Origin: Nitrososphaerota archaeon
GTDB taxonomy: Archaea > Thermoproteota > Nitrososphaeria > Conexivisphaerales > Conexivisphaeraceae
Assembly: GCA_015522695.1 (NCBI GenBank)
Contig: WALT01000015.1
Location: 1 to 56,369 of the forward strand
DNA length: 56,369 nucleotides
Reading direction: 5' to 3'
The notes under the pieces were generated by a model, which had not been told where the DNA came from, ran no database searches, and saw only the letters and a program-made list of their open reading frames with translations. This document shows, one piece after another, positions 1-56,369 of this stretch. The number at the start of each line of letters is the position of its first letter. The stretch's first letter is position 1. The translations under genes were made by a program, and so were the position numbers.

Positions 1-75
1 CTCTGCCCTCCTCTTGAACAGATCGAGCACGGTAGACTTCCCGACCCCGGGTATCCCCCCCACTATCACGATCAT
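1..75 (-). CDS. adkA: Adenylate kinase, archaeal AdkA type (N-terminal 25 residues only)
   Basis: Only the first 25 codons lie in the window; the gene runs off the left edge. The N-terminus is a run of hydrophobic residues followed by a P-loop, GIPGVGKST, at residues 8-16. This is the form seen in archaeal adenylate kinases (AMP + ATP to 2 ADP). The ATG is 2 nt after the secY stop, and secY-adk is the usual archaeal order at the end of the spc operon. That context separates it from other P-loop kinases, but the length is too short to be certain. Confidence 0.8.
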   Translation of the reverse strand, partial: MIVIVGGIPGVGKSTVLDLFKRRAE

Positions 76-77
76 GG

Positions 78-1490
78 CTAGCGTCCGAAGATGCCAGCCA
101 GCCTGGGCATTATTAACTCTAACTCCTCCTGCAGGAGTATCTGGTAGTACTGTATAGCTATATCGACCATCAGCAATATCCCTATCCCTCCCCCGAACAC
201 ACCGAGGAACTGGGAGACCCCTGCCACGAGCCCTACTATCCCGCCCCCGATCAGCGTCACGGACGGTATCCACCTCTCGAGTATCATCTTGACGGAGGAC
301 TTCGTGGTCCTGAAACCCGGTACCGTCACCTGTGCCCTGAGCAGGTTCTCGGCTGTCTTCGCGGGGGTCATCCCGCTCATCTCCACCCATAGCTTCGCGA
401 ATATCACGCTGAGCACTATCATCACGGCCACGAACGTCGTGGTCATCAAGGGGTCCTGTATCGCATGGTAGAAGTCCCTGGGGCCGAGGAGGTAGTAGAG
501 GATCCCCCCCACGAGGTGTGGGCCATGTGGTGTCTGTTCGTACACCGCCAATATGCTCGATATCCACGACTTGCTGTGCTGGAGCCACCCCGCCATCCCC
601 ATCACGACTATCTGGAGGTTCGCCATCAACGCCCCGACGAGTATCACGGGTATGTTGGACACGTAGAGGAGCTTTATCGGGTAAGTCCCGCTGAAACCCC
701 TGAACCTCGCAGAGGTTATCGGTATCTCCACCCTTATCCCCTCGAGGTATATCAGCGCCAATATGAAGGCTATCGTGGCGATCAACCCCAAAACGGATGG
801 GAACATCCCCGGCCTCACCAACATGAGGTACGGCTGGCCGCTCGCTATCGCCTGCACGGCGAACGGGACGAGCCCGAAGTACTGGTTGCTCACCGTGGCG
901 GGGTTGAAGAGGTCGACCAATATCCTGAGCGCAACCCCAGTGAGTATGAACAGGCTTATCCCGCTCCCTATCCCCCATCCCTTCTGGAGCATAGCGTCGA
1001 GGAGGTATATTATGAAGCCGGCGAGGATCAGCTGCAATATGTCGACCGGGAGTGCCCCGGATGGGACGTGGAAGTAGAATCCCATACGTCCTATCGCATA
1101 CATTATCGACTCGAATGCTATGAAGAATATCGTCAGGGCCTTCGTCAGGGCCGTGAAGGCCTTCCTGTCCTCAGGCTTTGAGAAGTCCAGCTTTATTATG
1201 TCCGAACCGACGAGTATCTCGGCGACTAGGCCGCCCGTGACTATCGGACCTATCCCGAGGGATGTGAGCGTCCCCTCCCTGGCCGCGAATATTATCTGGT
1301 AGAACGGGAGGAAAGTCTGGCCGACCACCGCCGCCTTGTAGAGCGGCACATATCCCATGACGACGTATATCACGAGGGCGATGAGCGTCCAGAGGAACCT
1401 CGTGTGGAGGGTTGGCTTCCTCGGCGGCTTTGGGACCTCCGGGATGTACTCCGAGATCTTCTCGACCGCCCCGTAGAAGCCTGTGCTCAT
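78..1490 (-). CDS. secY: Preprotein translocase subunit SecY
   Basis: The 470-residue protein is the pore subunit of the SecYEG/Sec61 channel in the cytoplasmic membrane. It has about ten hydrophobic segments and the archaeal plug region after the first helix (LTSLGIGPIVTGGLVAEILVG, residues 55-75). The loop with GYVPLY and the C-terminal run ending in LIMPRLAGIFGR are also typical. Length is normal for archaeal SecY (450-480). The ATG overlaps the uL15 stop in an ATGA arrangement, so the two are translationally coupled. Identification is firm. Confidence 0.97.
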   Translation of the reverse strand: MSTGFYGAVEKISEYIPEVPKPPRKPTLHTRFLWTLIALVIYVVMGYVPLYKAAVVGQTFLPFYQIIFAAREGTLTSLGIGPIVTGGLVAEILVGSDIIKLDFSKPEDRKAFTALTKALTIFFIAFESIMYAIGRMGFYFHVPSGALPVDILQLILAGFIIYLLDAMLQKGWGIGSGISLFILTGVALRILVDLFNPATVSNQYFGLVPFAVQAIASGQPYLMLVRPGMFPSVLGLIATIAFILALIYLEGIRVEIPITSARFRGFSGTYPIKLLYVSNIPVILVGALMANLQIVVMGMAGWLQHSKSWISSILAVYEQTPHGPHLVGGILYYLLGPRDFYHAIQDPLMTTTFVAVMIVLSVIFAKLWVEMSGMTPAKTAENLLRAQVTVPGFRTTKSSVKMILERWIPSVTLIGGGIVGLVAGVSQFLGVFGGGIGILLMVDIAIQYYQILLQEELELIMPRLAGIFGR

Positions 1491-1900
1491 CCTCTCCTAC
1501 CCGGGACCTCTACCCGGCCCCCTGCCCTCTCGACCTTCTCCACCGCCCTCGATGTGGCTGAAGGGACGATCACGTGATAACTCCCCGTGACGGTCCCCCC
1601 TCCCAGCAGCTTCTCGAACCCCATGGAGGCCAGGTCCAGGACATTCTCGTCGCCCTTCGATCCGGAGATCGTATCGAGATCCCCCACGTTGATCCACCTC
1701 TCGACCTTCGTCGGTCTGGGATGTCTATAGAACCCGTGATAGCCGAAGTGGTCAGGCTCGTATTTGACGACCCAGCTCCACCTGTGTTTGTCCATCCCTG
1801 CGTTTCCCTTGCCGCCGCTCTTCCTGTGCTGACCTGCCCTACCCCACCCTAGGATCCTCGTCCCCCTCTTCTTCCTCGATTTCCTGAACCTAGTAGTCAT
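1487..1900 (-). CDS. rpl15: Large subunit ribosomal protein uL15 (L15P)
   Basis: The 137-residue product starts MTTRFRKSRKKRGTR, a basic Gly/Arg-rich N-terminus, followed by a GWGRAGQHRKSGGKGNAG stretch that defines uL15. A longer reading with 22 more codons is open upstream, but those residues (DQNLNLWGWIPP) do not resemble the family, so the ATG at 1900 is preferred. uL15 helps early folding of 23S rRNA. It sits between uL30 and secY as in most archaea and overlaps secY by 4 nt. Confidence 0.95.
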   Translation of the reverse strand: MTTRFRKSRKKRGTRILGWGRAGQHRKSGGKGNAGMDKHRWSWVVKYEPDHFGYHGFYRHPRPTKVERWINVGDLDTISGSKGDENVLDLASMGFEKLLGGGTVTGSYHVIVPSATSRAVEKVERAGGRVEVPGRRG

Positions 1901-1971
1901 CCGACCAGCCCCTGGAGACGATGAGGGAGGTATCCAGCCCCATAAATTAAGGTTTTGATCCTTCATCCAGA

Positions 1972-2439
1972 TCAGAGCATATCCGACACTATCGCAGTGA
2001 GCTCAGGGTTGCGGCCCAGGACTCCCCTTTTGGTGTGCTGCCTCTTCACGGGTCCCTTGAACCCCCCACGTGGTGGGTTCAGGGCGAAGTAGGGCTTCAA
2101 CCAGCCGAGTTCCTGGAGGGATACGCGGCCCTCGGCTATCGAGTCGGCCAGTTCCTCGATGCTCGAGAACCCATGACCCCTGACTATCTCATCGGTCAAC
2201 GGCCTCCATCCCCCGACCTTCGCCCTCCTCCTCAGGAGCTCGAGGACTATCCCCCTCTCCACAGGGTGCCATGCCACATAATCCTTGACCTTGTGGATCA
2301 TCCCCATGTAGCCCGGGGTGTCTGGGATTATCGTCGCGTTATACCTTCTCCTGAGGTTGAGCCTCTCCAAAGTCTCCTCGATATCCCCCCTCACATCTAT
2401 CGTTCCCCTGATCCTCAGGACGAGTATCGGCTTCATCAT
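1972..2439 (-). CDS. rpl30: Large subunit ribosomal protein uL30 (L30P)
   Basis: The 155-residue archaeal-length uL30 starts MMKPILVLRIRGTID and carries the long C-terminal extension found in archaea and eukaryotes (HTKRGVLGRNPELTAIV near the end). The upstream open frame inside uS5 has no family similarity. The ATG overlaps the uS5 stop, so translation is coupled. A 71-nt gap follows before uL15. Residue 2 is also Met, so the start could be 3 nt later. Confidence 0.93.
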   Translation of the reverse strand: MMKPILVLRIRGTIDVRGDIEETLERLNLRRRYNATIIPDTPGYMGMIHKVKDYVAWHPVERGIVLELLRRRAKVGGWRPLTDEIVRGHGFSSIEELADSIAEGRVSLQELGWLKPYFALNPPRGGFKGPVKRQHTKRGVLGRNPELTAIVSDML

Positions 2440-3068
2440 CCCTCGAACCTCCTCATGTCGACCATCCTGTGCATCGAGTAGAACGCGTTGTAGACGGCCT
2501 GGGCAGTCGAGAGGAGGGACGACGTCTCCCCGAACGTCTGGGTCCAAGCATCCTGGATGCCCGCGAGCGAGAGGAGCCTCTTGACGAGCTCCCCTGCCAC
2601 CAGCCCAAGGCCCCTGGGGCCAGGTATTATCCTCACCCTCACGCTGCCGGAGCGCCCCACGAGCTTATATGGGATCGAGTGGGGCTGTCCACATCTGCAC
2701 TCCCAGCTTCCACATCCGAGGTGGACGGGTATCAAGTTGAGGAGGGCGACGTTCGTCGCCTTCTCTATCCCATCCCTTATCTGATATGCCTTGGCGTGGC
2801 CGAGCCCGAACCATCCAGGGGAGCCGACGGCGACGACCGCGCTGAACCTCGTCACCTCCCCCGACTCGGCCTGCCTCTGGACTATCCTTATGCCGAGGAC
2901 CTCCTGCCTTATGTCCGGGAGGAGGTACTTGACTATCTCGGGCTCCTTTATCCTCCACCCGCTCTCGAATATCTCGGAGAGCGAGGTTATCCTCCCCTCC
3001 AGCACGAGCTTGCCGAGGACGGTCCTCGGCTGCCAATCCTTCGGCGCCTCGAGGCCTCTCGAGCTCAT
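2436..3068 (-). CDS. rps5: Small subunit ribosomal protein uS5 (S5P)
   Basis: The 210-residue protein contains the S5 double-stranded RNA-binding fold, with the loop FSAVVAVGSPGWFGLGHAKA in the middle and a C-terminal domain reading PGPRGLGLVAGELVKRLLSLAGI. The Cys pattern CGSWECRCG is the archaeal variant. uS5 acts in decoding accuracy at the back of the 30S. The start overlaps the uL18 stop by 4 nt. Order uL18-uS5-uL30-uL15 is standard. Confidence 0.96.
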   Translation of the reverse strand: MSSRGLEAPKDWQPRTVLGKLVLEGRITSLSEIFESGWRIKEPEIVKYLLPDIRQEVLGIRIVQRQAESGEVTRFSAVVAVGSPGWFGLGHAKAYQIRDGIEKATNVALLNLIPVHLGCGSWECRCGQPHSIPYKLVGRSGSVRVRIIPGPRGLGLVAGELVKRLLSLAGIQDAWTQTFGETSSLLSTAQAVYNAFYSMHRMVDMRRFEG

Positions 3069-3631
3069 CCCTTGAACTCCTCCTCGATCCTGGACCTGAC
3101 CTCCTCCACGATCCTCGGGTACTCGACTGGGTCGAAGCCCGACGATATCAAACCCGAGAACCTCTCCTTGGAGTTCCTGGCGTACTCAGCTATGTGTTTG
3201 CCGAGCGTCCTCTCCTCGCTCGGCAGCGAGTCCTCGGAGGCCGGGACGATAAGCCCTGCATCGTGTGCCCCCTTGACGACCGCCGCTATCCTGGAGCCAT
3301 CGATGAAGCCCCTCATCCCCGTGTAGAGGACGGCCCCGTTCACACAGGAGTCGATCGCCTTCTTCCCGAGGAGGAAGCCGACCAGGTATGCCGCAGGGGT
3401 GCTCTTCCTGCTCCCCTTCCATCCATATCTCATCAGTTCCCTCGAGTGGACGCTCGCGAGGACCCTGTCGCCCTCTTTATCGGGGATCGAGATGTGGGCC
3501 GTGATGTTCCTGTCGGCCACGTAAACGTAGAGGAATGGCCTCCTGGATGCGATGAGCTTCCTCCTCCTGTGATAGTTCGTCTTTCCCTCCCTCCTCCTCC
3601 TGAACACCTGTATATACCTCCGCTTAACCAT
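3065..3631 (-). CDS. rpl18: Large subunit ribosomal protein uL18 (L18P)
   Basis: This 188-residue 5S rRNA-binding protein begins MVKRRYIQVFRRRREGKTNYHRR, the archaeal/eukaryotic (L5e-like) N-terminus. It includes the conserved AAYLVGFLLGKKA and GMRGFIDGSRI segments. Archaeal uL18 is longer than the bacterial protein, and this length fits. It overlaps eL19 upstream by 8 nt and uS5 downstream by 4 nt, so it is part of one translationally coupled string. Confidence 0.96.
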   Translation of the reverse strand: MVKRRYIQVFRRRREGKTNYHRRRKLIASRRPFLYVYVADRNITAHISIPDKEGDRVLASVHSRELMRYGWKGSRKSTPAAYLVGFLLGKKAIDSCVNGAVLYTGMRGFIDGSRIAAVVKGAHDAGLIVPASEDSLPSEERTLGKHIAEYARNSKERFSGLISSGFDPVEYPRIVEEVRSRIEEEFKG

Positions 3632-4037
3632 GTCCCCTCGCCTCCACGATCTCCAATAACCTCCTCCTGGTCCTTATGGCGCCGCCCTTCACCTTCATGT
3701 ACAGCTCCCTATAGGTCCTGTTATCCAGTTCGCCCTTCAGCTTCAGGTTCTTCAAGGTCTTCCTCAAGGCCCTGACCTGGATCATCCAGGAGTCCTTCCC
3801 GGAGATCCTGTGGCCCTTCTTCCTCCCTGGTCCCCTCCTCCTGGACTTCCTCCTTCCGCTGGAAGTCCCGACGATCGGTTTGACCTTTATCGCCTTCTCC
3901 CTGTACAACCTCTTCACGTCATCCCTCGTTATGGCGTCCTCTATGTCCTCAAATCTATCGGGGTCGAAGGTTATCCTCTCCTTTCCAACCCCGAGGATCT
4001 TCGCGGCGAGCTTCCTCTGCACAGAGAGGTTCGTCAT
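3624..4037 (-). CDS. rpl19e: Large subunit ribosomal protein eL19 (L19e)
   Basis: The 137-residue basic protein starts MTNLSVQRKLAAKILGVGKERI, the conserved eL19 N-terminus. The central GRRKSRRRGPGRKKGHRI segment and the C-terminal ELYMKVKGGAIRTRRRL helix complete the family profile. Three further codons (MIM) are open upstream, so the start may be 9 nt earlier. eL19 is absent from bacteria. It lies between eL32 and uL18, its normal archaeal position. Confidence 0.95.
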   Translation of the reverse strand: MTNLSVQRKLAAKILGVGKERITFDPDRFEDIEDAITRDDVKRLYREKAIKVKPIVGTSSGRRKSRRRGPGRKKGHRISGKDSWMIQVRALRKTLKNLKLKGELDNRTYRELYMKVKGGAIRTRRRLLEIVEARGHG

Positions 4038-4047
4038 CATGATCACC

Positions 4048-4413
4048 TCACGAATTGAGTATCCTCAGGCCGCGGAGCCTGGCGGCCCTTATTATCTCTT
4101 CCCTCCTCCTCGCCCCGACGGAGGAGCCAACCCTCACCGAGTGCCTCCCCGGATCGAGCCCCTCGAGTTCATCCACGTTGTGGACGAGCACCTCGATGAA
4201 GCCTGACGGATGGAGGCCCCTCGTGATCCTGGGTCCCCTGTAGCCCACCTTGACCTTCCTCGGCCATCCCTTCACCCCTTCGCGCATCTTGCTGTGGATC
4301 CCGCGTGGCCTGCGCCAGCTCGGCTTCACCCTCCTGTAGCGCCAGCTCTCCTGTCTGACGAATGCGGGCTTCCTCCCCTTGATCCTCGCCCTCAGATCCA
4401 ACAGTCCCTTCAT
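4048..4413 (-). CDS. rpl32e: Large subunit ribosomal protein eL32 (L32e)
   Basis: The 121-residue product starts MKGLLDLRARIKGRKPAFVRQ and contains WRRPRGIHSKMR and the VGYRGPRITRGLHPSGF segment typical of eL32. The open frame continues 23 codons upstream into uL6, but those residues do not match the family. A GGGGAG Shine-Dalgarno stands 2-7 nt before the ATG at 4413, which decides the start. It is an archaeal/eukaryotic-specific 50S protein and ends 10 nt before eL19 begins. Confidence 0.93.
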   Translation of the reverse strand: MKGLLDLRARIKGRKPAFVRQESWRYRRVKPSWRRPRGIHSKMREGVKGWPRKVKVGYRGPRITRGLHPSGFIEVLVHNVDELEGLDPGRHSVRVGSSVGARRREEIIRAARLRGLRILNS

Positions 4414-4441
4414 CTCCCCGCTCCTGGCCGGTGGGAGCCCG

Positions 4442-5020
4442 CTAGCTTCTGGCCTGGACCTTCCTCTCATATATATACACACCGTCCAGGAATACCCTCG
4501 AGTCCCTCCCCTTGACCTTCGTCGCCAGCTCTATGTTAGCCGCCGTCTGGCCAACCTCCTCGAGACAAGGCCCCTCGACCAGGACGTCGTCCCCCTCGAC
4601 CCTGACTGTCGTCCTCTCCCCGACTATCGACGCGCTCCTCGGCGACCTCTCCCCCAGGAAGTTCTCCACGAGCACGAGGCCGCCCTGGACCCTGACGGAT
4701 ATGGGGAAGTGTGCATAGGCTATCTTGAGCCTGTACAGATAGCCCCTGAGCACGCCCTCGGCTAGGTTCCTGACGTGGCTCGCCGACGTCTTCATCACGG
4801 AATATCCCCTCTTCTTACCCATCATCGGCCTTATCCTGACCCTGTCCCCCTCGACGTGGAGGTCGACTGGGATCCTCGAGAAGTCCTTCCTGCAAACCCC
4901 TAGAGGTCCGGAGACGATGAGGACGCTGCCCTCGAGCTTGGCCTCGATATCCTCCGGCAGCATGACCTCCATCCCATCCTCCCCCTCCACGACGGTGACC
5001 TCCCTTCCGCTAGTAGACAT
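4442..5020 (-). CDS. rpl6: Large subunit ribosomal protein uL6 (L6P)
   Basis: The 192-residue uL6 consists of two tandem copies of the same alpha/beta fold near the factor-binding site of the 50S. Visible marks are EAKLEGSVLIVSGPLG near the N-terminus and VRVEGDDVLVEGPCLEEVGQTAANIE near the C-terminus. A Met at residue 17 (MEVMLPED) is an alternative start and is closer to the usual family N-terminus. With the long start the gene overlaps uS8 by 11 nt. Confidence 0.94.
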   Translation of the reverse strand: MSTSGREVTVVEGEDGMEVMLPEDIEAKLEGSVLIVSGPLGVCRKDFSRIPVDLHVEGDRVRIRPMMGKKRGYSVMKTSASHVRNLAEGVLRGYLYRLKIAYAHFPISVRVQGGLVLVENFLGERSPRSASIVGERTTVRVEGDDVLVEGPCLEEVGQTAANIELATKVKGRDSRVFLDGVYIYERKVQARS

Positions 5021-5402
5021 AGCCCAGGAGCCTCCCCCCCAAAGACCTCTTCCGGGCCTCCATGTGAGACATGACGCCCAGATCCGTCGTGACTATGAGT
5101 ATCCCGACCCCATAAGCCGGGAGGTATTTGCGTTCCCAATAGTAGTACTCGTCCCCCCTCACGGGGAACCTCGGCTTTATCACCCCGCACTTGTGTATCC
5201 TCCCGAGCAGCTGGGCCCTCAACTTGCCTGCCCTGCCATCATCGATGAACTCGAACTCACCTATATACCCATATTTCTGGGCCACCCTCAGGACCTCCTC
5301 TGCTAGCTTCGAGGCCGGTATTATCAGGCATTCGCCCTTGTTCCTCATCTCGTTGTTGTAGAGGGTCGTGAAGAGGTTTGCCAGGATATCTTGAGCCGAC
5401 AT
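5010..5402 (-). CDS. rps8: Small subunit ribosomal protein uS8 (S8P)
   Basis: The 130-residue product starts MSAQDILANLFTTLYNNEM and ends with GILIVTTDLGVMSHMEARKRSLGGRLLGYVY, the conserved C-terminal rRNA-binding end. Four codons upstream (MGDV) are open, so the start could be 12 nt earlier. uS8 binds helix 21 of 16S rRNA early in assembly. It sits between uS14 and uL6 as usual. Confidence 0.95.
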   Translation of the reverse strand: MSAQDILANLFTTLYNNEMRNKGECLIIPASKLAEEVLRVAQKYGYIGEFEFIDDGRAGKLRAQLLGRIHKCGVIKPRFPVRGDEYYYWERKYLPAYGVGILIVTTDLGVMSHMEARKRSLGGRLLGYVY

Positions 5403-5414
5403 GACATCACCCAT

Positions 5415-5579
5415 TTAGCTGTACTTCTTGAAGCCCATATCCTTGGCGACCTCCCTGAAACACTGTCTGCAGAGCATCAATCCATATTTCTGTATGACCG
5501 GGCCCCTCTGTCCACATCTGACACATGCCCTAGCCCCCTTTCCGAACCTCCTCGGTTTATCCATCCTCAGCTTTGCCAT
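5415..5579 (-). CDS. rps14: Small subunit ribosomal protein uS14, zinc-binding form
   Basis: This short 54-codon gene starts [15 protein letters not shown] and ends [13 protein letters not shown]. Two CxxC pairs (CVRCG and CRQC) about 17 residues apart form the zinc ribbon of the short archaeal uS14. It lies between uL5 and uS8, where uS14 is expected, with only 4 nt separating it from uL5. A Shine-Dalgarno-like GTGAGG stands directly upstream of the ATG. Identification is secure despite the size. Confidence 0.95.
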
Positions 5580-5583
5580 CTCC

Positions 5584-6102
5584 TCACGCCACCTCCACGT
5601 TGAACTGCCCCCTAAAGAACTCTATGGCATCTTCACGCTTGACGATGTGATCCCTGCCGACCGTCGACCTGGCCCTCTTCCTCCTGGCGACCCTATATCC
5701 AGATCTCTCGAGCGTGACGCTGACGTCCATCCCGAATATCCCTATCTCCGGGTCGTACTTGACGCCCGGTATATCTATGTGCTCCTTTATCCCGAACGAG
5801 ACGTTCCCGGTCCCGTCGAAGGACCTCTCCGGTATCCTCCTTCCACGGGCCTCGAGGAGCCTGTCGAGGAGCTGGATCGCCCTCTCACCCCTGAGCGTGA
5901 CGACCGCCGCTATCGGCTCGCCCTTGCGAGTCCCGAACCCCTTCACGGTCCTACGGGACTTCCTGATCGACGGTTCTTGACCTGTCAGCTGTTCGAGGAG
6001 CTTGACCGCCTTCTCCAACCTCTCGCCGGAGGATCCCACCCCGATGTTGATCACGATCTTGCCGAGCTTTATCCTGCGTGCAGGGTTCTCCAGGTCAGAC
6101 AT
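5584..6102 (-). CDS. rpl5: Large subunit ribosomal protein uL5 (L5P)
   Basis: The 172-residue product starts [23 protein letters not shown]. It contains [23 protein letters not shown] and the [29 protein letters not shown] block typical of uL5, which binds 5S rRNA and contacts P-site tRNA. A GTG codon directly precedes the ATG; the ATG overlapping the eS4 stop is preferred. Confidence 0.95.
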
Positions 6103-6836
6103 CACCCCCTGACCGTTATCGGAGGCTCGGGCTTGCCCACAGGCATCACGAGATCCCTGGGAACGATCACCTCTTCTTCCCCTTCCATCTCGATCCTGAT
6201 GGAGGGCTTGACGTTGAAGGAACCGGGGAGGACCTCGACGACCTTCCCCATGTATGAGACCCTCGATCCGCCTATTATCAGGACGGACGAGCCCTCCTCC
6301 AGGGGGATGTGATCGAGGATCTCGGAACCGGGGACCCTTATCAGGAGGCTGTCGCCAACTTTGTACTTGTGGGGGTCCTCGACGAGGAAGCTCCTGCCGT
6401 CGTGCCCCACGAGCTGGGTGAGCCCCCTCTTCACCGTCGTCTTCCCCTTTACCCTGATGAGCTTGAGGTCCTTCTCGCGATCCGATATCTGGACCGGATG
6501 GATCGGGAGCCTTCCCTTCGGGACCATCCTGTAGACGAGGTCCTCGGCCGGTATCTCGACGACGTCCATCAGACCTATCGGGAACCTGACGTCCCTCCTC
6601 ACGACCCCATCCACGATCAGATTTCCCCTCTTCATCACGTAGCGAGCCTCTGCGCCATCGCCGACGAGCTTGAGGACGTCCCTGAGGAGGGTTATCGGGT
6701 CATAGCTCAGCCTGCGGGGATGTGGACCTGGACCTGTCCTCGTGACGAACCTTCCATGCCTGGGCTTACGTGGGATGTGATATGCCTTGGGGGCCGATAT
6801 CCTCTTCTGTACGCTGCTCCTCCCCATCCTAGCCAC
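6102..6836 (-). CDS. rps4e: Small subunit ribosomal protein eS4 (S4e)
   Basis: The 244-residue protein has an S4-like RNA-binding region early (LRDVLKLVGDGAEARYVMKRG), then a central SH3-like domain and a KOW-like C-terminal segment (IIGGSRVSYMGKVVEV). It is specific to archaea and eukaryotes. The start MARMGRSSVQKRISAPKAY is close to the family norm. It overlaps uL24 by 8 nt and uL5 by 1 nt. Confidence 0.95.
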   Translation of the reverse strand: MARMGRSSVQKRISAPKAYHIPRKPRHGRFVTRTGPGPHPRRLSYDPITLLRDVLKLVGDGAEARYVMKRGNLIVDGVVRRDVRFPIGLMDVVEIPAEDLVYRMVPKGRLPIHPVQISDREKDLKLIRVKGKTTVKRGLTQLVGHDGRSFLVEDPHKYKVGDSLLIRVPGSEILDHIPLEEGSSVLIIGGSRVSYMGKVVEVLPGSFNVKPSIRIEMEGEEEVIVPRDLVMPVGKPEPPITVRG

Positions 6837-7206
6837 CTTCGACGTGTGAATGAGAGTGAGAGGCGAGCTTCTCCTTCCTGAGCTTGTCGTCCAGATTAAG
6901 CCTCGTGATCATCAAGTTCGACGCGTGGACCTTCACCGGCACGTTATCCCCACGTGCGTTCTGCCTCGTCAGGCCCTCGACCGCAACCCTTCCTTCATCC
7001 CTGTAGACCCTCATCACCTTCCCCTCGACCCCCTTATAGGCCCCCCTCAATATCTTGACGGAATCCCCGACCCTCGTCCTCGCGCTCCGGATCCCGTACT
7101 CCATCTTGAGGTCGAGGCTCAGATGTGCGTTGAGCGCTGTTGAAGCCCTATGGATGGGCGCCCTCCTCTGGGCGTTCCTGACCTTCCTCGGCCTTTTCGA
7201 GACCAT
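6829..7206 (-). CDS. rpl24: Large subunit ribosomal protein uL24 (L24P)
   Basis: The 125-residue assembly-initiator protein contains a KOW motif (SVKILRGAYKGVEGKVMRVYRDEGRVAVEG) in the middle, preceded by the archaeal N-terminus with RRAPIHRASTALNAHLS. The C-terminus ends in a His/Ser-rich tail (HSHSHVEGG). It lies between uL14 and eS4, its normal place. Confidence 0.95.
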   Translation of the reverse strand: MVSKRPRKVRNAQRRAPIHRASTALNAHLSLDLKMEYGIRSARTRVGDSVKILRGAYKGVEGKVMRVYRDEGRVAVEGLTRQNARGDNVPVKVHASNLMITRLNLDDKLRKEKLASHSHSHVEGG

Positions 7207-7215
7207 CCTTCCACC

Positions 7216-7614
7216 TCACACTATAAACGAGGCTATGTTGGCTATCCTCGGCCAACGCTCGGCCGCCTCAGCAGCCACCGGTCCCCTGATATCGGTCGCC
7301 CTCACGTCGCCCTCCGGGGTTATCAGGACGGCCGCGTTATCCTCGAACACGACGCGGATGCCGGACTGCCTCCTGACGGGGTACCTCTGTCTGACGAGGA
7401 CAGCGTGGAAAACCTGTTTCTTCATCTCCGGCGGGCCCTTCCTGACGACGACGACCAGCCTGTCCCCGACGGTTGCCGAGGCCCTCCTCTTCAACCTTCC
7501 CTTGTAGCCGAACACCTGGACGACCTTGAGCTCCTTGGCGCCGCTGTTGTCCGCACAGCTTATCACGGAGTTCACGGGGACGCCCCTGGACGTATATGGC
7601 CTCCACTCGCTCAC
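7216..7614 (-). CDS. rpl14: Large subunit ribosomal protein uL14 (L14P)
   Basis: The 132-residue protein includes VISCADNSGAKELKVVQVFGYKGR near the N-terminus and the VTP-like VLITPEGDVRATDIRGPVAAE segment, both diagnostic of uL14, which forms an intersubunit bridge. Length is normal for archaea. A 39-nt gap separates it from uS17. Confidence 0.95.
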   Translation of the reverse strand: MSEWRPYTSRGVPVNSVISCADNSGAKELKVVQVFGYKGRLKRRASATVGDRLVVVVRKGPPEMKKQVFHAVLVRQRYPVRRQSGIRVVFEDNAAVLITPEGDVRATDIRGPVAAEAAERWPRIANIASFIV

Positions 7615-7653
7615 GCCCTTGCCAGTGGTCCTCTTGCCCTTCGGGATCCTCCA

Positions 7654-7998
7654 TCACCTCCCCTCGATTATCCCGAGGATCACGAAGGAGACCGTCTTGG
7701 CCAGGGGCCTGGTCTCCCCGATTATCACCCTGTCCCCCTCCTTCACGCCTATACATGGAGGCACATATGCATGTATCTTGCTCCTGTGCCTCTCGTACCT
7801 CATGTACTTCGGAACGTAGTTGTAATATTCCCTCTTTATCACCGCCATCTTCGGCGACCTGAAGCTCTCCACCGTCCCCTCCATCAACCTCCCCCTCACG
7901 GGGAGGCTACCGTGCCATGGACAGTTGTCGTCGTCACAACCCCTCTCGGGCGGCTTTATCCATGGTATCCCTATGTTCCTGGCTAACCTGCTACCCAT
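7654..7998 (-). CDS. rps17: Small subunit ribosomal protein uS17 (S17P)
   Basis: The 114-residue uS17 has the archaeal N-terminal extension with CDDDNCPWHG and the OB-fold core RGRLMEGTVESFRSPKMAVIKREYYNYVPKY. The C-terminal segment GVKEGDRVIIGETRPLAKTVSFVI is highly typical. It overlaps the RNase P component 1 gene upstream by 8 nt. Confidence 0.95.
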   Translation of the reverse strand: MGSRLARNIGIPWIKPPERGCDDDNCPWHGSLPVRGRLMEGTVESFRSPKMAVIKREYYNYVPKYMRYERHRSKIHAYVPPCIGVKEGDRVIIGETRPLAKTVSFVILGIIEGR

Positions 7999-8254
7999 AT
8001 GCCTTCACCAGCCTCTCCACGGGATCCCCGATGAGGGAGGATCCAGGGATCACGAACCTATCGTCCACCATGATGACAACCCGGTCCTTCGGCACCTTAA
8101 TTACCTTTCCCGATAGTCCCCTCAAGATCAAAACGTTCCTCGTCTCCACGATCAGTTCCCCCTCGACATCCATGGGACCCTCCAGGACCTTGATGTGGAC
8201 CCCGGGGACGATCCACCTGGCGATCCTGCGGGGGAGCCTCGGCCTGAACCTCAT
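7991..8254 (-). CDS. rnp1: RNase P protein component 1 (Rpp29/Pop4 family)
   Basis: This 87-residue protein has an Sm-like barrel (VLEGPMDVEGELIVETRNVLIL) ending with VDDRFVIPGSSLIGDPVERLV, as in archaeal Rnp1. It is one of the four standard protein subunits of archaeal RNase P, which cuts the 5' leader from pre-tRNA. Its location between uL29 and uS17 is the classic archaeal position. Rpp30 and Pop5 are also in this window near 41 kb; Rpp21 was not seen. Confidence 0.93.
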   Translation of the reverse strand: MRFRPRLPRRIARWIVPGVHIKVLEGPMDVEGELIVETRNVLILRGLSGKVIKVPKDRVVIMVDDRFVIPGSSLIGDPVERLVKAYG

Positions 8255-8454
8255 GGCTTCATCCCCCTCTCCCTGAGGACGGTGAGGACGCGGGCTATAT
8301 CCCTGCGCACGTACTTGACGAGCCCGGCCTCCTTGCCTATAGTGCCCCTCTTCGAAAGGGCCCTGAGCCTCAGGAGCTCCCTCCTCAGCTCGCGGAGCTT
8401 CTCCATAAGTTCCTCGTCGTCCATCTTCCTCAGGCTAGATCCCTTCAGGACCAT
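8251..8454 (-). CDS. rpl29: Large subunit ribosomal protein uL29 (L29P)
   Basis: The 67-residue protein is a helical hairpin: MDDEELMEKLRELRRELLRLRALS is followed by KYVRRDIARVLTVLRER. It lies by the peptide exit tunnel and forms part of the SRP and chaperone docking site. It ends overlapping Rnp1 by 4 nt and starts 1 nt after uS3 ends. Confidence 0.94.
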   Translation of the reverse strand: MVLKGSSLRKMDDEELMEKLRELRRELLRLRALSKRGTIGKEAGLVKYVRRDIARVLTVLRERGMKP

Positions 8455-8455
8455 C

Positions 8456-9052
8456 TCAACCTGCCTCCTCCTTCAGCTTGGCCAGGGGTTGGAGGAGATC
8501 GGGGTCGACTATCCTCACCTTGACGCCGTACATGCCCAGCTTGAGCGTTACGCTCGCCTTCGCCTCCTTCACGGCCACCTCAGCAGGACGGCCGCTCTTC
8601 GGTATTATCCCGGACCTGAACTTCTCCGTGTGAGACCTCTCGGTCCTCAGCTTCCCCGATATCACTATCTCGCACCCGAGCGCGCCCTTTCCCATTATCG
8701 CCTTGAGTATTATGTTCGTGGCGCGCCTGAACGGCATCCCCCTCTCGACCATCTGTAGTATCCTCGTGGCCATTATCCTCGGGTTCAGCTCCGGGACTGG
8801 CACCTCGGCGACGGATATCGTCAGGTTCTCGAGCTTATATCTCTCGGCTACGTCCTCGGTGAGGCTCCTTATCCCGACGCCCCTGTGCCCTATGACGAGC
8901 CCTGGACGCAGGGCCTTCACCGTCAGCTTGTAGCCGATCGGCGTCTTCTCGAGCTTCATTCCGCCATATCCAGCATCCCTCAACCTCTCGGACAGGTACT
9001 CGTCGAGGTCCACCTCCAGCGATCTCCTGTCCAATATCGACTTGTAGGACAT
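8456..9052 (-). CDS. rps3: Small subunit ribosomal protein uS3 (S3P)
   Basis: The 198-residue product has an N-terminal KH domain (LRPGLVIGHRGVGIRSLTEDV, with the G-x-x-G loop as GHRG) and the C-terminal S3 domain (GALGCEIVISGKLRTERS). It lines the mRNA entry site. A GTG precedes the ATG; the ATG overlapping the uL22 stop is preferred. Length is slightly short for archaea because there is little C-terminal tail. Confidence 0.95.
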   Translation of the reverse strand: MSYKSILDRRSLEVDLDEYLSERLRDAGYGGMKLEKTPIGYKLTVKALRPGLVIGHRGVGIRSLTEDVAERYKLENLTISVAEVPVPELNPRIMATRILQMVERGMPFRRATNIILKAIMGKGALGCEIVISGKLRTERSHTEKFRSGIIPKSGRPAEVAVKEAKASVTLKLGMYGVKVRIVDPDLLQPLAKLKEEAG

Positions 9053-9513
9053 CACCTCTCAGCCCCCACGACCTCCAGATGGACGAGCACCTTGTTCCTG
9101 GGCGTCGTCCTGCCGAACGCCCTCGGGGTCGACCTCTTCAGCTTCCTCCCTGGATATGCGGCCGCATGTATTATTTGGAGCCTCGAGATGTCGAGCCCCT
9201 TGTACTCGGCGTTGGCCTCGAGGCTGTCGAGGAGCTCCATCAACATCTTCGCGGTCTTGATGGGATAACGGCCGGCATAGAAGCCCTGTAGCTGTCTCCT
9301 GTGGCCCACCTTCTTCTTATATCTCCTGAACGGGATGGCCCTCTTGAATTTTATGACGTCCTCTAGGAGGGCGCGGGCCTTGTCCAACGGGAGGCCTACC
9401 AGCGCGGCGCAGACCTCACGGGCCTCCTTCGGGCTGACGTCGATCTCCCTCAAGCTGGCCCGCACGTGCAGGGCTGGATCGTACCTCGTGAATGTGTAGC
9501 CGAACTCTGGCAT
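9052..9513 (-). CDS. rpl22: Large subunit ribosomal protein uL22 (L22P)
   Basis: The 153-residue protein has ALHVRASLREIDVSPKEAREVCAALVG and the long hairpin with YPIKTAKMLMELLDSLEANAEYKGLD. In most archaea uL22 follows uS19 directly; here the two are 3.16 kb apart. AT-rich DNA just upstream (TTAAATACTTTATT around 9555-9568) could hold a promoter, so uL22 and the rest of the operon may start from their own transcript or follow the SPOUT gene. Confidence 0.95.
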   Translation of the reverse strand: MPEFGYTFTRYDPALHVRASLREIDVSPKEAREVCAALVGLPLDKARALLEDVIKFKRAIPFRRYKKKVGHRRQLQGFYAGRYPIKTAKMLMELLDSLEANAEYKGLDISRLQIIHAAAYPGRKLKRSTPRAFGRTTPRNKVLVHLEVVGAER

Positions 9514-9562
9514 CTCCTAGACGCTCACGCTAAGCCGACGGCCAACCGCGGTGTTAAATACT

Positions 9563-10393
9563 TTATTGTCGACCGATAATTCCAGCGATCTCGATCGTGG
9601 CCAGGACGGTGAACACCGCCTCCTCCGTCCTCACAGAGTCCACCCCCTGGTTCGGTATGAAATCTATCACCCTGGCCCCCAGCCCCTCCAAGGTCTTCCG
9701 ACTGTACATATCCAGGAGGCCGCGCCTTGGAGCCCCGAATGCGACGAGGATCGATCCTCGACCATGGGCAGCCCTGACGATGTGGTCCCATTCCTCCGTC
9801 AGCGGGGTACCATGTCTAGAAGTCGCTATCGTCGAGCCCGGCTTCGACGACCTGATGAGCTTCACAAGGTCTTCCACCGTCTTGACCTCATAGCCCCAAT
9901 ATTCACCCGGAGGGGGTTCAGCCGGCTCACAGTAGTGGTCTCCATCCCTCTCCCTGACGACGACGGTGACCCGGGCCCCAGAGCGTCCATGTCCCGAGTA
10001 TTCTATGAGCCTGCCCATCCCCACGTCCGCGTAGAGCCTGCCCCCAACGACCTCTAGGACGGCCTCCCTGACCTCCCCGGGCTTCACATCTGGGGACCTC
10101 CTGTGCGGCGGTATGCCCAGCGGGGGGAGGAGGCCTGCCTCCTCCAGGTCCTCGGATATCGGATGTAGCTTCCTCCTCAGATATGGAGGGGTAGCCATGT
10201 ACTTCAGGATGCGCGAGATGAACCCGGCCGCTCGCGGCTTCGGATACTTTGGATCGATGAACACGAATATCCTCTCGACCCTGAATATCGCGGCCGCACG
10301 TGCAATCGTCCCTACCTTCAACGTCTGCTCGGCCTTCGTCCTGGAGCCCTCGATGAGGGATGATGGGATGGCGAGCCAGAACCTCATGGTCAT
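9563..10393 (-). CDS. SPOUT-family RNA methyltransferase (COG2106/DUF171 type)
   Basis: The 276-residue protein begins MRFWLAIPSSLIEGSRTKAEQTLKVG after two extra codons. It ends in a knotted-type C-terminus: LLDMYSRKTLEGLGARVIDFIPNQGVDSVRTEEAVFTVLATI. In this family the NQG-S-VRTEEA region forms the AdoMet-binding trefoil knot, and an OB-like domain is inserted after residue 110. The eukaryotic relative is SPOUT1/C9orf114. In many archaea this gene sits just upstream of uL3; here it lies between uS19 and uL22. The rRNA target is not known from sequence. The start may be 6 nt later. Confidence 0.85.
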   Translation of the reverse strand: MTMRFWLAIPSSLIEGSRTKAEQTLKVGTIARAAAIFRVERIFVFIDPKYPKPRAAGFISRILKYMATPPYLRRKLHPISEDLEEAGLLPPLGIPPHRRSPDVKPGEVREAVLEVVGGRLYADVGMGRLIEYSGHGRSGARVTVVVRERDGDHYCEPAEPPPGEYWGYEVKTVEDLVKLIRSSKPGSTIATSRHGTPLTEEWDHIVRAAHGRGSILVAFGAPRRGLLDMYSRKTLEGLGARVIDFIPNQGVDSVRTEEAVFTVLATIEIAGIIGRQ

Positions 10394-10431
10394 CCCAAGG
10401 TGGTACTTGTGGAAAAACCTTTTAGTCCATC

Positions 10432-10833
10432 GTGGACCGAGAACACGGCATGGGTGAAGAGGAGGACCCCGAGATCGAGATGATATTGGCCAGGAAGAAG
10501 AGGGAGCTGATGATGAGGGCGGCGGAGATCGAGGGGAAGGATGAGGGGGAGAGGGATCCCGTGGAGATCGTCAAGGGCGTCCTCTACGACAGGGGGGACG
10601 AGGTCCTGGATGCAGCCCTCGACCAATATCCAGAGGAGACGATGGTGATCGTGAGGAGGATGGCCGAGCTCATAGAGGGCGGCCAGATGGGGGCAGGGGA
10701 GAGGATCTCCGGTAGACAGCTGCTGTGGCTGTTCAGACAGTTGGGCATGGACGTCAGGCTCAAGTCGAAGATACTGGTGGAGAAGGATGGGAAGCTCGTC
10801 CCGCTCGTCGAGGCGATGAAGGGCGACGAGTAG
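10432..10833 (+). CDS. Small charged protein of unknown function
   Basis: The 133-residue protein is not recognised. It is acidic at the start (MGEEEDPEIEMILARKKREL) and predicted mostly helical. The C-terminal region SGRQLLWLFRQLGMDVRLKSKI has the look of a small DNA- or RNA-binding helical bundle. GC content and codon use match the host, unlike the TnpB gene 105 bp downstream. It is divergent from the SPOUT gene, with 38 bp between them. The DPEIE-KKREL start weakly resembles archaeal PDCD5-type proteins, but the rest does not fit that family. Confidence 0.6.
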   Translation: MDREHGMGEEEDPEIEMILARKKRELMMRAAEIEGKDEGERDPVEIVKGVLYDRGDEVLDAALDQYPEETMVIVRRMAELIEGGQMGAGERISGRQLLWLFRQLGMDVRLKSKILVEKDGKLVPLVEAMKGDE

Positions 10834-10938
10834 CCGTTGTTGTATTCATAGATCTCCATCCCTTTAGGGTTTGTCAGCAGTTTCCGAATAGTTAACTTTT
10901 TTTATAACACTTCTGGTTATTACCCAAAACCAATTGAC

Positions 10939-12039
10939 GTGGAGATAACGCTTTCAATCCCCTTCGGCTACGAGCCCATCGACGAAGTCAGAAAGTTGTT
11001 AGAGGATTTCAGGGATATGGTGAATTTCTGCGTAGATAGGGCCTTAAAGCATAACGTTACAAGCTTCGCCAAGCTCAGGAGGCTTGTTTATGAGGAGTAG
11101 AAGTCCAAGTGGGATTATTCGACGCATTACTGTCATTCAGTCTGCAGGGTAGCGACTTCGATGCTGAAGAGCTGGAGGAGGCTTAAACGGAAGGGTTTAG
11201 CTAAAAACGATGAACCCATCGCTAAAAAGCTATTTATTCAGTTCGACGCTTTGCTGGTGAGGTATGAGGGTGATAAGCTCAGGATATCGGTCAGGCCGAG
11301 GAAGTTCCTGACCATAAACCTGAAGTATGGAAGCTACCAGAAGCGGTTTATCGAGGAGTGGAGGGCTGGAAGGCTTAGAGTAGGGGAGGTATCGCTGAAC
11401 GAAACCAAAATCCTGATACCGTTCAGAAAGGACGTGGATTTAACGAATCCTAAGGATTGGATCGCTATAGATGTGAATGAATCCAACGTCACCGGCGTCA
11501 GCTCAAACCCGCATATCTTAAGGATAGAGACGAACCTCAGGGAGATTAGAAGCGTATACTTTGAGAAGAGACGGAAGATACAGAAGCTGTCGAAGTATAA
11601 GCCTTTGACCGCTGAGAGGCTCCTTAGAAAATACTCAGATAGGGAGAAGCGTAGGATAAAGGATCTGTGCCACAAAGTGGCCAAAAGGATGGTGGAAGTG
11701 GCTAAGCTGAATGGCTTCGGCATCGTGATGGAAGACCTGAAGGGGATGGGGAGGCGGATGAACTACGGCAAGAGGATGAACAGGAGGCTTCACGGCTTAC
11801 CATACAGGAAACTACAGTCCTATATCGAATACAAAGCGAGGCTTAACGGTCTGCCAGTCGAATATGTTGATGCTAAATACACTTCAAGTCTCTGTCCGAT
11901 ATGTGGAGAGAAGCTGAGTAAAGCTCCGAATGGGCGGAGACTCTTGAAGTGTAAGAGCTGTGGATATGAAGAGGATAGGGATATAATTGCATGCCTAAAT
12001 TTGTTGAAGAGGAACCCAAGATGTGGGGGAGCTCATTAA
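10939..12039 (+). pseudogene. tnpB: TnpB of an IS200/IS605-type element, interrupted by an in-frame TAG
   Basis: The frame reads as TnpB from about 10939 (VEITLSIPFGYEPIDEVRKL) to 12039, but a TAG stop occurs at 11098-11100. After it the frame stays open, and ATG 11161 could restart a 292-residue protein. The downstream part keeps the RuvC-like nuclease motifs: Asp in IAIDVNES, Glu in GIVMEDLKGM and Asp in EEDRDIIACLN. It also keeps the zinc ribbon CPICG...CKSCG. TnpB is an RNA-guided DNA nuclease related to Cas12. No TnpA transposase is present, so the element cannot move by itself. TAG is a normal stop in neighbouring genes (secY, uS19), so recoding is unlikely. The DNA is AT-richer than its surroundings. 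Confidence 0.85.
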
Positions 12040-12046
12040 GTTTATC

Positions 12047-12080
12047 AAAATTTGTGGTGCATGGTATCCCCACAAATTTT
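12047..12080 (+). repeat. Perfect 11-bp inverted repeat just after tnpB (element right end / omega-RNA hairpin candidate)
   Basis: AAAATTTGTGG at 12047-12057 is matched by CCACAAATTTT at 12070-12080, leaving a 12-nt loop. It begins 7 nt after the TnpB stop. In IS200/IS605 elements the right end is a subterminal hairpin that overlaps the 3' part of the TnpB guide (omega) RNA. This position and form fit, but the element boundary cannot be proved without an empty-site comparison. Confidence 0.6.
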
Positions 12081-12118
12081 AAGTACTAAGTTGAAAATAA
12101 ATTACTGGGGCTAATACG

Positions 12119-12601
12119 ATGATACCAATTGAGTACATAGCTGGATTGTTTGATGGTGAAGGATGTTTTGACGTGGAGATAAATAGGGACAATAGGATGA
12201 GACTTGGATTAAGGATAAGACCTTACATCTCATTAGGTCTTGGAGTTCAAGACGCTCAGATACTTGATGAGATTACAGAGGGCTTTCCGTCAGTTAGCTT
12301 TGACAAAAGATACGTCAAAGCTAAAGATGGCGGTGTGAAGGGAGTAGTCATTAAGCTTCATAGTAAAAAGGGTGCTCAAGAATTTATTCGTGCGATAAAG
12401 CCCTACATACGGTTACCCACGAATAAGAGGAGGCTTGAACTCTTGGGGAAACTCCTCGATTTGGCTAAGCCGTACAAGAGACTTGATGATAATGAAGTAA
12501 AGGAATTGTGGGCAATTGTCAACGAAATAAGAGCATTATCAAAAAAGAAGGGTAGGAATGCTAAATACCGTATTTCCGTTGCCTCCGAAAGCCATCTATG
12601 A
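12119..12601 (+). CDS. LAGLIDADG homing endonuclease
   Basis: The 160-residue protein has one LAGLIDADG helix near the N-terminus (IEYIAGLFDGEGCFDV), with the catalytic acid in the GEG position. It is followed by a single alpha/beta repeat ending LPTNKRRLELLGKLLDLAK. Single-motif proteins of this size act as homodimers and cut long near-palindromic sites. Such enzymes usually lie in rRNA or tRNA introns or inteins; this one is free-standing. It starts 79 nt after TnpB, shares the AT-rich composition and ends 76 bp from the uS19 3' end. A TATA-like GAAAATAAATT lies 17-28 nt upstream of the ATG. Confidence 0.88.
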   Translation: MIPIEYIAGLFDGEGCFDVEINRDNRMRLGLRIRPYISLGLGVQDAQILDEITEGFPSVSFDKRYVKAKDGGVKGVVIKLHSKKGAQEFIRAIKPYIRLPTNKRRLELLGKLLDLAKPYKRLDDNEVKELWAIVNEIRALSKKKGRNAKYRISVASESHL

Positions 12602-12623
12602 AGCCATCAAGGCTGAGGTGGAA

Positions 12624-12661
12624 CGGATAGCTATAAAATGTTAGGAAATGTTAGCTATCCG
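12624..12661. repeat. 9-bp inverted repeat between endonuclease and uS19 3' ends
   Basis: CGGATAGCT at 12624-12632 pairs with AGCTATCCG at 12653-12661 across a 20-nt AT-rich loop. It lies between two convergent genes and marks where the AT-rich DNA ends. It may serve as a terminator-like hairpin or mark an element end. Confidence 0.45.
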
Positions 12662-12677
12662 ACAACGGCGAATCGAG

Positions 12678-13061
12678 CTACTTCAGCGGCACGTACAGCG
12701 AGCTCCTGGTGGCGCCGACGCCAGGTTCCCCATGGAGGACCTGTTTGCACGTCATCACGTATTCCCCGAGGTAATGGCCCACCATCTCGGGCTTTATCTC
12801 GATGGGGAGGAATTCCTTCCCATTGTAGACGTGCACCGTCATGCCAACCATGAACGGGAGCACGACGATATCCCTTATGTGGGTCCTCACGGGCTTCCCC
12901 CCATTATCCCTCATCCTCTCCAGCAACCTCCTCTTAGATGGGCTGAGGCCCCTGTTCAGGCTCCTCCTTACCCTCGACGGCAACAGCTGTATCACCTGGT
13001 CCAAGGGCATCTCCAATAACTGATCCAGCGTATATCCCCTATACCTGAACTCCTTGGGCAA
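12678..13061 (-). CDS. rps19: Small subunit ribosomal protein uS19 (S19P)
   Basis: The 127-residue protein starts [22 protein letters not shown] and contains [26 protein letters not shown] and the C-terminal [17 protein letters not shown], all typical of archaeal uS19. It is separated from uL2 upstream by 215 bp and has its own TATA box, so it appears to be transcribed alone. Downstream comes the AT-rich island instead of uL22. Confidence 0.95.
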
Positions 13062-13088
13062 TCCTCGCTCATCGATCAGAGGGGCGAT

Positions 13089-13098
13089 GGTATATAGG
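13089..13098 (-). promoter_or_regulatory. TATA box for uS19
   Basis: On the minus strand this reads CCTATATACC, 28-37 nt before the uS19 ATG. That spacing gives a transcript starting within a few nt of the start codon (nearly leaderless), as is common in TACK archaea. Confidence 0.55.
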
Positions 13099-13121
13099 CT
13101 TGACTGTCTTTATGGGATCGA

Positions 13122-13223
13122 TCGGGGTCGCCCCAGGATATCACGATGGATCGTCCATCCTCCATCATTGTTTATCATGGGATCCTGTTGGGATCGTCGA
13201 TGCGATGATGCGATCGTGATATC
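13122..13223. other. Structured intergenic region between uL2 and uS19
   Basis: The 215-bp gap contains nested inverted repeats. GATATCACGAT (13137-13147) pairs with ATCGTGATATC (13213-13223). Inside it GATGGA (13145-13150) pairs with TCCATC (13154-13159), and there is a short GGGG-TCG-CCCC hairpin at 13124-13134. No credible ORF is present. It could be the uL2 transcript terminator, a leader structure or a small RNA. Confidence 0.4.
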
Positions 13224-13276
13224 TCGAGCGGAGAGTCGGAACAGAGGGGATGGAATGGGACCTCTCGATCGTGGAT

Positions 13277-14005
13277 CTACTTCCCCCTGACCCCGCCCCT
13301 ACCCGTCTTCTTGGCGGCTATATTGCCCACCTTGGCGCCCGGCGGGGCCCCCCTGGCGACCGTCGTCGGCTTGCCGGGGTGTTGATGTCTACCGCCTCCC
13401 CATGGGTGATGGACCGCAGCCATCGCGACGCCGCGGACGGTCGGGTATTTCCTCCCCTTCGCCCTCAGGTAGTACCGTCTCCTGCCGGCCTTCAGGAAGT
13501 GCTTCTCCATCCTCCCACCGCCGGCGACGACCCCCACGGTGGCCCTGGCGTTGTGGCCGAGCTCTATCGTCCTGCCTGAGGGAAGCTTCAATATCGTGGA
13601 CGTCTTAGTCTGGGCGAAGACTATCGCCGAAGTTCCAGGTGAACGGGCGATCTCCCCTCCATCGCCGAAGTTCCTCTCGATGTTCGAGATCACAGTCCCT
13701 TCCGGTATCCTGCCGAGCGGGAGTACGTTCCCGTTCTCCGGCGGGGAATCGGGGCCCAACGATACCTTGGCCCCCCTCTCCAGGCCCATCACCGCGGGGA
13801 GGTACGCCGTGGTCCCGTCATCCAACCTTATCCTGGCGAGTGGGGTCTGTCTTCCCCGCTCGTGGACGAGGTCCTCGACGATTCCGAAATGTGTCTCATC
13901 ACGTGGAAGCTGAGGATACTTGACTGGTGCCAGCTTCCCGACGACCTTGGCCCTGAACTGGGAGCCGCCGCGACCGCGCCTCTGCACCAATATCCGTCTA
14001 CCCAA
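13277..14005 (-). CDS. rpl2: Large subunit ribosomal protein uL2 (L2P)
   Basis: The 242-residue protein starts MGRRILVQRRGRGGSQFRA and ends KVGNIAAKKTGRGGVRGK. The signature HPWGGGRHQHPGKPTTVARGAPPG includes the His needed for peptidyl transferase function in the uL2 family. Length is normal for archaea. It is the last gene of the uL3-uL4-uL23-uL2 string before a 215-bp gap. Confidence 0.97.
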   Translation of the reverse strand: MGRRILVQRRGRGGSQFRAKVVGKLAPVKYPQLPRDETHFGIVEDLVHERGRQTPLARIRLDDGTTAYLPAVMGLERGAKVSLGPDSPPENGNVLPLGRIPEGTVISNIERNFGDGGEIARSPGTSAIVFAQTKTSTILKLPSGRTIELGHNARATVGVVAGGGRMEKHFLKAGRRRYYLRAKGRKYPTVRGVAMAAVHHPWGGGRHQHPGKPTTVARGAPPGAKVGNIAAKKTGRGGVRGK

Positions 14006-14017
14006 GGTCGATCACCT

Positions 14018-14284
14018 CTACACAAGCCCCAACCTCGACGCTATGTCGGTGGCGCTATATCCAGGCGCCAGCTTCACGTAGGCCCTCTTTCCCTTCGCTG
14101 TCCTCAACGTGTTGATCCCCAAGACCTCGACGTCGAAGAGCATCTCCACCGCCGTCTTTATCTCCCTTTTCGTGGCCTTATCGTCCACGAGCAACATGAG
14201 CTTGTTCTCCCTCTCCATCATCAGGAAGCTCTTCTCCGTCACGAGAGGCGCCTTGACTATCTTGAACGCCCTCTCATAATCCAT
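14018..14284 (-). CDS. rpl23: Large subunit ribosomal protein uL23 (L23P)
   Basis: The 88-residue product starts MDYERAFKIVKAPLVTEKSFLMMERENKL, the usual archaeal uL23 N-terminus. The 28 codons open upstream are inside uL4 and unlike the family. The end VKLAPGYSATDIASRLGLV is also typical. uL23 lies at the tunnel exit and binds SRP. It overlaps the uL4 stop by 11 nt. Confidence 0.95.
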   Translation of the reverse strand: MDYERAFKIVKAPLVTEKSFLMMERENKLMLLVDDKATKREIKTAVEMLFDVEVLGINTLRTAKGKRAYVKLAPGYSATDIASRLGLV

Positions 14285-15074
14285 GTGCCGATGCCACCTC
14301 GTCGATCGTCCCGGGTATCCCCTTGAGGGCTGAGGCCGTCCAGATGGAAAGGCGGCCCGGGTGTCCACCTGGAGCCAGATGTAGGACTGATATGTCCTTC
14401 GCGAGGACGACGTCGACGCCCGGGATGTTCCTGGCCGCCTTGGACACCCCCCTATCCTCGCCGACGACCATCAGGGGGCCTGAACCGGTCCTCCTGGTCC
14501 TTCCCCTCCACCTGGACTTGCCGCCCCTGGGACTCCTGTCCGCCGCCCTCTCGACGTCCTCCCACAGGCCCAACTTCATGAGCACCCCCCTCAACTCGCT
14601 CGACCTCGATATCGACTCGAGATCGTCGACGACCACGAGCGGTATCTCCGGGACCCTGTCTATCCTGTGCCCACGTGATCTCACGAGTTCAGCGATCGCG
14701 GTGGCGGCTATCGCCGAAGCCGTGGCGAGCCTCCTCTCCTTCCTGTTGACCTCCTTCCTGATGACCTTCTCGACCCTCGGGGAGTGGGCCCTCCTGCCGC
14801 CCACGACGCTGGCGACCCCGGCGGCCTGGCCGGCCCTGGAATACCTATTGCCCTTGACCCTGGCTATCCTTGAGACGCCACGGCCGACGCCCCACGACTC
14901 GGCTGACGTGCGCTTGCCGGCCATGACATCGGTGCCCTTGGGCTGAAGCCTGTGGGTGAAGAGGGCCCAGAATACCCTCCTTATCAGGGCCGGCATCACG
15001 ACCGTCCTGAAGGCCGTGGGCAGCTCGACCTCCCCGGCTTTCTCACCCTTCAGATCGTAGATGGAAGTCATCAT
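14274..15074 (-). CDS. rpl4: Large subunit ribosomal protein uL4 (L4P/L1e)
   Basis: The 266-residue protein starts MMTSIYDLKGEKAGEVELP and contains the extended loop with ESWGVGRGVSRIARVKGNRYSRAGQAAGVASVVGGRRAHSP, which reaches into the exit tunnel. The C-terminus GRLSIWTASALKGI is typical. The gene follows uL3 with one nucleotide between. A second Met follows the first, so the start could be 3 nt later. Confidence 0.96.
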   Translation of the reverse strand: MMTSIYDLKGEKAGEVELPTAFRTVVMPALIRRVFWALFTHRLQPKGTDVMAGKRTSAESWGVGRGVSRIARVKGNRYSRAGQAAGVASVVGGRRAHSPRVEKVIRKEVNRKERRLATASAIAATAIAELVRSRGHRIDRVPEIPLVVVDDLESISRSSELRGVLMKLGLWEDVERAADRSPRGGKSRWRGRTRRTGSGPLMVVGEDRGVSKAARNIPGVDVVLAKDISVLHLAPGGHPGRLSIWTASALKGIPGTIDEVASAHGL

Positions 15075-15075
15075 C

Positions 15076-16107
15076 CTAATACATCCCCGCTGTCAGCTTC
15101 GACGTGTCGGCAGGGCTCGAGTCCAGATATGATATCCGCGGCTCCTTCTGTGGGACCATCTTACGTCTCGCAGGGTACCTGAGCAGGACGGGCCTCTTGG
15201 CAGGTCCGGGGACGGAGCCGCTCACCAGGACGTATTGACCCCTCACGACCCCGAAATGTGGGAAGCCGCCCTTCGGGGTCACAGGCCTCTCGTCCTCCCT
15301 GGCCATCAAGAGTATCCTCTTGTTATATTCGACGCGCTGGTGGAAGCCCATCTGTCCAGCCATGGGGACTGTGTACATGACGTTTGCCGGGTGCCATGGA
15401 CCGAGCGTACCGACAGCCCTGACGGTCTTCCTCGACTTGTGCTGCTTCCTCTTCACCCCGAACCTCTTGACGGGTCCTTGGATCCCCTTGCCCTTCGTTA
15501 TCGCGGCGACGTCCACGAACATCCCGGGCTTGAAAACGTCCTCTACTCCGACGCTGCCGCCCACGAGCCCGACCGCATATTCGAACCTCGCCCTGACGTC
15601 GGCGCCGCCGACCCCAACCTCCATGATGAATGGCCTCTTCTGCGGTAGGCCCACGTCCTTTGGTATGCTGTAGACGAGCGACGATATCCCGACAGCGTCG
15701 TCGAGGAGGGATTCGATGTCCCTCGCCTGGTCCTCAACCCCCGGCGGGCTCCTCGGCCTCCTCCCGAATATCCTCTCGTCCGAGTAGTTGTATAGATCCC
15801 CGATCACCACGCGGTAGCCATCACGCCATCCATAGACCCTGACCCCGAACACGTACGACGGCGGGGAGGAGAGCACCGTGGCCGGCTGGAGCAGCGGCTT
15901 GCCGTAGTTCGGTATGTTCTCCCTATCGTCCACCATTATCGCGTGGGTCATCCCAGCCTTGTACGTTATCGTGCCCAACAGGGCTGGTTTCCCCATCTTG
16001 GATGGGGTGGGCCAAACCCTGAACTGTGGCAGAAGGGTACCGGCCCTGGACCTCGGCCTATAGGCTAGCGAACCCCTCCTCGGTGCACTCTTCTTTCTGT
16101 GGCCGAT
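15076..16107 (-). CDS. rpl3: Large subunit ribosomal protein uL3 (L3P), apparent ATC start
   Basis: uL3 is a core assembly-initiating 50S protein whose loop reaches the peptidyl transferase centre. The conserved archaeal N-terminus reads GHRKKSAPRRGSLAYRPR and begins at 16104. The codon immediately before it is ATC (16105-16107), where ATG is expected. An in-frame TGA lies three codons further up, so no ATG, GTG or TTG can serve. The first ATG in frame is at 15996 and would delete 37 codons of highly conserved sequence. A strong GGAGGGTGAGG Shine-Dalgarno stands just before the ATC. With this start the protein has 343 residues, the normal archaeal length. The core motif GFHQRVEYNKRIL is intact. 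Either the gene initiates at AUC or a G-to-C change or sequence error is present. Confidence 0.85.
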   Translation of the reverse strand: MGHRKKSAPRRGSLAYRPRSRAGTLLPQFRVWPTPSKMGKPALLGTITYKAGMTHAIMVDDRENIPNYGKPLLQPATVLSSPPSYVFGVRVYGWRDGYRVVIGDLYNYSDERIFGRRPRSPPGVEDQARDIESLLDDAVGISSLVYSIPKDVGLPQKRPFIMEVGVGGADVRARFEYAVGLVGGSVGVEDVFKPGMFVDVAAITKGKGIQGPVKRFGVKRKQHKSRKTVRAVGTLGPWHPANVMYTVPMAGQMGFHQRVEYNKRILLMAREDERPVTPKGGFPHFGVVRGQYVLVSGSVPGPAKRPVLLRYPARRKMVPQKEPRISYLDSSPADTSKLTAGMY

Positions 16108-16150
16108 AGACCCTCACCCTCCGGCGAGGAGCCTCTCACCAAGTGCCTAG

Positions 16151-16163
16151 ATTAAAACTTTAT
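16151..16163 (-). promoter_or_regulatory. Probable promoter (TATA region) of the uL3 operon
   Basis: The minus strand reads ATAAAGTTTTAAT here, an AT-rich block in GC-rich surroundings, 44-56 nt before the uL3 start region. It would give a leader of about 20 nt containing the Shine-Dalgarno. Confidence 0.45.
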
Positions 16164-16355
16164 CGTCCCTCCTATCCATCACAAGTGAAGCCGGTACCGA
16201 TTATGTGAGCCGCCGATGTTGAGGGTTATCGTGGACACAGTATTCGTCCACCCCCCATCCGAAGGTCGCTGCCCCATCACGTCCCTGTGCGTCCATTTGT
16301 CGCCGGTGGTACATCAATGGTAGTTCGCCCTTCAGATACGTTCCACACAGTAGTC

Positions 16356-16371
16356 TGTCAGTTGACTGACA
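16356..16371. promoter_or_regulatory. Palindromic operator-like site, distal copy
   Basis: TGTCAGTTGACTGACA has 7-bp arms around TG. It is a near copy of the site at 16388-16405; centres are 33 bp apart, about three helical turns, with the TATA box between them. This arrangement suggests binding by a dimeric repressor on one face of the DNA. Confidence 0.6.
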
Positions 16372-16373
16372 AA

Positions 16374-16386
16374 TGTTTATATATAA
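16374..16386 (+). promoter_or_regulatory. TATA box for the ATPase gene
   Basis: TGTTTATATATAA lies 21-33 nt upstream of the ATG at 16407, which fits a leaderless transcript. It is flanked on both sides by the two palindromes. Confidence 0.65.
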
Positions 16387-16387
16387 T

Positions 16388-16405
16388 TTGTCAGTTAATT
16401 GACAA
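16388..16405. promoter_or_regulatory. Palindromic operator-like site, proximal copy
   Basis: TTGTCAGTTAATTGACAA is a near-perfect palindrome ending 1 nt before the ATG at 16407. A protein bound here would cover the transcription start. Its consensus with the distal site is TGTCAGTTRAYTGACA. Confidence 0.6.
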
Positions 16406-16406
16406 G

Positions 16407-17588
16407 ATGGAGGAATTAGCCTATCGCAACAACCCTTGGTGGGAATGGAGGAGTTGGAAAGACAGGGACCTGGATTTAAAGGTGTTTAAGGAGATGAGGG
16501 TTAAATGGAAGCCTGGCTGGCTTAGAGCTATATCGTTGAAGCCGTTCTCACTCAATTTCATATTCGGCCCGAGGCAGGTGGGCAAGACGACGGGCATAAA
16601 GCTCTTGATTGAAAGGTTGATGAAAGAGACAAAACCTAAGGCTGTATTTTACTTCAATTGCGATCTGATTTCAGATGCGAGGGAGCTCAAATCCGTTCTG
16701 GACTTCTACAGGGAATTTAGAGCTGGTGAGGGTATAAAGGGCTCATTTATATTCTTGGACGAGGTAACAGGCGTAGAGAATTGGTGGAAAATCGTAAAGG
16801 GATATATAGATATTGGCCTTTTTCAGGACGATGTGCTCACGGTCCTAGGCTCGGCATCCTTTAAATTGAAAAGGTTTTATGAGGCTTTCCCTGGCAGAAG
16901 GGGTTTAGGCAGAAAGATCGAAGTAATGCCGCTCGATTTCAAGGAATACGTAAAAGTTCATGGTATAAAGCCGAAGATGAGCGAATACGACAAGTTGTTG
17001 GCCTTTTTCGATAAGTACCTTCAAACAGGAGGATTTCCAAGGAGCATAAACGAGGATGAGCGATCCTTTGAAGACCTGATCATGAGCGTGGAAAGGGACG
17101 TCTCAAAGGCAGGCCGGAGCGTGAAGATCTTCAGGATGGTGTTGAGGTCGATTATAGAAAAGGCTCCGAGCGCCCTAAGTTATAATTCCATAGCCAGCGA
17201 AATAGGAATATCTCATAACACCGTCGCGGAGTACATGGGGTTGATGGAGGATATGTTCATCCTGGGTATGGCTTACTTAAAGGAAGGAGGTAAGGTCCTT
17301 TTCAGGAAGGAAAAGAAGTTCTTCCTAAGGGATCCTTTTATAACGAAAACGTTCGCGAACGTTTTCGGGCTTAGCGTGAGGAAGGGCTTTCTCTACGAAT
17401 GGGTCGTGCAAGAACATCTATTACGTAAATTCGGTGAGGTTCATTATTGGAGGAATGGATATGAGGTGGATTGTATAGCGGACGGGTTAAAGGTCGAAGT
17501 GAAGGCCGGAAAGCCCCATCGAAGATATCCCAAGGACGTCTTGGTTTTAAGCGAGCATGATATACCGAGATTTCTTCTGGATCTATAA
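16407..17588 (+). CDS. AAA-type ATPase with C-terminal DUF4143/PD-(D/E)XK-like domain
   Basis: The 393-residue protein is of the archaeal ATPase family often annotated ATP-binding protein DUF4143. It has a P-loop FGPRQVGKTT near residue 55, Walker B FIFLDEV, and a sensor-like LTVLGSASF. A helix-turn-helix follows (SYNSIASEIGISHNTVAEYMGLMEDM). The C-terminal domain resembles a nuclease fold (EVDCIADGLKVEVKAG, with D-x-n-E-x-K spacing). An ORF is open 40 codons further upstream, but the promoter geometry and family N-terminus favour ATG 16407. The gene is AT-rich and stands alone between the uL3 promoter and a tRNA gene, so it was probably acquired. The cellular role of the family is not established. 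Confidence 0.8.
   Translation: MEELAYRNNPWWEWRSWKDRDLDLKVFKEMRVKWKPGWLRAISLKPFSLNFIFGPRQVGKTTGIKLLIERLMKETKPKAVFYFNCDLISDARELKSVLDFYREFRAGEGIKGSFIFLDEVTGVENWWKIVKGYIDIGLFQDDVLTVLGSASFKLKRFYEAFPGRRGLGRKIEVMPLDFKEYVKVHGIKPKMSEYDKLLAFFDKYLQTGGFPRSINEDERSFEDLIMSVERDVSKAGRSVKIFRMVLRSIIEKAPSALSYNSIASEIGISHNTVAEYMGLMEDMFILGMAYLKEGGKVLFRKEKKFFLRDPFITKTFANVFGLSVRKGFLYEWVVQEHLLRKFGEVHYWRNGYEVDCIADGLKVEVKAGKPHRRYPKDVLVLSEHDIPRFLLDL
17344..17367. repeat. 24-bp perfect palindrome inside the ATPase gene
   Basis: The arms are CGAAAACGTTCG and CGAACGTTTTCG, fully self-complementary with no spacer. It lies in codons for TKTFANVF. Such a long perfect palindrome is unlikely by chance in coding DNA. Confidence 0.75.
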
Positions 17589-17589
17589 T

Positions 17590-17618
17590 AAAATAATTAT
17601 TTTTAAAATTTTTAATTC
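17590..17618 (+). terminator. T-rich termination region after the ATPase gene
   Basis: AAAATAATTATTTT (17590-17603, a palindrome) is followed by runs of A and T up to 17616. T-rich stretches directly after a stop codon are the usual archaeal termination signal. Confidence 0.5.
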
Positions 17619-17911
17619 GAGAGGTGAATGGGGAATAAACTCAACTACCCACCCTCCGAGCGTATCCCCCCTCACGGCAGCGGAGAGGATATCGATGGAC
17701 CTAGGTCAGGGAGCTTATGCGCTTGTATTCGCCGATGACCTGTTCAAATACGTCGAGGATGTCGTGGGGTTCGGAGCAGATACCGGCCCTTCCTGTAGCC
17801 GCCCTCATCGATCGTGAAGGCCATCCAGTGCGGCCAGGCTGGTCCCCTCGACGTCAAGTGGCCTGGAGATATCACAGTTTCGTTAGGCATGATCGTAGAA
17901 CCTTGAACAAG
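17619..17911. other. Intergenic stretch with no confident gene
   Basis: Composition returns to GC-rich host type. The only ORF of note is a 35-codon minus-strand frame at 17701-17808 (MRAATGRAGICSEPHDILDV, then a helical VFEQVIGEYKRISSLT). It looks protein-like and may be the remnant of a gene end, but it has no recognisable family. No promoter or RNA structure was seen apart from the adjacent tRNA. Confidence 0.4.
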
Positions 17912-18016
17912 TGGGCCCGGTGGGATTCGAACCCACGACCTTTCGGTTATCAGCCTCGCCGCCGAACGCCGATCGGCGTTCGGCTCGAACGCTCCGCCTA
18001 GCTGAGCTACGGGCCC
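17912..18016 (-). tRNA. tRNA-Ile (GAU) with a 31-nt intron in the anticodon stem
   Basis: The mature tRNA folds as GGGCCCG/CGGGCCC acceptor, GCTC/GAGC D stem, TTCGG/CCGAA anticodon stem and GTGGG/CCCAC T stem with loop TTCGAAT. The anticodon loop is CTGATAA, giving GAU. The mature length without CCA is 74 nt. An insertion at about 17955-17985 splits the 5' side of the anticodon stem between positions 30 and 31. This is a non-canonical archaeal intron site that needs the tRNA splicing endonuclease. Exon bases TTCG can pair with CGAG at the intron 3' end, as in a bulge-helix-bulge motif. Splice points are uncertain by 1-2 nt. CCA is not encoded. Confidence 0.9.
17961..17984. repeat. 24-bp perfect palindrome forming the tRNA intron core
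   Basis: Arms GCCGAACGCCGA and TCGGCGTTCGGC are fully complementary; as RNA this gives a 10-bp stem capped by GAUC. It fills 24 of the 31 intron nucleotides. Confidence 0.85.
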
Positions 18017-18069
18017 TCAATCTTGTGATCCACGGGATATTTGAGCTTAACCGTCCCCCTGGAAGACAA

Positions 18070-18080
18070 CGCTTATAATG
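18070..18080 (+). promoter_or_regulatory. TATA box for apt
   Basis: GCTTATAATGG lies about 25-35 nt before the TTG/GTG start of apt, consistent with a leaderless or very short-leader transcript. Confidence 0.5.
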
Positions 18081-18104
18081 GTTCCCGGCATCTAATGCGG
18101 GGAA

Positions 18105-18638
18105 TTGGTGGAGGTGGGCCCCGAAGTCCTCAGGAGCTACATAAGGGACATCCCGGATTACCCAGTGAAGGGCGTGATATTCAGGGACCTGACCCCCCTG
18201 TTCAAGGAGAAGGATGTTTTCAGGGAGGCGATAAGGGATCTGGCCGAAATGTTCTCCGGGGTACATGTGGACATCGTGGTCGGAATAGAGGCCAGGGGGT
18301 TCATAGTGGGGGCGCCTGTGGCCCTGGAGCTCGGGACTGGGTTCGTCCCCGTGAGGAAGCCTGGCAAACTCCCATGGAGGAAGCGCTCGGTTTCATATCA
18401 ACTGGAGTATGGGGCCGAGGCGCTCGAGGTACACGAGGACGCGATCTCGAACGGTCAGGATGTGTTGATCGTGGACGACCTTTTGGCGACCGGTGGGACG
18501 GCGAGGGCGACGATAGGGCTCGTCGAGCAGCTGGGCGGCGTCGTGAGGGGCGTGGGTTTCATAGTGGAGCTCGCATATCTACACGGTCGCGAGAAGCTCA
18601 AGGGATACAGGGTCGAGGCGCTCGTCAGGATAGATTAA
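18105..18638 (+). CDS. apt: Adenine phosphoribosyltransferase-like protein
   Basis: The 177-residue protein matches the Apt family: RDIPDYPVKGVIFRDLTPLF near the N-terminus, VVGIEARGFIVGAPVA in the middle, and the PRPP-binding loop VLIVDDLLATGGTA. Apt makes AMP from adenine and PRPP for purine salvage. TTG at 18105 and GTG at 18108 are both possible starts; no ATG is available. Some archaeal homologues prefer other purines, so the substrate is an inference. It diverges from the tRNA gene. Confidence 0.9.
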   Translation: MVEVGPEVLRSYIRDIPDYPVKGVIFRDLTPLFKEKDVFREAIRDLAEMFSGVHVDIVVGIEARGFIVGAPVALELGTGFVPVRKPGKLPWRKRSVSYQLEYGAEALEVHEDAISNGQDVLIVDDLLATGGTARATIGLVEQLGGVVRGVGFIVELAYLHGREKLKGYRVEALVRID

Positions 18639-18640
18639 CA

Positions 18641-18805
18641 TTAACGATGTTTACCCCAGGAGTACTTGCGCCACCTCGGATCCGGAAACCCGCAATAGGA
18701 ACATCTCTTCTTCTTGACGTTGAACGACCTGTGTCCACATCTCCTACACACTATGTGGACCTTGTGCCTACTATGCTTCCCGAAGGACGTCGTACCCTTG
18801 ACCAT
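18641..18805 (-). CDS. rpl37e: Large subunit ribosomal protein eL37 (L37e)
   Basis: This 54-codon gene starts [20 protein letters not shown] and has two CxxC pairs (CRRCG and CSYCG) that form a zinc ribbon. The end [11 protein letters not shown] is usual for eL37, an archaeal/eukaryotic 50S protein. It lies 7 nt after the Lsm gene; Lsm-eL37 is a conserved archaeal pair. It converges with apt, leaving 2 nt between stops. Confidence 0.95.
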
Positions 18806-18812
18806 GGCTTCC

Positions 18813-19049
18813 TTAACCCGTTGAAGGTGGAGATATCAATATCACGTTGTCCCCCCTGATGACTATCGTCCCGAGTCTGTTCGATGAACCATCGTCCTTG
18901 AGCTCCTCCGAGTTCTCGAGGAGCAGGTTCATGTGATGGTCGAACCCCTTGAGCGATCCCCTGATGGTCCTCCCTCCCTTCAGCTTTATGAGCACAGTCC
19001 TCCCTATGCTATCGTGGAGCACGTTGAGCGTCATATCACCGCTTGACAT
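18813..19049 (-). CDS. Sm-like (Lsm) archaeal RNA-binding protein
   Basis: The 78-residue protein has both Sm motifs: Sm1 as [29 protein letters not shown] and Sm2 as [16 protein letters not shown]. Archaeal Lsm proteins form heptameric rings that bind oligo-U RNA and act in RNA processing and turnover. The start may be 6 nt earlier (MIM). It is co-transcribed with eL37. Confidence 0.94.
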
Positions 19050-19141
19050 GATCACCAGCTCGGGAAGGGAAGGAGCTGGTTATATAGCTTTTACCTCGTT
19101 GTTATACGGGTTGAAGAGGGGATGGGCCCTCGATCCCGATT

Positions 19142-19831
19142 TCATACAGGGACCATCATGAGGATAGCGTCCACCACGAGGAGCGAGGCCTGTGCGGCCA
19201 GTGCCCTGGCGCTGTAGACGGCGATGGGCCTACATCCGTCGATCCTCAGGGTGACACCGTCCTCCATCATCCTCGACACCTCCTCTGATCTGAACAACAA
19301 CATGCCGAGCGTCCTCCACCTGCTGGCGCCCTTCAGCCCATGGACGAGGAGGGCCTCGGATGCCTCGAGGAGTCCAAGCCCCATCATCCTGTGGATGAGG
19401 AGCGGGGTGTAGGCAGCCGTGCATCTCCCAGTGATCTTGTAGGCCGCAGCCGAGGCCTCGGACGGGTTTACGGAATGTATCAGATAGAGGGCGACCAGCG
19501 AGATGGCCAAGCTCCTCAACGCTATCTCCGCGTAATGTGAAGGTGCGAGGCCGCCGACCTCGATGAGGTCGAGCACGAGCTGTGTCGTCCCCATCCAGAC
19601 CGCCGGTATCGACGCCAGGGCCAGGGAGTAGGCAGCGAGCCTCATCATCCCGGCGAACCCATATATCGCCAACTGGGCGACCAGGACCACGATCAATGCG
19701 ATGGGTTTGCCCAGAAGGAAGGCGATGGCGACCATGTGCAGGATCACGAGGAGGGCACTGCCCCTCCTGAACCATGTATAGCCGTATAGGAGCAGGCCCC
19801 TGAGGACGAACAGGACTATGCGCTCGAGCAT
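19142..19831 (-). CDS. ECF transporter T component (CbiQ/EcfT family)
   Basis: The 229-residue membrane protein starts MLERIVLFVLRGLLLYGYTW and has several hydrophobic segments before residue 130. A C-terminal coupling helix region contains ASEALLVHGLKGASRW, a variant of the A-R-G-type motif that contacts the ATPases. EcfT links the ATPase pair to the substrate-binding S component. An upstream start at 19882 would lie within the ATPase gene and is less likely. The gene follows the ATPase with a 1-nt gap, completing an S-A-T operon. Confidence 0.82.
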   Translation of the reverse strand: MLERIVLFVLRGLLLYGYTWFRRGSALLVILHMVAIAFLLGKPIALIVVLVAQLAIYGFAGMMRLAAYSLALASIPAVWMGTTQLVLDLIEVGGLAPSHYAEIALRSLAISLVALYLIHSVNPSEASAAAYKITGRCTAAYTPLLIHRMMGLGLLEASEALLVHGLKGASRWRTLGMLLFRSEEVSRMMEDGVTLRIDGCRPIAVYSARALAAQASLLVVDAILMMVPV

Positions 19832-19832
19832 C

Positions 19833-21077
19833 CTACTGCGCCACCACGGTCCCCGTGGCCACGAGCCCCAGTTCCTTTCCATGGCTCGCGACTATCATCG
19901 TCGATCCCCTATCGGCGAGGTCGACCAAGAGCCCCATTATCCTCCTGGAGTTCCAGGGATCTAAACCCACCGTGGGCTCGTCCACGAAGAGAAGCCCGGG
20001 GCTCCTGGAATATGCTGACGCTATCGCGAGCCTCCGCCTCTCCCCAGAGCTCAAGGCCCCTATCGGCCTGTCCATGGCATGTTCCAGACCTGCTAGGTCC
20101 GCTATGTGAGGGTCGCCGCCCAGCTCGTCGCCGACCGTCGGCTCGGAGAAGTAGAGGAGTGGATTCTCGGGCACGAGCTGGGGGCGGACGTGCAGGTTCA
20201 GCCTTCCCCTGCTCGGCCTATATAACCCTGAGAGGAGCTTCAACAACGTGCTCTTGCCCGAGCCGGAAGGTCCCCGGATCCAGATTATGTCCCCCCTGCG
20301 CGCCGTCGCGCTCATATCCCGGATGACGTACTCCCGTGAGTCGGGGTACCGGTACCAGAGGGAGTCGGCCTCGAGGACGGCGTCGCCGCCGGGTTTCGCC
20401 TTGATCTCCCCCTCCAGCTCTAGTGATGCCCTGTAAACAGGGGTCTCACGCGGATCCCGATAGAGATGTGACCTCCCTCCGTCCAGGTACAACACCGAAT
20501 CTACTGAACCCCATGATCTCACATCGTGGTCCACGACGGCCACCGCCACACCTTCATCTGCGATCCTCCTCAACAGATCTATGATGCCCTTCCTCGATTC
20601 ATCGTCCAGATACGACGTGACCTCGTCCACGAGCACTATCCTCCTGCCCTCGGCCAAGGCCACAGCCAACGCCAACCTCTGGGCCTCGCCGGCGCTGAGG
20701 CTCGTCGTGAGCTGATCGATCTTCGACGATAGGCCCACGCCATCCAATATGGCCCTGGCTTCGGCCTCGGCGATCCCCTTGACGAGCAGTTCAGTCAACA
20801 CATATGGGGTCGCCAGGGCGAACCAGGGTTCCTGTGGCACATAGGAGATCATGTTGTCGACGTCCTCGGGTATGATCTCACCTTCAACCCTCAACCCGTG
20901 GACGCTCGTCGCAAGGCCAGCTAGAGCCCTGAGCAACGTCGTCTTGCCGGCGCCCGAGGCTCCGGTCACGAGGAGGAGGCTCCCGGGCTCGAGTTTAACG
21001 TCGATGCATCTGAGTATCGGCTCCCCTCCAGGCGTCCATACGCTTAGACATCTAGCCTCCAGGCCTAGCCCTTTCAA
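19833..21077 (-). CDS. ECF transporter ATPase, two ABC domains fused
   Basis: The 414-residue protein contains two complete ABC cassettes. Domain 1 has GASGAGKTT, signature LSAGEAQRLALA, Walker B IVLVDE and an H-loop VDHD. Domain 2 has GPSGSGKST, signature LSSGERRRLAIA, Walker B LLFVDEPTVGLD and H-loop ASHG. Fused EcfA proteins are usually 500 residues or more, so this is compact, with domain 2 most shortened between Walker A and the signature. It overlaps the S component upstream by 26 nt. Confidence 0.9.
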   Translation of the reverse strand: MKGLGLEARCLSVWTPGGEPILRCIDVKLEPGSLLLVTGASGAGKTTLLRALAGLATSVHGLRVEGEIIPEDVDNMISYVPQEPWFALATPYVLTELLVKGIAEAEARAILDGVGLSSKIDQLTTSLSAGEAQRLALAVALAEGRRIVLVDEVTSYLDDESRKGIIDLLRRIADEGVAVAVVDHDVRSWGSVDSVLYLDGGRSHLYRDPRETPVYRASLELEGEIKAKPGGDAVLEADSLWYRYPDSREYVIRDMSATARRGDIIWIRGPSGSGKSTLLKLLSGLYRPSRGRLNLHVRPQLVPENPLLYFSEPTVGDELGGDPHIADLAGLEHAMDRPIGALSSGERRRLAIASAYSRSPGLLFVDEPTVGLDPWNSRRIMGLLVDLADRGSTMIVASHGKELGLVATGTVVAQ

Positions 21078-21816
21078 CGAACTGCACCACAGGATACGAA
21101 AGCAGTATCCCCGCCACGGCTTGGCCCACGTTCACAGGGATCTCGAAGAAGGCGCCGGCCGGAGCCCTGGAGAGTATCAAGGGGTTGCTGATGAAGTACT
21201 CGTAGAGGAAGTAGCCGGTCACCATCACGAGGCCTCCCAGGGCCATCGGAAGTAGATAGGGCTTGTGCCTCGACACGGCGATCGGCGTGATCCCCAGCGC
21301 AGCGACGAACACGGCGATGATTATCCAAACCTGTGATGGGAGGGTTACCCCGACGCTGGGCACGGAGATCGACAGGCCCAGCAGGGATGTGCTCGTCCAG
21401 GCGAGGGCCAGGCCGGCCCCGCCGGAGAACCCGGCCAGCCCAAGGCCAACCACGAGGGCGAGGGCCAGGCCCAGCACGAAGGCCGACGCATCCGCCCAGA
21501 ACAGGCGACCTCTCGTCCTCCGTAGACCACGGATCATATATGAGACGAGATATCCCTCCGTGAACTTTATCAAGAGGGTCGCCGGCGCGAAGTAAGCATA
21601 TCCCAGCACGACGTCCGCCAACGCAGGTCCCACGCCTCCGGCTATGCCGGCCACGATCGACGAGGACGCCACCACGGCCACGCTGTATATCGCCGCCTCC
21701 CCGAGGTTGAAGTAGCCCCCTGTGGCCGGTGTCTCCACGACCAATATCACGGTCGCCAGGAAGGTCACCACTATGTACGCTATCGACTCCAGAAGCGTTC
21801 TGATGTTGGACGCCAA
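21052..21816 (-). CDS. ECF transporter substrate-binding S component
   Basis: The membrane protein includes the S-component pattern GYFNLGEAAIYSVAVVASSSIVAG, then GPALADVVLGYAYFAPATLLIKFTEGYLV, as in ECF riboflavin/thiamine-type S proteins. About six hydrophobic segments are visible. The ligand is probably a vitamin but cannot be told from the sequence. The frame is open far upstream into a divergent gene. TTG at 21816 (then ASNIRTLLESIAYIVVTFL) gives the usual short N-terminus before helix 1. GTG at 21930 is the alternative. Confidence 0.82.
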   Translation of the reverse strand: MASNIRTLLESIAYIVVTFLATVILVVETPATGGYFNLGEAAIYSVAVVASSSIVAGIAGGVGPALADVVLGYAYFAPATLLIKFTEGYLVSYMIRGLRRTRGRLFWADASAFVLGLALALVVGLGLAGFSGGAGLALAWTSTSLLGLSISVPSVGVTLPSQVWIIIAVFVAALGITPIAVSRHKPYLLPMALGGLVMVTGYFLYEYFISNPLILSRAPAGAFFEIPVNVGQAVAGILLSYPVVQFVERARPGG

Positions 21817-21918
21817 TGCCCCAGTGACGGCAGGACGTGCGAGCCGTCTAATGAATGTTGCGGGATTTAGATCAGGTAGGTAGGTAGATAGGTCCAGATC
21901 GCTCGAAAGGGTAATCGA

Positions 21919-21928
21919 CTTAAATCCC
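21919..21928. promoter_or_regulatory. Shared AT-rich promoter element between the ECF operon and the PUA gene
   Basis: CTTAAATCCC lies about 25-30 nt upstream of the PUA gene start. Its complement GGGATTTAAG could act as the TATA box for the ECF operon in the other direction. Confidence 0.35.
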
Positions 21929-21951
21929 ACCTGTATATCGCTACCGTGTTC

Positions 21952-22464
21952 ATGAGGATCAGGTATTACTCCAGGAGGGAGGCGAGGACGATCGCAGAAT
22001 CCGCGTCCAAGGACGTGGGCTACATCTACGACAGGCCGATAGAGCCCGTCGTGGAGGTGGATGTCGACGGCAAACAGTTCCTGGTCCTCTGTAAGGGCGG
22101 GATAGTGCTGGTCGGTACCAGGGATGGACGTCATGTCCCAGCGATAACGGACTCGGACGCCGTGGCGAGGATGAGGCACTTCATCCTCGTGGATCGAGGG
22201 GCCGTCAGACATGTCGTCAACGGGGCGCATGTGATGAGGCCTGGGATCAGGGAGTACTCCGAGTTCGGGTCCGGCGACATCCTCGTCGTGAGGGAGCTGG
22301 ACTACAAGCGACCGATAGCCCTCGGCGTGGCGGTCGTCGAGTCCTCGGAGCTGCCGACGATGGAGAAGGGACTGGTCGTCAAGAACCTGCACCACCTCAG
22401 GGACAAGGCCTGGGAACTCCTCAACAGCGGCGATCTGAAGAACATCATCGAGAAGCTGAGGTGA
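21952..22464 (+). CDS. PUA-domain RNA-binding protein (archaeal Tma20/MCT-1-like)
   Basis: The protein of about 170 residues has an N-terminal domain (RIRYYSRREARTIAESASK through LCKGGIVLVG) and a C-terminal PUA domain (HFILVDRGAVRHVVNGAHVMRPGI, then SGDILVVRELDYKRPIALGVA). This is the archaeal COG2016-type protein related to the eukaryotic translation factors MCT-1/Tma20. A GTG two codons upstream (21946) is an alternative start. Its job in archaea is inferred from the eukaryotic family. Confidence 0.85.
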   Translation: MRIRYYSRREARTIAESASKDVGYIYDRPIEPVVEVDVDGKQFLVLCKGGIVLVGTRDGRHVPAITDSDAVARMRHFILVDRGAVRHVVNGAHVMRPGIREYSEFGSGDILVVRELDYKRPIALGVAVVESSELPTMEKGLVVKNLHHLRDKAWELLNSGDLKNIIEKLR

Positions 22465-22484
22465 TGGGGCATGTTTCAGCTAGG

Positions 22485-22497
22485 ATTTAAATATAGT
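22485..22497 (+). promoter_or_regulatory. TATA box for sepF
   Basis: GATTTAAATATAG lies 31-43 nt before the sepF ATG in an AT-rich gap between the PUA gene and sepF, indicating a separate transcript with a short leader. Confidence 0.5.
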
Positions 22498-22527
22498 TAA
22501 ACGATAAACGATAATCGACTGGACGAT

Positions 22528-22821
22528 ATGAAGGATCCCAGGAAGGGAAGACAGGTGGAGGCGAAGTACTACATCGTCAGCTATCCCCTCGTGGACGAGG
22601 ACGACGTGAAGCGCATAAAGGAGGACCTGCGGAACAACTTCATCATCGTGTTGCGCGTGACTCCGCTGTTGGAGAAGGGCAGGGAAAAGGTGTACAACGT
22701 GATAAACGATATCTACGAATACGCGATCTCCATAGGGGGCGACATAGCGAGGCTCGGTGAGGACAGGGTCATCGTCGCCCCGCCGGGCATCAAGATATGG
22801 AGGGAACTCAGTAGAGCCTGA
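22528..22821 (+). CDS. sepF: Archaeal SepF-like cell division protein
   Basis: The 97-residue protein matches the SepF core: FIIVLRVTPLLEKGREKVYNVINDIYEYAISIGGDIARLGEDRVIVAPPGIKI. SepF polymerises and anchors FtsZ to the membrane in FtsZ-containing archaea. The N-terminus MKDPRKGRQVEAKYYIVS lacks an obvious long amphipathic membrane anchor, so membrane binding may be indirect or the true start may lie elsewhere. No ftsZ is in the window. It converges with fttA, overlapping 14 nt. Confidence 0.8.
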   Translation: MKDPRKGRQVEAKYYIVSYPLVDEDDVKRIKEDLRNNFIIVLRVTPLLEKGREKVYNVINDIYEYAISIGGDIARLGEDRVIVAPPGIKIWRELSRA

Positions 22822-24757
22822 TTGCCTCCAGAAGTGATGGGGCGTAGGCAGGTACCCTGAATCGTTGTTGCACGTATTTGGAGAACTCCTCTGTCTTCCT
22901 CCTCTCTCCATGCACGATGAGCACCCTGTGTAGCTTCTGTCTGAGCCTGGCGATATAGCGTCCGAGCTGGTTGAAATCGCTGTGCCCGCTGAACCCCTCT
23001 ATGCGCTCGGTCTTCGCGTTGATCTTTATCACCCTCATCTTTCCCGTGCCAGGGTCCAATATGCTCACCTCCCTCGTCTGGCTGTCGAGTATCCTTCGCC
23101 CGGTCGTGCCCGAGACCTGATATGACACGAAGAGTATCTTGTTCTTCGGCTCCTCGGCCAGCTCCACGAAGTACTGTACCGATGGCCCCCCCTCCAACAT
23201 CCCGGAGGTGGCTATTATTATCGAGGGCCCTGGTTCGTCCACTATCTCAGCCCTTCTGCCAGGGTGGTCGACGATCGTGTACCACTCCGCCATGAACGGG
23301 TTGTCCCCGCTCTCCATTATCTGGCGCTTGAGCTGGATGGACAGGAACTCAGGATACGCTAGATGTATCGCTGTCGCCTCCTTCAACATCCCCTCCACGT
23401 AGACGGGGACCTCGGGCAACTCCCCTGACCTCATGTACTTGTTTATGACCAACATTATCTCCTGGGCCCTTCCCACGGCCGGCACAGGTATCAAGGTCTT
23501 CCCCCCCTCCTCGATCGTGTCCCTGAGCGAGGACACGAACATCTCCTCGGTCTCGTTCCTCGGCGGCATGACGTCCGAGTGGGAACCGTACGTGCTCTCC
23601 ATGACGAGCGTCTCGGCCCGTATGAAGTTATAGTGGGCAGCACGTAGCAGGAGCGTGTTGTCGAACTTGAAGTCGCCGGTATATATCACGTTGTGGGCCC
23701 CCTCCCCGACGTGAAGGTGGACGACAGCCGATCCCAATATGTGGCCGGCGTTGTACAGCGTAAGCTTCGTGTCCGGCGTTATATCTGTGACCATGTTGTA
23801 GGGCAACGTTATGGAGTGCATGATCATCCTCCTGATGTCGTTGTTATCGTAAAGCAGGGTCCTCCCCTCGGCCTGGGCCACCTTTATCGCGTCCGTGAGC
23901 AGGAGCACGGACAGGGCGAGCGTGGGCTCCGTCATGTAGACAGGACCTCCATAGCCGTACTTGAAGAGCACGGGGAGGAAGCCGACATGGTCCAGGTGGG
24001 CATGGCTGATCACGACGGCATCTATCCCCTCGACGAGCGTGTCCAACCAGTCGAGCCTGGGGTAGGCGTCCACGGGGTCCTTGGCCCCAGGATGGATCCC
24101 ACAGTCCAACAGCATCCTGCTCTCCGGGGTCGAGACGAGGAAGCAAGACCTGCCAACCTCCTTCGCGGCTCCCAGCACGGTGAACGTGACCTCGCTCCTG
24201 GGATAAAGCCTCTCCCGGAATATCCTCTCACCCGATGCCCTGAGGAACTCTATCCTCTCGTTCTTGGATCTGAGGGCATAGTAGACCTGTTCTATCGCTG
24301 AGGAGGAAAGTGGAGGGGAATGTCTCATCTTGAGCCTCCACCCCGTCCTGATGAAGAACTCCTGTTCTGTGAGCTCCGGGATGTGTAGCAGCTTGGGCTT
24401 AGTCGCCTCCATTATCACCTCGCCCAGGACCTCGTCGAAGAAAAGCCTCGTTATACCTGCCTCCTTGGGGGCGGAGTCGAGTATATACCCCCTGACGTCC
24501 TCGGGGGATTTCCTGATCGACTCAGCAGCCTTGACTATTATCCTCTTCCTCAGGGTCACGACGAGCTCCCCTATCACGTTGCTGTTATCGACGAAGTAGC
24601 GCGGGTTGGTCGTGTAGATCGCTATCCTGGGGCCCTCGTACTCGATCCTCGATACGCTGGCCTCGGGTTGCAGACTCTCCAGTATCTTGGCCGCTATACT
24701 CCAGCCGCCCTTTTTCGTCCCCGAGTTGTGATGGTACCTCAGCATTATCCTGACCAT
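22808..24757 (-). CDS. fttA: FttA/aCPSF1 transcription termination ribonuclease
   Basis: The 649-residue protein has N-terminal KH-type domains (residues 1-180) followed by a metallo-beta-lactamase and beta-CASP nuclease. Metal-binding motifs are SHAHLDHVG, the Asp in YTGDFKFD, and GHSD near the C-terminus; beta-CASP motifs include MESTYG and ATSGMLEGG. FttA cuts nascent RNA to end transcription in archaea and is the relative of CPSF73. ATG 24757 (MVRIMLRYHH) gives the family length; an in-frame extension of 50 codons upstream is probably not translated. psmB lies 231 bp upstream. Confidence 0.95.
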   Translation of the reverse strand: MVRIMLRYHHNSGTKKGGWSIAAKILESLQPEASVSRIEYEGPRIAIYTTNPRYFVDNSNVIGELVVTLRKRIIVKAAESIRKSPEDVRGYILDSAPKEAGITRLFFDEVLGEVIMEATKPKLLHIPELTEQEFFIRTGWRLKMRHSPPLSSSAIEQVYYALRSKNERIEFLRASGERIFRERLYPRSEVTFTVLGAAKEVGRSCFLVSTPESRMLLDCGIHPGAKDPVDAYPRLDWLDTLVEGIDAVVISHAHLDHVGFLPVLFKYGYGGPVYMTEPTLALSVLLLTDAIKVAQAEGRTLLYDNNDIRRMIMHSITLPYNMVTDITPDTKLTLYNAGHILGSAVVHLHVGEGAHNVIYTGDFKFDNTLLLRAAHYNFIRAETLVMESTYGSHSDVMPPRNETEEMFVSSLRDTIEEGGKTLIPVPAVGRAQEIMLVINKYMRSGELPEVPVYVEGMLKEATAIHLAYPEFLSIQLKRQIMESGDNPFMAEWYTIVDHPGRRAEIVDEPGPSIIIATSGMLEGGPSVQYFVELAEEPKNKILFVSYQVSGTTGRRILDSQTREVSILDPGTGKMRVIKINAKTERIEGFSGHSDFNQLGRYIARLRQKLHRVLIVHGERRKTEEFSKYVQQRFRVPAYAPSLLEAIRLY

Positions 24758-24988
24758 GAGGTTCCGGAGAGGAAGCCCATCGTTCGATCCATGGGGTGGA
24801 TCATCGTCGAGCCCATGTCCCCATGATGTGGGCTTTCCCCCGGGCTGATCGTCCGAATACCGGCAGGGATCCCAGAGGACGAAGCGCCCTGGTGGATCGA
24901 GGGACATCTCGATCCCGACCCGGCCGGAACCCCTCTTGATTCACCTCGAGCCGATGGATGGAGGACATCCAGACGTCCTTGAAGGATA
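24758..24988. other. Gap between psmB and fttA
   Basis: The 231-bp stretch is GC-rich, has no convincing ORF and shows no strong palindrome. It probably holds the psmB terminator and the fttA promoter, though no clear TATA box was seen. Confidence 0.3.
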
Positions 24989-25639
24989 TCAAAGGGACTC
25001 TATTACCCTCCTCTTCTCCTCCGACGTCAACTCCCGATAGCCTGAGCGGTCTATCACCGCCATGTCGATCCCATCTCCGGACGCCGAGTCCCTCCTCATC
25101 GCGTAATGCACAGCCTTCGCAGCGAGCTTCACGGCATCATCCGCTCCCATCCCCTTGTGGTATTCCGCCTCTAAGATCCCATAGGCGATCGGAGAACCGC
25201 TGCCCGTCGATATATAGTCGTCACTGCTCAGCGAGCCGAAGAGGTCTATATTATAGAGGCCCGGGGCCTCGTCGACCCCCGCTATTATCACGTCTGCGAT
25301 CAACGGGTAGAGGCGGTATGCGAAGAATATGTTCGAGGCGAGCGTGGCGACCGCCTTGAGGGGCATCATCGCCCCGCGCTCCATCTTGTAGATCCTCACG
25401 TGAAACCTCAAAATATCTATCATCGCCTGTGCATCGGCCACGACGCCGGATATCGTCATGCCGACGTTGTCATCTATCTTGTGTATCTTCTTGCCCTTGC
25501 TGTGAGCTATGAAGTGGCCAGCCGTCACCCTCCTATCGGTGGCCAGGACCACCCCTCCATCGAACAACAAGCCCACAGTCGTGGTCCCGAGCTTCTTGAC
25601 TTTAACCGAGTCCTCACCTCTATCTAGATCATAAAACAA
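24989..25639 (-). CDS. psmB: Proteasome beta subunit, catalytic
   Basis: The 216-residue protein carries a short propeptide ending KKLG, then TTTVGLLFDGGVVLATDRR. This places the nucleophile Thr1 after Gly, with Asp17 in ATDRR and a Lys in the Lys33 region (HSKGKKIHK). The SASGDG block near the C-terminus supplies the remaining catalytic residues. Autocleavage should expose Thr1. The start is TTG at 25639, as no ATG is present upstream in frame. A second, inactive-looking beta gene lies at 30374. No alpha subunit is in the window. Confidence 0.95.
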   Translation of the reverse strand: MFYDLDRGEDSVKVKKLGTTTVGLLFDGGVVLATDRRVTAGHFIAHSKGKKIHKIDDNVGMTISGVVADAQAMIDILRFHVRIYKMERGAMMPLKAVATLASNIFFAYRLYPLIADVIIAGVDEAPGLYNIDLFGSLSSDDYISTGSGSPIAYGILEAEYHKGMGADDAVKLAAKAVHYAMRRDSASGDGIDMAVIDRSGYRELTSEEKRRVIESL

Positions 25640-25668
25640 CGCAGGAAACCTCCCTTCAGGTTGCGCGG

Positions 25669-25676
25669 CTATATGA
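25669..25676 (-). promoter_or_regulatory. TATA-like element for psmB
   Basis: The minus strand reads TCATATAG, about 30-37 nt before the TTG start. Confidence 0.35.
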
Positions 25677-25736
25677 GCACTAACATACTAATAAAGCTTA
25701 TTTGTCATCCCCCCATGTATCCTGATCTAGGAGAGC

Positions 25737-26789
25737 GTGGATCGAAGATCAAAACACGTCATGAGGTTGCCTGAGGAGGTCATCGTGGGCGAGGATCTAC
25801 TGTCGGTGCTGGGCGACGAGTTGAGAAGGCTGTTCGACGTCAGGAGGATACTGCTCCTCACGGGCCCCAACGTCAGGAGGTTATACGGCAAGACCGTCGA
25901 GGGGAGCCTGGGGGGAGCTGGATTCGAGTTCGGGGTGATGGTCATCGAGGTCCCGAGCTTGGACACAGCGAGCGAGGTCCTGGCCAGGAACTCGGACGCA
26001 CAGTTGGTGATAGGATTGGGAGGGGGGAAGCCCATAGATGTGGCCAAATACGTCGCGTACAAGAGCGGGGTGCCGATCGTGAGCGTCCCCACTAGCGCTG
26101 CCCATGATGGGATAGCGAGCCCATTCGCATCGCTCAAGGGGGCGATGAAACCGTATAGCATGGTCACGCTGCCGCCGAAGATGGTGATAGCGGACATAGA
26201 CGTGATAGCGGGATCGCCCCCGCGCCTGATCAGGAGCGGGATCGGGGACCTGATCGCGAAGCTCACAGCCGTCGAGGACTGGAGGCTCTCAAACCAGGAG
26301 AAGAACGAGTACTTCGGGGAGTATGCAGCCCATCTTGCACTCCTGAGCGCCAAGGTTGCCATGGAGAACTCGGAGAGCATAGGGGTCCTCAGCAAGGAGG
26401 GGATAAGGACGCTCGTCGAGGCGCTCATCAGCGCAGGGGTGGCCGCGGGGATAGCAGGAAGCAGCAGGCCGTGTAGCGGCTCTGAACATCTGATCGGCCA
26501 CGCGATCGACCTTCTGGAGCCGGGTAGAGGGCTACATGGGGAGAAGGTCGGCGTGGCGACGACCCTGTCCGCCGCGCTGCACGGCATGGATTGGCGGAGG
26601 GTGAGGGACGTCCTGGAGAGGGCTGGAGCCCCGACTGGCTTCGGTCAGCTGGGGATAAGCAGGGATATCGCGTGCAGGGCGATCGTCAGGGCCCCCGCGA
26701 TAAGGCCGGAGAGATATACAATACTCCACAAGCTGGGGTTGAACTATGAGGAGGCCTGCTCGCTCGTCGATGAGGTGGGGGTGGCTTGA
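25737..26789 (+). CDS. egsA: sn-Glycerol-1-phosphate dehydrogenase (G1PDH)
   Basis: The 350-residue enzyme makes sn-glycerol-1-phosphate from DHAP with NAD(P)H, setting the archaeal lipid stereochemistry. It has the NAD-binding GLGGGKPIDVAKYVA, the substrate/metal segment VPTSAAHDGIASPFAS, and metal-ligand histidines in GSEHLIGHAID and GRGLHGEKVG. Length is standard. Start GTG 25737 fits the N-terminus; an AT-rich promoter lies at 25690-25703. Its 3' end overlaps the convergent FKBP gene by 46 nt. Confidence 0.95.
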   Translation: MDRRSKHVMRLPEEVIVGEDLLSVLGDELRRLFDVRRILLLTGPNVRRLYGKTVEGSLGGAGFEFGVMVIEVPSLDTASEVLARNSDAQLVIGLGGGKPIDVAKYVAYKSGVPIVSVPTSAAHDGIASPFASLKGAMKPYSMVTLPPKMVIADIDVIAGSPPRLIRSGIGDLIAKLTAVEDWRLSNQEKNEYFGEYAAHLALLSAKVAMENSESIGVLSKEGIRTLVEALISAGVAAGIAGSSRPCSGSEHLIGHAIDLLEPGRGLHGEKVGVATTLSAALHGMDWRRVRDVLERAGAPTGFGQLGISRDIACRAIVRAPAIRPERYTILHKLGLNYEEACSLVDEVGVA

Positions 26790-27475
26790 GCTTCCTTCTT
26801 CGGAGCCTCATAGATCTCCTGGAATATCAACCTGTGCACGTTGAGGACGTACTTGAACACATTGCTCGCCGCGGTCCTCTTGAGGTATGTTTCGCCCTCG
26901 ATGTACCTGTCGATCGGTAGGGTCACAGTGGCCGTCCCCTCCCTGACCTTGACGCCGACGTCCTTCTCATCCAGCCTGAGCGAATGGACGACGAGGGCCT
27001 TGACCTTCTCGCTCGACCGCTTGAGCTCCCTGACCATCTCCACATCGTAGATGAGGGTCTTCCCTGCGAGCCTATGGTTGAAGTCGACGGCGACCCTGCC
27101 CGACCCGATGTAGCTGACGATTCCTATCTGGCCGTCTATCTCGACCCTGTCCCCGACCTTCAACTTGGACGCGTTCTCGCCGAACTTCCTCAGCGGCATC
27201 AATTTTATCCTCGATGGATCCCTGTGTCCATATGCCTTCTCCGGGGGGACCTCCACCGTCCTCCTCCCCTCCTCCATCTCGAGGAGGGCTTCGTCCAACC
27301 CCTCGACGACCCATCCATCGCCGACGGCGACGAGCAATGGCTTGTACTTAATGGATGGATCGTGGACCCCGGCTTCCTTCGCCACGTCCTCGATCGTGGT
27401 CTCTATCACCCTATCATCCCCCTTTGCCCTCAGCGTATAGTTTATGTACGCTAACGTGCCCTTTTCCATACTCAC
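26744..27475 (-). CDS. FKBP-type peptidyl-prolyl isomerase, long archaeal SlyD-like form
   Basis: The 243-residue protein begins MSMEKGTLAYINYTLRAKGDDRVIETT. It continues with VGDGWVVEGLDEALLEMEEGRRTVEVPPEKAYGHRD, the FKBP core, then an insert-in-flap domain (GDRVEIDGQIGIVSYIGSGRVAVDFNHRLAGKTLIYDVEM). A C-terminal domain of about 85 residues follows, as in FKBP26-type archaeal proteins. It acts as a folding catalyst and chaperone in the cytoplasm. The Ser/Thr-rich tail is disordered. Confidence 0.92.
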   Translation of the reverse strand: MSMEKGTLAYINYTLRAKGDDRVIETTIEDVAKEAGVHDPSIKYKPLLVAVGDGWVVEGLDEALLEMEEGRRTVEVPPEKAYGHRDPSRIKLMPLRKFGENASKLKVGDRVEIDGQIGIVSYIGSGRVAVDFNHRLAGKTLIYDVEMVRELKRSSEKVKALVVHSLRLDEKDVGVKVREGTATVTLPIDRYIEGETYLKRTAASNVFKYVLNVHRLIFQEIYEAPKKEAQATPTSSTSEQASS

Positions 27476-27508
27476 GAAATGGGAATTGAAAGATCTTATA
27501 AAGATTGT

Positions 27509-28708
27509 CTACCCGCTGTGGGAGAGCAAAGGCTTCAGCTCTTCATACGCAGCATCCAGCACCCTATCGTAGTTCACATCGTGGCCAAGCCTCAGAAGGG
27601 CCAGGATCATGGCGGCCAACGTGTGAAGGACGTACCTGGCGTTCGTCTCACCCATGTTGCCCACACGGAATATCCTCCCCTTCAGATCCCCAAAGCCACC
27701 AGCGACCACGACTCCATATTCCTCGTTGAGTATCCGCCTGAACTCAGCATCTGATATCCCGGATGGATATGTCGCGGCGATCACCGTGTTCGACCTGACG
27801 CGCTCCTCCACGAAGGGTTTCACCCCAGCCTCCTCGAGGCCCCTGTAGAGGGCCTTGGCCGTCACCATGTGCCTCTCTATCCTCCTCTCGAGCCCTTCCT
27901 CGAGTATGATTGTCAGTGCCTCATCGAGTGCATAGAAGAGGGGGATCGCCGGGGTGAAGGGAGTCTCCAGCTTCTCGTTGAACTTGAAGTACCTCGTCAG
28001 ATCGAAGTAGATCGTCGTCGTGGGCGGATTCTCCATCATGTACTCCTTGAGTTCGTTGCTCACTGAGAGGAGCGAGATCCCGGGAGGCAGCGCGAGGCAC
28101 TTCTGACTTCCCGCTATCACGAGATCTATGTTCCATCTGTCCTGCGGTAGATGATCGCCGCCGAGGATCGATATTGCATCGACGACCACGAATGCGCCAT
28201 GTTCCTTGGCTATCTTGGAGGCCTCATCGAGCCATCTGTAGGTCACGCCCGGCGATGTATCGTTATATGTGAGGAAGAGGGCCTTGGCCGCCTTCGCCCT
28301 CTTGAACGCCTCCTCTATCTCGGATGGCTCCGGGGCATTACCCATCTGGGCGTCGACCCGTATCGGTTTTCCACCGGCGCCCTTGACGCTGTTGACGATC
28401 CTGTTGCCGAACTCCCCGAATACTGGGACCACGACCTCGTCCCCCTGTTTGATCACGTTCAGCGCAGCGGCCTCCACACCCCCGGTGCCCGATGCTGTCA
28501 GGACGACTATCTCGCCGTCCGACTGGAAGACCTTACCGGCCTTCTCCATGATCCTCCTGTAGAGCTCGTGGAACTCTGGACCCCTGTGGTTTATCATCGG
28601 CTTTATCATGGAATGCAGTATCCTCTCTGGGACGTTGGTGGGACCAGGTAACATCAACAATTTACGGCTCGGATAAAATCGTTCCTCCAAACCGACACCG
28701 ATCGGCAA
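27509..28708 (-). CDS. Class V aminotransferase (serine/alanine-glyoxylate aminotransferase family)
   Basis: The 399-residue PLP enzyme starts near LLMLPGPTNVPERILHSM and has HRGPEFHELY and the PLP-binding lysine in LVIAGSQKCLALPPG. The Asp in VVVDAISILGG contacts the PLP ring. The family includes alanine-glyoxylate, serine-pyruvate and serine-glyoxylate aminotransferases; the substrate is not fixed by sequence. A phosphoglycerate dehydrogenase in the window (near 33 kb) makes a link to serine or glycine metabolism possible. The start is TTG at 28708. Confidence 0.88.
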   Translation of the reverse strand: MPIGVGLEERFYPSRKLLMLPGPTNVPERILHSMIKPMINHRGPEFHELYRRIMEKAGKVFQSDGEIVVLTASGTGGVEAAALNVIKQGDEVVVPVFGEFGNRIVNSVKGAGGKPIRVDAQMGNAPEPSEIEEAFKRAKAAKALFLTYNDTSPGVTYRWLDEASKIAKEHGAFVVVDAISILGGDHLPQDRWNIDLVIAGSQKCLALPPGISLLSVSNELKEYMMENPPTTTIYFDLTRYFKFNEKLETPFTPAIPLFYALDEALTIILEEGLERRIERHMVTAKALYRGLEEAGVKPFVEERVRSNTVIAATYPSGISDAEFRRILNEEYGVVVAGGFGDLKGRIFRVGNMGETNARYVLHTLAAMILALLRLGHDVNYDRVLDAAYEELKPLLSHSG

Positions 28709-28723
28709 CAGGGTGATTTAAGC

Positions 28724-29236
28724 TTAGCCCATCCGGTAGATCCTCTTCACCCTCCCCACACCATCGATCTCCTTCAGGTACTCGGCGACCGGCTTGGGGA
28801 CGAGGTCCTCCCAGTCCTCATCGCCGACCATGCGCCTCCTTATCTCGGTCGCCATGTAGAGGGCCCTGTTCTGAAGTGGAACCTCCACTGTTTCATAGCC
28901 CTCCTCCTTGAACAGCAACAGGGTCAATGGATCGTTCGAGAACACGACCTCGAACCTCGGAGACGAGACCTCGATGGTCCTCACCCAGACCGCGTGGTTC
29001 TCGACGTCGGGAACTGGAACCGTCACGATCCTCTCCAATAACCCCTCATCCTTCAGCGCCCTCCACAACATCTCCAATCGCTCCCCCAGGGTGAATGGAT
29101 TCCTCTTCTCATGATCCCTCTGTGAACTTCCGACGACTATCACCAACCTGTCGACCTTCATCAATGCGAATTTTATCGCCTGGAGATGTCCATCGTGAAA
29201 CGGCTGGAACCTCCCGACGAACAGACCTGTTCGCAT
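28724..29236 (-). CDS. nadM: Nicotinamide-nucleotide adenylyltransferase, archaeal type
   Basis: The 170-residue enzyme forms NAD from NMN and ATP. It starts MRTGLFVGRFQPFHDGHLQA, with the nucleotidyltransferase G-x-F-x-P-x-H-x-x-H motif. The second signature is MATEIRRRMVGD, where the usual first residue Ser/Gly of the SxTEIR motif is replaced. An open frame extends 12 codons upstream, but the ATG at 29236 matches the family. Length fits NadM. Confidence 0.92.
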   Translation of the reverse strand: MRTGLFVGRFQPFHDGHLQAIKFALMKVDRLVIVVGSSQRDHEKRNPFTLGERLEMLWRALKDEGLLERIVTVPVPDVENHAVWVRTIEVSSPRFEVVFSNDPLTLLLFKEEGYETVEVPLQNRALYMATEIRRRMVGDEDWEDLVPKPVAEYLKEIDGVGRVKRIYRMG

Positions 29237-29302
29237 GACCGTAAGCCATCTAGATATCATACATAAAAACATGTTTTGCGCTCGAGCTTCTCGATAGTCC
29301 AG

Positions 29303-30358
29303 TTGGTCGTCGAGGTGGATGGATCATATGGGGAGGGGGGAGGACAGATACTGCGCACGAGCGCGATGCTCGCGACGATAATGGGAGTCGAGATGAGGGT
29401 GTCTAACATAAGGATCAGGAGGCCGAGCCCTGGGCTCAAGGCGCAACATATCGCGGCTGTGAGGGCGCTAGTGGAGATCACGGGAGGCAGCGCCGATGGC
29501 CTGAGGATCGGTTCCAAGGACGTCGAATTCAGGCCGGGTGAAAGGATGAAGAGGAAGGTCGTGCTGGACGTCGGGACGGCAGGAAGCATCACGCTGATCT
29601 TGCAGGCGCTCATACCTGCGGTATCGCTCAGAGGTGGGGAGAGCCACATGGAGATCACGGGAGGCACGGATACCAAGTGGAGCCCGAGCACGACGTATCT
29701 CGAGAAGGTGGCGTTGCCCGCGTTCGAGCTCGCCGGGGTGAAGGCCAAGATGGAGGTCATCAGGAGGGGCTATTATCCTAGGGGAGGAGGACTAGTGAAG
29801 GTGGATATCTCGCCGGCCAAACCCGTCGATAGTTATTCATATGGATGCCCGGAGCGATATGGACCGAGGATAGTCAGCGTGTATTCCAAGCTCCCACGTC
29901 ACGTCGGGGAGAGACAGGCGAGCTCGGCGGCGATGGTCCTGGAACGTGCGGGCCTCGACGTCGTCGGGACGGAGGTCCTGGAGGAGCCGTCGATCTCCCC
30001 CGGGACCAGCGTCCTCGTGTACTCGGCCGGAGATGGACCGCACTTCGTCGGGGGGGATTCCATCGGCGAGAGGGGCGTCCCGGCGGAGAAGGTGGGGAGG
30101 AGGGCGGCGAGGATGTTCGTCGCCGAGGTCATGAGGCGGTCGTGCGTCGATGTGCACCTCTCTGATATGTTGATACCACTGCTCGCCACTCAACATGGGA
30201 GGTTCGAGTTCTGCACATCGGAGCTGACGTCGCACATGGAGACGAACGCATATGTCACGCGGAGGTTCATCCCCGACGCCCAGGTGAAGTTCAGGAGGGA
30301 TGGGGAGGGGGTATGGGTTGAGATAGAGGGAACACGGTTAATAAGATGGGGAAGATAG
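29303..30358 (+). CDS. rtcA: RNA 3'-terminal phosphate cyclase
   Basis: This protein of about 351 residues converts RNA 3'-phosphates to 2',3'-cyclic phosphates with ATP. The N-terminus VVEVDGSYGEGGGQILRTS and the GTAGSITLILQALIPA block define the family. The nucleophilic His is in CVDVHLSDMLIPLLA. TTG at 29303 gives the usual N-terminus; TTG at 29276 would add nine residues. A TATA-like ATAAAAACA at 29263-29271 fits the later start. It heads an operon with an inactive proteasome beta homologue and a translin-like gene. Confidence 0.92.
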   Translation: MVVEVDGSYGEGGGQILRTSAMLATIMGVEMRVSNIRIRRPSPGLKAQHIAAVRALVEITGGSADGLRIGSKDVEFRPGERMKRKVVLDVGTAGSITLILQALIPAVSLRGGESHMEITGGTDTKWSPSTTYLEKVALPAFELAGVKAKMEVIRRGYYPRGGGLVKVDISPAKPVDSYSYGCPERYGPRIVSVYSKLPRHVGERQASSAAMVLERAGLDVVGTEVLEEPSISPGTSVLVYSAGDGPHFVGGDSIGERGVPAEKVGRRAARMFVAEVMRRSCVDVHLSDMLIPLLATQHGRFEFCTSELTSHMETNAYVTRRFIPDAQVKFRRDGEGVWVEIEGTRLIRWGR

Positions 30359-30373
30359 GGTTATCGAGATCAC

Positions 30374-30973
30374 ATGATACCGTCTGAATACGTACCAGGA
30401 GCCACCGTGGTCGGCATAACGTACAGGGATGGGGTGATCCTAGCAGCCGAGAAGAGGTTCGCATACGGTAAGTTCATAGTCAGCAGGACCGGGAAGAAGG
30501 TCTTCAAGGTCACCGAGAGGGTCGGCGTCGCATGTGCCGGGATGGTGGCCGACATGCAGGCCCTCGTCAGGTATGCACAGGCCCTCGCGAAGCTCAGGGA
30601 GATCGAGAGCAGGAGCGAGTTGACCCCGAAGTCCACGGCCAAGCTAATGGGGGTCTTGATGTACGAGAGGAGGCTCTTGCCGTTGTTGACACAGGTAATA
30701 GTGGGCGGGGTGAACGAGAAGCCGGAGGTATATGTGCTGGATCCGATAGGATCCGTGATACCCGATAGATATACGGCTGTCGGCACAGGCGCCGAGACCG
30801 CGATCAGCATAATAGAATCAGGGTTCAGGGAGGATCTCGGGGAGGATGAGGCGAAGGAGCTGGCGATCAAGGCGATAAAGTCGGCGATAATGAGGGACAG
30901 CGCCAGCGGCGACGGCGTCGACATATTGATGATAAAGGGGGACGGGATCGTGGAGGAGAGCATAAGCTTCTAG
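30374..30973 (+). CDS. Proteasome beta subunit homologue lacking Thr1
   Basis: The 199-residue protein has the whole beta-type fold: ATVVGITYRDGVILAAEKR at the N-terminus and IMRDSASGDGVDILMI near the C-terminus. Aligned to the catalytic subunit at 24989, Thr1 is replaced by Ala (GA-TVV against GT-TTV) and Asp17 by Glu, while the Lys33 region is kept. Autocleavage and catalysis are therefore not expected. Some TACK archaea have an inactive beta subunit that assembles with the active one. It follows rtcA by 15 nt and precedes a translin gene by 4 nt. Confidence 0.9.
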   Translation: MIPSEYVPGATVVGITYRDGVILAAEKRFAYGKFIVSRTGKKVFKVTERVGVACAGMVADMQALVRYAQALAKLREIESRSELTPKSTAKLMGVLMYERRLLPLLTQVIVGGVNEKPEVYVLDPIGSVIPDRYTAVGTGAETAISIIESGFREDLGEDEAKELAIKAIKSAIMRDSASGDGVDILMIKGDGIVEESISF

Positions 30974-30977
30974 GGCG

Positions 30978-31568
30978 TTGATCGACGAGGAGGGCGTGAA
31001 GAGGGTCGAGGGATTCCTCTCCGAACTCGAGGGATCGAGGGAGAGGTTGCTCAAGGAAGGGAGGGACGTGTTGATCTACGTCAGGAGGGCGATGATGAGC
31101 GTCCACAAGGGGGATGCTGAGTCGGCCGAATCGGACATCGATGGGGCGAGGACCATCATCGAAAGGCTTCGGGGGATCGCGGAGGGTGAGATGAATAGGT
31201 ATATATTACCGGTGGAATCCGAGTACGTCGAAGCCAAGCTCTTCTACGAGCTCGTGTTCGAGGGCAAGCTCTCCATGTACGATGAGATCGGGGTCGATCC
31301 CAGATCTTACCTTCTTGGACTTCTGGACATGATAGGGGAATGTAGGAGATTGATCTACGACATGATAAGGGAGGGGAAGGTTGATGAAGCCGAGAGGTTG
31401 TTCAAGGCCGCCGACGAGATTTACTCCAAGGTGATGCACCTCTCGATATATGAGAGGGTTGTGCCGGGGATAAGGAGGAAGACCGATGTGGCCAAGGTCG
31501 TGCTGGACGATTCCAGACGGATATTGGCTGAGCTATCCCTGAAGGGACCGCGCGCCGGGGACCCCTGA
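30978..31568 (+). CDS. Translin-family protein
   Basis: The 196-residue all-helical protein resembles archaeal translin (COG2178). Segments DVLIYVRRAMMSVHKGDAESAE, PVESEYVEAKLFYELVFEG and DPRSYLLGLLDMIGECRRLIYDMIREGK match the family. The E-x-x-E pattern in SEYVEAK corresponds to metal-binding positions in RNase-active translin/TRAX-like members. Translins form rings that bind or cut single-stranded RNA. The start is TTG at 30978. Its position after rtcA suggests RNA processing. Confidence 0.82.
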   Translation: MIDEEGVKRVEGFLSELEGSRERLLKEGRDVLIYVRRAMMSVHKGDAESAESDIDGARTIIERLRGIAEGEMNRYILPVESEYVEAKLFYELVFEGKLSMYDEIGVDPRSYLLGLLDMIGECRRLIYDMIREGKVDEAERLFKAADEIYSKVMHLSIYERVVPGIRRKTDVAKVVLDDSRRILAELSLKGPRAGDP

Positions 31569-31569
31569 A

Positions 31570-32205
31570 CTAGAGATCCTCCAGCTTGGACTTTATCTTC
31601 TTGGACTTTATGTATGGGAAGGGGCTGTCCAGACGTATCACCTCGAATTCAAGCCCCTTCCTGTGCCCCTCCTCCAATAGCTCCCGTTCGCTGTGGACCT
31701 GGTCGTAGCCCAGGGCTATCACGTCCGGTTTGACCCTCTCGACGGTCTCGAAGATGTCCCTCTCGCTGCCCAATATCGCCACGTCCACGGGCTTCAGCGA
31801 TGAGACCATGTCCAACCTGAGCTTCTCGTCGTGCAGAGGGCGTGCACCCTTCAACCTCTCAGCGGTGGAATCCCTGGCGACGACGACCACGAGGGCATCG
31901 CCGAGGTTCCTCGCCTTCTCCAGCGTGTATAAGTGACCCGGATGTATTATATCGAACACCCCCCCAGCAAGGACGACGCGGATGGCCGACCTGCCCTCCT
32001 CGGTCAGCAGATAGGAGCTCCCCCTTTCGCTCAAGAACCCTTTACGGTCGAGCCCCTTCAAGAGCCCCCTGAGCACGTCTGAGGGCAATGGGAGCTCAGC
32101 GTTCAGTGAACCGAGCTCGGCTACCCCCTGGATGAGCTCCAGCGAGTACACGAGGGACAGCAAACGCCGCTCATAGAACTCCGTCTTCCTCTGGCCCCCG
32201 GACAA
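31570..32205 (-). CDS. Winged-helix domain fused to a cytidylyltransferase-type FAD synthetase (RibL-like)
   Basis: The 211-residue protein has two parts. Residues 1-75 look like a winged helix (SDVLRGLLKGLDRKGFLSERGSSYLLTEEGRSAI). From residue 76 a nucleotidyltransferase follows: VVLAGGVFDIIHPGHLYTLEKAR, with the HxGH motif, then IALGYDQVHSERELLEE. Archaeal RibL makes FAD from FMN and is normally about 140 residues, so the N-terminal domain is an added part. It could instead be a glycerol- or inositol-phosphate cytidylyltransferase. It converges with the translin gene, 1 nt apart. Confidence 0.82.
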   Translation of the reverse strand: MSGGQRKTEFYERRLLSLVYSLELIQGVAELGSLNAELPLPSDVLRGLLKGLDRKGFLSERGSSYLLTEEGRSAIRVVLAGGVFDIIHPGHLYTLEKARNLGDALVVVVARDSTAERLKGARPLHDEKLRLDMVSSLKPVDVAILGSERDIFETVERVKPDVIALGYDQVHSERELLEEGHRKGLEFEVIRLDSPFPYIKSKKIKSKLEDL

Positions 32206-32208
32206 CGG

Positions 32209-32703
32209 CTAATCTCTCTCTACCTTCATCTTCTTCTTCATCTCTAACGTCTTGGGGTTCAACTTCCTCCTCATCTCCCCGTCCGCGAGTATCGATGGAT
32301 GATCGGGATCGACCATCACCACCTCATACCAGTGATATCTGCCGTCCTCCATGAGGTAATATGAGCCGAGGGCCACGAGGTTCGGGTGTGTGCGCCCGGC
32401 CCTTTCCTCAGCGACCTCCTGCGCGCTATATCCACCCTTTATCTTCACGGTGCCGAGGGCCTTTTGACGTCGACCGGAGCGTGGACGGCGCCTGCGCATC
32501 CCCCCCTTGGGCACCCTGACCCTGAGCACCACGAAGCCCTGCTTGGCCTTATAGCCGAGCCTCCTGGCCCTATCCAGCCTGCTCGGCCTCTCCACCCTGA
32601 CGATCCTGGGCTCCCTCCTCCATCTCATCAGCTTCTCCTTGAGCTCCGGAGGACGCTCCTTGAACATCCTATGCCATCCCTCGCTGAGATATCGATACAT
32701 CAT
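32209..32703 (-). CDS. rpl15e: Large subunit ribosomal protein eL15 (L15e), short
   Basis: The 164-residue product starts MMYRYLSEGWHRMFKERPPEL, the eL15 N-terminus, and continues with RLGYKAKQGFVVLRVRVPKGGMRRRRP. The region HPNLVALGSYYLMEDGRYHWYEVVMVDPDHP is also diagnostic. Archaeal eL15 is usually near 190 residues, so the C-terminus is shorter than average. The start overlaps the serA stop. The longer open frame upstream is antisense-like and rejected. Confidence 0.93.
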   Translation of the reverse strand: MMYRYLSEGWHRMFKERPPELKEKLMRWRREPRIVRVERPSRLDRARRLGYKAKQGFVVLRVRVPKGGMRRRRPRSGRRQKALGTVKIKGGYSAQEVAEERAGRTHPNLVALGSYYLMEDGRYHWYEVVMVDPDHPSILADGEMRRKLNPKTLEMKKKMKVERD

Positions 32704-33647
32704 CCAGTCCTCTCCCGGCTTGAGGCTTCCCCTCCAAATTCCCTTATTATCTTTTCGGCCAGACCGGTGATCGCCCTCCTCTGGGCTTCGATCGTCTGGG
32801 ACCCTATATGCGGAGTGTGCACGACGTTCCTCATCTTGAGCAGCTTCAGATCTGGATCTGGCGGCTCTCGATCGTAGACGTCGACGGCGGCCGCCGCTAT
32901 CCATCCCTCCTCGAGGGCTTTGATGAGGGCCTTGCCATCCACGACCGAACCGCGTGACGTGTTGATCAAGATCGTGCTCGGCTTGGCCAAGCGGAGCAAC
33001 CTCTCGCCGACGAGTCCCCTCGTCTCGGGCATGAGTGGTACATGGACCGATATGAAGTCCGAGCTCCTGAATAGCTCCTCTGGGCTCGTGAGCCTGACCT
33101 CCAGCCTATCGAGCAGTTCCCTGGGCGGCTCTATTATATCGTTGGCGAGAACGTGCATCCGGAGACATCTGGCGATCTCCGCGAGCCTCCTCCCTATCCT
33201 GCCGAATCCCAAGATGCCCAGCGTCTTCCCCATGAGTTCAGTGCCGAGGGATTCGCCCTTCACCCATCTTCCATCGCTCAGCTGTCCATGTGCATAGATC
33301 ACATTCCTCGCTACGGCTATCATCAACCCCAACACAAGCTCTGCCACGGCGTTGGTCAATGCATCCGGGGAGTTCAGGACCTTGATCCCCCTCATCTTGG
33401 CGGCCTCGAGATCTATATTGTCGAGCCCTGCACCTGCCCTTCCCACGATCGATAGACGCCTGCCTGCCTCGATCACGTCGTGTGTGACCTTGGTGCGGCT
33501 CCTGACTATCAGGACGTCATAATCGTGTATCACCTCGAGGAGCTTCCCATGATCGATGCTCGGTTCATAGTCGACATGGAAGCCGGCCCGGCGGAGGATA
33601 CCGACCCCCTCCTCATCCACCTTGTCCGCTATCAGAACCTTTGCCAT
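32700..33647 (-). CDS. serA: D-3-phosphoglycerate dehydrogenase, short form without ACT domain
   Basis: The 315-residue D-2-hydroxyacid dehydrogenase starts MAKVLIADKVDEEGVGIL. It has GRAGAGLDNIDLEAAK, NAD-binding GILGFGRIGRRLAEIA, catalytic Arg in NTSRGSVVD, Glu in DVYDREPP, and His in TPHIGSQT. These fit 3-phosphoglycerate dehydrogenase, first step of serine synthesis. The C-terminal ACT or ASB regulatory domains are absent. Other hydroxyacid substrates cannot be excluded. A TATA box lies about 28-36 nt upstream. Confidence 0.88.
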   Translation of the reverse strand: MAKVLIADKVDEEGVGILRRAGFHVDYEPSIDHGKLLEVIHDYDVLIVRSRTKVTHDVIEAGRRLSIVGRAGAGLDNIDLEAAKMRGIKVLNSPDALTNAVAELVLGLMIAVARNVIYAHGQLSDGRWVKGESLGTELMGKTLGILGFGRIGRRLAEIARCLRMHVLANDIIEPPRELLDRLEVRLTSPEELFRSSDFISVHVPLMPETRGLVGERLLRLAKPSTILINTSRGSVVDGKALIKALEEGWIAAAAVDVYDREPPDPDLKLLKMRNVVHTPHIGSQTIEAQRRAITGLAEKIIREFGGEASSRERTG

Positions 33648-33673
33648 CATCTGTGCCTTCCTGATGTACATGA

Positions 33674-33841
33674 TTATTTAAGCTTGCTGAGCCTCGTCCA
33701 CATCGAGGAGCAGGGGATCTCTGCCAGCCCTTCCATGTCCGATATCATATCGATGTCAGATGGGAACCCTCGTGAGCGTGCGTCCATCCGAGAGCACATC
33801 GACCAGACCAGACGATGGAGTTCAGCCTCGCTCAACTTCAT
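33674..33841 (-). CDS. Possible 55-residue ORF upstream of serA (doubtful)
   Basis: An ATG-started frame reads MKLSEAELHRLVWSMCSRMD and ends SSMWTRLSKLK. It is not recognised, has no clear Shine-Dalgarno, and its 3' end coincides with the serA TATA box. Those facts argue against a real gene. It is listed because it is the only ORF in the 322-bp interval between serA and the GTPase that resembles protein. Nothing else was seen in that interval. Confidence 0.2.
   Translation of the reverse strand: MKLSEAELHRLVWSMCSRMDARSRGFPSDIDMISDMEGLAEIPCSSMWTRLSKLK
33675..33684 (-). promoter_or_regulatory. TATA box for serA-eL15
   Basis: The minus strand reads GCTTAAATAA, ending 28 nt before the serA ATG at 33647, consistent with a leaderless transcript. 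Confidence 0.5.
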
Positions 33842-33969
33842 GTGTTCGGATGTCGTCGATCATCCGAAGAGGATTTCTCGAGGAAGGCCATCATGTCGAT
33901 CCAAGGGACGTCCGGATGACGACCGCTACGCTCATATCGAACTTCCTCCCGCTCGACGGTGTAGGGAGG

Positions 33970-35166
33970 ATGATCGTTGGCCTTATCGGCAAACCCAATA
34001 CGGGGAAATCCACGTTCTTCACGGCGGCTACCCAGACCGATGTGCAGATAGCGAGCTATCCCTTCACGACGGTGAACCCGAACGTGGGGATGACGTATGT
34101 TTCGAGCAAGTGCGTCTGTAGGGAGCTGGGCGTCAAGGATGATCCCGTCAACTCCATGTGTGTAGATGGGGTACGATATATACCGTTGAAGATCGTCGAC
34201 GTCGCCGGGCTGATCCCCGGTGCATCGAAGGGCCTGGGGTTGGGCAATAGGTTCCTCGACGACGTCAGGAGGGCCGACGTGATAATACACGTGGTCGACG
34301 TCTCCGGATCCACCGATAGCGAGGGAAAGCCTGTGGAACAGGGCTCCCACGATCCCATGGAGGACGTCGAGTTCGTCGAACGCGAGTATGAGCTGTGGAT
34401 GAGGGGGATAATCGAGAAGGATTGGAACCGCCTGACCAAGTTGACGGACGTCAGGAGGGTTGTCGATGAGCTCGAGAGGAGGATGAGCGGGCTCGGCATA
34501 ACCGACAGGGATATACTGGCGGCCATGGAGAAGACGGGGCTCAGCAGGGAGAAACCCGTCTTCTGGGGATCCGACGCCCTGGACGTGTTCGTCCATGAGC
34601 TCAGGACGATCAGCAAGCCCATAATAGTGGCGGCGAACAAGGTGGACGTTCCGCTAGCGAAGGAGAACGTCGAAAGGATGAGGGCATCGGGGGTCGACCT
34701 CGTTCCCGTATCGGCGCTCTCGGAGCTCATACTCAGGAGGGCCGCGGGTGAAGGGATCATACGCTACAGGCCGGGGGACCCGGACTTCGAGATCGTGGAT
34801 GAGGAAAGGTTGAGCCATGAACGGAAGAGGGCGCTGGAGATAATCAGGGAAAGGGTGATGGAGGTCTATGGGGGTACAGGAGTCCAACAGATATTGAATA
34901 GGGCTGTGTTCGAGCTGCTGGACACGATCGTGGTGTATCCCGTCGAGGACGAGAACAAGTACACCGATAAAGATGGGAGGGTGTTACCTGACGCCTACTT
35001 GGTGAGGCGCGGGACGACCGCCAAGGAACTGGCCTACATCGTCCACACGGAACTGGGGGAGGGCTTTCTGTACGCCGTGGACGCCAAGAGGAAGGTCAAG
35101 GTTGGGGCCGACTATCGGTTAAGACATAACGACGTCATCAAGGTCGTTGCTGTTCGGAGGAGGTGA
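33970..35166 (+). CDS. YchF/OLA1-like GTPase with TGS domain, archaeal type
   Basis: The 398-residue protein starts MIVGLIGKPNTGKSTFFTA (G1), with YPFTTVNPN as switch I, DVAGLIPGASKGLGLGNRFLDD (G3) and AANKVDVP (G4). The C-terminal TGS domain reads VYPVEDENKY...VLPDAYLVRRGTTAKELAYIVH. Such Obg-related GTPases bind ribosomes, though their precise role in archaea is unknown. GGGAGG immediately before the ATG marks the start. An open frame of 70 more codons upstream lacks family similarity. The 3' end overlaps eS1 (convergent) by 29 nt. Confidence 0.92.
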   Translation: MIVGLIGKPNTGKSTFFTAATQTDVQIASYPFTTVNPNVGMTYVSSKCVCRELGVKDDPVNSMCVDGVRYIPLKIVDVAGLIPGASKGLGLGNRFLDDVRRADVIIHVVDVSGSTDSEGKPVEQGSHDPMEDVEFVEREYELWMRGIIEKDWNRLTKLTDVRRVVDELERRMSGLGITDRDILAAMEKTGLSREKPVFWGSDALDVFVHELRTISKPIIVAANKVDVPLAKENVERMRASGVDLVPVSALSELILRRAAGEGIIRYRPGDPDFEIVDEERLSHERKRALEIIRERVMEVYGGTGVQQILNRAVFELLDTIVVYPVEDENKYTDKDGRVLPDAYLVRRGTTAKELAYIVHTELGEGFLYAVDAKRKVKVGADYRLRHNDVIKVVAVRRR

Positions 35167-35782
35167 TGATCTCCGAAGTCATGGGCAATTCCAACGGCGG
35201 CCTGTCCTCCAGCTTCGTCAGGAGTTTCGTCTTCCTTATGCCCGTATGCCTCAGAACCACCAGCTTCTTCGTCTCGTTGTATATCTCGGAGGCTATCTTC
35301 CCCAGCACGGCCTCCTGGGCGTATTGACCCAAGGTCAGCTCGGGTACACGAGACTCCAACGTCCTGTGGGCCACCATCCTTATCGCGTGTTTGCGCGAGG
35401 TATTCACCCTGTACTGCGTGAACGCGGACGCATATACCCTGATCTCGAACCCATCCTTGGTCCTGTAGTCATGTATCCAGTCGACCATCGACGTCCCCCT
35501 CCTGATCAGGCTGTTCAGATATTCGACCGTATACTCATGCCCCCTGTACCTCGTGAACGCCGAGTCGTCCGTGACCTTCTCTATCTGGAAGTAGAGCTTG
35601 ATCACGTAGTGTGATGGATCCTGCCTGAGAAGGTCGTAGAGGGTCATCTCGACGACCCTACCCATCGCGTTCTCGGGCTTGTTCACAGGCATCGTCGTTA
35701 TGGGGGCGCCGCCGAAGTAGGGCGGCGCATATACTGTGAGCTTCACCTTCTCCTTCCACTTCCCCTTAACCCTAACCGACAA
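35138..35782 (-). CDS. rps3ae: Small subunit ribosomal protein eS1 (S3Ae)
   Basis: The 214-residue protein begins MSVRVKGKWKEKVKLTVYAPPYFGG and has GRVVEMTLYDLLRQDPSHYVIKLYFQIE and DGFEIRVYASAFTQYRVNTSRKHAIR, typical of eS1, an archaeal/eukaryotic 30S platform protein. It is the last gene of the KEOPS-uS15 operon, 35 nt after Pcc1. Confidence 0.95.
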   Translation of the reverse strand: MSVRVKGKWKEKVKLTVYAPPYFGGAPITTMPVNKPENAMGRVVEMTLYDLLRQDPSHYVIKLYFQIEKVTDDSAFTRYRGHEYTVEYLNSLIRRGTSMVDWIHDYRTKDGFEIRVYASAFTQYRVNTSRKHAIRMVAHRTLESRVPELTLGQYAQEAVLGKIASEIYNETKKLVVLRHTGIRKTKLLTKLEDRPPLELPMTSEIITSSEQQRP

Positions 35783-35817
35783 CCTAGCCGGCGAGCATGT
35801 CGATGCCCTTATAAACG

Positions 35818-36081
35818 TTAGTCTCCATCTCGATCGTTCAGCAATCTATCGGCGAGGGATATGTGCTCCATCACCTCGTCGACCGTCGCCGTGAGCGTAT
35901 CCAATTTCTCCATATCGTGCTCCACGCTGACCAAGAGCGTGCCATCATTCCTGTCGACGTCGATCGACATGCCGCGAGGTATGTCGACGTTATCGGGTGT
36001 TACGCTCTCCAGGAGGCTCTCGGCCTTTCTATCGGAGCCCATGTCCACTCTCACGGTGACCCTGACCCTCATCCGATCCAT
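35818..36081 (-). CDS. pcc1: KEOPS complex subunit Pcc1
   Basis: The 87-residue protein starts MDRMRVRVTVRVDMGSDRKAE and contains VDIPRGMSIDVDRNDGTLLVSVEHDMEKLDTLTATVDEVMEHI. This alternating strand-helix profile is that of Pcc1, which dimerises Kae1 in KEOPS, the enzyme for t6A37 in ANN-decoding tRNAs. The ATG overlaps the preceding stop by 1 nt. Kae1 and Bud32 lie a few genes upstream in the same operon. Cgi121 was not found. Confidence 0.85.
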   Translation of the reverse strand: MDRMRVRVTVRVDMGSDRKAESLLESVTPDNVDIPRGMSIDVDRNDGTLLVSVEHDMEKLDTLTATVDEVMEHISLADRLLNDRDGD

Positions 36082-37379
36082 CACATCAACTCCCTCTTCA
36101 CCCTCTCCTCCGATGCTGAAGGGACCCATATCCGCGCTATCGGCCCGCTCGACGTGTAGCGTGCACCATATGTGCGCATCTCCTTGAGGAAGGAATCGAG
36201 GAGCACCGGATCCCTGCTGCCGGCTAGATATGTGACGCCATGTGATGAGGCCGCGACCTTGATGAGCGCCAGGGGATCCTCTCCCAACTGTGAATAGAGC
36301 ATCGATTTCAGAGCCGGCTCGAGGACGTGGAGGGAGCCCTCGTTCAACCCAGGTTCCGCGAACAATGCACGACCCTTTACACTCGATTTTCTTATGGAAA
36401 ACGCGATCTTCTTCAGGTTATCCGACATCTCGAGCAAAGAGAGCAGACCGGAATGTCCCATGGTCGGGTATCCCTGGAGGATCTCGGCGAACAGTCCCTG
36501 GGGACTTCTCGACGTGGAGGTGGAATATGCTTCAAGCGCCAGGGCCAGATCGCTGGCATCGGCCAACCATCCGCTCACGCCGACGATCTCAGACCTGGAC
36601 GAAACCAAGGCCCTCACGCGATCCTCGGAGGAAAGCTTCCCGAGGGCGTTCGTCAACGAGGCCATGAGCTCTTCATCGTTTTCTATCCTCTCCAGAGGTG
36701 GGCAACGACCTTCTTCACAGATCCCCAGCTCCGATAGCAGGTCACGTGCAGCCCCTCGATTCCCAGACAGGCCCTCCAGGGATGGATATGGGGTCGATGC
36801 CAGGGAAAGGTCGAGCGGTGCCGACTTCCTGAGCGCGAGCATGAGCGTCCTCTCGATCACCCTCACGATCTCCCTTCTCGCCAGCTCATCTATCAACAGC
36901 TCATCGCCCTCACAAAGATCGCGCTTCTCCAGCAGGTAGCAACGGGTGGAGTAATAGCCGACCAGGGCCCTGACGGCCGCCGACATGGCGTCACAGCCGA
37001 GGATGCTGAACGTCCAGAGCGCATTCGATTCCATCACGTTAGGGGGGGTCAGCATGTACTCATGCTTCGGCTCGTGGTTGGTCACCAAGTGGAAGACCTC
37101 CCTCCCCTTTACCTTATACTCACCAATGACGATCCCGCCGACGATTATTATCAACTCCCCATCCCTGGACTCGGATAAGACCTTGGATAGATCCACCACT
37201 TGGTTGAAGCTCCTCGCGAGGATGCGAGCCCGTCGTTGGAACGCATGGACGAAGATCTGTGCGGCGGCTGAGATGTCGTCCACGCTATCCTGATAATATA
37301 TCCTGATCAGGTTCCCCGAACTCGAATGATGCTCTACCGATGAGACCAGATCATCGCCATCGGATAGCGTGGACTTCAA
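36081..37379 (-). CDS. RecJ/Cdc45-like protein with degenerate DHH motifs
   Basis: The 432-residue protein sits between uS15 and Pcc1, where many archaea encode a RecJ-family (GAN/Cdc45-like) protein. Family signs are the N-terminal strand-helix IRIYYQDSVDDISAAAQIFVHAF, aligning with the usual I-x-H-x-D-x-DG-x-x-AA segment, and LVTNHEPKHEY, aligning with the DHH-x-P segment. In both, the metal-binding residues are replaced (HxDxDG by YQDSVDD; DHH by TNH). Nuclease activity is thus doubtful. Like Cdc45 or the inactive crenarchaeal RecJ-DBH, it may be structural in the CMG helicase. The start is TTG 37379. Assignment rests partly on synteny. Confidence 0.7.
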   Translation of the reverse strand: MKSTLSDGDDLVSSVEHHSSSGNLIRIYYQDSVDDISAAAQIFVHAFQRRARILARSFNQVVDLSKVLSESRDGELIIIVGGIVIGEYKVKGREVFHLVTNHEPKHEYMLTPPNVMESNALWTFSILGCDAMSAAVRALVGYYSTRCYLLEKRDLCEGDELLIDELARREIVRVIERTLMLALRKSAPLDLSLASTPYPSLEGLSGNRGAARDLLSELGICEEGRCPPLERIENDEELMASLTNALGKLSSEDRVRALVSSRSEIVGVSGWLADASDLALALEAYSTSTSRSPQGLFAEILQGYPTMGHSGLLSLLEMSDNLKKIAFSIRKSSVKGRALFAEPGLNEGSLHVLEPALKSMLYSQLGEDPLALIKVAASSHGVTYLAGSRDPVLLDSFLKEMRTYGARYTSSGPIARIWVPSASEERVKRELM

Positions 37380-37384
37380 TAACC

Positions 37385-37834
37385 CTAAGCCAGTTGCGCC
37401 ACGACGGTCTTATATCGCCAATCCTCCGGTAACACGCCCTTCCTCTTATAGTATTTGGAGAGCTTGTGTATCTTGGCCTCCACGAGTTCGAGCGAATGTT
37501 TGCTCTTCCTATCGGATCCATGGGTCTTCAGATGTTCCATCATCCTCCTGGCCCGCTCCAGGAGGTTGTTCAGATCCTCCGGCATCGGGGGAGCCATATC
37601 GTGTTCCTCCAATATCTGCACCATCGATTTACCCACCAACTTCTTGACGAGCGGTATCCCGTGCTCATCTCTGAGCCTGATTCCTATGAGGCTCGGGGGA
37701 AGTCCCTCCCTCGCCAGCTTCACCACGAGCTCCTCCATCTCCTTGGAGGATATGGTGATCCACGACGTCGACTTCAGGGCCGGTGGTCTAGTCACATGGG
37801 ATCTCCCCCTCTTGTGTGAATGCATCCTGGCCAT
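37385..37834 (-). CDS. rps15: Small subunit ribosomal protein uS15 (S15P/S13e)
   Basis: The 149-residue archaeal uS15 begins MARMHSHKRGRSHVTRPP and has the EEMEELVVKLAREG-like helix, PPSLIGIRLRDEHGIPLVKKL and LELVEAKIHKLSKYYKRKGVLPEDWRY. It is followed by the RecJ-like gene after 5 nt, a widespread archaeal pair. Confidence 0.95.
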   Translation of the reverse strand: MARMHSHKRGRSHVTRPPALKSTSWITISSKEMEELVVKLAREGLPPSLIGIRLRDEHGIPLVKKLVGKSMVQILEEHDMAPPMPEDLNNLLERARRMMEHLKTHGSDRKSKHSLELVEAKIHKLSKYYKRKGVLPEDWRYKTVVAQLA

Positions 37835-37864
37835 TCCTGTCAGCGATATGGAGCAGCCATGATC

Positions 37865-38440
37865 TTATATCTCTTTCCCGTAGTGCTCGATCCATCTGAG
37901 CAACCTGATGGTCGCCATTCCCCTGTGGGAGATCCAAGCCTTATCCTTCAGATCCATCTCGGCGAACGTCCTGGAGTAGCCTGTTGGGACGAAGATAGGG
38001 TCGAACCCGAACCCCATGGAACCCATCGGCTCATCCGTTATCAACCCGTAGACGCGGCCGGAGAACACCCTCACGTAGCCTCGGCCATCGATGTACGCGA
38101 TCGCGGAGCGGAAATGGGCCCTCCTGTCGTCCACGCCGTCCATGAGCCTGAGTATCCCCCCACAACCCAACGTCCTGTAGACGTAGGATGAATACGGACC
38201 AGGGAAGCCATCGAGCGCCTTTATGAATAGGCCCGCATCCTCCACGATGGCATTCCTGACGTCATCGCTGGCCCTCTCGGCTGAATAGAGGGCTATCTCC
38301 TCGAGGCTATCTGATTGTATCTCGATCTTCCTAGAACCACGACAGGGCGATATCGTGAAGCCCATATCCTCTGCGATCACGCCCATCTCCTCGAGCTTGT
38401 GCCTGTTGGTCGACAGAAGACAAAGGTTCCCTCCGCCCAT
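37865..38440 (-). CDS. XTP/dITP pyrophosphatase (HAM1/RdgB family)
   Basis: The 191-residue enzyme removes non-canonical purine triphosphates. It has the S/T-N-x-x-K start as STNRHKLEEM, VEDAGLFIKALDGFPGPYSSYV, MGFGFDPIFVP and the C-terminal ISHRGMATIRL. All are HAM1 family blocks. It lies 3 nt after bud32; the Kae1-Bud32-HAM1 neighbourhood is common in archaea. Confidence 0.94.
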   Translation of the reverse strand: MGGGNLCLLSTNRHKLEEMGVIAEDMGFTISPCRGSRKIEIQSDSLEEIALYSAERASDDVRNAIVEDAGLFIKALDGFPGPYSSYVYRTLGCGGILRLMDGVDDRRAHFRSAIAYIDGRGYVRVFSGRVYGLITDEPMGSMGFGFDPIFVPTGYSRTFAEMDLKDKAWISHRGMATIRLLRWIEHYGKEI

Positions 38441-38443
38441 CGC

Positions 38444-39088
38444 TCACACCACCTGCTTGTAGCGACCCCTGGACTCCATCCTCCTCAGTTCATCCATGAC
38501 GATCCCAGATCCTTTATAAGTTGCAACATAGCCCTCGAGGAACCTCGCGAAGCCCTCCTCATAGACATCGTGATGATAGCTGGAAAGGGCCTCCTTGACA
38601 ACGTGGAGATCGACAGCCTTATCCCCCTCATCCCTCGATCTATAGGATAAACCGAAGTCGAGCAATACCAATCTATCGCCGGCGAGTATGAAGTTCGACG
38701 TCGTCGGATCACCATGGACGATATCCGCTGAGTGGAGCCGACCGACAAGCCTACCGGCCTCCTCGAGCACCTCGATGTCCACGTGGACATCGAGGAGTTC
38801 CTTGAGCCTGCGACCCTCGATGTATTGCATCACGATCTCCGAGTTCACAGTGTCCAAGAGGAAGACAAGCGGCGTCGGCACGCCGGCGAGCCTGGCCTCA
38901 TGGAGGAGCTGTGCCTCCTTGATGGTCCTCCTGGAGCGTATCCTGGCGTCCAGACGTACATCAAGATATCCCCTCGGCAACCTGCGTTTCACGACGACGT
39001 CGAAGCCCATCCAATCGGCCAGCAAGAGCTCCGCCTCCGCACCCCGTGCGATCACGCCCAGCTCCCTGTACGATATCATTCTATCCAT
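38444..39088 (-). CDS. bud32: KEOPS kinase Bud32
   Basis: The 214-residue small atypical kinase/ATPase contains IARGAEAELL (Gly-rich loop), the Lys in VVVKRRLPRGYLD, IVHGDPTTSNFIL (catalytic loop with Asp and Asn), and VLLDFGLS (DFG). Bud32 activates Kae1 in t6A synthesis. It is a separate gene here rather than fused to Kae1, and overlaps the kae1 stop by 13 nt. The real start may be Met4 (39079). Confidence 0.95.
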   Translation of the reverse strand: MDRMISYRELGVIARGAEAELLLADWMGFDVVVKRRLPRGYLDVRLDARIRSRRTIKEAQLLHEARLAGVPTPLVFLLDTVNSEIVMQYIEGRRLKELLDVHVDIEVLEEAGRLVGRLHSADIVHGDPTTSNFILAGDRLVLLDFGLSYRSRDEGDKAVDLHVVKEALSSYHHDVYEEGFARFLEGYVATYKGSGIVMDELRRMESRGRYKQVV

Positions 39089-40065
39089 GGCACATCAACG
39101 ACGTCGAGACGCCACCTCTGGATGACATTCGCATCCACAGGTCTTACCCTGACCCCGCCCTTATAATACATGATCCCCGGCCATGCTATCTGGGCTCCAC
39201 AGTCGCCAGAGAAACGGGGAGGGACGAGCTCCAGCTTGGCATCCTGTCTCCTGGCGGCCGCCTTCAACATCGCTCGAAGCCTACTGTTGGCCGCCACGCC
39301 ACCGACGACCATGAGCTCGTGGTACCCTGTGAAGGCCAAGGCCCTCTCGGCTACCTCACACAACATGGCGAAGGCCGTTTCCTGGATGGAATATGCGACG
39401 TCCTCCTGTCTATGTCCACGTGCGAGGAGCCTCTTTGCGGCAGTCAGCATCCCGGAGAAGGATAGATCGTTCCCCCTGACGGTGTACGGGAGTTCGAGGA
39501 GCGTGGAGCCCGTGGATGCCAGCCCCTCTATCTTCGGGCCGGAGGGACTGGAGAGGCCCAGGTGGCGGCCGAACTGATCTATGAGCTGTCCGACTGTTAT
39601 GTCAAGGGTCTCACCGAACACGCGCCATCTCCTCCGCTTCGGTATCAACACCGTCGTATGGCCGCCCGATATCAGCAGGGCCACCGGACGTCGTGCACCT
39701 GTGAGCAACCTGCCGAGCTCCAGGTGGCCTATAGCGTGATGGACGGGCACCAGAGGCTTCCCATAATAGGACGAGATGGCCCTGGCGGCCACCGCACCCA
39801 CCCGAAGGGCTGGGCCGAGGCCTGGGCCGGCCGAGTACGAGATACAGCTCAGGTCGTCGATCGAGATGCCGGCCTCGACCAAGGCCTTCCTCAACACCCT
39901 GGGCGCCTCCGACACGTGGTGCCTCGCAGCCTCACGTGGATGTATACCGCTACCGGTCGGCGGCACATAGATGTCCTTGACGTCCGACATTATCCTGCCA
40001 TCCTCGCTCACCACGGCCGCGCCGAACGTGTGCGCGGTGCTCTCAATGCCTAGACATGTAGACAT
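39076..40065 (-). CDS. kae1: KEOPS tRNA threonylcarbamoyltransferase Kae1
   Basis: The 329-residue enzyme transfers threonylcarbamoyl to A37 of tRNA. It starts MSTCLGIESTAHTFGAAVV and has the iron-binding histidines in VHHAIGHLELGR, the ATP-binding SGGHTTVLI and VVGGVAANSRLR, and SYSAGPGLGPALRVG. ATG 40065 matches the family. The substrate set includes ANN-decoding tRNAs such as the tRNA-Ile in this window. Confidence 0.96.
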   Translation of the reverse strand: MSTCLGIESTAHTFGAAVVSEDGRIMSDVKDIYVPPTGSGIHPREAARHHVSEAPRVLRKALVEAGISIDDLSCISYSAGPGLGPALRVGAVAARAISSYYGKPLVPVHHAIGHLELGRLLTGARRPVALLISGGHTTVLIPKRRRWRVFGETLDITVGQLIDQFGRHLGLSSPSGPKIEGLASTGSTLLELPYTVRGNDLSFSGMLTAAKRLLARGHRQEDVAYSIQETAFAMLCEVAERALAFTGYHELMVVGGVAANSRLRAMLKAAARRQDAKLELVPPRFSGDCGAQIAWPGIMYYKGGVRVRPVDANVIQRWRLDVVDVPWIE

Positions 40066-40130
40066 GAGATCGATGGAGTGCGGAAAATCGTTTAATATGT
40101 TATGCACAAAGGTCGATCGAGGGATGTGTT

Positions 40131-40556
40131 GTGCAAAAACTCGTCGTGGAGATCAGCTTCCACGTGCACGCCACCGAGAGCGAGGATAAGGTGTTACGAG
40201 GAGTGGAGGGCCTCGGTGTGAAGAGGGGGGGCCTCGAGAGGAGGAGGACGAGCGGCCATTACGGTAATACTATATTGATATTTACAGGTAAGCTCGAAGG
40301 TCGAGAGGCCGAATTCGTGTTGAACAACGTCATCGGGCGGCTGGAGGAGAACAGCAGGATCAGCCTGGCGTACAGGTTGGAGGACTTCGTCGACGGCAAG
40401 GGGAGGGTCCACATACGTCTGGATAAACAGGAGCTGATCCGCGGCAGGGCGGTCATAGGGTCGAAGGACCCGATCAAGCTCGTCTTCAAGACGAAGGGAT
40501 CTCGAATCGTGATGGATGAACTCAAGCGCATGTTCACATATGGCAACCTGCAATGA
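40131..40556 (+). CDS. RNA-binding exosome-associated-type protein (COG1325)
   Basis: The 141-residue protein starts VQKLVVEISFHVHATESEDKVL and contains GHYGNTILIFTGKLEGREAEFVLNNVIGRL and LRIDKQELIRG-like LDKQELIRGRAVIG. This is the COG1325 family, annotated as RNA-binding and found beside exosome and RNase P genes in archaea. The start is GTG. Its stop overlaps the rpp30 ATG (ATGA). The biochemical role is not established. Confidence 0.85.
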   Translation: MQKLVVEISFHVHATESEDKVLRGVEGLGVKRGGLERRRTSGHYGNTILIFTGKLEGREAEFVLNNVIGRLEENSRISLAYRLEDFVDGKGRVHIRLDKQELIRGRAVIGSKDPIKLVFKTKGSRIVMDELKRMFTYGNLQ

Positions 40557-41146
40557 TCACGGTAGACGCCCACGTCGTGCTTTCAGAGGATGGATGTGAG
40601 CGGGAGCTCATGGAGCTCGAGAGGCTGGGGTTTAAGCTGATCATGGCCGACCTGGAGGATCACGATGGCGCCTGTGCGAGGAAGCTCCAAGATGAACTCC
40701 TGGGAGGCAGGCTCAGATATCTCGTGTACATGAGGAGACGTGGGGACTGCAGGGAGCCATGTATAGTCGCTGGTTCCATCGGGAGCCGTGCCCCGGAGAT
40801 CTTGATGCTGGACCTGGAGAAGGACGGGATCGGCGACATCGTCGGCTTCCTGAGGAGATATCCGAACAGGGTGAGGGCGATGGTCGTGGATTTCAGCCAG
40901 GCCAGGCTGTTGTACGGGCGAAGGCGCCTCGACTTCAGGAAGGTGAGGGCGATCGTCAGGGCCGGTTTGAGGCATCGTGCTCCCCTCCTCGTCGGCTCCG
41001 GTGCGAAGACCCCAGATGAGATCCTGGGGTTCAGGGTCCTGACATCCTTGATAAGGATATATGAACAGGGGTTCGGGGGATTGGGCGAATATAGGGCGCT
41101 CCTCGAATACCTATATTCCAGGGCTGCCATGGCCGAGCTCGGATGA
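40553..41146 (+). CDS. rnp3: RNase P protein component 3 (Rpp30)
   Basis: The 197-residue protein fits the PHP-like barrel of Rpp30. Segments are LVYMRRRGDCREPCIVAGSIGSRAPEILMLDLEK, RAMVVDFSQARLLYGRRRLDFRKVRAIVRAG and PLLVGSGAKTPDEILGFRVLTSL. Some positions are degenerate relative to other archaea. Position between COG1325 and Pop5 is standard and supports the call. The gene overlaps pop5 by 4 nt. Confidence 0.87.
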   Translation: MITVDAHVVLSEDGCERELMELERLGFKLIMADLEDHDGACARKLQDELLGGRLRYLVYMRRRGDCREPCIVAGSIGSRAPEILMLDLEKDGIGDIVGFLRRYPNRVRAMVVDFSQARLLYGRRRLDFRKVRAIVRAGLRHRAPLLVGSGAKTPDEILGFRVLTSLIRIYEQGFGGLGEYRALLEYLYSRAAMAELG

Positions 41147-41487
41147 TGAGAAGGGCCCGGGTCAGGTACATGGCGATAGGGGGATGTGACGATGTGAGGG
41201 ATCTTCTGAAGGCCGCTGAGGGGGCATTGAGGGAGACCATCGGCGTGATCGGCTCGTCGAAGGTCAAGGTCAAGCCGATGAAGAAGCTGTCGACCGATAT
41301 CTGTGTGCTGAAGCTGGTGCTGTATGAGCCAAAGCTCATCGATGAAGTTATACTCTCGATAGCCCTCACGAATGCAAAGCCGCTGGCGACCTCCGGGACG
41401 CTCCTGGGGTTGATGAAAAGGTTAAACGTGTCGGGATATGGAGGAGAAACGGGGGATGAAGCCAACCGTCCCAGTCTGAATCGATGA
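41143..41487 (+). CDS. rnp2: RNase P protein component 2 (Pop5)
   Basis: The 114-residue protein starts RRARVRYMAIG. Its VLKLVLYEPKLIDEVILSIALTNAKPLATSGTLLGLMKRL-like region has the ferredoxin-like pattern of Pop5, which pairs with Rpp30 to activate the RNase P catalytic domain. The C-terminal 20 residues are polar and probably disordered. It converges with lysK, 23 nt apart. Confidence 0.85.
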   Translation: MMRRARVRYMAIGGCDDVRDLLKAAEGALRETIGVIGSSKVKVKPMKKLSTDICVLKLVLYEPKLIDEVILSIALTNAKPLATSGTLLGLMKRLNVSGYGGETGDEANRPSLNR

Positions 41488-41510
41488 TGTCCTCGCGACG
41501 ATCGGACCCC

Positions 41511-42623
41511 CTATCTCGATCTGGAATACAATATCCTGATGGCCTCCTCGAGGACCCTTATGCTCGTGAGATATTCATCGAGCCTTATCACCTCCCGGCT
41601 GGTGTGGGATAGCTTGGGATCGCCCGGGCCATAGGTCGCAGTCGGTATGCTGAGGGAGAAGCCGAGGATGTTCATGTCGCCCGTGCCGGTCTTCCTCACC
41701 AGACGTGCCCTGCTCCCGGTAACCTTCAAGATCGCAGCCGAGAGGGCGCTCACGACGGGGCTGCTCCTGCCCGCGGTGAAGGCTTCAGTCACCTCCTCAG
41801 GCACGACTCGGACGTCGAACCTCTCATCGCTCGACTCCACATATCCCTTGATGGCGGTCACGATGTCGTTCACGACCTCGTAGGCGTGCAACCTTGGCGG
41901 CACGCGCATGTCGACGACGAACGTGCAGTTGGGAGAGGCCACGTTCGTCGCTATCCCGGAATGTAACATCGTGACACATGATGACAGCGAATCGAAACGG
42001 CTTTCACGTCTATCCCGCTCGACGTATTCACTTATCATGCGCCAGATATCCAGGGAATGTTGGAGGGCGCTCTTCCCCAACCAGGGGGAGCTGGCGTGGA
42101 AACCCTCGGTCTCGACCGTTATCTTCAACTGTATGCGTCCCTTGTAGCCGATCGTGACCTGTGTGAGGCCGCTGGGCTCACCGAAGATGGCATAGTCAGC
42201 CCCCACACGGCTTCTGACGATGTGTTTAGCTCCAGTTCCACGTCCCTCCTCGTCGACGACGCCGGCGACGATGAGCCTGCCCACATATCCGGATATCCTC
42301 AGATGATGGGCGGCCATCATCAGGGCTGCCAGCGAACCCTTAGCATCGACTGCACCGCGTCCATGGAGCATGCCGTTGGATATCCTGACCGGAAGCCGGC
42401 CCGGCACCGTGTCCATGTGGCCGCATAGCAGGACGGTCGGTTCCTCACCCTCATATATCCCGATCACGTTGCCCACATTATCCAGCTTCACGCTGTCGAA
42501 CGAGAAGTCGGACGACATCTTCTCGTAGAGATACCTAGCTATACGGGCCTCCCTGCCGGATGGTGAGTAGATGGACACCAAGTCCCTGAGGAGCAACGTC
42601 TCCTCCCGTTCCTCGAGGATCAT
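41511..42623 (-). CDS. lysK: [LysW]-lysine/ornithine hydrolase LysK
   Basis: The 370-residue M20 metallopeptidase releases lysine (or ornithine) from the LysW carrier. Metal-binding motifs are [12 protein letters not shown], the Asp in [12 protein letters not shown], and the catalytic Glu in [15 protein letters not shown]; the Glu in IFGEPSG and the His in KLSHTSREV complete the site. ATG 42623 gives the family N-terminus. It is the last gene of the lysM-hcs-lysX-lysK unit, 7 nt after lysX. Confidence 0.93.
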
Positions 42624-42630
42624 AGCACGA

Positions 42631-43479
42631 TCACCTCCTGGACCCATCGACGGCGTATTCCACGATGCGGCCCGGTATATCTATCCCGGTCACGCGGACG
42701 CTGTTCCTGAACTCGGTCGTGTGGTTGACCTCGTGCACGACGAGATCTCCATCGACCTCCATCATGTCCACACCGAGTACCCCTCCACCGACTGCCCCAG
42801 CGGCCTTCATCGCGAGGTCCTCGATCTCCTTCGTGACGGGACATGATTCGGCCCTCCCTCCTCTACTCGTGTTCGTCCTCCAATCGCCCGGCGGCTGATA
42901 TCTATATATCGCGGCCACGACGTCCTCGCCGACGACGAACGCCCTTATATCTCGGGGCGGCCTATCGACGTATTCCTGGAGATAATATATCTGGTAAAGG
43001 GGATACATCTCTTCACGGTCCTCGAGGACCGACTTCGCGGCGGATGCTGTCTCGAGCAATGCGACCAGGCGCCCCCAACTCCCCATCACGGGTTTAAGAA
43101 CTGCCCTTCCACCCAGGGCCCTGAACGCCTCTAGTGCACCATCCTTGGAGAAGGAGAACAACGTCCTCGGCGTCGGGACGCCAGCTGAGCGTAACGCCAG
43201 CGTTGTGAGGAACTTGTTGCCGGATATGAGCGTGGTCTTAAGGTCGTTGACGATGAACCCCCCCTTGAACTCCACATATGCGGTCGTGTGTAGGTTCCTA
43301 TAATAACTCACACACCTTTGGAGGACCGGTCCCTTCAGGTCTTCCGGTAGATCATCCTCTGGGTCCAATATCAAGTTCCTGGCGTCGACGAGCTTCACGT
43401 CATATCCTCTGCTCCGGGCTGCCTTGACCAGGAGCTTCTCCTCAAACCTCACTATATCGTGGAGCAATGTGAGCCTCAT
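42631..43479 (-). CDS. lysX: LysW-aminoadipate ligase LysX
   Basis: The 282-residue ATP-grasp ligase joins alpha-aminoadipate to the C-terminal Glu of LysW. Motifs are VLQRCVSYYRNLHTTAYVE, AVLKPVMGSWGRLVALL and the metal-binding end VHEVNHTTEFRNSVRVTGIDIPG. The N-H-T-x-E-F-x-N-S pattern resembles the lysine-specific enzyme of Thermus; the other paralogue at 48259 has N-N-T-x-E-F-K-G. Being between homocitrate synthase and lysK supports lysine specificity. It shares a nearly identical 114-bp tract with that paralogue. Confidence 0.88.
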   Translation of the reverse strand: MRLTLLHDIVRFEEKLLVKAARSRGYDVKLVDARNLILDPEDDLPEDLKGPVLQRCVSYYRNLHTTAYVEFKGGFIVNDLKTTLISGNKFLTTLALRSAGVPTPRTLFSFSKDGALEAFRALGGRAVLKPVMGSWGRLVALLETASAAKSVLEDREEMYPLYQIYYLQEYVDRPPRDIRAFVVGEDVVAAIYRYQPPGDWRTNTSRGGRAESCPVTKEIEDLAMKAAGAVGGGVLGVDMMEVDGDLVVHEVNHTTEFRNSVRVTGIDIPGRIVEYAVDGSRR

Positions 43480-44699
43480 GGTCCGTCCTCCTTCATCTTC
43501 ATCTCCATCTTCCTCTGCACATCGACGAACAACCTCTCCATCCTCTCGTCGAGTTCGAGCTCGAACAGATCCCCCTTCTGAAGTCCCTTCATCGATCGTG
43601 CGAACCTCCTGGAGGTCTCCTCGTCGGGCTCCATACCCATGAGCTTCAGGAAGAAGGCAGCCCCATTCTTCCCCAAAAGCTCGCCGAAGACCAGGCGTCG
43701 CCTCACCCCGATGAACGTGGGAGGCACCACCTCATATGCGACTGGGTTCCTGAGGACAGCGGCTATGTGCGTGCCGGCCTTGTGTTTATATGCGTTCTCG
43801 CCCAGCAGCGGGGTGAAGGGGCTCCTCTTGAAGCCCAGGTAATCCTCCACGATATCGTAGAGGTCCTTGATCATGTTCATCCTCACGTTGAGCTTGGCGC
43901 CGTATATTATGAGGAGCGTCACAGCGAGTTGAGCTAGGTCCGTGATCCCCGTCCTCTCGCCGATCCCACCGACGGTCGCATGGGCTTGGTCGGCGCCTGC
44001 CTCGAGGCCGGCGAGGGCGTTGGCCAACGAGAGCCCCAGGTCGTTATGGCAGTGGACATCTATAGGGACGTCGACCTCCCTCCTGACCATGTGAACCATG
44101 TTGAACATCCCCGTGGGAGTCAGGACGCCCACGGTGTCGGGCAAGCTTATCCTGTCGGCGCCTGCATCGACCACCGCCCTGGCGTACCTGATCAACCTCC
44201 CCGGGTCCGTTCTACTGGCATCCTCCAGGGTGAACCTGAGTTTCAGGCCATGTGCCTTGGCGTATTCCACCGCCTCGACCCCCCTTTCCAGCGCCTCATC
44301 GAACCCCATCCTCAGCTTGTGCTTCAGGTGGATATCCGAGACCGAGTGGAATAGGGCCGTGAACCCGGAGCCACATTCGAGGACCTTGTCCACATCCTGT
44401 TTCAGTGCCCTCGCATGTGCTACTATCTCAGCGCTGAGACCGGCCTTCATCATCTCCCTACAGCTCTCCAGGTGTGATCGCGATATCACCGGACTTATCT
44501 CGATCGCGTCCACCCCGAAGTAATCGAGCATCCAAGCTATCTGGAGCCTCTGCCTGGTCGTGAAGGACACGCCGGCGCCCTGTTCCCCCTCCCTGAGGGT
44601 GGTATCCAGTATATGCACCCTTTCGTCGCGCAACCTCGCGATGGATCCCTCATTGTAGATATGGGATGATCCGAGGGCAGCTGGCTCATAGTTCTGCAT
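43476..44699 (-). CDS. Homocitrate synthase (LeuA/NifV family)
   Basis: The 407-residue enzyme condenses 2-oxoglutarate and acetyl-CoA in the aminoadipate route. It has DTTLREGEQGAGVSF, the metal HxH in DVHCHNDLGLSLANAL, and GGIGERTGITDLAQL. The segment LLGENAYKHKAGTHIAAVLRNPVAYE is like homocitrate synthases. It lacks the C-terminal leucine-regulatory domain of isopropylmalate synthases. Feedback control by lysine may act directly at the active site, as in known homocitrate synthases. It is flanked by lysM and lysX, which supports the call over isopropylmalate or citramalate synthase. Confidence 0.88.
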   Translation of the reverse strand: MQNYEPAALGSSHIYNEGSIARLRDERVHILDTTLREGEQGAGVSFTTRQRLQIAWMLDYFGVDAIEISPVISRSHLESCREMMKAGLSAEIVAHARALKQDVDKVLECGSGFTALFHSVSDIHLKHKLRMGFDEALERGVEAVEYAKAHGLKLRFTLEDASRTDPGRLIRYARAVVDAGADRISLPDTVGVLTPTGMFNMVHMVRREVDVPIDVHCHNDLGLSLANALAGLEAGADQAHATVGGIGERTGITDLAQLAVTLLIIYGAKLNVRMNMIKDLYDIVEDYLGFKRSPFTPLLGENAYKHKAGTHIAAVLRNPVAYEVVPPTFIGVRRRLVFGELLGKNGAAFFLKLMGMEPDEETSRRFARSMKGLQKGDLFELELDERMERLFVDVQRKMEMKMKEDGP

Positions 44700-44700
44700 A

Positions 44701-45120
44701 TTACAATACATCCCTCAAGATTATTATCGTGTTCGTGTTCACCACGTTCTTCAAGCTGCGTATGTTATCTATGGTGGAGTTGACCTCCACTATGCTTCCA
44801 CCCCTTATGAAGGCGGCTATATCGTACTGGCCTGTTATCTCGTACACGCGCTCCACGCCCTCGAGCGATTTTATCCTCGTGGCGATCTCACTTGTCGACG
44901 ATCCCAGCTCCGTGGCGACGAGGGTGATCGCCCGGGCGGCGGTGGTGACGCCCAGCTCCACGGTGAACTTCCTTATCACGCCCCGATCCAGGAGCTTTTT
45001 AACCCTACGTCTGACGGCGGCCTCAGATAGGTTCAACCTCTCGGCCAGCTCAACGAACGATGCCCGTCCATTCCCCTTGAGCATCTCCACAAGCTCTCTA
45101 TCGACCTCGTCGAGCGACAT
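44701..45120 (-). CDS. lysM: Lrp/AsnC-family regulator, LysM-like
   Basis: The 139-residue regulator has an N-terminal helix-turn-helix (RASFVELAERLNLSEAAVRRRVKKLLDRGVIRKF) and a C-terminal RAM ligand domain (VERVYEITGQYDIAAFIRGGSIVEVNSTIDNIRSLKNV). LysM of Sulfolobus controls the lysine operon and senses lysine; location at the head of hcs-lysX-lysK suggests the same here. It has its own TATA box. Confidence 0.88.
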   Translation of the reverse strand: MSLDEVDRELVEMLKGNGRASFVELAERLNLSEAAVRRRVKKLLDRGVIRKFTVELGVTTAARAITLVATELGSSTSEIATRIKSLEGVERVYEITGQYDIAAFIRGGSIVEVNSTIDNIRSLKNVVNTNTIIILRDVL

Positions 45121-45142
45121 CGCAGCGGAGTTTAGGATACCT

Positions 45143-45150
45143 GAATTAAA
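45143..45150 (-). promoter_or_regulatory. TATA box for lysM-hcs-lysX-lysK
   Basis: The minus strand reads TTTAATTC centred 27 nt before the lysM ATG, in a 40-bp gap after the lysJ stop. A leaderless transcript starting at lysM is likely. Confidence 0.5.
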
Positions 45151-45160
45151 GCTTTTCGTA

Positions 45161-46375
45161 CTACATACTTCGTTTCTCTCTCTCTATAGCACCGAACGTT
45201 GTGTCGAGAATCGATATTGAGGTGTCGATATCATCCTCATCGACTATCAATGGGGGAAGGAACCTCAATGTCCTGAGCCCGGAATATGTTGATATGAGCC
45301 CATTGGAGATCATTCGCGGTATCACCTCCTGGATGCGCAACCTCATGTCCAGGGCGGCCATCAAGCCCAGGCCCCTGTGCTCGCGCGGTATCCTGAACCG
45401 TCCCTCCAACCCCTCCAACCCTCTGGAGAACCTGTGGCCCATCCTCTCGGCATTCCGAGCCAAGTCCTCCTCCTCGATCACCCTGAGGACGGCCGCCGCC
45501 GCGGCTGAGGCCAGCGGGTTGCCGCCGAATGTGGATGTGTGCTCCCCGAGCCTCAGGACGTCCGCATAATCTGAGGATACCACCGTGACGCCCATGGGGA
45601 TCCCACCGGCTATCCCCTTGCCGATCGTCATCACGTCTGGGCTTATGCCCCAGTGCTCGTGAGCCCACATCCTGCCCGTCCTACCGAGTCCCGACTGTAT
45701 CTCATCGATGACGAGCAGACAGCCTGCCTTCCTACATCTCCTCTCTGCGCTCGTCATGAATTCCCTCGTCGGGATCCTGACGCCTGCCTCCCCCTGCACG
45801 GGTTCCAGGAAGATGGCCGCAGCGTCCTCCAGCGGGGCGTCCTCCAGCGATTTCGGATCCCCATACTCGACGAAGTGCACGTCGAGCAGGAGCTTGGAGA
45901 AATGTTCCTTATATCTCGGGCCCCACGTCAGCGATAGGGCCCCGATGGTCTTGCCGTGATAGCTCCCCTTGGCCGCGACGAACAGCGAGCGACCAGTCGC
46001 CTTCACTGCGATCTTGATCGCGGCCTCTATGGCCTCCGCCCCGCTGTTGGCCATGTATGCGGCCGACATATTCCTCGGCACGACCTTGAACAGCTCCTCG
46101 AGGAATTTCGCCCGGGTTGGATTGTAGAGGGTGTTATGGCAGATGATCAGACGTTCAGCTTGATCCTCTATCGCATCTATAACCTCCCTTCTCGAGTGAC
46201 CAACTATCGCAACCCCATATCCCCCCATGAAGTCCAGGAACCTCCTTCCACCAGCGTCCCACAGGTATGAGCCCTTACCCTTGACGGCCACCACCCCGAA
46301 CTTCCTATATGTAGATAGCAACCTCGAGTTCTCCACATCGATGATGCCGTCCAGATCCCTGTCTCCGATCGGCAT
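45161..46375 (-). CDS. lysJ: [LysW]-aminoadipate/glutamate semialdehyde aminotransferase LysJ
   Basis: The 404-residue class III aminotransferase has NSGAEAIEAAIKIA, VIDEIQSGLGRTGRMWAHE and the PLP lysine in MTIGKGIAGGIPMG. LysJ aminates the LysW-bound semialdehyde in both lysine and ornithine synthesis. The ATG overlaps the lysZ stop by 1 nt. Acetylornithine aminotransferase would look similar; the LysW context decides. Confidence 0.92.
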   Translation of the reverse strand: MPIGDRDLDGIIDVENSRLLSTYRKFGVVAVKGKGSYLWDAGGRRFLDFMGGYGVAIVGHSRREVIDAIEDQAERLIICHNTLYNPTRAKFLEELFKVVPRNMSAAYMANSGAEAIEAAIKIAVKATGRSLFVAAKGSYHGKTIGALSLTWGPRYKEHFSKLLLDVHFVEYGDPKSLEDAPLEDAAAIFLEPVQGEAGVRIPTREFMTSAERRCRKAGCLLVIDEIQSGLGRTGRMWAHEHWGISPDVMTIGKGIAGGIPMGVTVVSSDYADVLRLGEHTSTFGGNPLASAAAAAVLRVIEEEDLARNAERMGHRFSRGLEGLEGRFRIPREHRGLGLMAALDMRLRIQEVIPRMISNGLISTYSGLRTLRFLPPLIVDEDDIDTSISILDTTFGAIEREKRSM

Positions 46376-47184
46376 CAGCGCCTGATCACCGTCCTGAGTC
46401 CACCTCCCATCGCCTTCGTTATCGGCGACTCCTTGATGCCGTTGGCTATCACGACCTCGTCCACGCCGCCATCGAGCGCCTCCACGGCGGCCATGAGCTT
46501 CTTATCCATGCCCGGACCGACCTTCTTCATGTAATCCCTGGCCTTTTCCAGCGTCAGCCCGGGGACGAGCCTGCCGCCCTCATCCAAGAGGCCATCCACA
46601 TCCGTGAGCACGACGAGCCTCATCGCCCTCAGGGCGATCGCGACCTGTGCAGCGGCCCTGTCAGCATCCACGTTCAATATCTCATCCTCCGTCCCGAGGG
46701 CCACCGGCGACACGACGGGCGTCAATCCCATGTCGATCAGGGCGTTCAGTATCCTCCCCTTCACCTCGACTATCCTGCCCGTGTAACCGCCCTCTATCGC
46801 CCTCTTCCTCCCCCTCTCATCTATTATCATCAGACGCCTTTTCCTCTCGGCGATGATCACACCTCCATCCAGGCCGGAGAGCCCGAAGGCATCGACGCCA
46901 TATGAGTGCAGTCGAGCGACGATCATCGAGTTCACCTTCCCGGCCATGACCATGGCGAATATCTCAGCCGTCGCCTCATCGGTATACCTGCTCCTTATGC
47001 CGCTGGGCGAGACTATGAACTTCTGCTCGACCCCCAGATTCTCCGCTATCTCGGTGACGTCGGGACCTCCACCATGTACGAGGACGACATCGTCGGAACC
47101 TGTCAGTTTGGAGAAGTCCTCGAGTATCGGATCTATATTCGCCTTGGATATCAAGCTCCCTCCGACCTTCACGACGAGGACCAA
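46375..47184 (-). CDS. lysZ: [LysW]-aminoadipate/glutamate kinase LysZ
   Basis: The 269-residue amino acid kinase phosphorylates the LysW-bound side-chain carboxylate. Motifs are VVKVGGSLI, VLVHGGGPDVTEIAENLG, VSPVALGTEDEILNVDADRAAAQVAI and KKLMAAVEALDGGVDEVVIANG, parallel to N-acetylglutamate kinase. LysZ follows lysY by 11 nt. Confidence 0.94.
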   Translation of the reverse strand: MVLVVKVGGSLISKANIDPILEDFSKLTGSDDVVLVHGGGPDVTEIAENLGVEQKFIVSPSGIRSRYTDEATAEIFAMVMAGKVNSMIVARLHSYGVDAFGLSGLDGGVIIAERKRRLMIIDERGRKRAIEGGYTGRIVEVKGRILNALIDMGLTPVVSPVALGTEDEILNVDADRAAAQVAIALRAMRLVVLTDVDGLLDEGGRLVPGLTLEKARDYMKKVGPGMDKKLMAAVEALDGGVDEVVIANGIKESPITKAMGGGLRTVIRR

Positions 47185-47195
47185 TCGACCATCCC

Positions 47196-48254
47196 CTATA
47201 CAGGATGCAGGGCGGGCTGGCTCAGAGCCGTCCTCTCGTCGAAGCCCAACATCAAGTTCATCGCCTGCACAGCGCTCCCAGCGGCACCCTTCACGAGGTT
47301 ATCTATGGCTGAGAGGACGACCACCCTATCCGTGTGCTCGTCTATCTCGAACCCCAGATCCGCGAAGTTCGACCCGACGACTATCTTCGGATCGGGATAT
47401 CTGTAAAGTCCCTTCTTGTCCCTCACGAACCTTATGAACGGTTCACCTTCATACATCTCCCTATAAGCCCTCCAGACCTTCCTCTGATCGAGGTCCCCGG
47501 GCTTCACGAAGACATGTGATGTCGCCAAGATCCCCCTCACGATGTTGACCGCGTGTGCGCTCATCGCGATCTTATATCTCCTCCCTGACACGAACTCCAG
47601 CTCCTGCTCTATCTCCGCAGAATGTCTGTGGCCCGCTGGCTTATATGGCCTTATCACTCCGAACCTCTCGGAGAAATGGGTCGCCGGGGATGGTTTCCCC
47701 CCGGCGCCCGAGGATCCCACCTTGACGTCCACCACCACTACGTCCCCGGAGATGAGCCCTGATCTCGCCATCGGCGCCAGCCCTAAGATCGCAGCCGCGG
47801 CGTTACATCCAGGTGCAGCGACGAAGTCCGCGCCCCTGATCTCATCCCTGTGGAGCTCCGCCAGGCCGTAGATGAATTTCCCCAGAAGATCAGGGCGAGG
47901 GTGCTTGTACCCATACCACAGCTCATATGCGGAGGGTTCCTTCAACCTGAAGTCAGCGCTCATATCTATTATCTTCACGCCGAGCTCCATGATCTCGGGC
48001 GTCACCTTGACGGAGGCACCATGTGGCACCGCCAGGAAGACGAGGTCGGCCTCACCGGCCAGCTTCACTGGATCCTCTCCCGTGAACCGCAACGTGAGCG
48101 TGCCCTTGAGGTTCGGGTGTACCCTGTACACGTAATCCCCAGCGTATTTCCTGGAATGGGCAGCCATGACCTCCACGCCAGGATGTGAGGAGAGGATCCT
48201 GAGCAGCTCGCCGCCCACATATCCCGAGGCTCCGATCACGGCTATCTTGAACAT
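47196..48254 (-). CDS. lysY: [LysW]-aminoadipate/glutamate 6-phosphate reductase LysY
   Basis: The 352-residue NADPH reductase starts MFKIAVIGASGYVGGELLRIL and has the catalytic Cys in APGCNAAAAILGLAPM and GGKPSPATHFSER; PYKPAGHRHSAEIEQEL carries the catalytic His region. It reduces the acyl-phosphate made by LysZ. ATG 48254 is preferred over a start 18 nt upstream. It follows argX by 4 nt. Confidence 0.94.
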   Translation of the reverse strand: MFKIAVIGASGYVGGELLRILSSHPGVEVMAAHSRKYAGDYVYRVHPNLKGTLTLRFTGEDPVKLAGEADLVFLAVPHGASVKVTPEIMELGVKIIDMSADFRLKEPSAYELWYGYKHPRPDLLGKFIYGLAELHRDEIRGADFVAAPGCNAAAAILGLAPMARSGLISGDVVVVDVKVGSSGAGGKPSPATHFSERFGVIRPYKPAGHRHSAEIEQELEFVSGRRYKIAMSAHAVNIVRGILATSHVFVKPGDLDQRKVWRAYREMYEGEPFIRFVRDKKGLYRYPDPKIVVGSNFADLGFEIDEHTDRVVVLSAIDNLVKGAAGSAVQAMNLMLGFDERTALSQPALHPV

Positions 48255-48258
48255 GTCC

Positions 48259-49119
48259 TCACCTCGAGCCAATGATCTTCGCGTAATCCACGATCCTCGA
48301 CGCTATATCCAAGCCCGTGGCCTGTGATGCCCCCTTGAACTCGACAGTGTTGTTGACCTCGTGGACGAGCAGTCCTTCCCTGGCCTCCATGGCGTCCACA
48401 CCGAGTACCCCTCCACCGACCGCCCCAGCGGCCTTAAGTATCATCTCCCTCTGTTCACCTGTGAGGATGGCCGCCTCGACCCTTCCCCCTCTAGCGACGT
48501 TCGTCCTCCAATCGCCCGGCGGCTGATATCTATATATCGCGGCCACGACGTCCTCGCCGACGACGATGGCCCTTATATCTCGGGGCGGCCTATCGACGTA
48601 TTCCTGGAGATAGTAGATGTGTTGGAGCGGGTCTGAGGACAGACGCCTGGCCTCGATGAGCAGGCTCGCATCATCCCTATCGTCTATTCTGGCTATCAAT
48701 CGTCCCCAGCTCCCGACTATTGGTTTGACGACGACGGGATATCCGATGCTCTCCATGATGTTCAGCGCAGCTTCGTCCGAGAAGGCCGCATATGTGCGCG
48801 GTGTAGGCACACCAGCCTTCGCCAACTTCAATGTGGTAAGCAGCTTATTCCCGCTGACGAGGGAGGTCTCGAACGAGTTCACGACCGGTATCCCCATGGA
48901 TTCCAGGATTGCGGTGTAATATAGGCCCCTGTAATGGCTGATACATCTCTGCAGGACCACATCCTCGTCCTTCCACCTTCCAACATCGTCGAACAACGTC
49001 AATCCATTCGTCTTCGCATCCACAAGCGTCACCTCTACACCAGCATCCTTGGCGCTTGTGTAGAGCTTCTTCTCCTCCCATCTCAGCCTATCGTAGACTA
49101 TGGCTAACCTAGTAACCAA
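48259..49119 (-). CDS. argX: LysW-glutamate ligase ArgX (LysX paralogue)
   Basis: The 286-residue ATP-grasp ligase has VVLQRCISHYRGLYYTAI, VVVKPIVGSWGRLIARI and VHEVNNTVEFKGASQATGLDIA. The N-N-T-x-E-F-K-G pattern differs from the N-H-T-x-E-F-x-N-S of the paralogue at 42631. Placement beside lysW and argH-argG suggests it attaches glutamate for the ornithine/arginine branch, as ArgX does in Sulfolobus. The DNA encoding YYLQEYVDRPPRDIRA through GDWRTN is almost identical to the paralogue. Confidence 0.83.
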   Translation of the reverse strand: MVTRLAIVYDRLRWEEKKLYTSAKDAGVEVTLVDAKTNGLTLFDDVGRWKDEDVVLQRCISHYRGLYYTAILESMGIPVVNSFETSLVSGNKLLTTLKLAKAGVPTPRTYAAFSDEAALNIMESIGYPVVVKPIVGSWGRLIARIDDRDDASLLIEARRLSSDPLQHIYYLQEYVDRPPRDIRAIVVGEDVVAAIYRYQPPGDWRTNVARGGRVEAAILTGEQREMILKAAGAVGGGVLGVDAMEAREGLLVHEVNNTVEFKGASQATGLDIASRIVDYAKIIGSR

Positions 49120-49125
49120 CTATGT

Positions 49126-49314
49126 CTATTCGCCCCAATCCTCTCCTACTTCTTCGGCCGGCTTGAGTTCAACCTCGCCGGCTTCAGGATCTATCGATAC
49201 CACCTCGTATTCCGTGCCACAATCTGGACAGGCTATTATCTCCCCCGGCAAAGCGTCGTCGGGGACCTCTATCGTAGCTCCACACTCTTGACACCGTGTT
49301 TTCACGGGCATCAC
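49126..49314 (-). CDS. lysW: Amino-group carrier protein LysW
   Basis: The 62-residue acidic protein has a zinc ribbon (CQECGATIEVPDD and CPDCGTEYEVV) and ends EDWGE. The terminal glutamate is the attachment point for aminoadipate or glutamate. A Met also occurs at residue 2. It lies directly after argH (stop/start adjacent) and before argX. Confidence 0.96.
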   Translation of the reverse strand: MMPVKTRCQECGATIEVPDDALPGEIIACPDCGTEYEVVSIDPEAGEVELKPAEEVGEDWGE

Positions 49315-50796
49315 CTATCCACCTCTCACCACGCTCCCGGCTCGCTCCTCAAGTAGTGTTCGGGATTTTTTAAGCTCTTCCGTAACGGCGTCCTTCCATG
49401 CCAGGATCCTGCGCGTGCGCGCCCCCAGTTCCTCCAACAGCAGGATGTATTCCTCCCCGGACAGCTTCACGTGTCTTCTCCTCTCGACCGCCTTTCCCAC
49501 ATCCATGACGTCGCTCAACTCCCCCTCGTCGAGGTCGATCTCGTAACCCTCGCCCACGGCGATCTCCTCCAGGATCCCCTTCAGACCTGGGCCCCATTCC
49601 AGGTCCTCCTCTATCGCCCTCTTCACGAGCCTTCCGACGATCCTGTGGGCCGTCCGGAATGGGATCCCGTGTTTCATCGAGAGGTGCTCCGCCAGGTCGC
49701 TCGCGGTGACGATCGTCCTCCTCGCATCCAGTCGCATCCTGTCCCTATCGGCCTTCATGCCATCGATGAGCTTCGGCAGTATCCTGAGGGTCGAGAGCAC
49801 GTCCCTCGAGGCGAGCCACAGGTATCGCGTCGCATCCTGGAGGTCCAGGTTGTACGAATAGGGCAGCGATTTCAATATCATCGAGATCCCGACAAGGGCT
49901 GCAGCCGGAGAAGCTGCCCTAGCTCTAGCGAGCTCGGCGACGACCGGGTTCTTCTTGTTCGGCATTATGCTGCTGGTCGACGAGTACTCATCCGGTAGCT
50001 CTATGTAGCCGAGATTGGGATTGCTCCAGAGTATCAGATGTTCCGATAGCTTCGATATCTCCAAGCTCAACGATAGGAGGGCCGCCAAGTACTCCACTAT
50101 GTAGTCCCTTGAGGATACGGCGTCGACCGCGTTGTCCACCAAGCTCTTGAAGCCCAGGAGGCGGGCCAGATAGTACCTGCTTACCCTGACGGTAGATCCG
50201 GACATGGCGGCCGCCCCCAGCGGGGATAGGTTGACCCTGTTGTAGGCCTCGACGAACCTGTGCAGATCCCTGATAATGGCCTCCGCATGAGCCATGAGGA
50301 TGTAGCCGAGCGTCGTCGGCTGGGCCGGCTGTAGGTGTGTGTAGCCGGGCATTATGGCATCCCTATACTCCCCAGACTTCTGCAGAAGGCTGGCCACGAG
50401 TTTGGATGAATTGTCCACGATCTCGACGATATAGTCCCTCAACCTCATCCTTATCGCAGCCGCGACTTGATCGTTCCTGCTCTTCCCCATGTTCAAGTAC
50501 TCGCCCGCCTTACCGGCCCTTTCGATGACGAAGGCCTCGATGGCCATGTGCGCATCCTCCATGGCGGTCCCCTCGGTGAGCAGGCCCTCATCCGCCTTCA
50601 AGAGGGCCCTCACGAGGGAGGATGCATCCTCCTTCGTCATCGCCTCAGCCTTCAGGAGGGCTATCACATGTGCCACGTTTATCTCCACGATCTTGTCGAA
50701 TATCTCCACGTCGTCCCTACAACTCGTTATGTAGTCGACTAGCTCCCTCGACGTCTCATCGGTCAAACGACCTCCCCTGTAGATATCGGCCGCCAT
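49315..50796 (-). CDS. argH: Argininosuccinate lyase
   Basis: The 493-residue enzyme of the fumarase superfamily has the signature SSIMPNKKNPVVAE, preceded by GYTHLQPAQPTTLGYIL and MGKSRNDQVAAAIRMRLRDY. It splits argininosuccinate to arginine and fumarate. It starts 3 nt after the argG stop, so the two form the head of the operon. Confidence 0.96.
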   Translation of the reverse strand: MAADIYRGGRLTDETSRELVDYITSCRDDVEIFDKIVEINVAHVIALLKAEAMTKEDASSLVRALLKADEGLLTEGTAMEDAHMAIEAFVIERAGKAGEYLNMGKSRNDQVAAAIRMRLRDYIVEIVDNSSKLVASLLQKSGEYRDAIMPGYTHLQPAQPTTLGYILMAHAEAIIRDLHRFVEAYNRVNLSPLGAAAMSGSTVRVSRYYLARLLGFKSLVDNAVDAVSSRDYIVEYLAALLSLSLEISKLSEHLILWSNPNLGYIELPDEYSSTSSIMPNKKNPVVAELARARAASPAAALVGISMILKSLPYSYNLDLQDATRYLWLASRDVLSTLRILPKLIDGMKADRDRMRLDARRTIVTASDLAEHLSMKHGIPFRTAHRIVGRLVKRAIEEDLEWGPGLKGILEEIAVGEGYEIDLDEGELSDVMDVGKAVERRRHVKLSGEEYILLLEELGARTRRILAWKDAVTEELKKSRTLLEERAGSVVRGG

Positions 50797-50799
50797 TGC

Positions 50800-52002
50800 T
50801 CATCGACCCTCCGTCCTTCTGACGTCGTCGGCCGTCACCGTCTGAAGCCCCCATAGCTCTATGAAGCCGACGGCCATCCTCTGATCGAACGTCGATTCCC
50901 TAGCATATGTGGAGAGGCTCTGCTTATATATCGAGAGCCTCGATCTGCGGCCGACGACGGAGTGGCTCCCCTTGTAGAGCTTCATCCTGACATCGCCTTC
51001 AACATATCTCTGCGTGGAGTCGATGAAGGCGTCTATGTGTTCACGCAACGGCTCCAACCACAGTCCATCGTACACCAGGCGCGACCATCTATCCTCCAAC
51101 ATCCTCTTGACCTCGAGCTCATGCGCCGTGAGCGTCAGCTTTTCGAGCTCCTCATGGGCCTCGATGATCGTGACCGCAGCAGGACATTCATAGACCTCCC
51201 TCGACTTTATCCCGACCAGCCTGTCCTCGATGTGGTCTATCAGCCCGATGCCATTTCTTCCGGCGGCCGCGTTCACACGTTCTATGAGATCCACCGGGCT
51301 GAGCCTTTCCCCATCTATCGCCACCGGGAGCCCCTTGGAGAACGTCATGGTCAGGTATTCGGGTTCGTCGGGGGCCTTCTCCGGCGGCGTCACCCACTCG
51401 TAGACATCCGGCCCCGGTTCGGAGTATGGATCCTCCAATGGGCCGCTCTCGATGGACCTGCCCCACAGGTTCTGGTCTATGCTATATTTGCTACGCTCAC
51501 CCGGTACTGGGATCCCGTGTCCCCTCGCATATTCCAGCTCCTCATCCCTGCTGAGCCCCCAATCGCGCACCGGGGCTAGGACCTTGAGGCTGGGGTCGAG
51601 CGCTCGAATGCTGACGTCGAACCTCACCTGATCGTTCCCCTTCCCCGTCGACCCGTGGGCGACGGCGTCTGCACCGACCCTCCTCGCGACCTTCACGAGT
51701 TCCTCAGCTATCAAGGGGCGGCCGAGGGCGGTGCTCAGCGGGTATTTTCCCTCGTAGAGGGCGTTGGCCTTTATCGCGGGGTTGATGAAACGCTCCACGA
51801 ATTCCTCCTTGACGTCCATGGAGAAGTGCCGTTTGGATCCGATATCATACGCCCTCCTCTCTATCTCCTTGAGATCCTCCCGCTGTCCTAGATCCAACGT
51901 CAGCGTATAGACCTCTGCATCATACTTCTCCTTGATCCACACGACCATCACGGATGTGTCGAGCCCGCCCGAATACGCGAGCACGACCTTGTCGACGTTC
52001 AA
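50800..52002 (-). CDS. argG: Argininosuccinate synthase
   Basis: The 400-residue enzyme joins citrulline and aspartate with ATP. It has the PP-loop LAYSGGLDTSVMVVW, AHGSTGKGNDQVRFD and GRNGIGLIDHIEDRLVGIKSREVYE. The start is TTG at 52002, with a TATA-like element about 26-36 nt upstream. It is the first gene of the argG-to-lysJ transcript. Confidence 0.96.
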   Translation of the reverse strand: MNVDKVVLAYSGGLDTSVMVVWIKEKYDAEVYTLTLDLGQREDLKEIERRAYDIGSKRHFSMDVKEEFVERFINPAIKANALYEGKYPLSTALGRPLIAEELVKVARRVGADAVAHGSTGKGNDQVRFDVSIRALDPSLKVLAPVRDWGLSRDEELEYARGHGIPVPGERSKYSIDQNLWGRSIESGPLEDPYSEPGPDVYEWVTPPEKAPDEPEYLTMTFSKGLPVAIDGERLSPVDLIERVNAAAGRNGIGLIDHIEDRLVGIKSREVYECPAAVTIIEAHEELEKLTLTAHELEVKRMLEDRWSRLVYDGLWLEPLREHIDAFIDSTQRYVEGDVRMKLYKGSHSVVGRRSRLSIYKQSLSTYARESTFDQRMAVGFIELWGLQTVTADDVRRTEGR

Positions 52003-52027
52003 TCCGCCCCTCGGTTGATCCGATACC

Positions 52028-52037
52028 CTTAATTATT
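52028..52037 (-). promoter_or_regulatory. TATA box for the argG-argH-lysW operon
   Basis: The minus strand reads AATAATTAAG, ending 26 nt before the argG TTG start, in the 60-bp gap to the divergent ACT-domain gene. Confidence 0.45.
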
Positions 52038-52062
52038 GTTTCCGGTCTTTTGATAACCAGAA

Positions 52063-52749
52063 TTGGACATATCATCCAGTAATAGACAATTTGGGATATC
52101 GAGCGCCGTGAGGCTCGTCATCGAGGGGAACCTGCCGGCCAAGATAGCGCTGTCGCTCGGGTACGCAAATATCTCGGCGTTGGCCAGGCTCATAAAGCCG
52201 CGCGTCGACGGCATCCTGGGCAGGGAGGCGAGCATCGAGGCGATAATAGCTGCCCTGAAGAGGATCAGATCCCCGCTGGAAGCCCCGAGGGAGGACGTCA
52301 GCGATGTGATCATGAGGAGCAGCGTTACGATCAAGACGGGGATCCACAAACTTTCGCTCACGAGATCCAAGCGGTCGACCAAGGTTATACTCGACGTATT
52401 GAGGAGGAGACATGAACACCTCGTCCATCTGACCGAGGGCATGAGCTCCATCACTATAGCCGTCGATGAACAGGCGGCGGAGGAGATACGTGGGATCACA
52501 TCGCAGGAGAACTTGCTCGAATACGAAGCAGATCTAGCTGCATTGATAATCTCCAGCCCCCTGGAGATATCCACGGTACCCGGATGTCTGATACCGATCT
52601 ACATGAAGCTCTACGAAAGGGGGATAAACATAGAGGACACCAGCAGCAGCTATACGGACACGATAATACTCGTCAGCTCTAAGGATGCGACGGAGGCCTT
52701 CACCGCCCTCGTGGAGCTGATGGAATCGCTCAAGGCCCTCCATCGATGA
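52063..52749 (+). CDS. ACT-domain protein, possible regulator
   Basis: The 228-residue protein is not firmly recognised. The N-terminal part (VIEGNLPAKIALSLGYANISALARLIKPRV) looks like a helix-turn-helix. The C-terminal 70 residues (PIYMKLYERGINIEDTSSSYTDTIILVSSKDATEAFTALVELM) match an ACT-like ligand-binding fold. Divergent placement 60 bp from argG suggests it senses an amino acid and controls the cluster, but this is inference. The start is TTG 52063; later starts are possible. Confidence 0.65.
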   Translation: MDISSSNRQFGISSAVRLVIEGNLPAKIALSLGYANISALARLIKPRVDGILGREASIEAIIAALKRIRSPLEAPREDVSDVIMRSSVTIKTGIHKLSLTRSKRSTKVILDVLRRRHEHLVHLTEGMSSITIAVDEQAAEEIRGITSQENLLEYEADLAALIISSPLEISTVPGCLIPIYMKLYERGINIEDTSSSYTDTIILVSSKDATEAFTALVELMESLKALHR

Positions 52750-53022
52750 ACGGTGGAATTCGGCTCGTGCCCTGGATATCGATCCGGATTTGTCCCCCCC
52801 CGTGCGCGCGATCGTTCACGCCGTGTCCGAAATGGATGGATTTCAAGATCTAAATGATGAGATGAGATGAGGAGGGAAGTTCACGCTGGGGAGGAACTGA
52901 TCTTCCTTCCAGTCAGGTTCGATGGGCGATTGAGATCATCACCTGAACCGGAAGGATGTCGAGTTCCACATGTATCACCGATCGATCCGTCCATCATGGC
53001 TCCATCCAATTGAAGGACGATA
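52750..53022. other. Intergenic stretch between two gene blocks
   Basis: No convincing ORF. It contains ATGATGA at 52854-52860 and CTGA at 52897-52900, which resemble box C and box D of a sRNA, but internal D'/C' boxes are not clear. The two flanking genes converge here, so it may simply hold terminators. Confidence 0.3.
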
Positions 53023-53703
53023 TCATCCTCTGTAACCTTCTTCCCCTATCAGCGGCACGAATATACACCCCCCGAGGGACTCCTCGCTCATCCTAGCTTC
53101 TTCATCCTTGACCACCCTCATGAGCTCCTGATATCCAGGTGAGCCAACGGGTATCAACATCATCCCATTTCGCTTGAGCTGTACGAGCAAGCTCCTAGGG
53201 GGTTTCGGCGCGGCGGCCGTCACTATTATCCTATCGTACAACTCCTCCTCGAGCCTGGGTGGATATCCCAACGTTCCATCCCCGACGACGACCTCCACTT
53301 GAGGTTCTCCATATCCTGCGGCGGCCAGGTTCCTCCTCGCGAACTCCGCGAGCTCGGGGACGCGTTCCACGGTCACCACCTTACCGCAGGGCCTGACGAG
53401 TTCGAATAAAAGGGCAGCATTATAACCGCTGCCAGTTCCGATCTCCAGCACGTGCAGACAATGTCTCAACATCAGCTCCTCGAGCATTATGGCGACCATG
53501 TGTGGAGCCGAGATCGTCTGGCCCGTGCTGCCCAGCGGCAGCGGAATGTCGACGTAGGAATCCTCCTCATAGCCGGGCCACACGAAGAGCTCACGCGGGA
53601 TCTTCAGCATGGCGTGCTCCACGCTCGGGCTCCTTATTATCCCCTCTACCTTCAGGGCTTCAACGAGCCTCCTCCTGGCCCCCTCGAAATTCAGCCGAAC
53701 CAT
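53023..53703 (-). CDS. pcm: Protein-L-isoaspartate O-methyltransferase
   Basis: The 226-residue AdoMet enzyme repairs isoaspartyl residues in aged proteins. It has PRELFVWPGYEEDSYVDIPLPLGSTGQTISAPHMVAIM and AdoMet-binding VLEIGTGSGYNAALL, then YDRIIVTAAAPKPP. Length is normal. The start overlaps the fen1 3' end by 13 nt, so the two are coupled. Confidence 0.94.
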   Translation of the reverse strand: MVRLNFEGARRRLVEALKVEGIIRSPSVEHAMLKIPRELFVWPGYEEDSYVDIPLPLGSTGQTISAPHMVAIMLEELMLRHCLHVLEIGTGSGYNAALLFELVRPCGKVVTVERVPELAEFARRNLAAAGYGEPQVEVVVGDGTLGYPPRLEEELYDRIIVTAAAPKPPRSLLVQLKRNGMMLIPVGSPGYQELMRVVKDEEARMSEESLGGCIFVPLIGEEGYRG

Positions 53704-54713
53704 CTATCGAGGCTCTCCGTCGACGCCATGCTGCTTGTTTTAAGCCTGCGAAGTGCATTTCGAACCCTTCCCTCGGAGAAATCGTGTTCATCGCAGAGGA
53801 ATCTGACTATCGCTTCCTCGTTCGGCGATCTCCATCTGAGTCCTCCAGGGTCCACGACGGCCGGTCTCAGGAATATCATCCTGATGGACTCGTAGTCGAA
53901 CCCTCCTAGCCTGACCTCGGATATCTCCTCCAACCTCCCATATCTCTTGATGTAGTTATAAGCCCTGACATGTCCTATGCCCTGTGCTCCTCCAGGGTTG
54001 AAGTCCGTCCCGAGCAGTATAGCCAGATCGACCAGTTGCTCCCTCGTGAGGCCCAGCTCGGTCAATACACTATCGAGGAGGATTATCTCCGGTGAGACCT
54101 CCACGTATACGTTCCTCCCTGGCAACTTCCTCCTACCCGATATCGTCAGGTTCCGCACGAGCCTCGGAGATCCGAACAGGAGGGAGTCGTAGTCCTGTGA
54201 GACCGAGGCCCACACGTATCCCTTCGATGAGAGATAGGCCGCCTCAGCCTCCCCCTCGCTCGGGGCCTGTATCCACGGTATTCCCATGGCGTCGAGAAGC
54301 CTCCTGGCGTCCTCCACCATGTAGTCCTTCAGCCTCGTGCTGAGGGTGGCATATTTCCTCGCGGCCTCTAAATCCCCCCTCTTCAGTGCCTCCTCATATC
54401 TCCGTTGTGCCGTCTCACGCTGCTCCACACGGCTGGCGATCTCCTGGGCCTTCATTTCAGGTGGTTTGCCGTCGAACACGTACACCGGTTTTATGCCCTT
54501 CTCGAGGAAGTTTATGGTCCTATAATATAGGCCGCTGAGATGGCTCGTCACGTGGCCCTTCGAATCCATGAGCGGTTCGCCGTGCTCCCCCCTTATGACG
54601 GCCAGGAACTGATAGAGTGCGTTATAGGCGTCTATGGCCAGGCTTCTACCGTGTAGCTCCTCGAACCTTATCCGTATACGGCTCTTCGTCAGCGGTCCCA
54701 GGTCGACGCCCAA
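53691..54713 (-). CDS. fen: Flap endonuclease FEN1
   Basis: The 340-residue 5' nuclease removes flaps during Okazaki fragment maturation. It starts MGVDLGPLTK, with metal acids in LAIDAYN and YVFDGKPP. The core block PSEGEAEAAYLSSKGYVWASVSQDYDSLLFG and the helix-hairpin-helix entry LLGTDFNPGGAQGIG follow. The C-terminus SMASTESLDRWFG resembles a PCNA-binding PIP box. It sits between a small winged-helix gene and pcm. Confidence 0.96.
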   Translation of the reverse strand: MGVDLGPLTKSRIRIRFEELHGRSLAIDAYNALYQFLAVIRGEHGEPLMDSKGHVTSHLSGLYYRTINFLEKGIKPVYVFDGKPPEMKAQEIASRVEQRETAQRRYEEALKRGDLEAARKYATLSTRLKDYMVEDARRLLDAMGIPWIQAPSEGEAEAAYLSSKGYVWASVSQDYDSLLFGSPRLVRNLTISGRRKLPGRNVYVEVSPEIILLDSVLTELGLTREQLVDLAILLGTDFNPGGAQGIGHVRAYNYIKRYGRLEEISEVRLGGFDYESIRMIFLRPAVVDPGGLRWRSPNEEAIVRFLCDEHDFSEGRVRNALRRLKTSSMASTESLDRWFG

Positions 54714-54743
54714 CGCTATATGGAATTGGATCGCCCTTGGTTA

Positions 54744-54986
54744 TTACCTTGTTGCTTGCTCCTCGGCGTTGGACTTGGCCTCCACCCTCTTCGAGTTCTT
54801 CGAAGCCCACGTCACGTTGACGAGCCCTGCGATCTCCAGCTTCAGGAGGACGTTCTCGAGCAGGTTCGCCGTGATCTCTGGATAGTGCTTCTGTAATTTG
54901 CTCAACAGCTCTAGCTCGTCTATCGCACCGTTCTCCACGATGACCTCGTAAACCCTATTGAGTAGATCCCTTCTCATCATGATCAC
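54744..54986 (-). CDS. Small winged-helix-like protein
   Basis: The 80-residue protein is not assigned to a named family. It starts MIMMRRDLLNRVYEVIVENGAIDELELLSKLQKHYPEITANLLENVLLKLEIAGLVNV, the helix-helix-strand pattern of a winged helix. A lysine- and glutamate-rich tail follows. It lies 4 nt after cdc48 and 30 nt before fen1, so it is likely co-transcribed with them. The function is unknown. Confidence 0.7.
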   Translation of the reverse strand: MIMMRRDLLNRVYEVIVENGAIDELELLSKLQKHYPEITANLLENVLLKLEIAGLVNVTWASKNSKRVEAKSNAEEQATR

Positions 54987-54990
54987 GATG

Positions 54991-56369
54991 CTATAGATAC
55001 GGTTCTCTGCCGCTATAAAAGCTGCTCTTCAACCTGGATTCCACCATGTTATAATACTCCAGCACCTCCCTGGTTATAGTCGGCTTGACGCTCTTGAGGG
55101 CATCCTCGAAGTCCACCCTCTCCACGACGGTCGATCCCCTCCTCAAGGCGTTCATGGCTGCCTCCCTGCAGAGGGCCTTGAGCCCGGCGCCGCTATAGCC
55201 CTCCGCCCTCCCAGCAAGGTCGTCCAGATCCATGTCGGATGAGATGGGCATGTTGCTGACCAGCAACCTCAGTATCTCAGCCCTGTCCTCCACTGGAGGA
55301 GGGGGTACGTATATCAGTAAGCCCAGCCTTCCAGGTCTCAACAGGGCCACATCCAGAACGTCTGGCCTGTTCGTCGTGCCCACGACGAAGACCCCGGAGA
55401 AATCCTCGAGCACGTCGAGCTCCGTCAGCAGCTGGCTCAATATCGTCTCGCTGGACCATGGAGAATGGGCATAGCCCCTCGTGGGGGCCACGGCATCTAT
55501 CTCGTCGAATAGGACTATGGCCGGCGAGGCACTTCTGGCCTTCCTGAAGATATCCCTTATGGCCTTCTCGGTCTCCCCCACCCACTTGCTCAGGAGCTCG
55601 GGGCCCTTTATCAGTATCAGGTTGGCCCCCGACTCGTTCGCCAACGCCTTGGCTATCAAGGTCTTGCCACATCCAGGAGGACCATATAGTAGTACTCCAC
55701 GTGGAGGATCTATCCCCAGCCTCCTGAAGGAATCCGGGTCCTTCATCGCGCGCACGACGTTATCGTACAACCTGGCCTTCACATCCCCGAGCCCCCCGAT
55801 CTCCTTGAATGATGTCCTGGGATGTTCTATGTAGAACTCCCTCAATGCGGAGGGCACTATGTCCTTGAAGGCCATCGTGAAATCGGACTGGCTCACCCTG
55901 AGCTTGTTCAACACGGACGCCGATATCTCCCCCTTCTCCAGGTACTTCTCCGGCAATAGCCTCCTCAAGGCGTTCATGGCTGCCTCCCTGCAGAGGGCCT
56001 TCAGATCGGCGCCTGTATATCCATGGGTTATCTCAGCTATCTTCCTCCTGTCGACGGACCTCGCGAGCGGCATCCCGCGCGTGTGTATCTGGAGTATCTC
56101 CATCCTCCCCTCAGTGTTCGGCACCGTTATCTCTATCTCCCTATCGAACCTACCGGGCCTCCTCAATGCTGGATCTATATCGTCGATACGGTTGGTGGCG
56201 CCGATTATTATCACGTTCCCCATGCTCTCCAATCCATCCATGAGGGCTAGGAGCTGTGCCACCACCCTCTTCTCGACCTCCCCAGTCACCTCCTCCCTCT
56301 TAGGGGCTATGGCATCTATCTCATCTATGAATATTATAGATGGGGCCTTCTCCTTGGCCTCCCTGAATA
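54991..56369 (-). CDS. cdc48: Cdc48/p97-type AAA+ ATPase (C-terminal part; start outside window)
   Basis: The gene runs off the right edge; about 458 codons are present. The first AAA domain is partial: Walker B IIFIDEIDAI and arginine-finger region RRPGRFDREIEI. The second is complete: Walker A LLYGPPGCGKTLIAKALANESG, Walker B IVLFDEIDAVAPTRG, and LLRPGRLGLLIYVPPPP. The pore-loop helps unfold and deliver proteins, probably to the proteasome. In the second domain the usual R-x-x-R-F-D of D1 is LRPGRLGLLI, a change near the arginine-finger region. The C-terminal tail ends YSGREPYL. D1 and D2 share an identical 42-bp segment. Confidence 0.95.
   Translation of the reverse strand, partial: FREAKEKAPSIIFIDEIDAIAPKREEVTGEVEKRVVAQLLALMDGLESMGNVIIIGATNRIDDIDPALRRPGRFDREIEITVPNTEGRMEILQIHTRGMPLARSVDRRKIAEITHGYTGADLKALCREAAMNALRRLLPEKYLEKGEISASVLNKLRVSQSDFTMAFKDIVPSALREFYIEHPRTSFKEIGGLGDVKARLYDNVVRAMKDPDSFRRLGIDPPRGVLLYGPPGCGKTLIAKALANESGANLILIKGPELLSKWVGETEKAIRDIFRKARSASPAIVLFDEIDAVAPTRGYAHSPWSSETILSQLLTELDVLEDFSGVFVVGTTNRPDVLDVALLRPGRLGLLIYVPPPPVEDRAEILRLLVSNMPISSDMDLDDLAGRAEGYSGAGLKALCREAAMNALRRGSTVVERVDFEDALKSVKPTITREVLEYYNMVESRLKSSFYSGREPYL

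Follow-up and report, generated by a model that had tools for sequence, protein, structure and literature searches.

Organisation of the uL3 locus

The window, i.e., the whole stretch of 56,369 nucleotides analysed here, belongs to a genome of 1.31 Mb in 34 contigs (G000) from the order Conexivisphaerales, for which the families Conexivisphaeraceae, UBA164, and DTJL01 have been described (PMC10833072). On the minus strand, uL3 is the first gene of a closely packed uL3–uL4–uL23–uL2 operon (Table 1). The uL3 product scores above the curated cut-offs for archaeal uL3 over its full length, with 364 bits against a cut-off of 309 for NCBIfam TIGR03626 (L3_arch) and 375 bits against 341 for NF003261, and both matches extend from the third residue on. 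The uL3 chains of solved archaeal ribosomes align with the product starting at its fourth to eighth residue.

At the 5' end of the gene, the minus strand reads GGAGGGTGAGGGTCT ATC GGC CAC AGA AAG AAG, or GGAGGGTGAGGGTCT-ATC-GGCCACAGAAAGAAGAGTGCACCG in a longer reading. The conserved archaeal uL3 N-terminus, GHRKKSAPRRGS, is entirely encoded, with ATC at the position of the initiator methionine. The initial annotation, which proposed initiation at this codon, was correct in placing the conserved N-terminus ahead of the first ATG and an in-frame TGA three codons above the ATC. Between this TGA and codon 38, the frame holds no ATG, GTG, or TTG codon. Because of the TGA, a start further upstream is impossible, and the ATG at codon 38 is an implausible start since conserved N-terminal residues precede it.

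The Shine-Dalgarno (SD) sequence GGAGGGTGA is indeed as strong and as well placed for the ATC as had been claimed. Its duplex with the 16S rRNA tail amounts to −11.6 kcal/mol, a value equalled by just 8–10% of 316 canonical starts. A TATA-like element further upstream would put the transcript start near position 16128, which suggests a leader of about 20 nt.

Several additional features were noted around the operon. An ATPase-like gene is divergent from uL3 in the window; in the related genome G001 its place is taken by an intron-bearing tRNA-Ile(GAT) that ends 57 bp before the uL3 start codon, ATA. At the end of the run of ribosomal-protein genes in the window, uS19 is adjoined by open reading frames that resemble a homing endonuclease and a TnpB transposase.

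Table 1. Positions of the features discussed, in window coordinates unless a genome and contig are given
Feature	Position	Strand	Remark
uL3 (rpl3) CDS	15076–16107	−	343 residues counted from ATC; stop TAG at 15078–15076
ATC start codon	16105–16107	−	Initiator-Met position; 13 further genomes of the order have ATC/ATA
Shine-Dalgarno GGAGGGTGA	16114–16122	−	3' end 6 nt ahead of ATC
In-frame TGA	16114–16116	−	Within the SD; three codons 5' of ATC; bars starts further upstream
TATA-like TTTTAAT	16151–16157	−	Read from sequence
First in-frame ATG	15994–15996	−	Codon 38 of the frame
uL4	14274–15074	−	ATG start one base past the uL3 stop
uL23	14018–14284	−	ATG start; 11-nt overlap with the end of uL4
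uL2	13277–14005	−	TTG start, SD GAGGTGATC
LAGLIDADG-type homing endonuclease-like ORF	12119–12601	+	By eye
TnpB-like transposase ORF	11161–12039	+	By eye
ATPase-like gene	16287–17588	+	Divergent from uL3
tRNA-Ile(GAT)	G001:C1:280433–280536		Intron-bearing
LeuS ATT codon	G000:C10:25173–25175; G001:C1:485358–485360	+	No canonical start in G000 and G001
AbiEii-like nucleotidyltransferase frames	G001:C1:1370603–1371280; G000:C5:46347–47024	+	By eye

The uL3 start codon in related genomes

Of 61 genomes searched from the class, 58 contain a uL3 homologue. Within the order, uL3 was readable in 17 genomes, and in 14 of these, from three families, the codon at the start position is ATH. The comparison with close relatives that the initial annotation had called for thus shows this codon to be ATC or ATA in 13 genomes besides that of the window. 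In the window's own family (f1), the start is ATC in G000 and G002 and ATA in G003 and in G001, the last a complete genome of 1.59 Mb in a single contig. The single f3 genome (G005) has ATC, and all nine f4 genomes have ATA, their leader reading GGTGAAGGCTT-ATA or, in G019, GGTGAAGGTCT-ATA. All three f2 genomes have ATG. The ATH starts agree in their first two bases and vary between A and C in the third, which is never G or T; genus g2 includes both ATC and ATA, so a third-base change took place there that did not yield G. An SD of the GGTGA or GGGGGGAGG type lies ahead of every ATH start, with duplex energies of −8.3 to −12.0 kcal/mol, which places them among the strongest 6–29% of 316 shared canonical starts, as compared with −3.5 to −10.7 kcal/mol in the ATG-bearing f2 genomes. 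A T occupies position −1 in 13 of the 14. As judged from these sequences, the ATC start of uL3 is genuine and conserved, with no canonical alternative in the frame.

Outside the order, the uL3 start is canonical in every genome read, with ATG or TTG in the other families of the class. Within the class, a pattern that combines ATH with the uL3 N-terminus matched 6 genomes out of 400, each belonging to this order; the pattern misses f4 genomes with a PHRGS motif, and the f4 starts were read one by one. Across 349 genomes of the phylum, the pattern gave no uL3 match beyond G000, in a search that covers about half of the genomes as gauged by a control pattern with canonical starts, which matched 32 of 61. 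Since the uL3 tree leaves the position of the f2 branch unsettled (support 44/75), a single origin of the ATH start with one return to ATG and separate origins are both possible.

Screen for unusual starts in other genes

To assess the rest of the gene set, the complete genome G001 and 942 kb of G000 were compared by their stop-to-stop frames, yielding 718 ortholog pairs, with rRNA and antisense shadow frames set aside; the screen is blind to ATH starts with an NTG codon upstream. In both genomes, clear coding homology that extends well 5' of the earliest canonical codon was limited to uL3 and leucyl-tRNA synthetase (LeuS). Columns of shared ATH codons preceded by an SD numbered 34, as against 34 for AAN and 70 for CTN control codons, and were mostly internal codons. 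There is no general excess of ATH, and this test lends no support to widespread ATH starts. The canonical starts in G001 comprise 144 ATG, 96 GTG, and 76 TTG.

In f1, LeuS has ATT GCT followed by a serine codon (Met-Ala-Ser) in all three genomes read, although in G002 a downstream TTG is a possible alternative start. In f3 and f4 an ATG is available. Since a TATA-like box lies about 27–29 nt upstream of the ATT, the f1 LeuS mRNA may be leaderless with an AUU start. A separate case was noted in an AbiEii-like nucleotidyltransferase, where the ATG of G000 corresponds in the alignment to an ACG of G001 and a conserved promoter-like stretch lies ahead.

Translation machinery and leader

The 16S rRNA 3' end of G001 is canonical (GGATCACCTCCT). 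An unusual initiator tRNA was considered as a cause and rejected, because the initiator tRNA is canonical in both G000 and G001, with an ordinary CTCATAA loop. The uL3 leader folds no better than shuffled sequences (z-scores of +0.5, +0.5, and −0.7), and no Rfam family matched within it. A 4-bp stem that would hold the AUH codon in its loop is not kept, with G-G and G-A mismatches in G001 and G005 as judged by eye. The idea that the gene of initiation factor aIF1 shares the ATH start was likewise discarded, as each aIF1 gene read from the order offers GTG, TTG, or ATG as a possible start; those of f1 carry GTG at the likely start. The aIF1 proteins of two f4 genomes lack an N-terminal cysteine-rich stretch, C-x-x-CGLPxxLCxC, that is present in f1, f3, and G019.

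Proposed mode of initiation

Initiation of uL3 at the ATC or ATA codon is near certain on the sequence comparisons described above. We propose that the ordinary initiator Met-tRNA (anticodon CAU) reads AUC in the window and AUA or AUC in the relatives, and that the third-base mismatch would be offset by the strong SD, which lies about 6 nt ahead of the codon. A U at position −1 perhaps also helps, as it could form an extended codon-anticodon pair with A37 of the tRNA. Initiation at AUH should be weak, and should be sensitive to the fidelity factor aIF1, which is reported to disfavour non-canonical starts (PMC6237735; PMC8211752). Because uL4, uL23, and uL2 are closely packed behind uL3, inefficient initiation at uL3 could have consequences for the operon, and the AUH codon may be an inherited brake that couples operon output to initiation conditions. 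Taken as a whole, initiation at AUH by the initiator Met-tRNA with rescue by the SD, possibly acting as a brake on the operon, is likely the best explanation of the data.

Alternative explanations

A one-base error in sequencing or assembly, which the initial annotation regarded as the main alternative, has nothing but the rarity of ATC starts in its favour, and is refuted by 13 further genomes in which this codon reads ATC or ATA, one of them complete in a single contig. Given this retention across three families, the ATC is not a sequencing error, and the chance of one is negligible. Synthesis of a shortened uL3 from the downstream methionine at 15996 would rely on the earliest canonical codon of the frame, but residues 2–37 are conserved with relatives and with the uL3 of solved archaeal ribosomes, and in the part encoded before any NTG codon G001 and G000 agree at 14 of 18 aligned residues, which makes such a product highly improbable. 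A slightly less remote, but still very improbable, explanation is an upstream start combined with recoding, by read-through of the TGA, a frameshift, or splicing. It draws on an in-frame micro-ORF, ATG GGT AGG TGA in G005 and ATG GGA AGG TGA in four f4 genomes. However, the micro-ORF is missing in the window and in G010, G017, and G019, its ATG is replaced by TTG in G012 and G015, and G001–G003 have neither a stop at the TGA site nor a start; moreover, the SD motif GGTGA accounts for the TGA. Where present, the micro-ORF (ATG-GGW-AGG-TGA) ends two codons 5' of the ATH codon, at loci L006, L040, L043, L045, and L046, with the TTG version at L042 and L044.

A different question is whether the ATH start, once accepted, serves any purpose. 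An ancestor might have lost the AUG, the strong SD might have sufficed, and the AUG might never have been restored, leaving a tolerated weak start with no regulation. Such a history is a serious possibility, at somewhat less than even chance. GTG and TTG are in high use, LeuS provides a second gene with ATT in the three f1 genomes read, and the leader shows neither a fold above shuffles nor an Rfam match. On the other hand, a single mutation would turn ATA or ATC into ATG, but this is seen in none of the 14 genomes from the three families, even though exchange between A and C did happen, both within genus g2 and between families, and only two such genes were found among the 718 pairs. Retention of the AUH codon for a regulatory purpose is plausible, and neutral tolerance is about equally likely. 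The proposed brake also has to be set against the ATG or TTG starts of the three f2 genomes and of the remainder of the class, which implies that it is not essential to the operon; against the absence of a canonical start from LeuS in f1 as well, consistent with a general tolerance of weak starts; and against the canonical starts, which are already relaxed in the lineage, with GTG and TTG common in G001. The reading put forward in the initial annotation holds up in part. Initiation at ATC is strongly supported, and autoregulation of the infC type is possible, but uL3 is no start-codon fidelity factor, the aIF1 genes read lack an ATH start, and no structure was found in the leader.

Comparison with known systems

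Archaeal start codons are described as AUG, GUG, and UUG (PMC7531240), and no archaeal AUH start was found in the literature searched. The use of AUA or AUC as the start of a universal ribosomal-protein gene in three families would demonstrate that initiation in living archaea tolerates third-base mismatches, and does so in an essential gene. Gene callers limited to ATG, GTG, and TTG would truncate uL3 in these families. Elsewhere in the class and phylum, uL3 is the same protein, in many cases with a GxRK N-terminus, but starts with ATG, GTG, or TTG instead. The uL3 ATH codon offers a natural test case for whether start-codon fidelity is used for regulation in archaea. More tentatively, the order may use the start codon as a control element, where AUA or AUC at the first gene of the main ribosomal-protein operon would let discrimination by aIF1 set the output of ribosomal proteins, as an archaeal counterpart of infC and sigR; control of this type would then act on ribosome synthesis in archaea.

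The precedent in bacteria is infC, the IF3 gene, which has an ATT or ATC start and, like uL3, combines an AUH start with a role in the translation machinery. Unlike uL3, which is no fidelity factor, infC specifies the very factor by which its start codon is discriminated, and a comparable feedback on uL3 would be hypothetical; the factors also differ, bacterial IF3 as opposed to archaeal aIF1. Streptomyces sigR has a GTC start (GTT in two species) and a conserved extended ribosome-binding site, and is repressed by IF3, an example of how such a codon can serve as a brake (PMC5472188). Similarities with uL3 are that the non-canonical start is conserved, with a third base that is swapped (GTC/GTT) yet never canonical, that the SD is extended (AGGAGGTG in sigR), and that the gene was mis-annotated and heads a tightly packed operon. 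The sigR start differs in being GTC rather than ATC or ATA, and in belonging to a sigma factor of a bacterium in which repression by IF3 has been shown experimentally.
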